The translations under genes and the position numbers were made by a program. The notes beneath the pieces are model-generated. The model made no database searches and was not told the origin of the DNA. It saw nothing but the letters and a program-made list of their open reading frames with translations. Shown here in pieces: positions 1-64,000 of a DNA stretch of 64,000 bases (the stretch's first letter is position 1; every line of letters begins with the position of its first letter). The stretch is from Rhizoclosmatium globosum (Eukaryota > Chytridiomycota > Chytridiomycetes > Chytridiales > Chytriomycetaceae), in the NCBI GenBank assembly GCA_002104985.1, contig MCGO01000121.1, forward strand, positions 1 through 64,000, in the 5' to 3' direction.

Positions 1-108
1 GCTTTGCTCGGTGCGGGATAGTGCAACGACAGCGTGGCCTCGCGCGAGGAGGTATCGGATCAGTGATTTGCCTACAAAGCCACTGCCACCCGTTACAAAC
101 GCTTTCAT
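1..108 (-). CDS. NAD-dependent epimerase/dehydratase (extended SDR), N-terminal fragment
   Basis: The first 36 codons of a reverse-strand gene that runs off the left edge. The peptide opens MKAFVTGGSGFVG followed by SLIRYLLARGH, the glycine-rich dinucleotide-binding turn and first helix of extended short-chain dehydrogenases such as NAD-dependent epimerases. The ATG at 106-108 is right because the fold starts at once with beta-strand 1. Substrate cannot be told without the catalytic YxxxK region. It is a different gene from the 3-beta-HSD-like SDR near 51 kb. Confidence 0.85.
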   Translation of the reverse strand, partial: MKAFVTGGSGFVGKSLIRYLLARGHAVVALSRTEQS

Positions 109-300
109 CGGGTGATTTTAGAACTTAGAAGGAAAATTCTAAATTTCTCTGTAGAACTTTAATTAACTAAAGTACATCCTGTTCTTTTCTTCTATTTTGG
201 TGGCAATCTTCGACGCCACTTCGATACTTAATTTTGAGTAGCCATGCTCAAAATGGCCAGATTTCTGCCACGGCCTCAACTTCGACATAAACACATTTGA

Positions 301-1425
301 ATGTCCCATCTCTTACACCTACTATCGTTTGTTGCGACTGCGGCACTTGCATGGAAGTCTCCTGCCTTCGTCATCAATGAAACGTATGCAGGGTTTCCAA
401 GTTTTGTGCCTCGTGTCCAATGGGGTGCTAACTGGGGATACTGTGGAGAACTCTCATTCATATCATCAGGTTTACTTCTCGGCCAGTACGTTTCACAGTA
501 CGATGCCCGTGGTGCCGCAACAGATTATATGGACCAAACTGAAAACAATTCTCAACTTCGACTTGGTTATTACAACTATCATGGCAGCAGTAAAGCAGGA
601 GAAGACGCACATGCTGGAGATCTGCTGCGTCTGAATGTTGAGCGTTGGGATTGGACAATTGTTGACACTCAAAAACATCTTTTGTGGATCAAGAAACACC
701 TTGTCGCTGGACACAGTGTGACTCTCACTGAATACACTGCTGGTGGGGACAGTGATATCTACGATCACATTGTTACAGCAGTTGCAGTCCATTCCAATCA
801 TCTTCTCGACTTTGAAACGTTTTACCCAGATGACGGTATCACAATCGAAGACCACGGCGGTTCCCTACCAACTTTCAAATTCGGGGACTTTATTGTTACT
901 CGTAAATCGGGCCGGGCAGGCCTTATGAGAGCAAATGCCGAGAGTTTTGTGTACAACTACGCCACTGCAATCACTGGCGTTGCAGATTCAAATGGGGAAA
1001 CATTTCCAGTTAGTATATCCACGGACAAAGTTGCCGAAGACCCCGAAATTAAAGGTGGTTCTACAGTGAGACCTCGTGCATCCAATTTTACACTCACTGT
1101 AACTGCTGGAGGGTTGACGCCAGATGTATTGTACAACTTGTACACATACAATAATTTCAATAAGGTTCCGGGGTGTAATTTCAACGCGAATGCAGCTCAA
1201 GCGTTTAGAGTCGAAAGCATCAAGATTTTGAATGGGACTTCATACGAGTTCAAAGAACAGATCTTAAGTAGTGATATGAGGTTTTACCGCGTTGTGGAGG
1301 CTAATTCGACGACTGACGGAAAGTCTTGTCCGACTGCAAATAAGTTGGTGATTCCAACAGCAAAAAGCAGCTGTTCTAAGTTGACAATCTCATTCACTCT
1401 CGCGTTCCTCTTTTTCTGGATTTAA
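301..1425 (+). CDS. Secreted, probably GPI-anchored, cysteine-peptidase-like (C39/papain-fold) protein
   Basis: An intact single-exon gene of 374 residues. Residues 1-17 form a signal peptide. A WGANWGYCGE segment places a cysteine at residue 48 in the setting typical of C39-like/papain-fold peptidases. A histidine in YDHIVTAVAV about 110 residues later would be the partner. Several N-glycosylation sequons follow, and the C-terminus is a Ser/Cys-rich stretch then a hydrophobic tail (TISFTLAFLFFWI), as in GPI-anchored proteins. Seen: the signal peptide, the Cys and His motifs and the hydrophobic tail. Inferred: peptidase-like fold and surface location. It could be a non-catalytic relative, since the third catalytic residue is not obvious. 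Confidence 0.6.
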   Translation: MSHLLHLLSFVATAALAWKSPAFVINETYAGFPSFVPRVQWGANWGYCGELSFISSGLLLGQYVSQYDARGAATDYMDQTENNSQLRLGYYNYHGSSKAGEDAHAGDLLRLNVERWDWTIVDTQKHLLWIKKHLVAGHSVTLTEYTAGGDSDIYDHIVTAVAVHSNHLLDFETFYPDDGITIEDHGGSLPTFKFGDFIVTRKSGRAGLMRANAESFVYNYATAITGVADSNGETFPVSISTDKVAEDPEIKGGSTVRPRASNFTLTVTAGGLTPDVLYNLYTYNNFNKVPGCNFNANAAQAFRVESIKILNGTSYEFKEQILSSDMRFYRVVEANSTTDGKSCPTANKLVIPTAKSSCSKLTISFTLAFLFFWI

Positions 1426-1565
1426 ATCTCGTGATATTTCTCATTTAGTTGTTTGTAATGAATGTAGTTTTATTTCCCATTTCCCAAATGAACGGATTAG
1501 AATATACAAATGAACTCAGATGTCAACTGTTACCAATAAAAAATAACTTATAAATTGGCAGCTTG

Positions 1566-2883
1566 CTACAAAGCTTGCGCTGCCCCAACGTGAGTAACAG
1601 TGATTGTTACAGGACTCACACAGTCAACCACGTCGACATCCTTCATAACTGGCATCTCTCCAGCCTCATAGTCATCGTCAACTTCTGACTCCTCTTCAAC
1701 AAAGGACGCCGTATCCTCCACGGCGAATTCCTTCAAGTTCAATCCATCCAACAAATACGTCAAATACACCTCAGAAGCCGACGGCCTCCGATTCGTATTG
1801 TACGCTACACAAGTACTTGTAACAGACGGCCGCCTGCTGTGACCACTTTCCTGTTGCTCCTGAAACCGTTCAAGAATATCGTCTTCAGAATCAAGAATAT
1901 TGTCAATGTCGTCGAGGACTTCGGAGTACGTTGAGAGGAGGTGGACGCGTGCGATGGAGGGAATGCTTCCGCGGCGTGGTGCGGAGGGGGTATTTTCGAA
2001 GCTGATTGTAGGTGAGGGGGCGATGATGGGGAGCATTGATGAGTTGTGGATTGTTCTGTGGGAGGTGGATCGTATCAGGGGGATTTGGTTTGTGCCGTTA
2101 TCAGACTCTGAAGGGGTTGAGTGTTGGCTGAGGGTTGAGGACGTAAGGGATACTGAGTCACTGTTCTCTTCAGCATCGGATTTGGAATTTGGTGCGGAGA
2201 TTGATGAGGCAATACTGGTTGGTTGAGCGATGGTGCCAAAAAGAGAACTGAGGAATAGAAGTCAGATTACACATTGCAATTACAAAAGCTTACGTATATG
2301 AGTATCGCCTCGAGAGTAAGTTCTGATACGGTTCGGAAGTGGTATCATGAGCAGAGTCCACGGAATGCAGAGACTCGGAGTCAAGGGCAGTCCCAGATTC
2401 CGTTGATGTTTGCACCTGTGCAACAACTGACTCTTCCTCCAACAGTTGTCCAAGTTCTTCTCGAAGATACGTTTGAGATTCCGGCTGCGATTCAGGAAGG
2501 GGTAACGGTGTCACGTCTGTCGCGATTGTGTCAAGACTTGTCTGTCGAGTCAAGTGGCACGAAACAACAACGTCCTCTGATATATCTTCGTCCTTCTTGA
2601 ACATTTGCATGAACTTTTTCATTCCAGTTGGCTTCCTCTCCAATTTCGCAGACAAAGTTGCTGTTGACGTTGGACGAAACAAGATATCCTTGATGCTTCC
2701 GCGCCTCTGAAGCGAAAACCGTTGAATTGAAGGGTGGAATGGCTCAGTTGATTGATGGATCTGAGTAGGCTGAACGGGCTGGTCAACAGTGTCCAATGCT
2801 GCAGTTTGCCGTGCTTTTGCGCTGAAGAAAGCTCTGAGGGATCCAGTCCGTCGCAGAGAAGCGCTTCGATTTGGTTGAGACAT
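1566..2883 (-). CDS. Disordered Ser-rich protein, family member A (paralogue of the gene at 44.3-45.8 kb)
   Basis: Two exons, 2294-2883 and 1566-2247, with a 46-bp phase-2 intron (GTAAGC...CAG), encode 423 residues. The protein is low-complexity and rich in Ser, Glu and short basic RRxS patches that could be phosphorylation sites. No enzyme domain is visible. Short ordered islands recur in the protein at 44258-45813: a Lys/Phe-rich patch (KKFMQMFKKDE), LLSRRYSYTSLFG exactly across the intron, LLSTYSEVLDDI, YLTYLLDGLNL and a C-terminal beta-like VTITVTHVG. The shared intron position and phase argue for common descent. Function unknown. Confidence 0.75.
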
Positions 2884-3230
2884 TGTTTTTGGAATGGTGA
2901 ATGAATGAACACTTGAAGTCTTGGATGGACGGGGTTGTTTGTCTTCAGAAAGAATGAAACTGAAACAAGGGGCAAACGAAGGTTTTTGTTTGTTTGGCTT
3001 GGTTCGTACCTTGTTCAGACACCAAACTGAAATGAGGACTAAAAGCGGTCACGGTGGCGTGGGAAGCCTCTCACTTGTATCCATTTCACATGATTGATTT
3101 CAAAGATTGGACGGTGGCTTCAGTGTGTCCTTCTCCATTGAAAAGGTCAAGCCAGGGACATTGGGTCTATATAAAATGGCACTGTTTATTCGGGCACTAT
3201 ATGAGGTCTCTCTCTCTTTCTCTATGTAAA
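2884..3230. other. Intergenic: promoter side of family member A, 3' side of the PRM10-like gene
   Basis: No coding sequence is supported here. The segment holds a short pyrimidine run (tctctctctttctct near 3210) and should contain the promoter of the reverse-strand gene starting at 2883. Confidence 0.5.
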
Positions 3231-4634
3231 TTAAATAGTCTGATACTTGTTCTTGGGTCCACGGATAGGGAACACAATGAGGTTTGACAAAAAAAGCCCA
3301 ATCGCAAGAGACATGCAAATCGTCAACATTTGGAATGTGAAGTTTACACCTAGAATGAAACATTAGAGAAGCTTTCGGAAGTTGGAGAGATTCTAACCAT
3401 CAACCACAGAGGTATTCGGGGATGATGAGTTTCCCGCAGGTAAAACTGCCGTACCACCAAAGAATCCCAGAGTTGACTTGACACTTAACGATCCAGGCAC
3501 TTGAATCAGAATCCCAGAAAGAATAGGCGCAATCGCAACGTCATTCGTGATTCGTGCATCTAAAACAAGTTACTTTCAAATTGAAGGACATGAACGAAAC
3601 TCACAAATATTTCCAGTCAATCCAATTGTAAATCCTGCAATCGCAGTAATCGCTGTCGGAGTAGCTGCAAGCTGTTGAACGTAGTTCAAAGCCGTACTAA
3701 CCCCGTACCCAAGGCCGGACGAAAGAACCATGATTGGCCATTGGTGTTTATTCGCTTGGAATAGTAAATTGATTGACATGGACATTGGTACAAAGAATAG
3801 AAGGGACCATAGAGGACTTGTTGGGTCTAATTTTGGAGGAGCTGGGTATGGATCTTTATGACAGAGACGAAACTCGTTAGTTGAAATAGGTACATATCGA
3901 ATTATACTAACTCGAATCCCACAAGACTAAAGCAGAACCAATTGTCATTCCGAAACCCAAAAGCATCGCAATGAAAAGGGCTCCAAAGATGCGCACTGTG
4001 CCGGAAACCATGTTACGCGTTGATAATTCAATAATTGCTATATTTTGAAGTTAATGAATAAAACTGGAGGAACTCTATTGTAGCTACCAATCGTTAACGA
4101 GAGACCAGGAAGAAAGACGGCCAGGGAGGAGAGCGTCACTTTAACATAATCGAATTGAATTCCATTCTTGTGCAAGAATCCCTGAAGTGCACGTGAAATA
4201 AAAGTGGCGACAAGACTGCACAGTTAATTTAGCACAGCGAGTCAGAACGCATGAAACCACCAACCTTCCAACAAACTCCAGCAAGAAACTAAATGTCATG
4301 TGTTTCCCAGCAAGCGACGTCAACACTCCAATCAACAGCCCCAAAAACCCAGCAATAACACTCTCCAACCACGAGATCTGAAACAAGAGCAACGAGATAC
4401 AAAACGACGACACCGGATATGTCAACAAAATCACCCAATCAGGATACCCCTTCGCAACCCTAACCCCCTCCAACAAATCAATCGCATCATCAATCGAAAT
4501 CAGTTTCTCCGTCAACGTCTGACAGAGTGCGTTCACTTGCGCGAGTTTCGCCATATGGATCCCGCCGGGAGCTTTTATAAAGTGTGTGTGTTGGCGGTGG
4601 TCTTCGCCGCCGAATGAGATCATGATTAGGCCGG

Positions 4635-4639
4635 GGAAG
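4635..4639. repeat. Target-site duplication, left copy
   Basis: GGAAG directly before the left LTR, repeated at 11649-11653. Five bases is the usual length for Ty1/copia integrases. Confidence 0.95.
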
Positions 4640-5028
4640 TGTTAACTGCTGCCGGGATGTGTAATTGCACGAGAATTCGTCCGTCCCGAAGAAAAGAGGA
4701 AAACCGACATGTGTTTCACATTGTCGGAATCACGAAATTCTCCGATCCGGTTTGTCAACATCAAAGACCGAACACACAACTACCGGCACACCCAAGCCGT
4801 AATCGGACTTGGACAAGACACGAGCGTTAAGCCGAACACCCAAGCTCCAGCGTCAGTTCTTCCAAAAGCGTAAGTCACGCATCAATCATCTGATCGCGCA
4901 CTAACCGCTTTCGGCGAATTGGCTTAATCGTGTCTCGCTACCGCTGACATACATCACAAGGTAATCAGTTTATTGACATTGTATCCACTCAAGGAATGGG
5001 ACCTATGGTAAGCCCATAGACACCAACA
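4640..5028 (-). repeat. 3' LTR (in element orientation)
   Basis: 389 bp, TG...CA ends. Matches the copy at 11260-11648 over its whole length as far as I can read. Confidence 0.96.
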
Positions 5029-5039
5029 CCCCCTTGTGA
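5029..5039 (-). other. Polypurine tract candidate
   Basis: On the reverse strand CACAAGGGGG abuts the 3' LTR, the position of the plus-strand primer in LTR elements. A near copy (ACAAGGGGGTATAG) lies about 50 bp upstream in element orientation. Confidence 0.7.
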
Positions 5040-5283
5040 CAACAAACTGTTGGCATTGTGATGTTACCAGTTGACTATACCCCCTTGTAAGTCAAGTATC
5101 ATGTTTTCATATTACGTATTAAACCCCCAAATACAGGCGACCTACTCGCGACGTGCGACAAGGGAATTGAACCCAACTGTATTTGTTGCGATGTCAACTA
5201 AGGGTTTAAAACTATTTATTAGATAAGAACACTAAATAGAAATAAATCAATCAACGTATATAACGAAGAAAGAAATAAAACCA

Positions 5284-8200
5284 TTAAAGCGCCCTAAACG
5301 ACTGAGACAGAGTCGAAGGCTCCGCTACACCCGCTCTCACCGCCGCAAAACTACGCATACCAAGTAAACCGAGAAGATAATGGTGTTGAGGACTCGGTAA
5401 AGCTTTTGTCAAGATATCCGCTAACATCAACTCTGTTGGGCACCACAACAACTTCACGGTTGCATTATCAATGTTCTCACGAATGAAATGAGTCTTGATT
5501 TCCATGTGCTTAATACGAGCGTGATGAATTGGATTAACTGCAATCGCAATCACTGATTGATTATCCTGGTGCATAGTGGTAGGTGTGTCAACCTTGAACC
5601 CTAATTCACTCAAGAATCCTCTGAACCAAATAGTTTCCTTGATTCCTTCGACCAACGCACCGATTTCAGCTTCGGTCGAAGATAAGGCAGTCGTAGCTTG
5701 TTTCTTGGAAAACCACACAATCGGGCAACCAAACAACATGAAGATGTATCCACTGCGAGATTTACGATCGTCTTCCTGACCGTAACTAGCGTCTGTATAT
5801 CCGACTTCCCTCATTCCTTCAGGTAACACCATCCGACGTTCTTGATTAAGATCCTCCACAGCAGTGTCGAATACAATCATTTCAGGAGACGCGGATTTTC
5901 GGAAGAATAACCCAAGATCGTGAGTTTTTCGAAGATATAATAGGACACGTAGCGCAGCTTTCATATCATGAATACACGGAGGTGATTTCTGGTACTGAGC
6001 CAATGTGTTGACGGAATACAGAATGTCTAAACGAGTTTGCATCGCCAAGTACAACAATTTCGCGATAAGTCCCACGTACACTGATGTTTCTTCAGGTCCG
6101 AGGTGTTGACTGTTCGGATCATGTTTCCAATCTGTCGCCATAGGAGTCTCCTTCCATTTCTCTTCAGGAATATCCCACACGTTGTGCTCTTCCAGTAAAG
6201 AACGAATGTAGTTTGGTTGTCCAATCCAGATCCCATCTTTCGTATGTTCAACCTGAATCTTCAATATCCATTGAGCAACGCCTAAGTCCTTAATTTCGAA
6301 ACGAGCACGGATTGAGTCTTTGACTTTCTTTATGACTTCCTTGTCACTGCATGCAACGAGGATATCATCAACGTACGTCACGACAAGAATCAGTTTTCGT
6401 GTTTCCGGATCGATTTTAAGGTAGGTGCAAGAGTCAGACTTCATTCGAGTGAATCCTTGTTCAATGAAGAACGCGTCGAGTACTTTCCACCATTCACGCC
6501 CAGCCTGATGTAATCCGTACAGGGATTTGATCAGTTTTGCGTACAGTGGTGTTCCATCGGGAGCGAATTCCTCGAATCCTTGGGGCATTTTCATCCAATT
6601 CGTTTCAGAAAGTGTGCCGTACAGGAATGCAGTCTTAACGTCAAGTTGTTCAACAGTAAGTCCAAAAGCAGCGCTCATGGCCAGTAGGATACGGACCACT
6701 TTGGCTTTCACGACAGGTGAGTGTGTAGAGTTAAAATCAACTTCAGGTACTTGAAAGTTCCCCATAGCGACCAGTCTTGCTTTGAAACGGTCAATGAATC
6801 CATACGGGTTGATTTTGTAATCGAAGACCCACTTAGACGCAATGGCCCGTCTCCCTTTCGGCAAGGGTTCCACTGTATACACTCCTCTATTCCGGATTGA
6901 CTCTATCTCCACGAGCATCGCACGTAGGAAATACTTTCTGAATCGACCTTCAAGAGCTTGTCGAACATTTTTCGGGACTGGAGGGGCTGATGAGATATGG
7001 ATCTCCTCAGTTGGGATATCAGATTCTGCAGCTTCGTCCCAATCAAACTGAAGAGGCGGGAGACGCGCCCGGTTAATTCGTTCGCGATCTTCCTCCAACT
7101 TGCTCAATTTCCCGTCGAATAGTTTGTCAATCTTTTCCAGAGCTTTGTCACGCTTCTTCTCCAAATGAGGATGGCGCACTCCCTTCACGGAATCGATCAA
7201 GTCACTGATTGCATAGAACTCATCAATTTCAGATTCAATTTCTCCAACGACCTCGAGCATCCTCTTGTCTAGGTGAGATTGAACTTCTGAGTCAGAGACT
7301 GTACTTATGTTTTCGAACGCTAATAACCCTCGTTGACGGTGATCTGGACATTTATGGGTTTAGTTGAACTCAAATCCGTTGAGTTCAAGTTATTTACCAT
7401 TAGCGAGAGGGGATCCTACTTCTGCTTGCTCCACAGTGGAGTTCAGTGCAAGAATAGCGTCAATCGCTTCCAGTTTTTCACGGTTTTTGGTCACATTAGT
7501 TACCAGGTTGGCTCGGTGATAGATCAACTTCAGTATGTCCGAATCAACGACTTCCCCTTTCGCAAGCGCAGCTCGAGTACGTTTCCGCAGTCGATATCCG
7601 TCACTTGTGGGTGCTAAGTTGTCATCCTTCCAGTGCGATCCATCTAAGCCCGTTTTCTTGTTTGACGGCGCCGCTGCGAGGAGGGTTTCTTCTTCCTCAG
7701 CATCGGAGTCAGGATCTATGTATTGATATAGTGGTTGGATCAGATGGTAATTGGGCTGATTCGTTGTTACGGATCTTACCATCATCTACAGATTCCAAGT
7801 CACCATCAACTGTCTTACTGGTCACAGGTGTAGTCCGTTGATCATCACCATCATCGTCGGACTCATCTATTTGCAGTTGTCGTAAGTCATAATCTGTTAT
7901 CAACAGCTGTCGGATAAGGGACATCCACTCACCCAACAGTTCCGGCACTTTCTCAAGGACTTCACCCTCAAATTCAATTTGTCCGTCATCTTCAATCAAC
8001 TCATCGTCTGCAAGAACGGTTTCGCCATCCTCGTCATCTGAATCGTCGTCGATTGGTTCTGATGCCTCCGCATTTTCTTCTGGTTCCCAATTCAAGTTTG
8101 TGAACGGGTTCAAATAGGCAGGCTTCAGAGTTTGACCAGGCAGAATTGACTCCAAGAGTCGGATTTGAAATTCCTTGTGAACTTTTCGAGTGCGGTACTT

Positions 8201-11200
8201 ATAGACATACGCGATTCGCGCTTTATGATCGATCCACCCAAGGAAGAACGCGGGCTCAGCCTTATGCCCTGGCTGGCAGCGCTTACTACGTTTCTCCTTG
8301 CGTACAAAGACGGCTACAAGACAACCAAAGATTCTCACCAATTCTGGTTTCGGTTTTTCGCCTGTTTCCAGTTCATGGGGAGATTTGCCATCGTTTCCAA
8401 AAGGTATCATGGTTCCAATCAGACAAGAATATCTCATCGCGTATGGAAACCACAGTTGTTTCTGTCCAGCTACTGAGAGAAAACATTGAGCTCTTTCGCG
8501 ATAAATCCCAAGGGGTCTCTCTGCAGCATTCAATGCCTGTGTATCGGCTGGTGACAATTTCATTGAGATCTGGTTTGGCTCGTGAGTGCGACAGTATTCT
8601 TCAATCTCTTTGCACTTGAGCTCGCCTCCATCTCCTTGAATCACGACCAACTTCTCTTCCAATTCAACTTCTTTGGTTTTGCAAAACGAAATGAAAGCTG
8701 ATTTGAACGTATCCATCCCATTGAGGAACAGACACCAGGCCTTTCGAGTATATTTGTCGTAGATGAATGAACAGTTAGTCTCTCCATTTCGTCCTCGACT
8801 TTTCAGCTGGAACGAATCTTCCGAGATGGTGTGGAAACGCCGGGTTGGTACTGAGCCTACAGATCCTGTCTTCCGCCTTCTGAAATTCACCAATTGACAC
8901 ACTAAGCAGTCGGTTGGGTCCTTCTTGAAGTTGTACGAAATGCCAGCCATCTTCAACGTTCTTTTCACCATCTCCATTCCAACGTGGCCCAAGCGATTGT
9001 GCCAGGTAAGGTACGGAACGTGCTTCGATTTTCCAGTGAATGTTTTTGTACCCAATGTGTTTGCCTTAATCTTGGGTGCGATTGCAGGAGGGGTTCCTTC
9101 CATCAAGTCCAAGTAATAGAGGTTTCCAATGCGTCGTCCAATTTTCAACGTACGGTCTGTCTTTCTCAGGTACAAGTAGACTGCCGAATCGCCGAAAATG
9201 ACGTAATCATCTGTTCCCTTCACAAGCTGGCTGATCGAAATCAGTGTTTCCGCAAGCGCTGGGACCCAGAACGCAGAGACTTCCCTCTTTACTCCACCCA
9301 AATTGAGAGTGATCCATCCTTTCCCTTTAATCGGTACAGGCGAATCATCCCCAAGGTAAACAAATTCGTTATCCAAAAATTCGAAAGTTTCACGATTAAA
9401 GCGCACCAGCGAATCAGTCATCAGGTTTGTTGCCCCCGAGTCCATCATCCCTACCACACCCGTTTTATTATCTCCTTTCTTTGCCACTTTCATTCCTCTT
9501 GCAACACAAATACCATCTTCACTCATTCCCGCTATTTGATCCATCCAATAATTTTCAGATATCGGTTGAGTCGTCGAGGAACTAGAGTTAAATGGTGAAC
9601 CAAAGAGCGGTTGCCCAAAGGTCTGTTTAGATTGTGTTTCAAAGAGGGAGGCGTTTCAGTTTCGAAACTTTCAAACATTAAAACTCACATTGGCTAGGTT
9701 CTTTGCAGCGTTTGCTACTTGCTTCTTATGAATTCCGAGACCCTTTCCAGTTGCATCACCAGTGTTCATTTGAGAGGACTGGCCTTGGGAAACTCCCATT
9801 CGCTTCTGCATGATCTCGAATAAAGCGTTTTTGTTACCAGTCTGCATACTTTGTAGCAACTTTGGACAGGTTGTGAATCCGTGAGTGGAACCATCGTCGC
9901 AAGCTTGGCAAGGCTCAAATTTGGCCTTCTTTGGTGCTTTCGGATTGTTTCCCCCATTTCCTCTCTTATTCCCTGACACCGCGGCTGCTGTAGCGTCTTG
10001 GTTGGCTTTGGCGTCAGCTTTGGCTTGCTGTTGGGCTTGTTTCTTTGCAGCCTGAGCAGCTGCAGCGGTTTCCTTCCTTTCCTTTTCACTTGTCGAAGTG
10101 ATTTCGGATTGTTGGGCACCCGCTGTCAGTTCCTCGTTGGTACAAAGGGTTTGGAGTTCGTCCAACAAGCTGTCACACGTACCAAAGTTGGCGGCAAAGT
10201 CGTTTGATTCCATCTTCTGGCGTATCGGAACGAATCTATGTTGATTTAAACAGATTTAGAAACGTTTCAAAACAGGTAGTTCCGTGAGGCGTGGAACGCC
10301 TCGCTACACCATAATTTTAGAGTTTGAATTTCACCTTAATCCAAAAGAAGTCGATCCGTCAGGGAGGGAGAGCAAGGCTTGGCTCTGTAACAGCTCCTTG
10401 ACGAGGATTCCAATGAAAGTGGATGCAAGTTTGTCTGCGTCTGGAACGTCACCGAGTCCTTTCTTGACTCTCGAGTCAAGGATGGAACAGTTTCGGATCA
10501 CCTTCCGCCAATCACCTACAAACTTTCTCCAGGCTTTGGTCTGGTGTCTCTCCTTTGGGCTTATCGTTGTTTTGAAAACCCGAGCGAACCAGTGGTGAAA
10601 CTGTAGTCCTTTGAATAAAGAACCATTAGTTTCGAATTCCGATTTAAAAAGACCAACGTCACTTACCGCTTCCTTCCAAGTTTGCCATCAGTTTTCTGGC
10701 CACACGGAAAGCGGTGTATAAGTTTGGCTTTTCTTTGTACTCAACCGAACCCTTGATTTCATTCCATCTAGATTCAGGAATGAAAGTCTCAAAGGCACTT
10801 TGGGCTATGTCTTCTTCGGCTCTCCACTCTTTGTACTCAGCCAACTCCTTGGAGTAGGTTTCGTACTCGTAGCGGATGCTCTTTTCGGAGAAATCATAAC
10901 CCTCCAAATCCAATCTAAACTGATTTAGATCCGTCGAATACTTTGTGAATGCTTCTGCCTTGGCAGCATCATCCATATTCGTATAATCAGGAGCAGCAGG
11001 ATAGACAGGTCTTGGATGCGGATTCTTTGCCGTCACAGGGCTCGGGTGAGTCTTCACTACGTCATTGTCTAAATTGTATCCCAGGCCGCTAGCTCGCAGA
11101 AATTTCCCAACCTTGTCCAACTGTTCGCCTACGGTTGCGGGTTCTTCGCCACTCACTTTAGGAGGACGTTTAACACCAGTATCCGCTTTGCGTTCAGTTT

Positions 11201-11216
11201 TCTGTAAGTTGTTCAT
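5284..11216 (-). CDS. Spliced Gag-Pol polyprotein of the copia element
   Basis: Six exons: 10667-11216, 10335-10608, 9689-10235, 7780-9622, 7398-7715, 5284-7319. They sum to 5,568 nt, 1,855 residues plus stop, with every junction in frame. Gag covers roughly residues 1-470, with a zinc-knuckle variant CQACDDGSTHGFTTC (C-x2-C-x5-H-x4-C). Next come the protease DSGA near 515, an HHCC pre-integrase (WHNRLGH...CLVC) near 665, and an integrase core with D, D and E. The reverse transcriptase has YVDD near 1490, and RNase H has YTDAS, TEAE and HQDNQS from about 1685. No frame carries Gag and Pol together without splicing, and there is no frameshift site of the Ty1 kind. No disabling mutation was seen. 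Confidence 0.93.
7320..7397 (-). other. Intron 5 of gag-pol (78 bp), before reverse transcriptase
   Basis: GTAAAT...TTATTAG with a CAACTAAAC branch-like site. TAA in frame two codons in. Confidence 0.85.
7716..7779 (-). other. Intron 4 of gag-pol (64 bp), after integrase
   Basis: GTAAGA...ACATAG, phase 1, length not a multiple of three. Confidence 0.85.
9623..9688 (-). other. Intron 3 of gag-pol (66 bp), Gag/Pol boundary
   Basis: GTGAGT...AAACAG, phase 0, TGA in frame six codons in. Retention would end translation at the end of Gag. Removal continues into protease. Confidence 0.87.
10236..10334 (-). other. Intron 2 of gag-pol (99 bp)
   Basis: GTGAAA...CATAG. In-frame stop (TGA) at the donor. 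Contains the hairpin at 10276-10307. Confidence 0.8.
10276..10307 (-). other. Hairpin inside intron 2
   Basis: Perfect 7-bp arms GAGGCGT/ACGCCTC with a 3-nt loop, flanked by a further GTAG/CTAC pairing. It is the only strong local fold I noticed among the five introns. Confidence 0.6.
10609..10666 (-). other. Intron 1 of gag-pol (58 bp)
   Basis: GTAAGT...CAAAG with an ACTAATG branch-like site. Length is not a multiple of three and the unspliced frame ends two codons into it. Confidence 0.85.
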
Positions 11217-11236
11217 TTCTGGGACGACGGTGATGA

Positions 11237-11259
11237 GGATGCTAAGACGAACGCTTTTG
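11237..11259 (-). other. Primer-binding-site position, not of the standard TGG type
   Basis: The sequence after the 5' LTR reads CAAAAGCGTTCGTC on the reverse strand. It does not start with TGG, so it does not pair with a CCA-ended tRNA. Its complement ends ...AACGCTTTTG, which resembles the 5' anticodon arm and loop of a tRNA with anticodon UUG (Gln), as in the half-tRNA priming of copia and Ty5. The tRNA assignment is a guess. Confidence 0.4.
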
Positions 11260-11648
11260 TGTTAACTGCTGCCGGGATGTGTAATTGCACGAGAATTCGT
11301 CCGTCCCGAAGAAAAGAGGAAAACCGACATGTGTTTCACATTGTCGGAATCACGAAATTCTCCGATCCGGTTTGTCAACATCAAAGACCGAACACACAAC
11401 TACCGGCACACCCAAGCCGTAATCGGACTTGGACAAGACACGAGCGTTAAGCCGAACACCCAAGCTCCAGCGTCAGTTCTTCCAAAAGCGTAAGTCACGC
11501 ATCAATCATCTGATCGCGCACTAACCGCTTTCGGCGAATTGGCTTAATCGTGTCTCGCTACCGCTGACATACATCACAAGGTAATCAGTTTATTGACATT
11601 GTATCCACTCAAGGAATGGGACCTATGGTAAGCCCATAGACACCAACA
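11260..11648 (-). repeat. 5' LTR (in element orientation)
   Basis: 389 bp, TG...CA ends. Should carry the element promoter. Paired with 4640-5028. Confidence 0.96.
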
Positions 11649-11653
11649 GGAAG
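11649..11653. repeat. Target-site duplication, right copy
   Basis: GGAAG directly after the right LTR. Counting it once restores the reading frame of the interrupted transporter. Confidence 0.95.
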
Positions 11654-12949
11654 AGGATGAAGTCGGCTTGGACGGACATGGATTGTGCGACTTGGGTCAT
11701 GTGGTGTTCGATTCTGTGGGAGGGGGCGCCGTAGGTTTGGAAATCGCGGGCTAGTTTTATGAGGAAGTTTCGTTTGATGTTCTGGTTGTGGGGGGATAGT
11801 GGGGGGAGTTGGATTCAGAAAATGGAATGATGGAAGGAAAGGGGTTACCTCGTTGTCTATTGCTGTGTCCGCTGGATGATGTGGTGGGGCTTCGCTCTCT
11901 AAAACAGATTCGCTTGCACTTTTCGAGAGACTGAGTTGGATGTGTCGTTTCCGTTCAATAAAAGAAACACTTGTCCGATTTGTGATCCGACGGCTGCTTT
12001 CACGTCGAACTGAATCCACCTCGTCTGCGTCTTTCAGAGGAATAGAGTCTGCTCCTGAAATCTCATCCTGGTCTTCACTGCCTCCCACTGTAATTGCCGG
12101 AGTCGCATTCACCGAAGGTGCACCAGCGGCACCAGAACTGAAGGCCGTCACTGCCGCCCAAGTTGAGATTCCCTTCTTTCTCATGAGTTTGGCTACATCT
12201 TCTGGGCCATGGATTTCTTCTGGATTTTGAAGTTGCAGAATTTCAGCTGTATCAGAAAACATTTGGGCTTCTTCTGTAAAGAATTTCGGAGCAGATGGTA
12301 CGCGTTTAAGGTGGTTCTCTCTATCTGCAGGTTGATGAGAAGTAGTTGAGGAATGATGTGCAGACCAATCTCGAGGGTCGTGTTTTGGTTTGTGCAGTTG
12401 TGGCAAGTGATAACTTCCTCTTATTGGTTCTTTTATGGAGGTAGTTCCTGATGAATGAGGGTGAATTGAGGAGGTAGCCAGAGTTGAGTCAGAATAAGTT
12501 CTTTTCATTTCGATGCCATGTTCTGTAAAGCTCAACGGCCGTTTCTTTAACGAAGAAGGAACAGCTGAAGCAACGTCTTTTGAGGCTGATTGATTTGCAT
12601 CAGCTTGATCCAGTTCGTTCGTGGTTTGAGGATGTTTAGTGAACCAGCCCGAGAGAAAGCCGCCCGAGCTCAGTGCCGCAACCGCCAATTCATTTGTATT
12701 TGGGTGTGAGAGATGTTGAGTTGGAGGATGTATTTGGAGGGTGTTCGTTGCTTGGTTGATTAGATTGGATTGGTTGGCGTGAGCGAGTGAGTCATTTGGC
12801 TGTTCGGTGTTCGATTCGTCTACTTTGACAACTTGTTCATGATCTTGTTCTTGGTCGTCGTTGGCATCGGTGAAGGAAAAGAGCGCCCGTCCTCGAGTCG
12901 GCGGCGAAGACGATGAAGACGGTGGCGTTGTTGAAGGCGGTGGCGGCAT

Positions 12950-13352
12950 TTTTGGAAATTGAATTGGGAAACAGCGAAGCAAAACATTATTAAGAATGTA
13001 ATCTGATCTCTGCTTTTATTTAATAAGAGAGCTTGGTTGGTAGTACTTGGTACAACGATAGAAGCTGTCAAGAATGTTGCCGCGAACCAACCATGGCCAC
13101 CACAACTCACACAATCACGGCACTAGTCACACTCCCGCTCTCTGCATCCGCCTGATTGCGGCTCTCTCTGTCTGCCTGGTCATGTTCCTCCTTCTTCAAC
13201 TACTTAACAAGATTGCCGCCATACCAACACATTGAAACTGAACTGCCCTTCAACCTCAAACAGCTCTTCTTTTAATCACCATACAACTACCAATAAACAA
13301 GCATCCACACCAACTTCCAAGCACCGCCAATGACCCCTCAAAAGAACCTCAT
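12950..13352. promoter_or_regulatory. Divergent promoter region: PRM10-like gene (left) and RING gene (right)
   Basis: 403 bp between two outward-facing start codons. A/C-rich toward the RING gene. No conserved box recognised. Confidence 0.55.
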
Positions 13353-13356
13353 ATGA
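13330..13356 (+). promoter_or_regulatory. uORF whose stop overlaps the RING start codon
   Basis: Eight codons, MTPQKNLI then TGA. The stop shares bases with the main ATG (ATGA), the layout used for termination-reinitiation. Confidence 0.6.
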
Positions 13357-14429
13357 ATCAACCTCCCTCATCACAAACATTCACTCACCTTCGCACCGCC
13401 TCATACATCCAACAGTCTCAACTTCGTTCCCAATTATCTCTCGCCGCAATCCCAGTCCGACAATCAACACCCTCCCCACCTCTCAGACGTTCCCCACCAC
13501 CTCGAGCTCCCTCCACCACCACTGTCCCCACAGACTTTGAATTCGAATACATTTACGTACACTCAGAAGACTGTCAATGTGGATGGGGTGTCGGCACTCG
13601 CGTTCCTGAAACAACGACCAACAACACAGTCTGTCACTTTCCACACCCAGACCTCACATGTCCCCTCTGTTTCAGCGTGTTTCGTCGAATCAGACAAACA
13701 AAATGCTGTAAGAAGGTTGTTTGTGTCGCGTGTATCCATCGTTGGACGTGTCACTCGATCCCACCGCGTTCGGCTGTGTTGCACAATAGCAGGAGGATGG
13801 GGTCGTGTCCTTTTTGTCGCTCGAATATGGCGTCGGAACAGGTGTTGGAGCCGTTGTTGGATGTTCAACGCGATCTAGATTCGTTGTTGGTGGCCTGTCC
13901 GTTTGGGTTGGATTCTTCTGCTACAGAAAGTTGTTGTGGGTGGATTGGGTCTCGTGGGTCGTTGCGTGAGCATTTGAAGACAGAGTGTCAAGGTGTAAGA
14001 GTTCATTTCAAGCAGGATGCGCAGGTAGATCAGATTCTTGCGTATATGGAGCCTGGGGAAACTGTGGATACTTGTATGCACCCGTTCTGCATTCGACTCA
14101 GAGAACGGTCTTTGATGATGCAGCAACAGCAGCAGGCATTGGGGATGAATGGATTGTACTTGCATCCTGCAGCAAACAATCAAGTTGTAGTACGGAGACC
14201 AATTCAAGGTATTTCCTTGTTCTTGGCCCATTTGCTTCAAGACTGGGGTGTTCCTATGGGCCAATTTGTCGCGCGTATGGATATCCAAATGGATGTTCCA
14301 GAGTTTATGGACTTTGAGAGACCTCCTGTTGGTGTTCGTTATGTTCGGGCCATACTTTTGAATCTTGCCCTGTTTGCAACCTATCTCATGGTACTCATGT
14401 TGTTCTGGAAAGTGTTGACGGAGTTATAA
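13353..14429 (+). CDS. Membrane-anchored RING/TRAF-type zinc-finger protein (probable E3 ubiquitin ligase)
   Basis: Single exon, 358 residues. The N-terminus is Pro/Ser-rich and disordered. Residues about 108-165 form a RING-type finger (TCPLCFSVF, CCKKVVCVACIHRW, SCPFC). It is followed by a TRAF-like finger CPFG...CCGWIG...LREHLKTEC. A hydrophobic helix near the C-terminus (YVRAILLNLALFATYLMVLM) would anchor it with the RING in the cytosol. RING proteins recruit an E2 and ubiquitinate targets; the substrate is unknown. The start is the ATG overlapped by the upstream mini-frame. Third codon positions change sharply from A/C to G/T near 13.7 kb. Confidence 0.83.
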   Translation: MNQPPSSQTFTHLRTASYIQQSQLRSQLSLAAIPVRQSTPSPPLRRSPPPRAPSTTTVPTDFEFEYIYVHSEDCQCGWGVGTRVPETTTNNTVCHFPHPDLTCPLCFSVFRRIRQTKCCKKVVCVACIHRWTCHSIPPRSAVLHNSRRMGSCPFCRSNMASEQVLEPLLDVQRDLDSLLVACPFGLDSSATESCCGWIGSRGSLREHLKTECQGVRVHFKQDAQVDQILAYMEPGETVDTCMHPFCIRLRERSLMMQQQQQALGMNGLYLHPAANNQVVVRRPIQGISLFLAHLLQDWGVPMGQFVARMDIQMDVPEFMDFERPPVGVRYVRAILLNLALFATYLMVLMLFWKVLTEL

Positions 14430-14594
14430 ACACATGGTTATCAAGATTTTTTTTGGCATTCATAACCAATATAAATCAGTGACGTCAAATAATGATTAAA
14501 TTGTTTATTCAATACCTTACAAGCTAATGAGAGTAATTGCAAAAAAGAATATTACAGGGAAAATGCACAACCAACATCAAATGCAAGATCAAGA

Positions 14595-14999
14595 TCAACG
14601 AATCTCAATCTTCTTGACAAACTCTTCCTGCTTCTTTCGCTCAAACTTGACATACAAGACACCGTCCTCCATAGTCGCGTCAATCTCCCCCTCAACATTC
14701 ACATCCTCAGGCAACACCACAGTTCTCGAAAAGTCTCCAGAGGTACGTTCCTGGAAATGGAAGTTCTCATACTTGTCCTCAGCTTTGGATCCACTCAACG
14801 TCAACAGGTTGTCCTTGATTCCAAGTGTCACATCTTGCTTCTTGATTCCAGGAAGGTCGGCAATGAGGATGTACCCGGTCTCGGTTTCAGCGAAATCGAG
14901 GCGAGGTGCGAATGTGGGGGTTGTGGGAGTTCCCTTGGCTGCGGTTGTGAGAACGCGTTGGAGGTCTTGAAGGCTTGGCTCGCGGATCACGAATCTCAT
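14595..14999 (-). CDS. Small heat-shock protein, HSP20/alpha-crystallin family
   Basis: Single exon, 134 residues. The alpha-crystallin domain spans about residues 33-134: PRLDFAETETGYILIADLPGI, then GIKDNLLTLSGSK, RTVVLPEDVNVEGEIDATMEDGVLYVKF. These are ATP-independent holdases that form oligomers and bind unfolding proteins. It is short at both ends, with a brief N-terminal arm and no clear C-terminal IxI motif beyond KKIEIR. The upstream region has a heat-shock-element-like pair and a TATA-like box, which fits heat induction. Confidence 0.95.
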   Translation of the reverse strand: MRFVIREPSLQDLQRVLTTAAKGTPTTPTFAPRLDFAETETGYILIADLPGIKKQDVTLGIKDNLLTLSGSKAEDKYENFHFQERTSGDFSRTVVLPEDVNVEGEIDATMEDGVLYVKFERKKQEEFVKKIEIR

Positions 15000-15068
15000 T
15001 TTTTCTTGTTGTTGTTCTTTGCTTTTTGGTTTTGATTGTTTCTGAGGTTGGGTAGGACGGAGAAGGTG

Positions 15069-15110
15069 CGGTTTATATGATTTTCTGGTGTGGTCGTAGA
15101 AAGTTCGAGG
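15069..15110 (-). promoter_or_regulatory. HSP20 promoter: heat-shock-element half-sites and TATA-like box
   Basis: On the reverse strand inverted pentamers lie at 15099-15106 (GAA-nn-TTC read on the forward strand). A TATAAA-like sequence lies about 25 bp nearer the gene, at 15071-15078, some 75 bp before the ATG. Confidence 0.5.
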
Positions 15111-15263
15111 TGATTCGGCTTGGTTCTGTTTCGTTCCTCCCCATTTGAATCATTTGCAATGCGGGGAAATCAAATGCAGGGATGCACGATATGCAAATGC
15201 CTGACTGAGTTTCCTTCACATTATGGCATTGCCGTGTGGTTGGCAGAGTAAATTGTTGGTGAA

Positions 15264-16558
15264 ATGGCAACCTGTTCCCTGTGCAGTGGCGTCACCACCC
15301 CATTGACCGAATCGATGGTCTTCTGCAAAACATGCGCAGAAGCAATCACAGAATGTTCAGTAGTGCTGAAAGAAGCCCTCGTGTCCGCGTCAGAGGCACA
15401 ACCCAAACCTGAACCTACACCAATTGAAGTCCAAGTCGAGGTAGACACCTCCTTCTTTCTCTCTTCAATATTAAAACTAGCCTGAACTCCAGACAATCCG
15501 AGGCACATTATTCGACTGTCTATCCTCAATTCTCCCTGTCGAGTTGATTGACGCAATCTTTGGATTTGCATTCGAATGCGATGACTGCGAATCCCCGTTA
15601 TCCACGCTCGACCCGGCCTATATATGCGATGACTGTTGCAAAGACGCCAGGCTCTGCAGAAACTGTCAAAAGACGTGTGCCGACTGTCCTGCGGATTCGG
15701 CAAAACGGTTGTGCTTTGAATGCGCGGATCAATGTCTTACTGATTATGCTGAAGAAGAGTGTTACAAAGACTTGTGTAAAGGGTGTGGAACAAAGTGTGA
15801 TTCATGTTTCAAAAAGAGTTGTATGGGGTGTTTGGACGAGAAACTGAAGGCGTGTCGTAAATGCGAGAAGAGGGTATGCGGGGATTGTTTTAATGAGACT
15901 GGTGATTGTTGTGAAGATGAGTTGAGACTTTGTGATGGCTGTGTATCATATTGTGATCATTGCGATGCCATCGTGTGTGAAGGATGCAGTGTGCATTGCA
16001 TGATATGTGCAGAAACTCGGTGTTTAGACGAAGCTCGTATATGTAATGGACCTTGCGGAAGGGGTGTCTGTAGCTTCGAATGCTCGATAGAAAAGTTTGA
16101 GTGGGCACAACATGCTGACCTTCAATGTACTGGATGTAACGCTGAAGTCCAAGATTTCTGTAAAGACTGCTTGTTTTCGTGCCCACTGTGTGATATTCTT
16201 CTTTGTGAGAAATGTCAGAAACAGATTCACTGTATCAAAGTAATTCATGGAAATTGTACTGGTTGTAGCAAGAGTATTGCCGCGTGTTCAAGATGTGCGT
16301 TTGACTATGGAGCGAGTGGGGAACGAATGGTTTGCAGTAGTAACTGTGTTGGATGTGGTCTGGTGAGTATCGTTGTTTGATGTCCGAAAACTTGCAGAAT
16401 ACATTTAAACACTCTTCAAATAGCCTCCTGGATATCAAAGTGCAAAGAAAACGAATGAAAAATCAAGCTGTTCTTGTGGAAAATGTATGATGGCTGATAT
16501 GATGGTGCGTATTGGAGGAAAGATGATTGAGAGTATGGAAGCTTTGAACAAGGAATGA
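15264..16558 (+). CDS. Cysteine-rich protein with tandem CxxC knuckles, unknown function
   Basis: Three exons, 15264-15440, 15493-16362 and 16424-16558, with 52- and 61-bp introns, encode 393 residues. After a short CxxC module and an acidic linker, the central 280 residues hold dozens of Cys in CxxC pairs about 8-14 residues apart (CDDC, CRNC, CKGC, CDSC, CRKC, CDHC, CTGC, CPLC, CEKC). His is rare. The last exon adds CSCGKC. This pattern suits multiple zinc-binding treble-clef or RING-like modules, but no named family is recognised. No signal peptide, so it is probably intracellular. Confidence 0.75.
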
Positions 16559-16750
16559 AGCTAGCGAATCGCCTACTGTTCAGCGAATAACTGTGTATAG
16601 CTTTCTATCAACATGGAAATAATAATATACCCAAATCCATGTCAAATATCTAACTTGTTTTAATCTTTTCACATACAAAATGATATCATAAACTACAATG
16701 CGATAAAATCCACTGACACGCGCTCAAAAAAACAGATCTTTCACAATTCA

Positions 16751-19057
16751 TCAACGTGTAGATCCTCCTGAACCACTCGCTCCTGAACTCATTGCGACGA
16801 AACCCCAGTCAAGGAACCGATCTGGCAAAGCCCACCGTAACACACTTGTCGTCTTGGCATCCCAACCAACACGGTATCGTGTCTTTGGGAATGGAGATGT
16901 CAATCCGTGGACGATCGCGCGACTCACGTGTCTGCAACTTGAGGTCAACGCTGTTCTCTCAACAGACGGAGTTGCGACACCCAGTTCAGCTGCACGCTGA
17001 GCAGCTCCAGATTGAGTAAGAAGAGGTCCAACTGATTGTCCACGGCGACGGGGTTTAGCAGGGGCGATGTAGTTTGGATCTGTGCTGCGAGAAGGACGGT
17101 CACGGTCTTCAGCTGTGGCGCTTGCTTCTGCAACGGTTTCCATCAAGGGGCCATACAGCTTTTTAGCAACGCGTGCACGGTCGGTTGCGTCCCAGGTTGG
17201 GTGGATTCCAGAGCTGGGGACAACGATGCGTTCAAGTCGTGGGTCTGTTGTCGAGGCGCGGCGAATAGCGCCTGCATTCGGAGGACGGTATCCGTCCATA
17301 TTTGGAATGCCAGCAGATGGAGATGATGCAGCCATTGAGGTCGATGCTCTTTGAATTTGTGGTGAAGAAACAACGGGCTGAGTTGGCGGATTGTAGGCGC
17401 CACTCAAACTGGACAAACTTCTGCGCTTAGTTGGAAGAGGGATACTTGAGCTTCCAATGGTGGGACTGGTCGGGGATGCAAGTCCACTTTGGTATGGAAA
17501 GATTTGTGGAGAGGAAGGTCTGTTGTTTTCGTCCACGCTTCCAGATCCGCGGCGATTGGTAACCTTTTTTTGAGGAGCGACATAGGGAATTTCGTCATCT
17601 TCTGTAAGAGATGGAAGAGAGGAAGGAGGTGGTGCAGACATTCGAAGGAGGGATCGAGATTTCGAGCGGGTGACCACTGGGAAAGCAGGGGCCGAATATT
17701 CCGCAGATTCTGCAGATTCATAGACAGAGACATTGTTTCCGAGTTGTAAAGAATGAGCGCCTGCTTCAGATTCTTTCTTCGGAGCCCATGAAGAGGCATC
17801 CAAGCTTCCAGGCTCGATAATAGAAACAGAGATTCCAAATGGATACAATTCAATGCGCAAAGATTCAGAGACTGCAATGAGAGCCATTTTGCTCGCTGCA
17901 TAACTTCCGTTGATTGGAGCGGCCGTAACACCGACAGACGAACAAACATTCACAATACGGCCTTTTGACTCTCTAAGAAGTGGCAGGAAGCATTGAGTGA
18001 CAGCCACCGCCCCAGCAGTGTTGACTTCATAACATCGCATAATCTCTGCCAATGGTACGACTTCCAAAGCTCCAGGAGATTCTGTTCCTTCGCAATTGAC
18101 AATACCAATAAAAGATCATCAGGGTTGACAGTGGAAGGAGCAGCAGCAGAAGACGATGACCCGGTCTTCAAATTGCCGAATTCTTCCACTTCTTCATCAT
18201 AGGTGACAGAATATGAGAGCCGCGAGCGAGCTGGCGACAATGCCCGAACAACAAGAGCCTCAGCGGCCTCCTTTGCGGCAGTAGTAGTCTTTGCTGATGG
18301 ACTTCTAATAACACCTCCATCATCGCCCAATTGATCAGTGGCAACCCCAATAACACGACACACTTGTTCGTACGCAAGTCGAAGAGACTGTGGATCTGTC
18401 ACATCCAGGACAATCGGAATCAAATTGCCGCTGCTGCCCGAGGCCTTTGCGTCAGAAACACTCTTTGCGGCCAACTTCCGACCATCTGCGGCACTCTTGA
18501 CACCGGCAAACACAGTGAAGCCCATCGAAACGAGTGTGCGTGCGGCATGGGCTCCCACGCGGCTGTTCAATTGTTACTGCTTGGGTTCTGTGTCAATCAA
18601 CTGAAGCCACTCACCCCGAGGCCCCCGTCACAAGCACACACCCCTTCTCATGCACGGTAAACTCCAAGTTGTATCCAAACACCTTCGAGGCTGTCATTGC
18701 AAACCCCGTGTTCACTGTCCACGAGATGTAGTCCGCAACAGCCAGTGGATCCACGAAGCCATCGGGTCCAGCAAGGGACTGCACGCTGGCTCCCAATGTC
18801 CGCTGTGAAGAAACTTGCTCATTGTCTGGATTCGTTGTTTGAAGCGGCGTTGGATTGAACGTCTTCATGAAGTTGGCCCAACTGAAGGACATTGTTGTGG
18901 GTCCAAGCAAGTTTTTTGGAATCACATCACCCACTTGGAGCAATCGTTCAAGTAGCTCAACTAGAATGTTCTTGCTACTGGAAGAGACTGCCATCGTCAA
19001 GCTTTCTGACAAATGGGATTCAAGGGGAAAGGAAAGTGTTTCAGCTGGTGCAAACAT
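16751..19057 (-). CDS. Short-chain dehydrogenase/reductase with a long disordered insert
   Basis: Exons 18615-19057 and 16751-18562, with a 52-bp intron that splits the glycine turn TGASG/RVG. The fold is clear: VLVTGASGRVG, VLDVTDPQS, YEVNTAGAV, NVCSSVG with the catalytic YAASK, and EPGS. The terminal block SPFPKTRYRVGWDAK is typical of retinol/17-beta-HSD-like SDRs. About 200 Ser/Pro-rich residues are inserted between EPGS and that end block. The usual NNAG motif reads NCEG and sits right after an apparent one-base deletion near 18.10 kb. NAD(P)-linked alcohol/ketone oxidoreductase; substrate unknown. Confidence 0.75.
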
Positions 19058-19818
19058 ATTCCCTTTAATTCAGTCGCTATTCCACTCATTTTATTGACCA
19101 AAATCTTGTAGCGCGATTTAATAGGGAAAGTAATGCGAAGGAGGAGATATGACTGCTTACCGATGTGGCCATCAATTGGTAGTTTGCGTCTACGCGTCAC
19201 TCCAATTTTATGACATCTCTGAGAATGTAGGAATATTCGCTGCATCAGTAAGATATTCCGAGTGAGTTGGAGGGGATTGGGTGTTGGTTGGTGAGGGCTG
19301 TTGACGATTTTTTTCATTCCCTCACAACTAAACAAAGTGCGTTGTCGCCCATCCCTGTCCCTCACACCCATCGCAGCCATCATCAACTTCGTCGTAACGC
19401 TTCAGTTTATCATCAGTTCATCAGTTCATGTGGAGGAGGGAAGATCGGATGGTCGGAAGGAGGTGGGATGGACATGTTGAATTGGCATGGCTCAACACGC
19501 CATCCTGATTAAGACTGTCCAGCCCACACTGCCGGCCACCGAATCAGCGCGAAACTCAGATTCTCTATTCGTGGAGTGTGACCGTGATTGGATACTGTCG
19601 GAAGTGATTGTTGGGATAACCTTTGCAACTTGAATGGAGCGAAGTACTGTGGACAAACCTTTAGTCAATGCGATTCTGGAACTCATCGATCAATCGAAAG
19701 CAGTTTAATGCTGTGAATGCGACAAACGCGTGATGATGCTCTCAACAAAACTCCCTCCTCAAACAACTCAATCCTATGAAACCATCAAAGATCCTAACTA
19801 TTCTTTTCATCAATTAGA
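19058..19818. promoter_or_regulatory. Divergent promoter region of the SDR and ribosomal protein genes
   Basis: About 760 bp without a convincing gene. CCTAAC followed by a pyrimidine stretch and CAATTAG lies just before the uL2 start codon, so the last part is probably a 5'-UTR intron. Its donor was not located. Confidence 0.5.
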
Positions 19819-20583
19819 ATGGGTCGTGTTGTTCGTGCTCAAAGAAAGGGTGCCGGTGGTATCTTCAAGGCCGTCACCAGACTTAGAAAGGCCCCAGCCA
19901 AGTTCAGAGCCTTGGACTACGCCGAGCGTCACGGATTCATCCGCGGAATCGTCAAGGACATCATCCACGACCCAGGAAGAGGTGCTCCTCTTGCCAAGGT
20001 TGTCTTCCGTGACCCATACAAGTACAAGCAGAGAGAGGAGACTTTCGTTGCCACTGAGGGTCTCTTCACTGGTCAGTTCATCTACGCCGGAAAGAAGGCT
20101 TCCCTTGCCGTCGGAAACGTTCTCCCAGTTGGAAACATGCCAGAAGGTACCATCATCTGTAACGTTGAGTCCCGTATCGGTGACCGTGGATCCCTTGCCC
20201 GTGTCTCTGGAAACTACGCCACCATTATCGGTCACAACGGTGATGAGGGAACTACCCGTATTAAGCTCCCATCTGGTGCCAAGAAGGTTATTGCCTCTAC
20301 TTGCCGTGCTTCCGTCGGTATCGTTGCCGGAGGTGGTCGTATTGACAAGCCAATGTTGAAGGCCGGTACTGCTCACCACAAGTACAAGGTCAAGAGAAAC
20401 ACCTGGCCAAAGACTCGTGGTGTTGCCATGAACCCCGTTGATCACCCACACGGAGGAGGTAACCACCAGCACATTGGTCACGCTTCTACCATCTCCAGAT
20501 ACGCTCCAGCTGGTAAGAAGGTCGGTCTTATTGCTGCCAGACGTACCGGTTTCAAGCGTGGATCCAAGATTCCAAAGGAGTAA
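19819..20583 (+). CDS. RPL2: 60S ribosomal protein uL2 (yeast L2, human L8)
   Basis: Single exon, 254 residues, full length for the eukaryotic family. Start [16 protein letters not shown], core [13 protein letters not shown] and end KIPKE are all standard. The conserved [10 protein letters not shown] loop contains the histidine near the peptidyl-transferase centre. uL2 sits at the subunit interface and helps shape that centre. Codon choice is strongly biased (GGT, CGT, AAG, ATC), as expected for very high expression, and differs from the neighbours. The acceptor-like sequence one base before the ATG suggests a leader intron. Confidence 0.99.
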
Positions 20584-20763
20584 ATTTAAAGCTACACGTT
20601 GTTTCTATATTTACTTGTTTGTGTTTTGGTTGTATTGAAATGGGAGAAGATTATCTCAATTGTCTGAACAACAATAAAACTGTTCTCATTACTGATTCCT
20701 CATAAAAGTGTTAATTTAATTTGTAATTAACCTTTTGTTGTCACTGTTTCGTTTAAATTCAAA

Positions 20764-22568
20764 ATGAACCGTTTCTTCTTCATTCGTCACAAAGATGATG
20801 CAGCCGTTAAGGTGGGCACCCATTTGGACAGCAACCATACTCTACGAGAATGGCCACTTGAAGACGTGGCTGACATCGTTGCTGCATTCAAGATGGCGAT
20901 TGTTCCACGCTTTGACTCTACCCCAATTGACGAGCTCAGCCTCCACCAAGTCGTTGATGGAGTTGAAGGACCCGCACTGCGTCCCGGGCTTCCTCTTACT
21001 GAAGTGACTGGTGGACGGACCGATGACTACCCACTTATTGTCAAATCAAAGCAAACTCCAAATACCAACATCCATCGAAACGTATCTGACATCAACGCCA
21101 AATTAATAGAAGGTTTTTAGTTTCTACAAACTGATTTCGTTTAATCAGGCTACCACAATAGCTATAGCTGTGATTCAGAAGAAAATTGCCAAACTGCAAG
21201 TAACGAGTCCACTGCAATCAGACACTGAAATTGGAATTCGTACACTGAACGTTGTTAAAGAGTATAAGAACTTTTACGTTCACGTACATGACCCGCAAAA
21301 AGACCCTCTGTTGACCTCTGCTGAATACGACCGTTTTCAATCCATCAAATGGAAAGAAGCAGAATTTCAAGTCAAAATGATGGAAATATTCCAGATTGCT
21401 CTCGGACCTGATGTTAACCTCGTCAAAAGTGAGCAGTCGAACTGGTTATCTAATAGAGGAGACAAAAGCACAAATTTCGAGCCTGAATTAACTGTATGCT
21501 TGAAGGGGCTGTATTGTTGCAGAAAAGAATGGGCGGTGAAGGCAAAACAAATATGCGTGAGGAGTGTGCCACGAATGACACCGTTTTTCACTATGGCGTT
21601 CCTCCAGAGAAGCTTTCGGATATGATTTGCATTCTAGTAGGCAAGGTGAATTTTTCGGAAACCAGCGATTTTGGTCAGGTAAAGTGAACATTTGTCTGGT
21701 TTACCTAACAATTGTCAAGGTTGTATGTTACTTGCAGCACATGGGGAGTTCTCTTCCGCTGTTCTTTTTGACAGGAAACGATGCTGGCTTGTTCGGTCTC
21801 GGGAGAAGAAGGTTATTGCTTCAGTTGAGGAAGTTAATTGGAATGTTGGTGGATCCAAGGAAAAATTCGTGACTTTCGTTTTGAATTCTTTGCGTCCTTG
21901 GAGCACTTTGATTTTGGACGCCTGCAAATATTACAATGTTCAGTTGGTCGAATCAGATGCGTTTCTTGGCGCTGGCGCTGTAGGACGTGTTTTCAAAGTG
22001 TATCGCACAGGAACGAATGGGCGGCGAATTTATTTTGCGCTGAAAGTTGTCCTGCAAGCTAGACATCATGGCCTTTCTTTGCTCAACATGGAATGTGGCC
22101 TGTTGAAGCAAGCCTATGATACCAACGTTGTGGTGTCTGTCGCTGGCGACTTCAAGCGATTCGAAGGTTCTGGAGCAGCTCTTTTGATTTCACCTGTTGG
22201 AAAGCCTATCCGTCGAAGCGAATTGTCACTTGAGCTTTTGGAGAAAATTGGATTGTGTTGTATGCACTTCACGAAAAAGGATTTCAGCATGGTGATCCGC
22301 GTCTCGAGAACCTGATCGTGAGGAACGACGATGGAGACTTTTGTGGATTGATTTGATGGAGTCCCTGTGGGGTGACTATCGGTGGACGGAGGATGCAACA
22401 ATGCTATCGAAATCACTCCTTAACAAACTTGAGTTATCAGACTCTATCAAGAGACTAATTGCTATTTACGGAGTGCAGCAGAGCAGAGAATCGTGCTTGA
22501 ATCTCGCAAATGGTTGGTGGGTTGAACTTAGTGAAGAATTGATTGTAAATGAAATCAGTTTTGAATAA
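20764..22568 (+). pseudogene. Crinkler-like protein with a kinase-like C-terminus, frame broken
   Basis: First exon 20764-21112, a 49-bp intron, then coding pieces to 22568. The N-terminal part (PIDELSLHQV, LRPGLPL, DYPLIVKSK) resembles the Crinkler (CRN) header found in oomycetes and chytrids. The C-terminal part is protein-kinase-like: a glycine loop (FLGAGAVGRVFK), an ALKVV lysine, a catalytic loop HGDPRLEN and a WIDLM segment in place of DFG. Reading these in order needs frame changes near 21.49, 21.70, 22.24 and 22.34 kb. They may be true decay or missing bases in the assembly. CRN proteins are known as secreted, nucleus-targeted effectors, but no signal peptide is seen here. Confidence 0.6.
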
Positions 22569-22677
22569 TTGACTTGAGTGATGACGTTTTATGAATTGAC
22601 AGTATCTTAACACAATAAATTAGGTATAATTTGATTAACAGCGTAAGAATACTGAGCGTTGGGTAGTTCTGTATCAT

Positions 22678-24703
22678 TTATTTGTCCAATTGTAATATCT
22701 TCTGTCCTTGCTCTGAAAGCATATTAATCTTTCGCTTCATATCGGGAAACTCTGAAATTAATAGATGGAAGTCGTGTCGTGTCAAACGATACAGGATTGA
22801 AGGCGCCGCCGCTTGTACCGTTGCTGTTCGAAGAACTTTCGTAATCAAGGATACTTCTACTTAGATTATCAGACGTGAACTCTAGCCATTAAACAACGAC
22901 TATCATACCTCCAATGTAACTACCATCGTACAAGCTGACCACCTTCTGCCCATTCACATACACATTCACTTTTCCACTCAAAATGAAGAACATGTCATTT
23001 CCAGAATCGCCTTGTTTGGTGATGAAATCTCCTGCGACAAAGTATCGAGCGTGTAGAATGGTTGACATTTTGTTGAAGAAGATGTCATCTCTGCCATCAC
23101 CTTCTTCGCGACGCAAGAATGGAACTTTCTCGATAAGTTTACGAGTGTTGTGGGACGAAATTTCCTAATGAGTGACATGTTATTGGCTTCATCGCAATGT
23201 CTAATACGTAATACCTCTCTCAATGAGTCGTTCATGTCGGCTAATAGTGCATCTTCTTCAAAGTACTTTCCACGATACTTGATTTCGTAGTAGCTTATAA
23301 GTTTCTCCTTGGTTTCATCGCTCAACTTTTTCCATTTCACATAGTCAATGAGTTCCTCCATTTTCTGATTATACAGTCTTCCCGATGGATTTATCGACAT
23401 GGCCGCACTTGAAATGTATCCGACAAATCCAGCATACTATGACAGAAATCAGTAAAAACTAGCCTAATTTGTCTCCCATACCAAGACAGCCCCAACAACA
23501 ATATAAACAACCGCAACAATCTGTTCAACGCTGTTTGTGGCTTCCAAGCTGTTGGGAACAAATTTCCAACCGCCAAAAAGAACATACTTGTATATACTTC
23601 AAACACATTCCAATCCCGAAAGTCGGGAAACGCAAGTTCCCACTTTTCGAATCCTGTTTCTCTTCCTGCATAGTACGCGCTGCATGCGTTGAAGTGAATG
23701 AAGAAGAAAATTCCCACAACTATGGGGAGGGTTTTTGAAACTCCTGTCCAAGCCGTTCTTCGATTGACAGTTTCATGCGAATGTAGATTGGACAGCGGGA
23801 GATGATTTCAGGGAGACGGTAGAATCGAGGGAGACGGAGGAGGAAGAGGAGGAGTCGTGATGTATGTTCTTGTGGAACAAGGAATAGGTCGAATGGGATG
23901 ACGGTTATGATATCAAGAAGAAGGTTCCGTTTTAGATACAACATAATCCAAGACTGAAGCGAAGGTCTGTTTGATTCATATTCTTGGAATGATTGGAAAC
24001 TGTGGTTGGAAAGTTTGGTTGAGGTGTCGTTAAAGTGACAATTGAATCAGCCAAAAATACTGTGGTTAACCTGGTTGGAACGTTTAAAGAGGGAACTGCA
24101 AAATAATCTTCACATTACAGGATTCTAAAGATGAGAACAACTTGATCTGTCAAATCAAAGCATATAACGAAAGGAATGACCCATAAACATACAAAATAAG
24201 CCACTAGCATATAGTTTAGCTTCAATTTCAGTATTTGAAATTAACGTACATGACAGTATGAAGTCCCATCCAGTGTTAAACCAGCTTTTCGGATGCAACC
24301 CATGTTTCCTAAATTCTATACTTTCCAAGTCACCAGCTTCAAAAAACGTTGCCGCAACGCGTTTGCCTTTGCCATCAAAGCTCGGTAGCATAAACCAAAA
24401 CGAAATGCGATACAGGAGAGGAAACGACGAGAAATCTACAGTGACTTCCTTGATCTCATACACTGGTCGATTTCGAGCTATAGTCGATGATTTATCCGCA
24501 TCAGATATGGCTGATGATTGAATTGATGGAGATCGTCTGACTTTGTGCCCGGTGGGGCAATTGAGTTCTCTGAATGAAGAGGGATCCTCTGCGTAACGCT
24601 GAAGGTGGCTTGGACGACGGAACGTATCTGTTTGGCTGAGTGTTGAATTTGCTTGTGGTGTTGATTTTTGTTTCTTTGCAGAGAATGTGTATGCATTGAA
24701 CAT
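22678..24703 (-). CDS. Cyclic-nucleotide-gated/HCN-type cation channel
   Basis: Exon borders seen include introns 22857-22908, 23165-23214, 24071-24118 and 24204-24249. Order: a disordered N-terminus, S1 (AYFVCLWVIPFVICF), S2 (VFLADSIVTL), S3 after YLKRNLLLDIITVIPFDL, an arginine-bearing S4 (LLFLLRLPRFYRL), S5 (VVGIFFFIHFNACSAYYAG), a pore near FFLAVGN, S6 (AVVYIVVGAVLYAGFVGYIS), C-linker, and a cyclic-nucleotide-binding domain (FVAGDFITKQGDSGNDMFFILSGKV to the end). The filter lacks GYG. Frame breaks near 23.55, 23.73 and 24.03 kb look like single missing bases. Cyclic-nucleotide-controlled cation flux is expected; in zoosporic fungi such channels serve zoospore signalling. Confidence 0.85.
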
Positions 24704-25620
24704 TGAATCGACTGTGTCGGTGGATTCTGAAGGACGTCCTGACTTTCCCAGCTGGAATTCAGAGTTCCCGCCCTTTTCTTGATTGATTCTTTCATTTGAA
24801 GATGCAACGATGTCTTTGTGCTGAGTTGTTGTGTGACATTGGGAAGTTTGTATTTTTCGTTGATGATTCCAATTTCAACGTGCGAGGCTTCTGGTTTTTT
24901 AGCTCCGGTTGAAACTGGTGTCGTAATCGTGCAACTGGAGACGGGTCAGGAGAAAATTTATGTCTTGTTTTCGCATTGGGGGATGACATTCGAGCATGTG
25001 AGGTATTCTCTGTTACAGTATTTGATCTGGTCACCTCATTTTTCGAACATCGAATTATCCTGGCTGCTTGTTGCTTGGCTTCTTGAATCGGATCTGTATA
25101 AGCTCCTTATTGATGACGACAGCGCATCTTTCAGTAGTTTCCTAAAGCTTGTTTTTTGGATGTCCACTCGCGTCCTTGTCAAATACTGGCGGTTTCGTGT
25201 TATTTCCTTCCATTTCTATAGTATAATCTGCACGAGAAAGACGAAGCCCTAAAGGGGCCAGAGATGCATGGGATTGCTCAATATCCAACTCTTTTGATTC
25301 TTCGTCCTCCGGAGAAGCAAGATCTGGAACAACTGTTGAGGTTGTTTCTGCATTTTTATCAAAAGCCTTGACTAGTGCGCGGGTTGGAGAGGACTTTGTA
25401 CTTGTGCTTGATGAGGTAATTATCTGTGCTTCTGGAGTTGACGACCCAGGAGGTCAAGGAGGCGTTCAGTCTTTGCCAAGATATCTACTCGAAGGTCTAA
25501 AATATCTGCGGTGAGGACGCGGTGAAGGTCTTGTACTTGTGATAAGTTCATGCCAAAGTCAACGTAAATCTTACGAGAATCTTTGTAAACTTGAATATTT
25601 ATGTTGTGGGGAAAGCCCAT
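24704..25620 (-). other. Probable 5' coding extension of the channel gene, or a separate small gene
   Basis: Open pieces on the reverse strand include an ORF from 25620 to 25420 (MGFPHNINIQVYKDSRKI...) with a coiled-coil-like segment, LSQVQDLHRVLTADILDL. Ser/Thr-rich pieces follow to about 24.8 kb. They cannot be joined in one frame without intron guesses or base insertions. The 91-bp gap after the upstream gene's stop is short for a promoter. Confidence 0.35.
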
Positions 25621-25710
25621 TTGGAAGAAACTTCCGCTCTAATTTCCCAATTCAGAAGAAAATTGTACAGTGATTTATTCAATGTTTTGAATGCTGGAAT
25701 ACTCAACATT

Positions 25711-26957
25711 TCAGACCTCTACAGTCTCTCCAACGTCAACAATAACGAAATCAGTATCTTTGATTCCTCGCTTCTTCAATTCCTCTCTCAACACACCCGG
25801 TGGTTCTCGCGGTCCTTCAAAACCAAGTCCAAACGTTCCCCAATGCATTCCAACATTTTCTTACTCCCGAGATCAACGTGTACATCACACGCATCTTTTG
25901 GATTACAATGAATTGGAGAGAATAGCAATCGCGGTTCATATGCACCAATTGGGATCGCGGCTAAATCGCAAGGACCGAATCGCGCTTTCACTTGACGGAA
26001 GGCAGGGCAAGTTGGGACAGAGTCTTCATTATCCCTTCAAATACGGAGCGGTATCCCGTATCACCACCGAAAAAGAATGACTTTTGTGGTGTTGCAATAT
26101 GCCAGAACTCCAAAGAGTTTGGTTTCGGTCCCACGCTGTTCGACTTGAAAAATGCTGACAGGGGTGCAAGTGATTTCAACACTATTATCTGAATTTCCGA
26201 ACCAGTTGGTTGCAGTTGTTTTAGGTTTTGATATCTTGTATGAATCCCACCAGTCACATTCAACAACATTTGTAATTCCAACGTCAGTAAGGAGTGACTT
26301 GTTTCCGAGAGGTACGAAAAAGATGATATCTGGATTGTTTTTGTGGAGATTTGCATAATTGGAAGGTCTAGATGATCATAATGGTTGTGCGAGACAACGA
26401 CAGCATCAAGCTTCAGTTCATCCAGCTTCACATTGGGTGGAGTTTGAACCAATCGCTTTGGACCAGCAAAAGATAGCGGAGAGCATCGATCGCTGAGACA
26501 AGGATCCAGTAGGATATTTGCCCCAGGAAGTGTCAAGAGAAAGCGCGTGACCAAGCCACGTCAGCGCCATTCCATTTGCATTTGCACTTGACTTTGCAAG
26601 TGCTTCAAAATCGACTGGCCGCAGCTTTGGAATTCCTTCTTCGGTTGAGGCCGGGTTCAGTTTTCTGTTCCATCTCTCATCATATCTTTCCCCATTCCAA
26701 AGAGCTGTTCGGCTTCGCGAAACGAGTCCCAGGGATTGATAAACCTTTTACATTTGGCAAGTGGTGCGACATGTCTTCGTTGCTGCGCGGGCATCGTGCG
26801 TGCGGGTCAGTGTCAGTGCTCCAATTTTGGAACTGGCGCCATTCGAAAGAAGCGGCAAGACTGGGCCGTCGGGCTTGATCGGCGCGGGAAACATTATCAC
26901 GTAGCCAAGTCCGGCGCCGGCAGTGGCGAGGGCTGCGGCTTTGAGTGCGCGACTCAT
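25711..26957 (-). CDS. NAPE-PLD-like metallo-beta-lactamase-fold phospholipase
   Basis: Starts MSRALKAAALATAGAGLGYVI, a membrane-anchor-like N-terminus. It then follows the N-acyl-phosphatidylethanolamine phospholipase D layout: FINPWDSFRE, TWLGHA, the zinc motif SHNHYDHLDLP, a CDWWDS region, TLWSS, GGDTGYR, DLAAIPIGAYEPR and a final HWGTFGLGFEGPREPP with the last zinc histidine. The family hydrolyses N-acyl-PE to N-acylethanolamine at membranes. At least five single-base frame breaks (about 25.83, 26.03, 26.11, 26.16 and 26.34 kb) lie between strongly conserved blocks, most consistent with missing bases next to short homopolymers. One further break, near 26.55 kb, reads as an extra base. Confidence 0.82.
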
Positions 26958-27216
26958 TGAGCGATTTGAAAACAGGTTTGAAATGGAGAAAGTGGAAGAA
27001 TGCATTGGAACACAAAAAACATAAGAGACAATAAAATTAGGTCGTGACACCCTGAAATAGCAGAATATGAATGTACTTTTACCTATTGTAAATCTCAGGC
27101 AGCTATCAAAACACAAGAATGAAATTAACCCGTGAAAGTAGCAATACTTCAAAGATTTCACATCCAAACATAGTCAGAGGATATTGAGAAGCCATGGAGT
27201 GCTGAGCATCTTGTAG

Positions 27217-27807
27217 GGCATTGGGGTGTTTCTCTATTTGATGGTTTGGAGAATATCCATTTTCAGGTATCAACGGCAACTTTACAATCATCCACACACA
27301 CTTCCGTCTGATGGTTTTGAAAAAGTAATCAATTATTTGGATGCAATGGCTCTTTAACATCAAACCAGGTTCACAATGCCGATATCTTCTATGAGACTGT
27401 TTGTCCAACCCCTGCGATCGGGCAACTATTAATAAGGTATCTATAGGTCAGTATAAACATTAATTAGACTTAATTCCAAAAATTAGGCTCTCCAACATGG
27501 TTGGTGCTTCAATGATCAACCTGAGTTCAACCCACCACCAGCAACAGCAAGGTCTGATTTCTCTACTCCCGCTTTCCCAAAGCAACCGAATACGATTCGT
27601 ATTTCCAAAAAGTTACAGAATGAGAATGTGCTGCAGATTATTCAACGCATATCAAGGTTTGAAAGTTCACGTCAACAAATATCTAATTATTTCAAAAGAA
27701 TTGGAAGTAAGATCGTATCTTCATCACCTCCAAGAGATCGTTCGCTGTTTCAAAAAGTAAGAGACTGGTTCAGATGGGCGAGTTGCGTGTCTGTAGAAAC
27801 TGCGTGA
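27217..27807 (+). CDS. Hypothetical multi-exon protein, 5' end not found
   Basis: Good GT-AG introns at 27325-27368 and 27437-27486 join pieces reading VFLYLMVWRISIFRYQRQLYNHPH, DGFEK/VHNADIFYETVCP and TPAIGQLLIR. The last exon can be read in two frames, ending at 27760 or 27807; the second is the more protein-like (FNPPPATARSDFSTPAF). Not recognised. The first exon and start are unclear. Confidence 0.35.
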
Positions 27808-27967
27808 GAGGCTGTATTTTTTGTGATATTACGGGAATTAAGTAAATAATTGTCTGATGTAGTACTCATCGCATTTACTTGCATTTACTGTCATTCTTCA
27901 TGCAAAAGAGGCGATAAATATCATTAAAAGAAGCAGTAAAGAGGACGAAGGCTCAAAAGCAACGCTG

Positions 27968-29378
27968 CTATTTTTTGTTCCAGTCACGCCCCATTACCAA
28001 CTGAAAGAGGAGACCCCCTGGCGAATAAATGGAGCATCCACTGAAATTGTAAGCATTTGGTGCAGGAGGCAATCCCACGGCAACATCTAACAAACTGTGT
28101 GGTGAACCACTGGGCATATCTTGGCTGATCTCCCACATAAAGAGGCCACCCAGTGACTGATTTTGAACATACCTAAATTCACGTTTTAAACAGATTCAAT
28201 GACATTCAATTCTTACCAAGTCTTGGCCGCGACACTCTTTTCGTCATCCAACGAATAAAATGTGAGTCCACATAGCGTATGAGGCGAGAGCACATGAATC
28301 AAAATGCATACTGGAGTCTGCGACTCCTTGATTGACTAATTCTTTCCAGACAGGTCCAAACGTGTTGATTTCTCCAGTCGCGCGTTGAAAAAGACCGTTG
28401 TTGGTGTTTGATACTTTTGTCCATTGGTGAGTATACGTGACGATTCCCACGTTGAGTTGGGATGGCTTGCAGCCAGTGAGATATTGCTTTGTCATCCGAT
28501 CGACAGACGAGGAGCGGCCAGGTAAATCAAGGGCTACCGGAGTATTATAGAATACTGGGGTTTTATGGTCTGCAATACCACCAATTGCATTGTCAATATC
28601 ATAGTTCATGAGGTTGATATAGTCTACACTTGAACAGACTCCTTTCTTGTCGATTGCGTCCATCTGATACGTATACTGAGCTGCAGCAAAACTGATGATA
28701 TATTGCTCATTAAATCGGTTTGGTCCGTATGCAGTGAACGCTGCTCTAAGCTTAGCGAGAAAGCTGGTAAAGTTGGCTGTGTCAGATTTCTCTGGTTGCT
28801 CCCAGTCGATATCAATTCCATCCCAACCAAAAGCGGTTATGAACGATACAATTGATTTGACAAAGGTGTCAACGTTTTGTGGTAAGACTGCCTTCCAGAA
28901 TGTGGCTGTGTTCTCCCATCCTCCAACGGCAAGAACCAAACGAAGTTGAGGTGCCTTTTCTTTCAAGCCAAGACGTAGACATATCTGCCACAGCTGAATA
29001 CATCTATTGATACCGTGGGATTGCATTGTAGTTTAGTGTTGCCGGCTGTGCATTCTGATGAAGGACAGTTTCCAGTAGCACCAATCAATGGTGCAAGAGC
29101 CACCTTTTTGGAGCCATCGCTGGCTGTGCAAGTCGGTGGAGGTTTAACTGTTGAAGCCACGCAGTTTCCCGTCACATCGGAGTACAAATCGGCAAAGTCG
29201 AGAAAGTAAGTACCGGTGGCGCAGAGAAGGAAACACTGCCAAACGAATAATGCAAGTGTGTCAGCTTTGACAGGCTGGATGCCGGGATATCGTATCCACT
29301 CCATGACGTATAGTAGCCGATCGTTCGTTGGGGAGCATTGTCCGTGGAGTGAAAGTGGTTTTGTTTGATTGATTGCAA
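27968..29378 (-). CDS. GH18 family chitinase
   Basis: N-terminal YYTSWSGYDIPASSL starts the TIM barrel. LVLAVGGWE is the beta-3 motif, and FGWDGIDIDWEQP carries the catalytic DxxDxDxE glutamate. YINLMNYD and the closing GGLFMWEISQDMPSG complete the fold. The last exon follows an intron at about 28177-28220. A Cys-rich insert (CTASDGSKK...CPSSECTAG) sits between the first strands. Two frame breaks (about 29.03 and 29.22 kb) look like missing bases. Secretion is expected for remodelling of chitin, but the signal peptide lies in an unresolved first exon. Cuts beta-1,4-GlcNAc polymers with retention. Confidence 0.85.
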
Positions 29379-29626
29379 TCAAAAGTTAACTTCCGACATA
29401 ACACGAATAAACATACATTTCATCGCTAGAAGTCAAAAAGAAATGATAGGTAATATTAATTGTCAAAAGATCTACAAACAGCCCGACAAAATACTGCCAA
29501 TGATCCCTCCTCCCCACCACCACCCCACCACCTCCAGCCCCGAAATAACCCCTCCGATTACATCAAAACACGTCCAGTATCATCATCACTACCTCAACTA
29601 ACACCTCCATCAACAAACCGCCCAGT

Positions 29627-31586
29627 GTGATAACTACACCCCTCCCACCCCTTCCAGACCCCCCATCCTCCCGTTGCGTCTCAGCCGCCCAAGTAAACAA
29701 CCCAATATCCACCCCCAAAACGCCTCTCCGAAACCGTCACCGTCCAACAACCGAACCCGTCCTCGTCTTTGCATCCAACGAAACCGTAAACAGCGCGAAA
29801 ACGAACCCGGTAAACGCGAAACCGAAGGGCTTAGTGTGAGTCTTGACGCGCTTGGGAGTAAAGAGATTGCGCGGCTTCAAGCGAAGCGAATCAAGGAAGA
29901 GGAACGGGATCGGAAGCGTGTGAAGAATGCAGTGGATGCTGGGTCTTCAGGGACTTTGAATATTGGGGTGGGAAGAAGGTGGAGTGGTGGAATTGCGCCG
30001 CCGGATTCTGAGGTTTATGGGGAGAGGAGGAGGAGTAAGAGGACTAGGAAACAGTTGATGTGGATTGGGATTGGGGTTTTGGTTCCTTGCTTTGTTTTGG
30101 GTGTGGTTGTGACCGGAATTTGCTTGTATTACTACTACTTTTTGGTTTCGGTGACGGTCAAGTTTACGGTTGCGGCAGATGATGTAAATGGGTTTAGCGC
30201 TGTGGCAAAATCGGATGCTTCTACTCTTTCGCTGAAGTATATTATGCGGTCGGTTAAGCTCTGCGATACAGTATACACATCTAGTTGAGTCTTAATTTAG
30301 TATTCTTTGTCGGTTAATTCTGTTGCAGATGTTGGAACTGAAGCTGGCCCAACTTGTATCTCACTATTTACAAACAACATTATCTCATCCCCAGTCTCTG
30401 AATACACACTCGCAAATGCCAAGGCCGAATTCGACCCCGAACACTCGGAATGGTCGGAACCCCAACTTCATTCCACCCCCAACAGCATGGACCAACTTCC
30501 TCTCCCCATATTCCATCAACCTTCTCACATCAACCAAAAATTCGTAATGAACACTCAACCCACAACATACAATTCATTCTCGTGAAATATACAACCCCAT
30601 CAAACTCGTCGCCAAAATCAACCTATTCCCATCAACGAAACCAACACCTCCACCTGGAATCGGATACGTCCTTGCAACCCGTGGAATCCCCGACGACGCA
30701 ACTGAGTTCTCTCAAACCCCGACAGGCGGCTTGTACACTGCCTACACAACAAGTTTACTCGAATACGAAACGTTGAACGGAACCGCAACCTCACAACCTC
30801 CACTGAAAAACCAACTTCCAGAACACCGTACTTTGGCGAGACGATTATTCCGGCTACAGAAACTGAACTCTGGTACCCGCTCTCCACACCCATTACTCTA
30901 TCGCTTGGGAACGGGGGGTTCCAGCGGAGGAAGGTTATGGTGAATATGGTGCTTGATGAGGCGAGTCAACTTATGCAAGGTGTTGCGCCGTCGCTTCTGT
31001 CGAAGAACCAGTCCGTGGAACAGATTCCTGCTGGGAATTTGATTGACGGGAGGGGAACGCCATGTTCCTTCCTCTGCCGCAGTTTTCGGCGATGGTGCAA
31101 GGGGGTGGAGGGGATGTGGTTGGGGTTGAGAGGTACTTGATGTATGTAAAGTCGCAGAATGTGGTGGTGCAGATTAGTTTGATGGTGCAACCGAGTGGGA
31201 ATGGGGTTAATTGGTTGGCGGGGGATGTTGGGGATGGTGTGGCGGGTGTTACTCTTGCGGTTGTGCCTGGGTCTGTGGCGGCTTTCGCGTCAGCGGCAGA
31301 GATTTTGGCTTGGAATGTTACGACGGTGGCGTCTACTGTGAGGGGAAATGTATTGATTGTCCCCAAAATTGCTGGCATTGTAAAAGTACAGGAGAATACG
31401 TATCAGTTCTTGGATGTTCATGGAATAGTTGTTCTTGGAAACTTTAAAAGATCAAGTGGGGTGAGAGGAGTGGCCAACACAGCATGGATTAGATGTGGAT
31501 TGCTAGACGACACTATTGGAACTTGTTTGACACCAACACAAACTGAAGATGTAGTGTACTGGCCATACAGCAGACAATTTGCTTAA
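29627..31586 (+). CDS. Single-pass membrane protein, unknown function
   Basis: A Pro/Thr-rich, then Lys/Arg/Glu-rich cytoplasmic region (SKEIARLQAKRIKEEERDRKR) is followed by one transmembrane helix (LMWIGIGVLVPCFVLGVVVT). After it comes a long extracellular part rich in beta-strand-like stretches (VKFTVAADDVNGF, LTLAVVPGSV-like). At least one intron near 30.29-30.33 kb. Several frame changes are needed between 30.4 and 31.1 kb, so the exact protein is uncertain. Third positions flip from A/C-rich to G/T-rich twice, at about 29.83 and 30.90 kb. Possibly an LEA-2-like extracellular fold, which is only a hint. Confidence 0.5.
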
Positions 31587-31788
31587 AGTTACGAGGGCTT
31601 ACGAGAAGCCATTATTATAAGTCCTTACAATTTGCTCATTGAATTATAAAGTAAATCATCTCAATTATGAAAAGTGACAAAATGTATTTGCAAGGGCATG
31701 GCACTGAAAGAAAAAACAAATAAAACAAAGAGCAGCACTACTGTCAAAAGAAAAAGGAAACATCAAACCCACATCAACATATCAACAC

Positions 31789-33734
31789 TTAATGAATCTT
31801 CTTCTTCTCAACGTTTCCCTTCTTCAAGTGCTCTCCATTCTCTTCACTAACCTTCAACAAGAGCATATCACCCACTTCAGAAATCTGATCCAGCGCCCAC
31901 TTGATATCCTCCATAGTGTGTGCAGCAGAGATACAGAAACGAACACGGGATGTGATAATAGGTGTTGCAGGGTACCCAACAACAACACAGGCGATACCAC
32001 GCTTCAGCATTTCTCGTGAGAAGGCTGGAATCTTCGCTGGGTGGCACAACAAGAGTGGCACAACAGGTGAATCAGATCCGTACACAATGAAACCCATACG
32101 CTTAAGTTCTGAGCAGAAGTATTTCGAGTTGCGTGCAAGCTGTTGAATACGTCTGCGTCCGTCGTTTCCATTCTCCTCACCCATAATAATACGCATGGAA
32201 GTAATAATTTGCTGAAGAATTGGGGGGTGATGGATTCAGCGTAAATGTTGGAGTGTGATGTAAATCTCATGTGGTCGATATGTCCTTGTTGGCAGCCAAG
32301 TAACCTCCAGCAGCTCCAAACGATTTTGTGAAAGTTCCCATCAAAATGTCCACATTGCTAGGGTCGATACCATATAATCACAGATTCCACGTCCGTTTGG
32401 ACCCATAGCTCCACAGAGTGGGCTTCGTCGAGTAAGGTAAAACTTGTACTTGTTTCTCAAGGCAACAATACCTGGGAGGTTACAAATGTTACCCTCCATA
32501 GAGTACAAGCCTTCGACGACAACAAGAATCTTCTTCCATGGACGGTGGGTACGTGGTTGACCTTGGGCAATAGCATCACGGAGAACTTGTCCAGATCCTT
32601 CATGTCATTGTGCTTAAAGACGCGGATGCGGCACCAGAGACTCGGGCACCAAAAACCAAAGAGGAGTGGTTGAGTTCGTCAGAAATAATAAGAGACCCTT
32701 GGAACCAAAGATGGGATAGTGGTAGAGTTGGTGGCGAAACCCATTGACACAATCATGGCCGCTTCTTTCCCCATGAAACGAGCGACCAAGTTTTCAGCTT
32801 CCAAGTGCAGGTCAAGAGTTCCTTGGTCGAATCGAGAGGCACCAGACTGAACACCGTACCTAGATGGATGTTATTGTCAGTCTGTGATTTGAAACTCCGA
32901 TGGATCGAGAAGGATTGTGTCATGCTTTCAGTCACTTCACTCATTCAATAGCACTGCAGCTCTTAATAAGGCGACCCAGTGTGAAAGACACCTTGCAGAG
33001 GGGAAAGCCCCGCCACCAAAAAAAGGATACTCACTTCTTGATTGCTGCCTCGACAGCATTAGCGCATGGACCCTCGTTCTGCGCAAAACCAAGGTAGTTG
33101 TAAGAAGACAAGTTCAGGACCTCTCTAGTCTTTCCAGTGAGAGCAAAGGTCTTGTTGTAGTCCTTTGACTCTCGCTCAAGCAAGGTGACGGTACGACCAG
33201 GGACATTTGTGATTGGACGGTTGAAGACATCACGAATACGGACATAGAGACGGCGGTGGTAGAAGGTATCAAAGCCAGAGTTGAGGGGAGCGTAGCCCTG
33301 GTTGAATAGAAGGGAAGCAAAACAAATGAGGATGACATGACATTGACACACACACAAACACAACACACTCACATTCTTGTTTCGTAAGTGAGCAAAGGCC
33401 TCCGGGTTCAGTCTAAAACCAAAGAAGTCTCTAATGTGACCGGTGACAATCAGGATAAAGTAGGACAGGTAGGTTGTAATAAGGACGTGTAACGGGGTCT
33501 TTTCGATGCAGTGCTCGAGCTCTTCGTTTCCGCGGCGAACGAAACCACCGAGTTCGTCGTCGGCCGCCAAAGACTCTGAAGCGAAGAGGACACGGCAGAG
33601 GCGGCGGGCTTCGACGAGGCAGCGTCCGTCTGGCTCTTGTACAGCCCAATTGGGGCGCCGTCAACAACGGGCACAGACAAGAGATCAGACGACGAGACTG
33701 GCTGGCCAAAGTGTGCGCGGCTTCCCTTTCCCAT
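31789..33734 (-). CDS. LCB2: Serine palmitoyltransferase subunit 2
   Basis: Introns at 33298-33372 (75 bp, GT-repeat) and 32860-33034 (175 bp). The protein has a membrane helix ([14 protein letters not shown]), [23 protein letters not shown] and the pyridoxal-phosphate lysine in [13 protein letters not shown]. It ends with SMRIIMGEE...[18 protein letters not shown]2 with LCB1 condenses serine and palmitoyl-CoA in the ER, the first step of sphingolipid synthesis; LCB2 carries the cofactor. Frame breaks near 33.55 kb, within 32.3-32.7 kb and at a C6 run (32.22 kb) look like missing bases, since an essential enzyme is unlikely to be dead. Confidence 0.93.
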
Positions 33735-34491
33735 TTGATTCGATGGTGGTGCTTTCTAGTTGGTAGGTTGGATGTCGTAGGTGTCTGCGAAATTGGGCAG
33801 AGATCCTATGCGCAAAATTGTCTGTTCTGGTTGGACCAATATGGAAACAACTGTTGAAGCTGTTTCGAATGTGACTTTGATGTACTAGTCTGCCCGGTTG
33901 TAGCAGTGTTTTTGTAATGGCGGTGGGAAAGCGACAAGTCCAAATATCTCAAAATCGGCGGGACTCTCAGAGTTTGGAGCAAGGGTGACTTTTGTAATGG
34001 AACCCAGATTTACAATAATAAAACCAGGGCCAACAATGGTTATTTACCGATCGGAAATACGTTATTCAATTACAAATGATTAGAAATGTCGTTGTATTGT
34101 TTCAGTTTGATGCTCGAGTCATGACAATTGATGACAAATTACTGCTGCAGCTTTCACATCGAGCATACTCTTTTTTATTAACGTATTCATTTACATCGAA
34201 TTCATTTTGGCACGCAATGCAGCACGCGATTGCCCTTATCACAAAAATTTAATATTTGAATATTGCCGTCACGTGATCAAATGGCAAACAACTTTGAATT
34301 ATTCATCAAGAGAGGGAAAGGGGTGCGATTCCTGTGTAGTTTAAAAACGCTCGGTTTAATTAATTCACGACGTGGCGCATTGGTATTCCACGAGGCTTAA
34401 ATGCCCATGAGTTATTCCGAGAATCATCCTTTCTGAATTTTGGGAGTCAATCCACGATCTTTGTTAGATCATACAAAGTATACTTGAGAGA
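33735..34491. promoter_or_regulatory. Divergent intergenic region between LCB2 and the lipase gene
   Basis: About 757 bp, A/T-rich, no coding potential or known RNA seen. Must hold both promoters. Confidence 0.55.
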
Positions 34492-36637
34492 ATGATGTCG
34501 CAGAAGAAGATCCAGATGTGCCCGTCACGGTTCCTCTTACACTCACAGCAGAACCACTCGAATTAGAGCAAGGAACAGAACCAACACAAAGCACGACACT
34601 CGCGAGAATGTATCCACAGTCACTGACGGCCTGGTAAAGCCCTTTCCTTTTAGTTTAAGTAGCTAAACTCTCATCGAATCTCAACAGTCGTTTGCCCTCA
34701 ACACAGCCAAAGCCATAACCTCCTTCTCCTTCTCCTTCGCGAAAACCGCAACCTCAACATCAATCAACGTAGCCCGCACAATCGTGGACACAATCGGCGA
34801 AAACACCGGCCTCGAGCAAACGGCATCACACCCATCCTCTCAGGAACCCTGTACGTCGCCGACAAGCTTTCAAACGCGGGAATCCGTGTCGGAGAATACT
34901 TTACAAACCTGGGACTTGATGCTGCTGGAAAGAGTATTGACGGCGTTGGGAATGTGTTTGGAACACCGAGTTGAATGAAGCCATCAGGGAGTTTGCGAAG
35001 CTTGTGCAACGAGAGTTTGCGAGAGATTTGGAAGAATCTTTTGATGCGTCGGAGGAAGCGTTGGTTTGATGGAGACGGAGGTTGGAGAGAATGCCGTTGT
35101 TCAGTATCGGGCGAAAAAGAGCTTGGCGTCCATGGGGATGTTGGAGGTTATCAAATCAATTACGGGGTGGATTTGTTTGCAGCGTTTAGTGAAGGCGGAG
35201 TATGAACGGGTTGCACGTGAAGCTTGTTTGGGGGACTTGCGAAGTGCTTGTCTGTAGTCAACGCTGATGCACCAGGAGTTGCGAACATGGAAGAGGTTTT
35301 AGATGGCGATGTTGTTGTGGATGGAAATGAAACCGATGCGGTTGTGCTGGGACACGTCGGCTCAGGTAACGTTGCACATAAAGTTCTCTAAGCTAACGAT
35401 GAAGCAGAAAGCAACCATGAAAACCAGAGTTTGGGAGACATAAACGTCCTTTCGCCGTCTCGACTGTTTCAGAATATTCGTCGTTATATTCGATTCGCTG
35501 CAGGATCTTACGGGAAGCTTGCCATCAATGTTCTTGACCCAACCTCAATTGATAATCCCTTGGCCGAAGAGCCAGACGGCTCCGTCTCCACCAACCACAC
35601 ATTCTTCTCAAATTATACGACTCGTCCTATTCCCACAATCTATCACACAACCGACCACACAAAGAAAGCAACGGAAAATCAACTACTCCACTCACTTACT
35701 AATGTGCCACGAATTCTCCCAGAAAACAAAACTCACTACAACCCTACATTCTACCTTATTCTCGACCACCCCAACAAGTCCGTAGTGCTCTGTCTCCGAG
35801 GAACGCTTTCCCTCCATGACTTACTGTCGACCTCTCCTGTGACTACTCCACCCTCGAAATTGACGGCGAATCTTTCCTCGTCCACGGAGGAATGCAAGCC
35901 GCCGCCGACCGCATCACCCTCCCCGCCCCAGAATACCTCGCCTCCCTCGCCTCAAAACCCCAATCATCATCTTCATCCACCGCCCTCCCCAACATCTTCA
36001 AAACCGACCCAACACCCCATACGTCTACGAATCCGTCCTCGCCGGCCTCGAATCACACCCCGGATACTCCCTCATCATCACCGGCCACTCCCTCGGCGCC
36101 GGCCTCGCCTCCCTCATCACCCTAAAATGGGGCAACCCATCCACAAACCTCGTCCGCCCGGAAACAGGCTTCCCAGCATCCACGCGAATCCACTGCTTCG
36201 CCTACGCATCCCCTGCAATCATCGCGCACCGCGGTGCATACGCACACCACTTTGACTCGTTGATCACGACCGTGAAAGTCGGGGTTGATTTTGTGCCGAG
36301 TTTGAGTTTGGGGACTGTGCGGGACATTGCGGGGGTGGTTGCGAAGATGCATCGGACGCCGCATTTGGCTTCTGGGTTGATTTCGCGGTATGTTACCAAG
36401 AAGGCGACGTTGGGGGCTGTTGTTGATGACGACTATGCGAAAGAGTTGTGGGAGGAGTTGCGGGGTGGGTGTATGGGGAATGAGAAGCTGTTTCCGTGTG
36501 GAAGGAGTTTTTGGGTGATGAAGGAGGAGGTGAGGGAGTTGGCGAGAGGAGAAGTGTTGGGTGAGATTATGTTTGATGCGGAGATGTTGACAGATCATAT
36601 GCCGACCGTTTATGAGAGTGTTTTGAGAGGGTTGTAA
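34492..36637 (+). CDS. Class-3 (sn-1 diacylglycerol lipase-like) alpha/beta-hydrolase
   Basis: An acidic first exon is followed by introns near 34.64-34.69 and 35.37-35.41 kb. The N-terminal region (FALNTAKAITSF...GITPILSGTLYVADKL) is typical of fungal class-3 lipases. The catalytic domain has VLCLRGT, LVHGGM, the nucleophile elbow GHSLGAG, FAYASPAI and DFVPSLS, with the Asp. A C-terminal helical part ends VYESVLRGL. Such enzymes release a fatty acid from acylglycerols. Frame breaks near 34.83, 35.06 and 35.85-36.02 kb look like missing bases. Third codon positions switch sharply to G/T at about 36.25 kb. Confidence 0.82.
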
Positions 36638-36768
36638 TTTTTGCTTAATGGACTTATACTTTGAGTATATAACATGTTAAAGATATTAAAGATCTATACC
36701 AAGTTTTATTAGCTCTACAATATGGCTTACAGAGAAGAATAAGGAATGGAAGGTAAAAGTGGGAGCGT

Positions 36769-38877
36769 TTAAAGGGCAACAACAAAGACGATGGCAACCC
36801 CTGCAATTGCAATCCACATATCAAAGCTTTTTGCAGAACTAGTCGGGAATACATCATATGTGGCCGAAGCCTGATTATTCGCAGTTTGAATAGGCTTTGG
36901 TTTACTAAAGTTTGCAATTGTTTGGTTTCTCTTCGAAACTGGTGGTGCAGGTCCAATCGAGAACGTAGTATAAGTAATATTCCCAATATCTTGTCCAGGG
37001 TACAAAGATTGATCAAGAACGGCTCTGACTCTAACGAAATAGTCAGAGGCTACTTTTACGTTATCGACAGGAACATTGACCACGCCCATGAAAGATTTGA
37101 TGACAATGGAGTTGGAGTTAGAGTCGTGATGAATTTGGAGGAGTCTGAGCGAGTCTTATTAAGCGAACAACGACTTTGTATGATAATAACTCACATGATT
37201 GTTGGTACAAATCAACTATCCATCCAAGGACATTGGTACCTCCTGCGATTTGAGTCACGTTCCAGGTCACATTCGCAAGACAGCCAGCGCTATAATCAAG
37301 AAGAGATAAGTATATCGACAGTATATAACATCTGCTGGTCTTACCTCCAGCCTGACGCAGCAAGTGCAGTCAATCCTATGTTCAAAATACAATATGAATT
37401 TCACGTCATATATCGAAAGCGTAATACTCAACTCAAGATAGGACTCAAAACGGGATTCACAATCATAAAAACACCACTAATGGAACTAATGGGGTCAACC
37501 TGATCCGAAACAACTGCCCCATCTGCGAAACCCCAGATGCGGACATAATACATTCCTGCTGGAATAGTGGTATCCGGGGTCCAAGTGAAAGTAGTCAAAG
37601 AACTGGCTGACAGAATTCTGGCTCCCATATACAATTGGCTGGAATCGCCAGCACTGTACAAATCGATATTCCAGTTGGAAACACCCGGTTTTTGGTTATA
37701 TCTCCAGCTGAATGTGATTGGACTGCTGACGTAGCTTGTTAAAGGCGTGTAAGTCTTGGGAACGTTTGGTTGCGATGGTGTCGTGATATTAATTTGGACG
37801 TTGTAGTTTGATAGAACGTAGCTCGGGAATATGGTGAATCTATTGTTCGGATTTAGGTAAGTTGAATGATGACATTTCTTACATGGCTGAGGGCAATGAA
37901 AATCCATTTGATAAAGCGCCGGAACTGGAGTTAAGTGTTGTTGCGTAGATGCCATCGTTTGGAGCCAGACGGACATAAAACGCCTGCGATAAATTGAAAG
38001 TGATGGGAACATTGAAGGAGAGAGTACTCGGCGCACCAAATGTCATACTTGGTGTGATTGGAATGCTTGGAATGATTGTAAATAGTCGACCCAAGACATC
38101 TGCACCAGCTTCAAGTCTCATTCTGCGAGGAGTTGAGAATTAAGTTTGAAAACACGAGGGACTAACGTATTGGCACGGCTGAAAGCGCTTCCAAGGACGA
38201 AATTGATGACAGTCGTTCTGCCCGTGTACCAAATATCGCTTGATGATGGATGGTTCCATGAGCCTAAGCATTTTGGCAATAATGAGTATTATAGAAATGA
38301 GTTTGTCGCCACTTTGTTGTAGGTTACCTCCGTATGGATTTACAATTGGAAAATAAGAAGAGTCCGGAAGCAAAAATGTTGTGTTTGTGATCTTATTGAT
38401 TCCATATATCTTAACGACATATAATGGGCCTGTTCCAACAGTCGTTGGAATAGTGACAGGAATATTTCCCGTGTATGGATTCAACGGATCAAACACTTCC
38501 GATGGATCAATTTGAACCAGCGTTTGGATAAAATACTGCTGTTTCTGTTCAAAATCCGACTTAGCTTAAGTTGTTCCTCAAGTTTAGCTTCCACAAACCT
38601 CCATCAAATAAAGATCAACAGTGATCGTATCCCATTGAATATTAACGTTCGCTCCAGTCATAAACCTGAACACGTATGATTGTCCAATCGAAAGTGGTTG
38701 GTTTGACAAGGGAAATGTGATTCCATTCCCAGCGGTATCAAAGTTTCTTCTGGCCACAGTCAACGATTGAGAAGCATCATTTTCAGTCGGGATCGTATCC
38801 GGTAAAAACCGAGTCGGTGCTGCTTGGATGAAAGCTGCAATAGTTAGGAATGTGAGAGTCGCTGCTGTTGCTCTCAT
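36769..38877 (-). CDS. Secreted wall protein with repeated Kre9/KNH-like domains and C-terminal anchor
   Basis: Starts MRATAATLTFLTIAAFIQA, a signal peptide. At least four beta-rich repeats follow, each with a hydrophobic xITFxW-like core and a WxVDLYxxG strand, for example NWNIDLYSAGDSSQLYMG and GWIVDLYQQ. Each closes with a YYVRIWG- or YFVRVRA-like strand. These are the marks of the fungal Ser-Thr-rich Kre9/KNH1 family, linked to beta-1,6-glucan and wall surface. Many N-glycosylation sequons. The end is a hydrophobic helix (MWIAIAGVAIVFVVAL), a GPI or membrane anchor. Several exons; borders only partly fixed. The ATG at 38875-38877 is preferred over one 15 codons upstream because it begins the signal peptide. 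Confidence 0.65.
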
Positions 38878-39233
38878 TTTCAACAGATTTACGTCAGTCG
38901 GTGCGGGATTTTCAACGCACAATCGTTCTTGAATGATATGCGTACTTTTATGAAAGATGCAAAGAGAGTATTACTCATGCAGTGAAGGCTTCTAATTAAA
39001 CATTATATGCGAGATTCATTCACCGAATTATCCTTTAACTCTTCTAACAAACGCATTTGGATGGATTTGGCGTGTGGAACCATCAGGGTTTTCACCAATA
39101 TAGTGTGTCTCACTCCCGCAGCACACAGCGTTCTCCCCAAATAGTCAGCGCCTGCACACCCTGTTAACAACAGTAATCTACTGTATTAGAAAAGAACTGG
39201 AGTCCCCAAAACAACTCACAGACACAAACAAGA

Positions 39234-40346
39234 ATGGTGGATGGAGATGAAGAGATGCCTGTTTCTGAAAATTCTTGCTCGAACTTGACTGCAACCCCTG
39301 ATGGCCTCCTGACAAATGACGTCGTCATTGGCATCCTGCTCTACACATATGCTCTTGGAATGTTTCTGAACGGAGTCATTCTCTTCGCCTCTCTCATTGA
39401 CCGGAAGAAGCTCCTAAAGACCCGCATGGACCAGATCACGTTTGCTCTCATCTTGGTATCATTCATTTGGTCGACAGGAAGAACCGTTATCCAAACATTA
39501 CAAGGTCTTGGGACAATTACACAGGCGAACCAGGGCTCGGCACGGTTCTCCAATATGTGTTTGGTGTTCATCTTCTTCTTGAACGGCAACTTGGCATGGA
39601 GCGTTACTTTCAAATCAAAGAACATCCGTATGCGAAGCAACTCTATGTGCTTCTCTACGTTTCTTTAGCAATGGTGGCTGGAACTATGTTCTGGGCATTT
39701 TGGACGTCGGTATGTAGGGGGCACATGTTTCAGGGGCAAAATGCTGACTGTTTAATGCTAGCCATCTATAACTGGTATCTCACCAATTGATGTAAATCAA
39801 AGACTTGCGTGGGCTATCTGTATCTTTCTGACATTTTGTGGAACCACTCTCGTCATGGTTTGGTGTTATGCAAGAACATACAAATTCTCTGCTCGACAGT
39901 TCAAAGAAAACCCAATGATGTTGAGCTTTTTTATGAAGGCTGGAGAAGAAGCTCAGGACCCCGAAACCTTGGGCTTGATCAGAATCAGACTTGGTATATA
40001 TTGGTCTTGCGTTTCCCACATCTGGTTTCTAACGAATCTTCCCTAGAACGACAAATTCTAATGAAATGCATTCTGCTTTCTATGTCTCTTGTTGTCTGTT
40101 ACCTGCCGCTTTTCGTATATTCAATGCTTCTCTGGTACAATGGATTTGACCAGCGTACTCCATGGGACCCCGACCATCAGTTCTTTTTCTGCGGAGCTAT
40201 ATTATTAGCTATTGATATGGTGGTAAGTAATTACGTCGGTTATATAGAACAATCACTGATTCACGGATGTTCTACAGATTTCTCCCCTCCTTGTTCTTTA
40301 TTTCAAACCAGAACTACGCGAGACTGTTTTCTTTTGGAAAAATTAG
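39234..40346 (+). CDS. Class-A-like (rhodopsin-type) seven-transmembrane GPCR, copy 1
   Basis: Exons are separated by introns 39711-39761, 39994-40046 and 40223-40277. Seven hydrophobic helices can be placed. TM1 has a LNGV (GN-like) motif, TM3 ends in MERYFQIKEHP (E/DRY class), TM6 has CYLP in place of CWxP, and TM7 reads SPLLVLYFKPELRE, an NPxxY-helix 8 equivalent. An N-glycosylation sequon lies near the N-terminus. One missing base just before the ERY motif (39.60 kb) breaks the frame; copy 2 is intact there. Ligand unknown. Such receptors act through heterotrimeric G proteins at the plasma membrane. Confidence 0.78.
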
Positions 40347-40544
40347 TGGTTGTACAATAGAGCTTTCTTAATTTCGCAACCTTTAAACCTGAAAATGAGG
40401 CGGCGTCAATCTTAAATTCTAGATACCATGAGGATAAGCGATCAAGCGGAGGATGCTGAAACGCCTCTCCTCATGGGCCAATGACGAAAGGAGATGATGG
40501 AGATATATCCCAAGATTTTTTGTTAGCATTGGATCTTTTCAGTG

Positions 40545-41618
40545 ATGTCTGGCCTTCCACCTCTGGCCATTGCCACGGACACTCTCCTTACGATACTGTT
40601 CTACATCTATGCAACCGGCACAGTATTGGTAGGTGACCCCAGCACCCATGAGGCTATAAATCACTCACCTTCAACAGAATGGAACTATTCTGATCACAAT
40701 CGCAAGTTATCGTCAAAAGCTGTTTAAAACGTCAGCGGATCGATTGATTGCCGCGTTGGTGTTTGCCTGTTTCGTCTGGGCTGTCGGTCGAGCAGTGTTT
40801 CATGCTATGCAGGCTATGAACTGGACCAATATAAGAGATTCTGGAGCCTGCGCATACAGGTAATCAATCGTTTCATTGCTGTGCAAAAGGGATGGTTTGA
40901 GGGCAGTGATATGGGAGGGTGGGATATTCAGAGATCACACACAAGCCACCATCATCACATCACTAAAACTAAATCCAAACCTATTCACAGTAACGTCTGT
41001 TTAATTATGATCTTCTGTCTCAATGTCCATCTTGCAATGGAACGCTACTTTCAGATTCGCGAACATCCACATACTGTAAAGATGACTTATCTCCTATACA
41101 CTGTAGTTTCAGTCTGTATTGGGTGCATTATTTGGATGTTTTCTACTTCACCCACAAGTGATGGTGTTAAGCCAGATTTGGAACCACAGCGCAGTGCTTG
41201 GGTTGCAGTCTTTTCGTTCACTTATGGAATGACAGTTTTACTTATGGCATGGTTATACACTCGTACCTACCAGTACTCCAAGCGTCAGTTTGATGAGAAT
41301 CCAGCCCTCGCTACCTTCTTCATGTCTGATCGTGACAGCATGAAAGACGATCCTGAGACATTGGGCCTCGTTCGAATTCGCGTAGAGCGTGAAATTTTGA
41401 CGAGATGTTTGCTCCTTTCTCTCTCATTGGTCCTTTGCTACGCTCCTTTCTATGCCTACCAAATCCAGTCCTACAGAACCGGATTGAACCTACCTTCGAC
41501 TTGACTTTGCGTACTATGATGGAGTTGCTATCTTGCTTTCCTTGGACTGTGTTATAACTCCAGTGCTGGTTTTCTTTTCAAGAAGGAGGTTCGCGAGGCT
41601 ATGAAGTTTTGGGCGTAG
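40545..41618 (+). CDS. Class-A-like seven-transmembrane GPCR, copy 2 (tandem paralogue)
   Basis: Starts 198 bp after copy 1. Introns at 40629-40677 and 40860-40990. Helices and motifs match copy 1: LAMERYFQIREHPH after TM3, the loop YSKRQFDENPALATFFM against FSARQFKENPMMLSFFM, DPETLGLVRIRVERE, CYAPF in TM6 and CVITPVLVFF in TM7. Two single-base breaks near 41.50 and 41.58 kb affect only the C-terminal end. The strongest conservation between the copies is the third intracellular loop, the G-protein-facing side. Confidence 0.78.
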
Positions 41619-41820
41619 ACGCAGTATCCTTTCCAGTTCTTTTTAAATCATTTGTTATATATGCAGTTGAACGAAGTAAATCATTCGTTTTGTATACAAC
41701 ATTAGCAGACGACGTTACCTATGTCCGAAGTTCAGTTTCCGGACAGAATTCAGACTGGACTGAACTTTAGACCACACAAAAACTCTCTCAAAAACACATT
41801 CCAAATACACATCCTCCAGC

Positions 41821-43155
41821 ATGGACCAACTCGTACGTAGTGTCGGGGATCAGCAGCAAGAGGAAGAAGAGGAGGACCAGGTACCGTTCCCACTTCCAAC
41901 CAAACACTTGATCCCTTACTCTTTCAAACCAGTTGCAGGAAATCATGGAAATTGACAAGCTCGCCACTTGCGGAATCAACGTGGCCGACATCTCAAAACT
42001 CAAGGCGGCTGGAATCCAAACTATTCGTGTAAGACTGCTTCGCTACTTCTTCGCCACCGCCCACCAACATCACCTCTTTTCTTCCCATGGCGTCCAAATG
42101 ACAACCGTGCGCAACCTGTCCAAAATCAAGGGCATGTCTGATGCGAAAGTCGAAAAGATCAAGGAAGCCGCGACCAAACTGTCTCCACAAGGCTTCCAGA
42201 CCGGCACTGAGCTCTCCATGAAACGGCGTCACGTCTTTCGTCTGACAACTGGAAGCAAGGAGTTCGACAAGATTCTGGGCGGTGGGATTGAGAGCGGAAG
42301 CATCACTGAGGCGTTTGGGTAAGAAACTTTGTTCGGACATTATTCTTGAACTAACCAGAACATAATCAAAGGGAATTCCGTACCGGCAAAACCCAGCTTG
42401 CTCATACTCTTTGTGTTGTGGCCCAGCTTCCATCAACCCAAGGCGGTGGCGCCGGCCGTGTTATTTTTATTGACACCGAAGGAACCTTTCGTGACGACCG
42501 TATTGTGAGCATTGCCAACCGTTTCGGATGCGACGCTGCCGAGTGTCTTGAAAATATTGCCATCGCGCGTGCCTACAACTGTGAACAACAGATGGTGGGT
42601 GTAAACCTAAATCAACTCTTTCTAAATCACTCGCAGGAACTTATTCTTGAAGTGGCTGCTCGTCTCGTAGATGGATCGTACAGACTCATTGTTGTTGACA
42701 GCATCATGGCATTGTATCGTGTAGATTATTCTGGACGTGGTGAACTAGCAGAACGGCAACAAAAGCTTGGACTTATGTTGGCCCGCTTGACCAAGCTCGC
42801 GGAAGAATTCAACGTAGCCGTTTTTATCACGAATCAAATGACAGCTGACCCTGGTTTGTTGGTTCCGTTTCCCTGAAGATACTTATTCTGGGTTCCATCA
42901 AGGTGCTTCCCTTACATTTGTCCAAGATCCAAAGAAACCGATTGGAGGTCACGTCCTTGCGCATGCCTCGACTACAAGACTCTACTTACGTAAAGGACGC
43001 GGTGAATCGAGAATCTGTAAAATTTGGGACTCTCCGTGAGGCTGCAGCCGATGGTAACACATGACACTAATAATGCGTGTAATAGATCTGTTCCCGAGGC
43101 TGAAGCTATTTATGCGATTTCTGAAGGCGGTATTATCGATTCCAAGGATGGTTGA
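41821..43155 (+). CDS. DMC1: Meiotic recombinase DMC1
   Basis: Six exons: 41821-41880, 41939-42318, 42372-42594, 42637-42853, 42903-43035, 43086-43155, 1,083 nt, 360 residues, no frame break. It has an HhH domain ([16 protein letters not shown]), Walker A GEFRTGKT, Walker [24 protein letters not shown] and the NQMTADPG block, which reads as DMC1 rather than RAD51. The ending is [24 protein letters not shown]1 forms filaments on single-stranded DNA for inter-homologue strand exchange, so a sexual cycle is implied. A 60-nt in-frame stretch at 42029-42088 looks like an intron that has lost its acceptor. Confidence 0.93.
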
Positions 43156-43273
43156 GCATTGACATTCCAGCAGACATCGCTTTCTATTATTACTGAGTCT
43201 TTTTGCGATAATGAACTGAATAAACTACATATCCGATTGTTTTATTTGGTGATAAGGACGGCTTCGCGTTGAA

Positions 43274-43837
43274 TCAATGCTGAAACCTGTGACGAGCAAA
43301 GGACGGCGTAACACGCGCTCTAGCAGAGACTCGATCTCTCGCTACCTGTGTTGCTGATTCTGTCCAGCCAGAGTCGGTTGATGACGCCTGCGTCTGTGTC
43401 GAAGAAGAAGTAACGTTTCGGATTCCAAACGTCACAGCCTTTGCCGTACTCAATCCCGTAATCTCCGGACTCGTTCGAATACTAGGCTCCAAGTAAACGC
43501 GATCAAAGAAGACAATCGAGTAGTTTCCTTCAACTGCCGGTGCTGTCAAGTTGAAGGACACAGTCTCGCCCAACTGAGTACTATTCGCGATTTGTAGGTA
43601 GTATACTTGAGTATGCCCAGGCTCAAGAAATACTTTCGTCCATTCGGTTTGATATGTTGGTTCGTTGGTGGGAAGGAAGGAGACGAGGAATGTTTCGTTT
43701 GGATAAAACACACTGGTGTTGTTTTCGTTCGGAGAAAGAATCGTCAGAGCTTTTGCTAGCGGCTGGAATGCATGAAAGAGAAGGAGAAGCCAAAGTGTTG
43801 TTGCGGAGTTGGCGGCGGGATGAAATTGGAACATCAT
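43274..43837 (-). CDS. Small secreted Kre9/KNH-like protein
   Basis: Single exon, 187 residues. A signal peptide (TTLWLLLLFHAFQPLAKA) is followed by one domain beginning ILSPNENNTSVFYPNETFLVSF and closing YSIVFFDRVYLEPS. This resembles one Ser-Thr-rich KNH-type Ig-like unit. The tail is Ser/Thr-rich then basic, without an anchor. Five or more N-glycosylation sequons. Probably a wall or extracellular protein. The family match is by pattern only. Confidence 0.6.
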   Translation of the reverse strand: MMFQFHPAANSATTLWLLLLFHAFQPLAKALTILSPNENNTSVFYPNETFLVSFLPTNEPTYQTEWTKVFLEPGHTQVYYLQIANSTQLGETVSFNLTAPAVEGNYSIVFFDRVYLEPSIRTSPEITGLSTAKAVTFGIRNVTSSSTQTQASSTDSGWTESATQVARDRVSARARVTPSFARHRFQH

Positions 43838-44257
43838 TATTGTAATTTGTTGTTTTACCGCAATTAAGTCCGATAATGGTCGGGCATCTTAGAGAAAACC
43901 CGACATATACGAAAGGTGAAATTCGATAGCTTGTAACAGAGTACGGTGGTAATTGGTCATAAGAATTGAACTCATTACATAACACAACCATGATTTGCAA
44001 TTCGTATCATTCGCACTTACCATCAGAAGTGCGAGTCCGCCTCATCGTTCGTGGCGATCCATCGAGTGTATTAATCCGCAGTGCAGAAAATGAGCCGTGA
44101 AGTTGAGACTGTGAGAAGCTGAAGATCGAATTCACATTATTATCGTGGGATTATTAGTAATTCGAACTTTAAGGGCGAGGAGGCGGAACAATTATGCCGC
44201 TACTGGAGCAATCAAATCGGAGCAAAATCTTCACCAAAACCGATATCGTCGCATTCA
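43838..44257. other. Divergent intergenic region
   Basis: 420 bp between outward-facing genes, no coding signal supported. Confidence 0.5.
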
Positions 44258-45813
44258 ATGCAGCCAGAGATCCCCCTTCCCACCGCCAACACAAGAAGCT
44301 TCTCTCAAACAGATGATTCACGTCCAGCCCAGCGCATCTCAGCCGGTGCTCCTCGTCCAAGTCCCCTGAAACCTCATGGCCTCAAGTCAGAGCTTAAGTC
44401 AGCAGCATCCGCCTTCAAAGGAATCTTCAAGCAAAAGAAGCCAGAAGGTGTCACAGTTGTAGCTTTTAACAAGATGAACGCATCCATCCCCGAACCTGTG
44501 AAATCTCAAACACCAGCTGAGATCAAAGAGTTCGTTTTCTCAGTGACCCCAACAGAGTCGATACCTCCAGAGTTTAACTTGGAAGAACTGTCGCCAAAGT
44601 ACAAGAAACACTTGAGTCGCAAGTACACTTACAGGTTTGATGTGTTTGAAATCCATTGACAAAGTCTGACCTTGAATTACAAACCATCAGCTCTGTATTT
44701 ACAAAGCCAAGTGATACCATCCAAAGAGTATACCGAGAACCTGATTTGGATACCTTCTCCTACTCAGAGCCAACAAATCCCATTCCATCAGTGTATGACC
44801 CAGAAGACGCTTCACAGTATCCTCCATCTGAGTACAGCAGCGACTTCCAATACCCTGATGCCTCTGAATTCGAACAAGACGATGCTGGTAATTTGGAACA
44901 AGACCAAGAAAACGTCTACGTAGAACGATTTGAGGGAGCCCACGGTCTCAATTCTGCTGACACTGAATCATACCACACAATTCACCGTTTGAATATGCTT
45001 CCACTTGTCGACGATTCAAATACTGCATCCCAACCCGTAGTCCGTCGAATGTCCACAGGTCACCTCAACCTCCTCGAAACTTATAGCGAGATCATTGGAG
45101 AAATCTCAGAACTGGTTCCAGGTACACCGACAATGCCAACTACCCGTCGAATTAGAAGTTCTGTAGCAAATCTAGAAGATCTGATTGCTCAAATGAAGCT
45201 GACTGAAGAAGAAAAGAAGAAACATGGATTGATTCCACGGGACAGCTCATACTCGATTCTCTCGGCGTATCAATCTACCGAACAAGACGAAGATGAAGAT
45301 CACCTTCCATCAGAGGTTGTGGTAGAAGAGTACTTTGTCGAGCATTGGGTGCGGGCTCCACATTCTGATTCTGAGAGTAATGGAGCCACACCGTCACCCT
45401 CAAGCGAACCTTCGCCAACTTCGCCTCCGCTTCTGGTTGCCAGCGACAGTGACGCTACGTTAACCCCACCATCAGCCTTCCACGATGAAAGTGACTCTGA
45501 TTCAGACCCTGAAGCCAAGGAACACCTTATCGTCTCAAGAGTAACCAGAATCGTGACGCTTTCGCGAAACAAGGTTGTCAAGAATGTTGAGGTCACAGTG
45601 CATCCTCTTGGAAAAGTGGAAGCCCCGGCGCCAGAGAAGTTACTCGCACGTGCATCTCAACGGAATTTGAGAGCTTTGGAGAAAGAGCAAGCTGCAGCCA
45701 AGGAAGTGTTGAAAGAAGAAAAAGGAGAGGCTGGTGTTGTTGCGAAGAAAGAGGTGAAGGAAAAGAGGCGGAGTGGGTTGAGTCAGTTCTTGCATTTATT
45801 GACGAATCTCTGA
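44258..45813 (+). CDS. Disordered acidic protein, family member B (paralogue of the gene at 1.6-2.9 kb)
   Basis: Exons 44258-44634 and 44691-45813, a 56-bp phase-2 intron, 499 residues. Basic Ser-rich N-terminus with AFKGIFKQKKPEG, then HLSRKYTYSSVF across the intron, a long acidic middle, RRMSTGHLNLLETYSEIIGEI, and LEDLIAQMKLTEEEKK. A beta-like stretch HLIVSRVTRIVTL...NVEVTVHPLG and a Lys-rich tail ending SQFLHLLTNL follow. The same blocks in the same order, and the same intron, occur in member A. No catalytic domain. Short conserved islands in a disordered chain suggest a scaffold or regulator, which is inference. Confidence 0.78.
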
Positions 45814-45920
45814 TTGTATTTCATTATGTTAGCGGTTAATGCATTCTTGTTCAATATATCATCAAATTATTTGTTCAATGCTTCCAATGAACACCATTTT
45901 TCAGTTTGGCCATTCCCGAG

Positions 45921-46055
45921 ATGAAATTCAACGATTGTATTCGCGCTAATCAAGAGTTCTCGGATGTTTGCAAATGTTCTGACTCAGTGTTGCGAGTATT
46001 ACAACAGCTTAAACGAGCTGATGGACTCTATGAAACTGCTGTTCCGAGGATCTGA
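45921..46055 (+). CDS. Short open frame, 44 codons, doubtful
   Basis: MKFNDCIRANQEFSDVCKC... ends at 46055. A splice-acceptor-like TTTTTCAG lies 15 bp upstream, and a GTILGGFVGRG-like reading follows the repeat at 46.16 kb. It may therefore be part of a small spliced gene running to about 46.23 kb. Not recognised. Confidence 0.25.
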   Translation: MKFNDCIRANQEFSDVCKCSDSVLRVLQQLKRADGLYETAVPRI

Positions 46056-46091
46056 TAATGAGTTTTCTAACACCGCATTCCACACATACTG

Positions 46092-46151
46092 ATCAGAAGA
46101 TGGATGTTTCTTGTTGTTGTCATCAGAAGATGGATGTTTCTTGTTGTTGTC
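46092..46151 (+). repeat. Perfect 30-bp tandem duplication
   Basis: Two adjacent identical 30-bp units starting ATCAGAAGATGG, each ending in TTGTTGTTGTC. The length keeps any reading frame. Confidence 0.95.
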
Positions 46152-46372
46152 AAAACTTTTGCTGGCACTATTCTTGGTGGATTTGTTGGCAGAGGTTGGA
46201 GCTTGTTTTATCTGGGATGAGGAAGACTAAATCCCAAATATTCCCACTCTAAAGCTTACTGTATAATTTTCGCGCACCAAACATTTCGATCTTCCAAATA
46301 GCAGTCAACTTTATTATTTTTAGAATCCTTCCGAACTTGCGTTGGTAGATAGCGACTTGTGCATATGGTGCC

Positions 46373-47020
46373 TTAATTTGACTCCAACTTTAATTTATCT
46401 AAATCGATTTCTGAATTGACATTGACAGTATCAGAAGGTTCTTCGACGCATGAGAGCTTGTGAACGCGCCAATGGGCCTTTTGGCATTTTACGCTACAGT
46501 ACATGGCACTCTTGCACTTGCTGCATCGCTTGAGACTATTGCTGCTTGCAGGATCGGAATCAGGCTTTGAATCAATAATGTCTCGGCAGGCCCAACACAT
46601 TCTTCTGGCGGTAAGGACGGCCATTCTTTGCACCCATATAGCACATGACTTCCACGGCTTACCAGGCGCACTACTCGCAACTAAGGAAGAGTAAGGGCGG
46701 CCAAAGTTCGAGTCCTGGCAGAAGCAGGTTCCTCTTGCCAAGTTGTGGTGGTAGACAATCTTGTCGACGACGGGCAGCGCCGAGGCAGTGCCCAACTTGA
46801 CGCCGGACCACTCAAACTGTTTCGCAGGATGAAGGTGGCGCAGCAGTTGACTTGTGCACGACCCGCACGCGCACTCGCCCGAGCCAATGCACTTTACTTT
46901 GTGGATTGTGCACGCGTGGACGGCGCAGTCTGAGCACGCGCGGTACGAACAGTCGGGACACACTTTGAGGCGATCAAGGTGGAGTGTTCGTTGGCAGCCA
47001 TTGCATTCGATGGTTGTCAT
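46373..47020 (-). CDS. MYND zinc-finger protein
   Basis: Single exon, 215 residues. The N-terminal Cys-rich region (IECNGCQRTLHL, CPDCSYRACSDCAVHAC, CACGSC) suggests additional zinc sites. The C-terminal module has CWACRD...KRCSKCKSAMYCSVKCQKAHWRVHKLSC, the C-x2-C, C-x2-C, C-x3-C, H-x3-C pattern of MYND fingers, which bind proline-rich peptides. No SET or other enzyme domain. It shares a 57-bp divergent gap with the AT-hook gene, so the two may be co-expressed. Confidence 0.85.
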   Translation of the reverse strand: MTTIECNGCQRTLHLDRLKVCPDCSYRACSDCAVHACTIHKVKCIGSGECACGSCTSQLLRHLHPAKQFEWSGVKLGTASALPVVDKIVYHHNLARGTCFCQDSNFGRPYSSLVASSAPGKPWKSCAIWVQRMAVLTARRMCWACRDIIDSKPDSDPASSNSLKRCSKCKSAMYCSVKCQKAHWRVHKLSCVEEPSDTVNVNSEIDLDKLKLESN

Positions 47021-47077
47021 TTGTTTCTGAGTGGAGTTACTTTGTCACTTCTGCTTTTTTGTTCTCTGAATCCCAAA

Positions 47078-50000
47078 ATGGATGCTCCTCCAAAGAAACG
47101 TCTTGGTCGTCCGCCAAAGAGCGCTGCTTCAGCTCCAGCGCCAGTGCAGCCCGGTCCGACTGGATCGTTTATGCCCGTGGTGAAGTGCGTGCTCAGTCCT
47201 TCATTTGTGACTTTAACTCATGCCAACTACCACATCCTTCTCCCAAATCCCACTTTATTAATTAACCTTGTCTTTATAGGAGAGGAAGAGGGCGTCCACC
47301 AAAGGATCCAAACAGAGCTCCGCCAGATCCAAACACTCCAGCCAGACTTGGCCGCCCTCCGAAGGCCCTCGTAGCCATACGCGAAGCTGAAGAATTGGCA
47401 AGCAAAGAAGCAGAACGAAAAGAACGCGAGCGATTGGAAGAGATTGAACGACGGAGGAAACCCGCTTCTTTGGCTGAAACAAACCTTCAGGGCCTTGTCG
47501 TCCTCGACTACCCTCCTCATCCGTGGAGGTACGCCGCTTTTAATGAGCTCAACAATTATTAATGCTCAAGAGTAGATGGGCTCCTGGCTTCAGACGTGGA
47601 GAAATTGTTTGGACTGAACTTGTACACCCTGCTGTAAGGCTTCATAAACAAAGCGCTGCAGATGTGCCAAATGGTGGAAAGATTTTGTGGCCTGCTGTTG
47701 TTGTGGATCGTTGGGTGAGTTTTAAACATTCTTCTGGCAAAACAAGCTTTTAACCCAACCAAAAGGTGTCCAATCCTCGAGACTCTATCGATCCACGGCT
47801 TGCGGTAGTAAAAGCTGCAACGGCAGATTCCGAAGATGGTGAATTTGATGCCGTCTTCCACCCACTTCCAACATCCAACCCATCTGAATCTGGAACCTTG
47901 AATACGGCTCCTGCAGTAACAAGCACTTCTACAACTGCCACTATTGATCTGTTAGACACGTTTGCACGTTATGAAGTGAAGAATGCGTTGAAAAACGTCG
48001 CTGATTACCATGGAGACGACGAAGACTCTGGTTCAATGGAGGTTGACGAAGATGCGTCGTCTGTCATGGATCTAAATGCCAGCTCAACAAATTCTGTGAT
48101 CGGAGCTGGTGATTTTTATTGATATCGTTTAACCAGTCACTCATGTATTTTCAGATGAGGTACCATCCAACAACAGCAATGGCAATTCAACGACTGCAAA
48201 ACGGCATGTCGTAATTCCGTTCGGTCTTCCAAGCAATCGCGGAGGACGCACAAGCACTCGTGCATCAAGAACAGCCAGTCCCATTTCCTCCTCTGTCTCA
48301 GATGTCGTTTCTGATTTCTCTGTAAGATCTTGAGCATTCTGATTAATTACTCACTAAGCGATCATCATAGGATGTTGACGATGTAATTGCAGCGGCGATT
48401 TCCTCAACAGCAGCCACAGTTTCGTCCTATGCAGCTCCCATCAAGCCCAAAAACCCTCTTCCTTTCGTCGCTCAACCAACTCGTCGTGGTCGTGGCCGTG
48501 GAACTTTCAAAACTCTACTCAACTCACACGTTCGTTTGCAAGATCCAACAGGAATCACCCGTAGCGCCAACACCACTTCAACTTTTGCAGACTCACTCAA
48601 ACGTAAACGAAAGCCAAATCGGGAAAACCAAAAGACGAGGATTACGAAGAAGCAGCTGCATCCAACTCTGATGATGAGACTTCTTCATCTGCTGAATCCG
48701 GGGACCCTGAAACTGGACTTCAAATCCATTATCTTGTCCGCCCATTACCACTTCCCGCCGGTACAGAAGCATTAAACCGAGATGGCACACATCCACCCAC
48801 TCCAACAGATTCAACCCTTACAAAAGGTGTGTTTTATCGACCCGCAGAGCAAGTCATTCCCTTCGCATTATACAACCCAGACTGTCGCGAAGATGTCCTA
48901 TGGAACGTAGCCGCCATGCAAGCTCTCGACATTTCTGGATCATGGGGTGTCCCCGTCCAAGATGCGACCGATCCAGAGGAAGTTGGACTTTGGGGAGACG
49001 TACTTGATGCCATGAACCTTCCACCGCGCGGTGTAGATTCTCCTGGAGGTGGGACGGGGTGGTGGAGTGGCACACTTGTGAACAACGGGAACCCCATGAT
49101 ACTGTAAAACGACCCATCAGTATGAAACCAGGCGGTCTCGACGTATGGGGTCTTGACAAAGAACGCGCCGTGCAACCACTGTTGGCACATGTCCGGCAAA
49201 GTAATTGGGTTGGAAACGATGTGGATACTGTTCCACCTCACCTCACGAATGGAGATTCTTCTTGAGGAGGTTTCGGTTGGGACCTGAGCGAATTCAAGTT
49301 GGTGACATTGTGCGGCTTGGGAGAAATGCAGGTAGAGGACGGGGAGCGATACGAAAGGCGTTGGTTGTTCAACGGAAAGAGGATATGGATCGGTTCATTG
49401 CGGAGCAGAGTAAACGGTTTGGTCCACGGACAGGGTCGCCTCAACGAAGGCCACTTTTTGGAGAGGCTGGAGACGCGGGACCGAAAAAGAGTCAGGCATT
49501 TGCAGTGGTCAATGGAACTGAATTCGTGTTACGCGTGAATGAAGAAGGGCTTGCTGTTGTGGAAGCTGTTACTGGCGAAGGAAACGAAGATTCCATGGAT
49601 GAATCTGTTGGAGACAGTGGATTAGACCCATCAACAGTCTACGGCATTAGTCTGCCTTCCACAGATGGAATCGAGTACCTTGAAGTCACACACATCATCT
49701 TGTCAAGGCCTGATCCCACAGCGGAACAAAAATCAGGCCTCATGTCTCCTGTCGAGTTTCCTCGCAAGTCTGTTCGTCCATCTGTGCAACTTCGCGGTAG
49801 GATATTCTATCGGATTCCATCAGACGGACGCGCTGCACGTTACGTTCCACTCTGGTTTCCAACAGGTGAAGTCCGGACTGTGAATGCAACTGCGGGAGAA
49901 GTATTATGTCGCGTCCATTCACAGTTTCCAAGCGCGACTTTGACTGGTGTTGCAGCGTCTGGTGGGGCTGGAGGATGGAGTGTTGTGACTAGCTTTGGAA

Positions 50001-50146
50001 CATCGACAACAAGTTACAGTATCAATGTTGGAGGTGTTGGAACGGGATGGAAAGGGTCTGGAGGGCTGGAGGAGACAACATTTAGTGGATTCGACTGCAT
50101 CGAGATGATATTTTGCGAGGACAAAAGGATGTATAAATTGCTTTGA
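47078..50146 (+). CDS. AT-hook chromatin protein with a WPAVVVD (PWWP/Clr2-like) region
   Basis: Exons begin 47078-47184, 47280-47528, 47573-47714, 47766 onward; further introns near 48.11-48.16 and 48.32-48.37 kb. Three AT-hooks open the protein (RLGRPPK, RGRGRPPKDP, LGRPPKA), then a charged coiled coil, and RRGEIVWTEL...ILWPAVVVDRW, similar to PWWP or fungal Clr2-type silencing proteins. The second half has an RRGRGRG patch, a conserved YRPAEQVIPFALYN block and a basic loop GDIVRLGRNAGRGRG. The last part is beta-rich. DNA or nucleosome binding is inferred. Frame breaks near 48.61, 49.06 and 49.25 kb look like missing bases. Confidence 0.6.
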
Positions 50147-50301
50147 ATTTTCTTTTTACACTGAAAAAACGATGACTTCTTAAATGAAATTCTCTTTAGA
50201 GGTCTGAAGTTATCTGGTTTAGTTAGTCGAAGTTGTGATTATGGAAGCCAATATCCAAGAACATGATTGGAAAAACCGGAATTTCTTATCGTTGACATTT
50301 T

Positions 50302-50331
50302 TTATTTTGACTCATCATAAAGTCAAAATAA
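50302..50331. terminator. Inverted repeat between convergent gene ends
   Basis: Perfect 11-bp arms (TTATTTTGACT/AGTCAAAATAA) with an 8-bp loop, 156 bp after the AT-hook gene and about 77 bp before the convergent SDR stop. Role in 3'-end formation is only a possibility. Confidence 0.5.
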
Positions 50332-50407
50332 CAGTTTCTTGAAAAAATCAACAAAGAAAGGTGTGCATTGCAGCATTAATCTTCAGAGAGGGACTCAGGA
50401 TATTTAG

Positions 50408-51787
50408 CTAAACTTTTGACAGCCATTGAAACAGTGAAGTGTGGCTCATATCCCAAACGTTCAAATCAGCCCTTTCCTCTTGGCGTAAAGTTATGTCATA
50501 GAACATATAGTCGAAGATACCACGATGAAATATCATAATTGGTCCAAAGTCCAGTGGCGACTTTCCGAACACTTGGGCAATTTGACCAAAGTCGGCAATT
50601 GAAGAGAGTAGTTTCATTATCAAGTAGCTGTTAATGATTGTTGGAGTTTTTCCGTTGTGTAATGTTCGGAATATGTTAGTGAAGAGCATTTGACGGTCGA
50701 TGCTATCAGCATCAACACAGCCAGAAATCCTACAAAAATAGATATAAAAATTTACGTAGCAGAATACATTGAATACTTTAAGCACTCACATGTATGGCTT
50801 TCCAGAACAGACGTCAGATCTCACAGGTCATCAAGAGCATCAGAAAGCAATATATGTGCTCGAGCTAAATCTTCAGCGTGTCCAAACCCTTCTTTAGTAC
50901 CTTTTGGTATGACCAATGGGGAATTGGGATCTTTCATGTGACGCATTATATCAAAGTTACGACCCTTTTAACTTGTGAGGAACGTCACGATTTCTTTTAC
51001 GACTAGTGCTTACCAACACAGCGGCAGCTCTAACAGCAGCAGTTCGAACTGCTGGTGAGTTACAATCGAGGACATATTTTTCTGCAATAGCCTTTGGAGA
51101 ATCTGGTTAAACATCTGCCATTCAGCTTAAAAGTTAACCCTTACCTTGGCTCGGAAATATGGATAAAAATGCTGAACCCTTGTGATTGGTGGAATAGATT
51201 CCATGGTTGGCTTCGAATTATATCCATACTGACAAACAGAGGAAGTGTAAACGACGGATCGGACAGAGGGAGACTTAATAATTATATGAAATCCTGTCAG
51301 TCTGTAATATGAATGTCTGCTGCTCAATACCTTGTAAGCAGCCTCCATAACGTTCCGTGTACCATCAATGTTCACTCGTTTCAAAATCTTGTGATCGTAA
51401 ACACCAAGAGCAATAACACTGGCGTGGTGAATAACGTGTGTTACACCCCTCATCGCAATTTCCATGTCAATAGGCTTTGTTATATCTCCTTGAATGAAGA
51501 GGACTCGTGGCTCGTGAGACCAAGCGTTATGAAGGTCAACAACTGAACAGTACGGCCCAAATCAAGAAGCTGACGGACTGTCAATTTGCCTAGATTCCCG
51601 GATCCTCCATACTAAGTACACTGAGGGATAAGTTTTGACCGTGGTGGACTTGTTTCTAGTGGCAATCAGTTCTTCTGGGGCAGTGATGAAGTGAAGCTTG
51701 TTTGTTGCCAGAATGCCTGAACACGGTATTGTACGTATGCCACAACAAGCAGCAATGCGCCAAGTATATAGTAGCTGCGTAGAACAT
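50408..51787 (-). CDS. 3-beta-hydroxysteroid dehydrogenase-like extended SDR, membrane-anchored
   Basis: An N-terminal helix (YYILGALLLVVAYVQY) precedes the dinucleotide turn GGSGNLGKLTVRQLLDLG, then GVTHVIHHASVIALG and VNIDGTRNVMEAAYK. VVYTSSVCQYGYN follows, and a C-terminal domain with NGKTPTIINSY and FDYMFYDITLRQEE. This is the 3-beta-HSD/sterol C4-decarboxylase branch of extended SDRs, usually ER-bound and acting on sterols. Introns lie near 51.27-51.33 and 50.74-51.12 kb. A missing base near 51.54 kb and another near the C-terminus break the frame. Exact substrate unknown. Confidence 0.72.
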
Positions 51788-51930
51788 TTAAGCGTTACTT
51801 TTTGCTGGCTTTTGGAGTTTCTAGTCACTTAAATTGGGAGTGGAGATCGGTGTTTGTGATGGTGACGACAAACAAAGAACATGCAGAGACTAATGTTTAT
51901 TCATATTATGCCAAAAAGCCATTCCCGGCT

Positions 51931-53695
51931 TCACTTCTTTTCACTTGTCACAGCGCTCCTGGTGGTAACGTCGGCTGCAGAACCAACAACTACTGCCGCT
52001 GTCACATCAGTTGGCACGGGAGCAGCAGTTACAACAGGTGGTAACCATTCCACTTCCATACCAGGCTTACCCTCTACTCTGGTGAAAAAGAAGCTCCACA
52101 ACCACTCACTAAATCCAACCATCTGCCTCGTCGCCTTCTTTACCATAGCCATTGCTCTTTGTTCCATATTGTCCACAACGCCTGCTCCAGCTGTAAGCCA
52201 CCATCCAGCCCGCGCTTCCGCCTCAACTCTTCTGGGAGCTCCAAGAATTGCCGTGTAGAAATGCCTCAACAAAAGGCGGTTGAACAATTCAATGTCTTCA
52301 TGATTCAATGCATGTCCACGACCTTCAAACACAACTAATCGAGCCCCAAGCATTTTCGCCAAATTCCATGAAGTCCGCAAGTGAACAAGAGCGTCTTCGG
52401 TTCCATGCACAACCATTGCCGGAATCTTGCTCCTCAAAAAGTAATTCTTCAGGTCCATGAGACGTTCTTTGCTGATGTTGAAGGCAAGCATTCCACGCAT
52501 CTGTTTTATTGCACTGATGAAGCTTTGTGGTGGTCTGCTATCAATTCTTCCGCCGTGAAATCCGAGCATTATTCGAGGTTGCTTGTGTATCCAGAGTTTT
52601 CGGGGGCGGGTAGATTCAGCCATCTCGAGAGTAGAGGAAGAAGGGCATTAAATTTTTGGGCTTTGCGAGGCCTAAGAGGATTTTGGTGAAGGAGGAGAAA
52701 AGCCAAGGAATTGTTTCATGGGTGGAAGTGCACGGATGCAGTTGTTGATGTAAGAGTAAGGGAGTCGACTCGAGACGGGGCCAGTAGAGCAAGTTCTTGT
52801 GCAATCTATTGTAGAATGTTAGAAAATGCGTTGTTTCAATACAAGGACTGCGATCAAAAGGGTTTCATTCCCGTCCACTGAATCATAGCCCCTTCCACCA
52901 TCGTCCATATATCAGTCATTTCATGTTCTTGAAGAAGACAATGTCCTTATTCGAAGAACTCACCATTCCACCCATGGATACTCCAACGACGTGTGCCTTT
53001 TCCCAACCGAGTTGATCAAGTAGCTCGACAGCATCAAGAGCCATATCCCTCATTTCAAATCCAGAATCAGGAGTAGAAGAAAAGCCAGAGCCTCTGTTCT
53101 CGTAGATGCAGACTTCGAAATCGCCATGTCTCCCAAAAAACTCTGTCTGAAAGCGCCAATTGTCACAAGAGCCTGCCCAACCAGTAATAAACAGAACTTT
53201 ATGTGATCCATGACCATGCAACTCGTGATAGAGATCCACAGGGGCACCACGAGATTGAGCAACGGTTGTTAGGACCTTTGTGACGTATTCATCTTGATGC
53301 AGGATTCTTCGCTGTTGCAGGTAGTTGTACGGAGGAGTAGGCGGTGGCTGCTGATCGGGAGAAGGGGGTAAAGGAGAGTCTGAGTTCGCATCTGAAGAAG
53401 TTGTCGCAGTAGTCGTTGTTGTGGACAGAGACTGAACGGGCGATGCAGGCACGTCAAACAAGCGAGAGGCCGTCCGAGGCAGTCCCCGACCCACGTGGAA
53501 ATCGCGGCTTTGGAGATTGAGCTGACTCAGCAGCGCCGCCGACGGAACAAGCGCAAGACCCGGCGCACGGCCCGCGATCGACGGCGCACGCCAAACGCTC
53601 CGCCGGAACAGCCCTCCATTCTGATTGGTCAACGCACTTGAAAGAACACTCGGATTGCTGCCGCGTCGCTGCATCGTAAGCAGTGAAGAGGCCAT
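51931..53695 (-). CDS. Alpha/beta-hydrolase, probably mitochondrial
   Basis: Exon 1 52964-53695, a 158-bp intron 52806-52963, then the remainder. The basic, Ser-rich N-terminus (MQRRGSNPSVLSS...WRAPSIAGRAP) looks like a mitochondrial presequence. The fold shows VLFITGWAGSCDNW, YENRGSGFS, the nucleophile GVSMGGM, catalytic Asp in VVHGTEDALV and His in EGRGHALNHED. The C-terminus adds a hydrophobic, Thr/Val-rich tail. Esterase, lipase or thioesterase cannot be told apart. Frame breaks near 52.62-52.74 kb. The ATG at 53695 is preferred because the NLR gene ends at 53766. Confidence 0.8.
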
Positions 53696-53765
53696 CAGCG
53701 ATTGGTGTGTTGTTGCACGTTTTTCAACAACCAAAAACACGTGTTGCAAATGGGCCCAGAATCTT

Positions 53766-56700
53766 TTAGACACCAACACCAAAAAGTATAAAAGATTCAT
53801 CTACTTTATTCTTCTGTTTCGATTCCGTCTTCCACAAATCAAAAGAACCCCCTTCAGTGTCAGCGCCAGCAGCAGATGATTCCAACCTCAAGAGAACTTC
53901 TCGCACAAACTCAGCATTATCTCTGAGGCTTTTGAAATCTGGAACGACTTTCTGCTGTAATAAGAGCTCAACAAGACCCTCACTTCGTAATGACGCTGAC
54001 AAACTAGAGCATCATTTCCTTCCAAATCCACAATGTTCACATCTGCCCCATTTTCCATCAAAATCCGAGCGACATAAGGAATATTCAATTTGCAAGCCAT
54101 ATGCAACGGACTGACACCATCCATTCTACAGCGTTCACGAGAGCGCCGAAATTAATCAACAACTTGATGAAGTTTGCTTTTTCTTGTTGAGTTCCCTCAG
54201 CCCCAACCGCCAAATGTAGAACTGATTTTTGAGTATTTGTTGGCACAGCTTGAACATTTGCTCCATTCTCACAAAGAATGCGCGTTGAATCCAAATCGCT
54301 CCTCTTCACAGCAAAAAGCAAGGCGGTCCATCCGTCAGTTGACGTTGCTGAATTAACGTCGGCTCGATTTTCTATCAATTTGGCAACACAACTTGAATGG
54401 CCATTCTCAGCAGCATAGTGAAGCGCGTTTTGTAATCTGCATCTAGGGAATTGACATCCACAACTCCCTTTTCGAGAATTAATTCCATAATTTTCTTATG
54501 GCCTGCGTTGGAAGCTATATGCAGAACTGTGCGATTTGTTCATCAATTACCCCAATTGAGCTCCATTTCCAACAATAGCTCAAATGCTTTTGTACGTCCA
54601 AATGAGCTGCAAGTAACAAAGGATTCCAACCTCCAAAATCGCCAATTCGTCCAGGTTTACCACCATATCCACCGAGCGCCAGCGTCCAAAAGAACTCGTA
54701 TTACTTCTAAATGACCATGCCAACAGGCAATATGAAGTGCGGAAAACTCTTGTTGCATTGCAACAATAGCATTGACTTCAATTTTTTGCTCAATCAAATA
54801 TCTAGCAATTTCTGCATGTCCATTTTGTGCTGCCAAATGAAGCGCGTAATATCTCCCATTTCTATTTGATGATTGATTTTAGTTCCTGCGGTTACGAACA
54901 TCGGAAAACTTACCAGTGCGAGCGTTGATGTTTACAAATCCTCCGACACAAGTAATTTTACAGTTTCCAAGTGACCATACTGCGACGCTTTAGCTAATGC
55001 CGCATAATTATCGTCACTTCCAAACCACCATTATCGAAGAGAAACCGAACGACATCCGTGTGTCCATTTTGGGCAGCCAGATCCAAAGGTGTGAATTCAG
55101 AGTCTTTGGCAGCGATGCTGACGTTTGCACCCCTGCAAATCAGTACTTTGACTGCATTCAACAGTCCATTTTGCGCAGCGAGGTGAAGTGGACTCAAATT
55201 TGTATTTGTTACAGTGTTCACCAAAGCACCAGCTGATATAAGTGCTTCTATGGTCTCAACATGTCCATTTTGGGATGCAAAATGAAGCGCCCTACTTTGA
55301 TTCAAAGTTGCAGCATTTGGGTTAGATCCATTGGCGAGCAAAAGGGCAACGACTTTTGTGTCTCCATTTCGAGCAGCCAAGTGAAGTGGCGTCGTTTTGT
55401 CCAAGTTGGTTGCATCGACAAAGGCCCCGTGTTTTAGTAATGTTTCAATGGCACCACAATGTCCGTTTTGACTCGCATAATGAAGTGGCGTCTTCTTGGT
55501 GCGGTCAAATCAGCGGCATTGATCGCTTTTTGACAGACTTCCTGAGAGAAGAGGAACGAAAAAATCTCAGAATTATAAAACTCAGCCGCGTAATGGAGTA
55601 TTGAAGCAGCTTGGCGTCCATTTTTGGACAAAGGATCTGGGGTTTGATGAAATAATTCTTTAACAAGTGATACATCTTGTTTCCAAACCGCAAGCTGAAG
55701 TGGTGTCTTTGCATAAAAAAAATATTAGTTTCAGCAAACTAAGCTCAAAGAAACGAACCATAGTTTTGCTCAATTCAATCAATTTTTCGTTTCGCTTCAT
55801 CATTTTGAGATACTCGTAAATATCGCCTGATGCATAAGCGACAGGAGGTCGACCAAAGGAATCAATGGCGTGGACGTTCGCACCATTCTCGAGCAGAACT
55901 TTCACGGTCTCCAATGACTTTGACCGAATGGCAACATGCAAAGCGGACCTATTACACTCGCCTGCATGTTTATTCTCGAATGGAGTGAATCCTGTGCAAT
56001 TGACGTCAACTAATCCCGACTCAATCAGTGTTCGGCAAATTCTTGAAAGACCATGTTTAGCTGCTTCGAATAATGGCGGGGAGAGGAAGTATTTGAGCCT
56101 AAGTAGCAAAGAAATAGATGCACCAGAAGAAACCAGCTGGACAAATAGCGCCTCGTTTTCGGATGCAATCGCAAACGCTAATGCAATATCTCCATACTTT
56201 CTTACGAACGCAGAGATGTTTGGAGGGAGCGCCATTTCATCCAAATGAGTGTGCCAGTAATTGATGGCATAGAGAGTTGAAGCAGGTAACGTAGAAGTAA
56301 TGACAATCAGTTGCGGTGTTCCCAATAGAAGATTGATTGCATCATTTTGTAGAGGAACGTCGTTCGGAAATTGACTGAGAACTGACGCCAAAACATCAAG
56401 GCAATTAGCGGCGATGTGTTTATTACAAGCGGCTGTGTCCACATAGAAGGCTTGGTTTGTACATCTGTGCGGGTTCGTGAAATAATCCTTGACGCTCTTA
56501 TGAATCACTGAAACTCGAGAATCAGTGATTTTGAGAATCGAGCGAAACTGTTAGACTCGTTAATATGGATTGTATAAACAGCAAGAAACAAACCTTGGCA
56601 ACCAACAAGGCGACATCAACAATATTGATTCCTGCCATGACACTCAAGCCTTCAAAGTCAAGAGGTTCGCGAACATTCAAAATAGCACCCATCACTGCTT

Positions 56701-59070
56701 GATAAATCTTTCCTTTAACTTCCTTGGAATCAAGCACTTTGCCTGCAATTGAAGCATACACTTCATCAGGTCCAGCTGCGAACTTTTCGATCTCCGGAAG
56801 AGCAGTTTCTGGCGTGTATCCATTGTCAACAAGAAATTCCATAACAGTTCTAACATAGATAAACAATCCTTCCGATTTATCAACCAGTAGGTACTTGCAT
56901 GCCAAAACAGTTGGCGAGAATGGTTCCGTGACACCCCACAGTCGTTTGAAATGATATGAAACTACTTTTTCAATGTCCTCCAGGTTTGTTTCAGTTGTTG
57001 GAACAAGTTCCACAGAGTTTAGGGAGTAGAGAGACACGAATAAATATCTTGCTCCGGGCGGCCCGTGACAAAGAACTTTATGTTCGATGGAAGAAGTGGG
57101 CAGAGATCCTGCAAGATTGTGAGAAACGTATGGCGTGTCTTGGGATTGATTTCATCCAAGGCATCAATAACAAAAAGGATCGTCTCCTTTGAATCATCGA
57201 GTTTGGAGACGCCGTCAATGAGTAAACTTTTAAATGCCGCAATTGGATCACTGAGAATCGATTTTGAAGCGGACTCAAGGTCGTTTATCATTTGAGATTC
57301 CACATGTTGCTTGAACGCAGGAAATATTCCGCAGAGATTCCAGATCAGAGTAGAGACTATGGAAATGGGATCGTTTTTGATGTCATCGTTGTGTCGACAG
57401 AAAAAGTACGCCACAATGAACTTATCATTAGGCAGGAATTGTGTGAGAGCGTAAGAAATGAGTGATTTTCCAGTGCCTGCTCCTCCATAGAGCCACATAA
57501 AAGGAGATTCGTCATGTTTTCCAGCCCAATCACTGACAGCTTCAAGTACCCATTCTCGAGTCCCCTGAACAAATTCATTTGCGTAAGATTCCAAGTCTTT
57601 TGAGAAATTGACAGGTTTAAGCCACTTCTCAAGAGCCGAAATAATAACTGCGGAGTTATTGAGTTCATATATCGCGGTACTTTCGAACGGATCTGTCCAG
57701 CGATTGTGTTGAAAGCCGATTTGAATTCATTGCTCCCAATCGAGACGTCTTGAAATTACCGTACAAATGCCCTGCAGTGAGGAGGAACGCGATGGCAAGA
57801 TGAGATTCATGCTTATATTTGACTCATCCTCGTCGTGATCAAACATGTAGGCGGCTGCGAATTTTAATTACGTTATCTCGAATAAATGCTAGACTTACGA
57901 ATGAGTGGCCGTTTCAAGTCGCCAGCGAACCGAATCTCACGGTACAGTTTGCAGACTCCAAATACGGTTTCGACAGACAAACAATCACTGCCTTACACTT
58001 TGTGAGACCATGCACCATTCCATCATAGATATCAGTCTTCATCTGTTCTCTGTCAAGCCAAATAGAAATCCCAGGAAATTCTGTACGTAATGCAACACAA
58101 AGATCATCCACCTGTTCTTTCGTGTACCACCTGTCTCAAAAACATTGATCAGATAAACAACTGAATGAAACGACGTACGAATATGAAATCATCACGTCAA
58201 ATTCCTCAATATTCCTTTGGATCCAGACTCATTCAATTCTCTTTCACTTTCACTGCCAGCATTACTTGACGTCTCGTTGATGGAAGATTGTATATATGAT
58301 GACATGGAGTTCAAGTAAGTTTGTCCTTAACCCGTTCAAGGTAAAGCCGGAATGACTTGACACAAAATTCTTTCACGCGACTATCAGTTAGTACAATTCG
58401 TGGTTCTAATTCGCTTGGCGCAGCTGAAATGGTGTACTTTGTAGAACGAAGACCTTCAATCCCGTCTTCAATCTGCTCCTTGATATGTTTTACTGTGAAA
58501 TCAGAGACGCGGATAATGACTGGTGGAAGAGACGATCCTAATTCATAGACAGTCAGCTCTGCAAAGTCAGAGTAGTCAAAGATGGGCTGTTCAGCAGGTT
58601 TCTTGACTTGATCAAGAATCGGACTTAGAAGGCTTCTGTCAGTAAGCATCTGGCGGCGAAGAGATGCAGCAGTAGTGTCGCGATAGAAAACAATGACTTT
58701 GAAGGATGGTTCAAGGTTGAAACTTGTTTGGATCTTGTTTGAGAGCGTTAGATTTGGTAACGATTAACGACGGAGATTCTACCTTCTCTCGAAGTTCCTT
58801 TCCCCTTGAATTACGATCATTGATAAGAATGGCTTCAATGTCAAGGGGATCTGCAAATGATTGGACTTTGACGAGGAGGGGAAACGAGTGGGCCCAGGAC
58901 GGCTCCTGCGCAGGACTGAGGACTTCAGCGGCAATATTGGCTGTTTCCTTGTTCAGTGAAGGATTGCTCCTCGAAGGAGTTGGCGGAGACACTGTTGACA
59001 GTTGAGTTTTAGAATCTGCTTCAGTCAAGATGAGCTCCCTCCACAAACCAATAGACTGTTTCTGTCCCAT
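53766..59070 (-). CDS. NLR-like protein: TIR domain, NACHT ATPase, long ankyrin array
   Basis: Exon 1 (58783-59070) opens MGQKQS, an N-myristoylation consensus. Introns seen: 58734-58782, 58131-58178, 57855-57898, 56548-56593. An unassigned N-terminal domain leads to a TIR domain: FDVMISYSW, ISIWLDREQ, VIVCLSKPYLESANC, REIRFAGDLKRPLIP. The NACHT core has Walker A GGAGTGKS, Walker B ILFVIDALDE and FVTGRP. Next is a helical NACHT-associated region (HKSVKDYFTNPHRC), then roughly 15-20 ankyrin repeats (TPLHLAARNGD types) to the end. Such proteins are cytosolic sensors: the array or ligand triggers NACHT oligomerisation and the N-terminal effector acts. Several apparent one-base breaks (e.g. 53.99, 55.50, 57.06, 57.95, 58.32 kb). 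Confidence 0.83.
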
Positions 59071-59182
59071 AAGTTAACTGCAGTAATGCGTTGATGAATG
59101 GCTGCGGCCAATAAGTATGGGACTTTGGAAACGGAGGTGGCGTGCACAGCCACCTGTGCAGATTTATTCGGATCAAAAAAAG

Positions 59183-60494
59183 TTAAACAAATAACAAGCG
59201 GGCAAGCTTGGGATTGGCACTATTTAAGTCTAAAATTGGGTTAGCAAAGTCCGCACTTGTGAGGTACACACCGTCATCTCCAGCTTTTCGCTTCAGATTC
59301 TTCTCGGATGGCTCAACAACGGGAATAATATTGCGAGGAAGTTTTTCAGGCTTTGTAGGCAATGGAGAGTTTCGAAAGTAGCAATGATTCAAGGCATCAT
59401 ACGCGGAAACTCGTTTGACAGGGTCATACACCAGCATACTCTCCAACAAATCTAATGCATCATTCCCAGCTGCAGTGAAGAGGGTTTGTAAGGAGTTCGC
59501 GGATACATTTGGAATTCAAGGCCCTTTTTATCAGGAAGGTCTGAGAAGCCCTATTTGGTTTTCATTAGCTTGTTAATTCAAGGAAAACGTTGCAAAAGCG
59601 TACGGGCCAGTCTTCTTCTGTGGGTGTTCCAAGGGCTCGGAAGATAGTGTGAAGTTGCCCAATCTGTGTTTGAGTCTGATGCAAGTATGGAGCGCGTAGC
59701 AAGAGCTCGGCAAAGATGCATCCAATAGCCCAAATATCAACGCCAGGTCCATAATATTGACCTCCCAACAAGAGTTCAGGTGCTCGGTACCAAATCGTCA
59801 CAACGTTTGAAGTCATTGGTTTTGAACAGCTTCCATAATCTCGAGCAAGACCAAAATCCCCCAGTTTCAGCGTACCGTCCCCAGCAATAAACAAATTGTT
59901 TGGCTTGAGATCGCGATGCTGAATGCACATTTCAGTAACACTGGTTGCCTAGTTGTATATACATACCAAGATGAAGTTCCTATGACAGTGATAGATACCG
60001 CGCAGAGTCATAAGAAGCCAAGATTTAACGTCGCCTTATGGAATGGTGTAGGAGCAGATCAGCGAATGGAAGACAGAGTGATAATTCACCTGCATTGAAG
60101 ACAACACTCTTGTTTTTGATGATTGCTTCCAAATCTGAATCCATAAGCTCCATTATAATATTCAAGTTTTGTTTGTGCGCAAAGACGTCAATGAGCTGAG
60201 TGAGTAAGCGTCAGCGGCGTTAATGCATGGCATAGCGCATTTCCCTACATCGACAATGTTGGTATGCTTGAGCTCCTTCAGGCATCTTATTTCGCGGATT
60301 GTAGGAACATCCAGCCCATCCTGATTCTTATTGTTTTTCTTGATCTTTTTGATAGCGACCAGACGCTTTGTTGCCAGTTCCGTGCCTGTGAAACAGTTAA
60401 ACCAGAAACCAGGCTTCGAATAGGTAGCACACACCCTTGTAGACGACAGCGAAAGTTCCCTCCCCAATCTTTCTGCCTTTTGGTACTTTTCCAT
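59183..60494 (-). CDS. CDK7: Cyclin-dependent kinase 7 (TFIIH/CAK kinase, Kin28 type)
   Basis: Starts [11 protein letters not shown] with the glycine loop [10 protein letters not shown] and catalytic lysine in VAIKKIKK. The PSTAIRE-equivalent is [25 protein letters not shown], the T-loop [15 protein letters not shown] and GTPTEEDWP follow, matching CDK7 rather than other CDKs. Introns include 60386-60434 and one near 60.19-60.24 kb; others interrupt the middle. CDK7 with cyclin H and MAT1 phosphorylates the RNA polymerase II tail and activates cell-cycle CDKs. A missing G in a G run near 60.46 kb breaks the first exon. Start codon 54 bp from divergent TAF12. Confidence 0.92.
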
Positions 60495-60548
60495 TTGTCC
60501 ACTTTTTACGATAGTTTTCAACGACAAACGAAACGACAAACGACGACG
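60495..60548. promoter_or_regulatory. 54-bp bidirectional promoter, CDK7/TAF12
   Basis: Only 54 bp separate the two ATGs. It contains repeated CGAAACGACAAACGA-type units (aacgacaaacgaaacgacaaacgacgacg). Confidence 0.65.
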
Positions 60549-63092
60549 ATGCCACCTCGTCGTGCACCCGCGGCTGCCCAGCAACAGCAACAACCGCAAC
60601 CAACTGCGCCAGTACCTGAGCCACCGCAGATCGCACTTCCCCCGGCGCTCCGACGCTGCCGCAAAACCAGAATCAAAATCAAAACCCAAATCCAAATCCA
60701 AATGCACAGGCCGCACTCAACCAGTTAAGCCCGGTCCTTGCTTTGTCCGTCTCCAATAATAACACATCAATCAAACCAGGCTCCTCAGCCAGCATCAGCA
60801 GCTCTTGCGCTTGAACGCGGCATCGCCTCAACTCGCTCAAAACAACCAGGCAATCAATCTGCTCCAACAACAACAGCAACAACAATTGGCTCAAAATCCT
60901 CAACTTATTAATATCTTGATGCAAATGAATCAGCGCAACAATCAGCAGGGTGGTGGCGCCCCACAGAATCTCGGACAGCTCCTTGCAATACAACAGGCCA
61001 TGGCTGCCCAGAATATAGCTGCGCAAAATAACGCTGCAAATCCTGGAAATCTGATGAATCAGCTCAGTATGATGCAGGCGCTTGCTGCAAGACAGACGGC
61101 GATGCAGGCAGCTGCGAATAATGCGAACCAAACCAGCCTTCTAAACAATAATAATACGGCCGTGAATTCTGGCGTCGCATCTAATGCAGCCAATGTTCCT
61201 ATGCAGCAAATGATGATGAACTTGGGCCAACTCAACCAAATGAATCCAGCTTTTGCTGCCAATCTGATGAACAATATGAGAAATGGTGTCAATCCAAATC
61301 TAGTCGCCATGCTTCAAAATTCCCAGGCACAAGCAGCCATCTCTGGTGGCGCTGGAACGACAAACGATAATCAAACAATGTCCGCATCAAGTCCAGCCCC
61401 CGCGAATCCAGAAAATCCTGCGACACCCGCTGCAGGTGCTAATAATCCAACCACACCTGGTCCGCTTGCTGGTCTTGCTCTCCCCACCATTCCACTCCAA
61501 CAACAACAGCAACCAATCACTCAACAACAAATGATGCAGCAATTCCAACAGCAACAGCTGCAGCATTTGCAGCAGCAGCAGCAGGCCCAACAGCAGCAGG
61601 CACAGCAACAACAGCTACAGCTTCAACAGCAAATTGCCAACCAACAACAAGCCAACCAACAACAACAGCAGCTTAACCAGCAACTACAACAACCAGGAAT
61701 GTTGCAACAACAGCAAGGCCCTACTCCCAACGCGCAGCAGCTTGCTGAAAACCGAGCAGGTCTTATCAACCGCCTCCGCTCCATTGTTGAAGCTTTACAA
61801 AGGCAAAATGCTACGGAACCTGAACGTTTGACGTTGTTGCTCAACCGCCTCGCGACTCAAATGCAAATTATTCAAGTAGAACATCTCTACAAGGTCAGCA
61901 CAGGAGTTGTTGTCACCGAGCAGGAGGCTGCTGCCACTCGTAACAGTGTTCAGAACTTAAAACAACAAATTCTCGTTGGACGAATGCGATTGAATCAAAT
62001 TCAGCAACAGCAGCCTCAACAACAGCTTCAGCAAGTTGTCACTCCTGGTCCTATAGTGCCGAATACTCCAATCAGTGCACCTACACCGGTTGAAATGGCT
62101 GTCCCTCACGTCCAGCAAAATGCTCTTCTCCAGCAACAACAGCAATTAGCGCTTCAACAGCAGCAACAGCAACAACAACAGCAGTTACAATCGGGTATAA
62201 TGAGACCACATGGGCCTCCACCCTCCATTCCTATCAACCAACAGCCACCTCCAGGTCAGCCAACAACACAACAGCCACCAACAGGAATAAACCCTGCCGC
62301 TCTCGCCTCAATTTTGCAAGCTAATCAGCCTCTTATTCATTCAATTTCTCCGCAACAGTCTCGAAAAGTGTTTGGAGGTCCTGAATCGTTTATGGGGCCA
62401 AATGCGCCAACAACTGTTGAAGGGTATCTTGCAACGCGTGCCACGGCGCTTTTACCACCTGTAACCATGGAGGAATCGCTTAATGCGTTGTTGGAAGAAG
62501 ATGAAGAGTCTGTTATTGGTGGTGGTGGGCGGCGGCGTGGAAAGAGAAAGATACGGGATCTGGTTGCAGAAGTGGAAGGTGGTGGAAGTGTGCAAGCAGA
62601 AGTGGAAGAGATCTTATACGATCTCGCTGATGGATTCTTGGACCATGTTACTGGGATGGCGTGCAAAATGGCAAAACATCGAGGGGCTTCTGTTGTAACT
62701 GTAAAGACTTCCAGTTTCCACTTGGTGAGTTAAATAGTATTTTATCAGCTTTTATTCAACACTTCATCGCAGAACGGAATTGGAACCTCCGTATCCCAAC
62801 TTCTTCAGCGGCTGATTCGCTTGCTATGGCGAGATCAGTCTCACGACGTGTTCCCACTGCGAATCATGTTTCACGAATGTTGCATGTTCGACGCCTTGTT
62901 AAAGAAGAACAGGCCGCCATCAATAGGGTTCGTATGGCAGAGATGGAGGCTGCTGCGGAGGCTGCTGCGAAATTAGCAAGAGAGGTCGCAGGGAAAGATG
63001 AGACCGAAGCGGATGAACCGACATTAAATGAAGAAGGTGCCACTATACACGAGGCAAATGGGGGGAGTCAACCAGCTCTTGCCGTTGTATAA
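60549..63092 (+). CDS. TAF12: TFIID/SAGA subunit TAF12 with a very long Q/N-rich N-terminus
   Basis: A Gln/Asn/Pro-rich region of about 600 residues, with CAG/CAA repeats to 13 in a row near 62.16 kb, precedes the histone-fold domain. The fold reads RRGKRKIRDLVAEVEGG, VEEILYDLADGFLDHVTGMACKMAKHRG and, after an intron at about 62725-62772, ERNWNLRIP. This is the TFIID 20-kDa/TAF12 signature; TAF12 pairs with TAF4 (or ADA1 in SAGA) through this fold. The C-terminal tail is Ala/Glu-rich. Breaks near 60.66, 60.80 and 62.70 kb look like missing bases. Glutamine tracts of this kind act in activator contact. Confidence 0.9.
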
Positions 63093-63238
63093 TATTAATA
63101 AATAAATTTCGTATCAGTGATGGGTACCAGATAACCCCTTGTTAAAAATCACAAGCAAACTCCAAAGGTTCTATCCCTCACTCTTTTTTCACTCTCATCC
63201 AAGTTCTAGTATTGACTAATCAGTTATACAGCTTATAT

Positions 63239-64000
63239 ATGAAAGCCACTAGAGCTTCCTCAAATGCAGTTTCATATTTGAAGCTGAACCTATTGTTATT
63301 CTGTGCCTTCAGCTCCAGCCTGCCGCACTCGCTACCAACTTCGATCAATCACTCACTTCTAAACTCTACTATCAATACATCGATTCTATTTCAGTCACAT
63401 TCGCGTGATTCCATCCCTCAAACTGGGCCACCGCAGTCCAACCCTGGTCGTTTCTGTGCTGGTATCGCCCCTTGTCTTAAAAAAGCGTCAAAGAAAGTGT
63501 ACTTTCAAGGAACTGCAGAATATAAACAGGCTCTCGACGCAGAATATAATGTTGCGGCGATTGGACTAAATTCTCCCGCTGCGTTTGTATATCCAGGCTC
63601 TGAATCTGAGGTAAAGCAAATTAAAGCGAGATCTAACCAGCTTGAGCAACAAATTCTGAAGCCTCAGAAAATTAGCACTGGATGATATAGCTACAAATTT
63701 TTTTGACTAAAACATTTATACAGATCTCGTCTGTTATTCATTGTGCTGCCGCTTTCAAACTTCCTGTGGCCGTGAGAGGTGGCGGACATTCCTACGCTGC
63801 GCTTTCAATCGTAGACCAAGGAATTGTGGTGGATATGTCTTCCTTCACTTCAATATCGGTTAATACAAAGTCGCAAACTGCTGTTATTGGAGCAGGAAAC
63901 TGGTTGGGACGCATGTACGTGATTCTTGATAACCATGGTTTCACGCTACCTGGTGGAGATCATCCCAGCGTTGGAGTGGCGGGATGTACATTAGGGGGTG
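63239..64000 (+). CDS. BBE-type FAD-linked oxidase, N-terminal part
   Basis: Secretory-type N-terminus (YLKLNLLLFCAFSSSLP), then VYFQGTAEYKQALDAEYN and NSPAAFVYPGSESEV. After a 113-bp intron (63611-63723) comes the PCMH FAD domain: VAVRGGGHSYA with the histidine that covalently holds FAD, VVDMSSFTSISV, AVIGAGNWLGRMY, GGDHPSVGVAGCTLGG. It runs off the right edge, so the substrate domain is missing. Members oxidise sugars or secondary metabolites and make hydrogen peroxide. One frame change near 63.40 kb. Confidence 0.85.

Follow-up and report, generated by a model that had tools for sequence, protein, structure and literature searches.

The window analysed here, a stretch of 64,000 nucleotides from Rhizoclosmatium globosum (contig MCGO01000121.1, positions 1 to 64,000), contains a Ty1/copia element at positions 4640-11648 on the minus strand. 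The element is bounded by two LTRs of the TG...CA type, the 5′ LTR at 11260-11648 and the 3′ LTR at 4640-5028 (both 389 bp, minus strand), with 0 differences between them. The 5-bp target-site duplication GGAAG was found outside both LTRs (4635-4639, second copy at 11649-11653), and a polypurine tract (AAGGGGG, 5029-5045, minus strand) was recognised by eye ahead of the 3′ LTR. No tRNA was found for the 17-base stretch located 3′ of the 5′ LTR, where a primer-binding site was sought; this stretch matched only the four copies of the element (at most one mismatch). The insertion site is a ThrE-family (PF06738) gene, which occupies positions 4144-4641 and about 11649-11820 of the minus strand and runs in the same direction as the element. 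When the flanks were joined with a single GGAAG, an open frame passed through the insertion site, which indicates that the insertion in this gene is real; the ThrE-family match (E = 6.4e-22) lay directly downstream of the site. The first-pass annotation had given the extent of the element as 5284-11216, which holds for gag-pol, read from 11216 to 5284, the element itself being larger. Elsewhere in the window, the uL2 ribosomal protein was 96% identical to that of Obelidium mucronatum and 92% identical to that of Chytriomyces sp. MP71.

The gag-pol region consists of open frames in series with five breaks, and was predicted to comprise six exons and five introns (all on the minus strand), at the places where the first-pass annotation had put them. 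Exon 1 (10667-11216) is open from the ATG at 11216 and encodes the start of gag, with a relative at L012 2216-2710; exon 2 (10335-10608) continues gag in an open frame and aligns to L012 directly 3′ of intron 1 of that locus; and exon 3 (9689-10235), also open, ends gag with a zinc-knuckle-like CX2CX5HX4C motif identified by eye and no Pfam match above the cut-off. Exon 4 (7780-9622) encodes the protease (DSGA) and the integrase. Its Pol_BBD match was above the cut-off, the gag_pre-integrs and SH3_retrovirus matches were slightly below theirs, and no match to PF00665, the model of the integrase core, was obtained at E ≤ 0.1, the DSGA and D-D-E-like residues being located by eye. Exon 5 (7398-7715) is an open linker in which no domain was found, and exon 6 (5284-7343) encodes the reverse transcriptase (RT) and RNase H up to the stop codon, with an RVT_2 match (E = 4.1e-57, 194 bits versus a cut-off of 31.6) and YVDD and RNase H motifs seen by eye. 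The domain order protease-integrase-RT-RNase H, based partly on profile matches and partly on motifs found by eye, is the copia order. The TG...CA LTRs with a 5-bp target duplication, found in 4/4 copies, are as in Ty1/copia elements (Pseudoviridae).

The predicted introns, each kept in all four copies of the element, are intron 1 (10609-10666, 58 nt, GTAAGT...CAAAG, phase 1) and intron 2 (10236-10334, 99 nt, GTGAAA...CATAG, phase 2), both inside gag, intron 3 (9623-9688, 66 nt, GTGAGT...AACAG, phase 0), intron 4 in the integrase-RT linker (7716-7779, 64 nt, GTAAGA...CATAG, phase 1) and intron 5 (7344-7397, 54 nt as the best reading, phase 1). All five had GT-AG ends and a CTRAN-type branch-like site, the distance of which was poor in introns 3 and 4. 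The sizes of the first four agreed with the first-pass annotation, and the 78 nt given there for intron 5 was replaced. Possible AG ends of this intron occur at 54, 69 and 78 nt and share one frame, and the 54-nt AG (end at 7344), located 20 nt downstream of a branch-like CTAAAC, would give a protein of 1863 residues. With the 78-nt form (7397-7320), all exons were open in phase from the ATG at 11216, and the spliced frame came to 5568 nt, i.e., the 1855 residues plus stop and the exact multiple of three previously noted. Such a multiple is weak evidence by itself because 1 to 17 GT-AG pairs join the frames at each junction (4, 1, 3, 17 and 5 pairs of 40-120 nt at junctions 1 to 5, the predicted ones included). 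Overlap of the flanking frames is confined to junctions 1 and 4, where a frameshift could join them, and is absent from junctions 2, 3 and 5; the overlap at junction 4 makes the ends of intron 4 less certain. Read without splicing, the frame from the ATG at 11216 stops within intron 1 after approximately 185 residues.

At least three further full insertions of this element (family A) were found in the genome (C61, C111 and C224), with the target duplications CACGT, GGTAC and CCATC, respectively. The search covered 56.9 Mb in 420 contigs, the one genome of the host group among those searched, and all copy counts are lower bounds. In each of the four copies the LTR pair showed 0/389 differences, and all five introns were present in every copy. 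The distinct 5-bp duplications, the identical LTRs and the retention of the introns together point to four recent, independent transpositions via intron-bearing RNA, in agreement with the first-pass annotation, which had read the matching LTRs as a sign of recent transposition with introns. The genome search proposed there returned only intron-bearing copies of this family: 601-base probes over introns 1-2 and introns 4-5 each gave four matches, all with introns, and no intron-less family A copy. Processed copies, also named in that proposal, were not found in family A, and a precise loss of one single intron was found in family B, as described below. Exon 4 carried deletions in two of the four copies (three of 1 bp in L009 and one of 10 bp in L011). 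The LTR probe of family A gave 20 matches, of which eight belonged to the four copies and the others were solo, partial or diverged LTRs. Probable solo LTRs, 95-100% identical to the probe and away from the four internal matches, were located in genome G000 at C124:128856-129244, C415:118636-119024 and C201:135961-136348.

The distribution of variable sites was determined in the predicted spliced frame. Among the four copies of family A, 6, 2 and 28 variable sites fell at codon positions 1, 2 and 3, respectively (1864 sites each), and the introns contained 7 variable sites out of 341, a value close to the third-position rate. The corresponding counts for family B were 38, 15 and 107 (1641 sites each; 11 aligned rows, two of which represent a single duplicated locus), with 11 variable sites out of 326 in the introns, about half the third-position rate. 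The codon-position bias in the spliced frame indicates that the predicted exons have been under protein selection.

Three related families in the same genome, B, C and D, also carry short GT-AG introns (five in A, five in B, six in C and four in D), with an RT identity to family A of 52-53%, 61% (over part of the domain) and 55%, respectively. The 20 introns of the four families were 46-99 nt long; 17 of these were measured by script (GC content 0.29-0.45), and three were placed by eye from printed frames (D intron 3, one C gag intron and the C RT intron). One further gag intron of family C had two possible ends. Among the 17 introns measured by script, four (three from B and one from D) showed no CTRAN branch-like site. 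By eye, intron sizes and signals were host-like, and four exon gaps of host tubulin genes resembled the element introns. Introns at places 1, 4 and 5 were common to all four families. The counterparts of intron 1 were identified by alignment in D and by eye in B and C, and its phase was 1 in A, C and D and 0 in B. Introns 4 and 5 were in phase 1 throughout, their equivalence being based on order and phase, as the linker around them cannot be aligned between families. Family D lacked intron 2, and at the protein level its frame was continuous, with no residue missing or left over: in the D segment, the exon 2 alignment ended at residue 97 (score 128 versus a shuffled maximum of 42) and exon 3 resumed at residue 101 (score 62 versus 51, partly low complexity). 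The first-pass annotation had suggested that retention of intron 3 could set the Gag to Pol ratio. This suggestion is not supported: introns 1 and 2 lie inside gag, so that unspliced RNA read from the first ATG would give only approximately 185 residues, and an intron in the Gag/Pol linker was seen in families A and D only (phase 0 in D, ends placed by eye), the B and C introns lying elsewhere in gag. In both copies of family C, a 57-nt intron that is in frame and free of stops was located within the RT domain (L014 minus strand, locus coordinates 2967-3026), and unspliced family C RNA would yield an RT with 19 extra residues.

The insertions of families B and C were examined in the same manner. 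Both family C copies had a clear 5-bp target duplication, and clear 5-bp duplications, all different, were found in six of the nine family B rows with LTR pairs and were unreadable in the remaining three. The family B LTR pairs were identical in 7/9 rows (two of them cut short), with differences at one site in L013 and at three sites in L029. Near-identical contig pairs extending beyond the elements were also observed (L017/L022, L012/L031 and L015/L016, 99.3-99.99% over about 8-10 kb). These stretches would represent either uncollapsed haplotypes or segmental duplications, and copy counts need care accordingly.

The precise loss of an intron was observed in family B. A 56-nt insert in the integrase region (GTGAGT...TTACAG) was present in nine of the 11 close B loci, and L017 and L022 lacked exactly that insert at the DNA level. 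As L017 and L022 were alike through their flanks (7761 bases, a single mismatch), they represent one insertion on duplicated contigs and the loss counts as one event. The same intron was present in L034 and L035 (C372 and C109), both of them older members of family B (identity to L013 of 94.6-97.5% over long pieces). In a tree rooted on these two loci, the 11 close rows were grouped with a support of 100/100 and L017 and L022 were nested among the intron-bearing copies, so the absence of the intron is a loss. L017 retained introns 1, 4 and 5 and the second gag intron. We read this loss, from the alignment of genomic copies, as the trace left when a spliced RNA was reverse-transcribed; it is explained by partial splicing of the RNA or by template switching from a spliced to an unspliced RNA or the reverse. 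Three other candidates were set aside: a moved B intron at C372/C109, the loci being older B copies; an intron loss in L029, where the gap is a deletion of approximately 441 nt; and introns in the broken RT pieces at C372/C109, the coordinates of which look like frameshifts instead. An inverted segment of approximately 325 nt, derived from the integrase region of the copy itself, was present in both older copies (L034 6357-6680, L035 6073-6396).

The relationships of the intron-bearing families were determined from an RT tree of 57 of 60 rows, built by a quick method with SH-aLRT support only (F_L018, J_L007 and E_L033 were dropped, having no usable RT stretch). Families A-D fell in an 11-row group (support 96) nested in a 23-row group (support 99). 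Family E, with a single frame of 1958 codons and an RT 47% identical to that of A, lay outside the 23-row group, and P0241, a frame of 1637 residues joining integrase and RT, lay inside it and outside the 11-row group. Farther relatives also had long frames (search limited to 1077-3426 residues). The nearest metagenome RTs, P0001-P0018 (48-62%), were frames of 490-873 residues with no integrase match, in a protein-only search limited to about 373-1186 residues; P0023 and P0025 (41-43%) have integrase and RT in one frame and were placed outside the group. No long-framed member of the A-D group was found among the 120 matches listed (7992 candidates of 1077-3426 residues scored). Since the single-frame relatives lie outside the A-D group, the introns were probably gained on the way to this group and then turned over, a reading that the two length limits of the searches keep short of proof. 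Exon 2 aligned to family E with a score of 38, which does not exceed the maximum of 40 reached by shuffled sequences, and exon 5 had no convincing match among 26 metagenome RT proteins (best E 0.30). No donor was found: at E ≤ 1, intron 3 of A, the B integrase intron and the C RT intron had no match beyond their own families, the search for introns 1, 2, 4 and 5 of A being confined to the 601-base probes. A search of viral contigs gave nothing. In two distant copia families with approximately 30% RT identity (L006 856-1117 and L007 2547-2779, minus strand), a break of 230-260 nt was observed between integrase and RT; both breaks start with AAAGGTCTGATCAACC and perhaps represent another intron or another device.

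Taken together, we consider it probable (roughly 0.85) that the element is an autonomous-looking Ty1/copia retrotransposon that depends on host splicing for its Gag-Pol message, while its unspliced RNA is packaged as the genome. The same estimate covers the assignment of the five breaks as real spliceosomal introns, which follows from comparison: the codon-position bias, the introns shared between families or precisely absent from them, and the independent insertions. According to this explanation, full-length transcripts would run from LTR to LTR. One share would be fully spliced by the host, giving the only RNA able to encode full Gag and Pol, and would be translated as one Gag-Pol polyprotein. 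The other share would stay unspliced, yield at most approximately 185 Gag residues from the first ATG, and be packaged and reverse-transcribed; the intron-bearing new copies imply reverse transcription of RNA that still held its introns. The earlier proposal that the element needs both spliced and unspliced RNA is supported to this extent. All introns jointly would act as the divider, with splicing separating message from genome, and this separation would leak rarely, as when a family B RNA lacking one intron was apparently copied back into DNA. Candidates for the way in which the unspliced RNA would be chosen are slow splicing, its retention in the nucleus and a packaging signal that splicing would remove. 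Fully spliced RNA would still encode everything and should make a good genome, and none of the examined A, B and C copies lacked all introns.

The last step of this explanation is the only one contested by the strongest alternative, to which we give somewhat less than an even chance. Here, the introns are real passengers with slow gain and loss, host splicing is incomplete, and residual pre-mRNA enters the particles by chance, with no dedicated switch. The variation of introns between families, the recent loss of one of them and their host-like sizes and signals (by eye) fit such a reading. However, places 1, 4 and 5 recur in families whose RTs are merely 52-61% identical, and packaging of spliced RNA in proportion should make intron-less copies common, which is not what the examined A, B and C copies show. 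Mobilisation in trans, in which uninterrupted elements such as family E supply the proteins and the genes of the intron-bearing copies are unexpressed, appears unlikely: the 1958-codon frame of family E is present in the same genome, but the strong codon-position bias in the spliced frames of A and B, the RT identity of only 47% and the lack of any listed match of the family A LTR probe in the E loci argue against it. LTR chemistry requires sense RNA with R, a primer site and a polypurine tract, and the family B loss, with its exact GT-AG ends, points to the copying of a sense RNA on at least one occasion. Both points make it very improbable that the template was an antisense transcript, in which introns go unrecognised, an idea put forward for Penelope-like elements in the available part of PMC3846280, even though retention would then be explained without escape from splicing. 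The reading of the breaks as frameshifts, read-through sites or mutations of a dead element, to which the frame overlap at junctions 1 and 4 lends something, was rejected as highly improbable given the codon bias, the identical breaks in four independent insertions, the GT-AG ends and recurring phases over four families, the precise absence of introns in relatives and the lack of overlap at junctions 2, 3 and 5.

The preferred explanation, host splicing for the message and unspliced RNA for the genome, was compared with known systems. Retroviruses and Drosophila copia balance spliced against unspliced RNA, and their splicing removes pol or gag-pol. The first-pass annotation had likened the element to retroviruses; the balance is alike, but the comparison fails for the coding content, as splicing of the window element removes no gene and nothing coding. 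The splicing of Drosophila copia is mentioned in PMC3735527. In the portion available, that paper describes BARE1, a barley copia element in which translation and packaging draw on distinct RNA pools and genomic copies retain an intron. In BARE1, unspliced RNA encodes Gag-Pol and removal of one 104-nt intron gives Gag alone, so the coding is the reverse of that found here. For EVD/ATCOPIA93 of Arabidopsis, unspliced full-length RNA is described as enriched in the nucleus and the spliced form as mostly cytosolic (PMC8892269, in part), a possible model for two pools here; it differs in having one intron with early polyadenylation and unspliced RNA as the Gag-Pol message. The pattern of both elements, with Gag-Pol from unspliced RNA and Gag from spliced RNA, does not apply to the window element, the unspliced frame of which ends after approximately 185 residues. 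Ogre, a plant Ty3/gypsy element, resembles it in that the whole polyprotein needs splicing of a subset of transcripts while genomic copies keep the intron (PMC6317226, as far as available), but Ogre has one intron between two ORFs, versus five across a copia gag-pol, gag included. The sunflower LTR elements Tyran and Varan likewise have more than one intron, with unspliced RNA and a short isoform from which two introns are spliced (PMC7730604, in part); their isoforms contain partial single-protein ORFs, and that text does not present the introns as needed for Gag-Pol. In Cer1 of C. elegans, a protein from spliced mRNA is required for export of the unspliced RNA (review PMC12786077, in excerpt); its intron layout differs from that of the window element. 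The same review reports that new copies of a Ty element given an artificial intron, likewise an LTR element with an intron, were intron-less, the opposite outcome to that seen here. New copies of Penelope-like elements can keep introns (PMC3846280, in part), but these are non-LTR elements with other replication chemistry. No copia element with a gag-pol that needs several introns removed was found in the open-access literature searched, subscription papers lying mostly outside this scope, and the nearest published cases within it were Tyran and Varan of sunflower, from which two introns are spliced.

As LTR elements copy through RNA, introns should soon vanish from them. The published exceptions found in the accessible texts involve one or two introns, which serve a partial product or join two ORFs, and the four families described here keep four to six short introns, predicted to be essential for full Gag and Pol, despite RTs differing by 39-48%. 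In genes that are copied rapidly, they preserve a natural record of how introns are gained, recur and are lost exactly, and they raise the testable question of how spliced mRNA stays out of the particles. Tentatively, and with less confidence than we give to chance packaging, this copia clade may use constitutive multi-intron splicing as the divider between genome and message. Introns would then mark the genome RNA and be gained and selectively kept for this reason, copies of spliced RNA would be rare and do poorly, and the elements may acquire new introns when these reverse-splice into an RNA that is later reverse-transcribed. If this is true, the elements would offer a living system in which introns are still being gained and lost.
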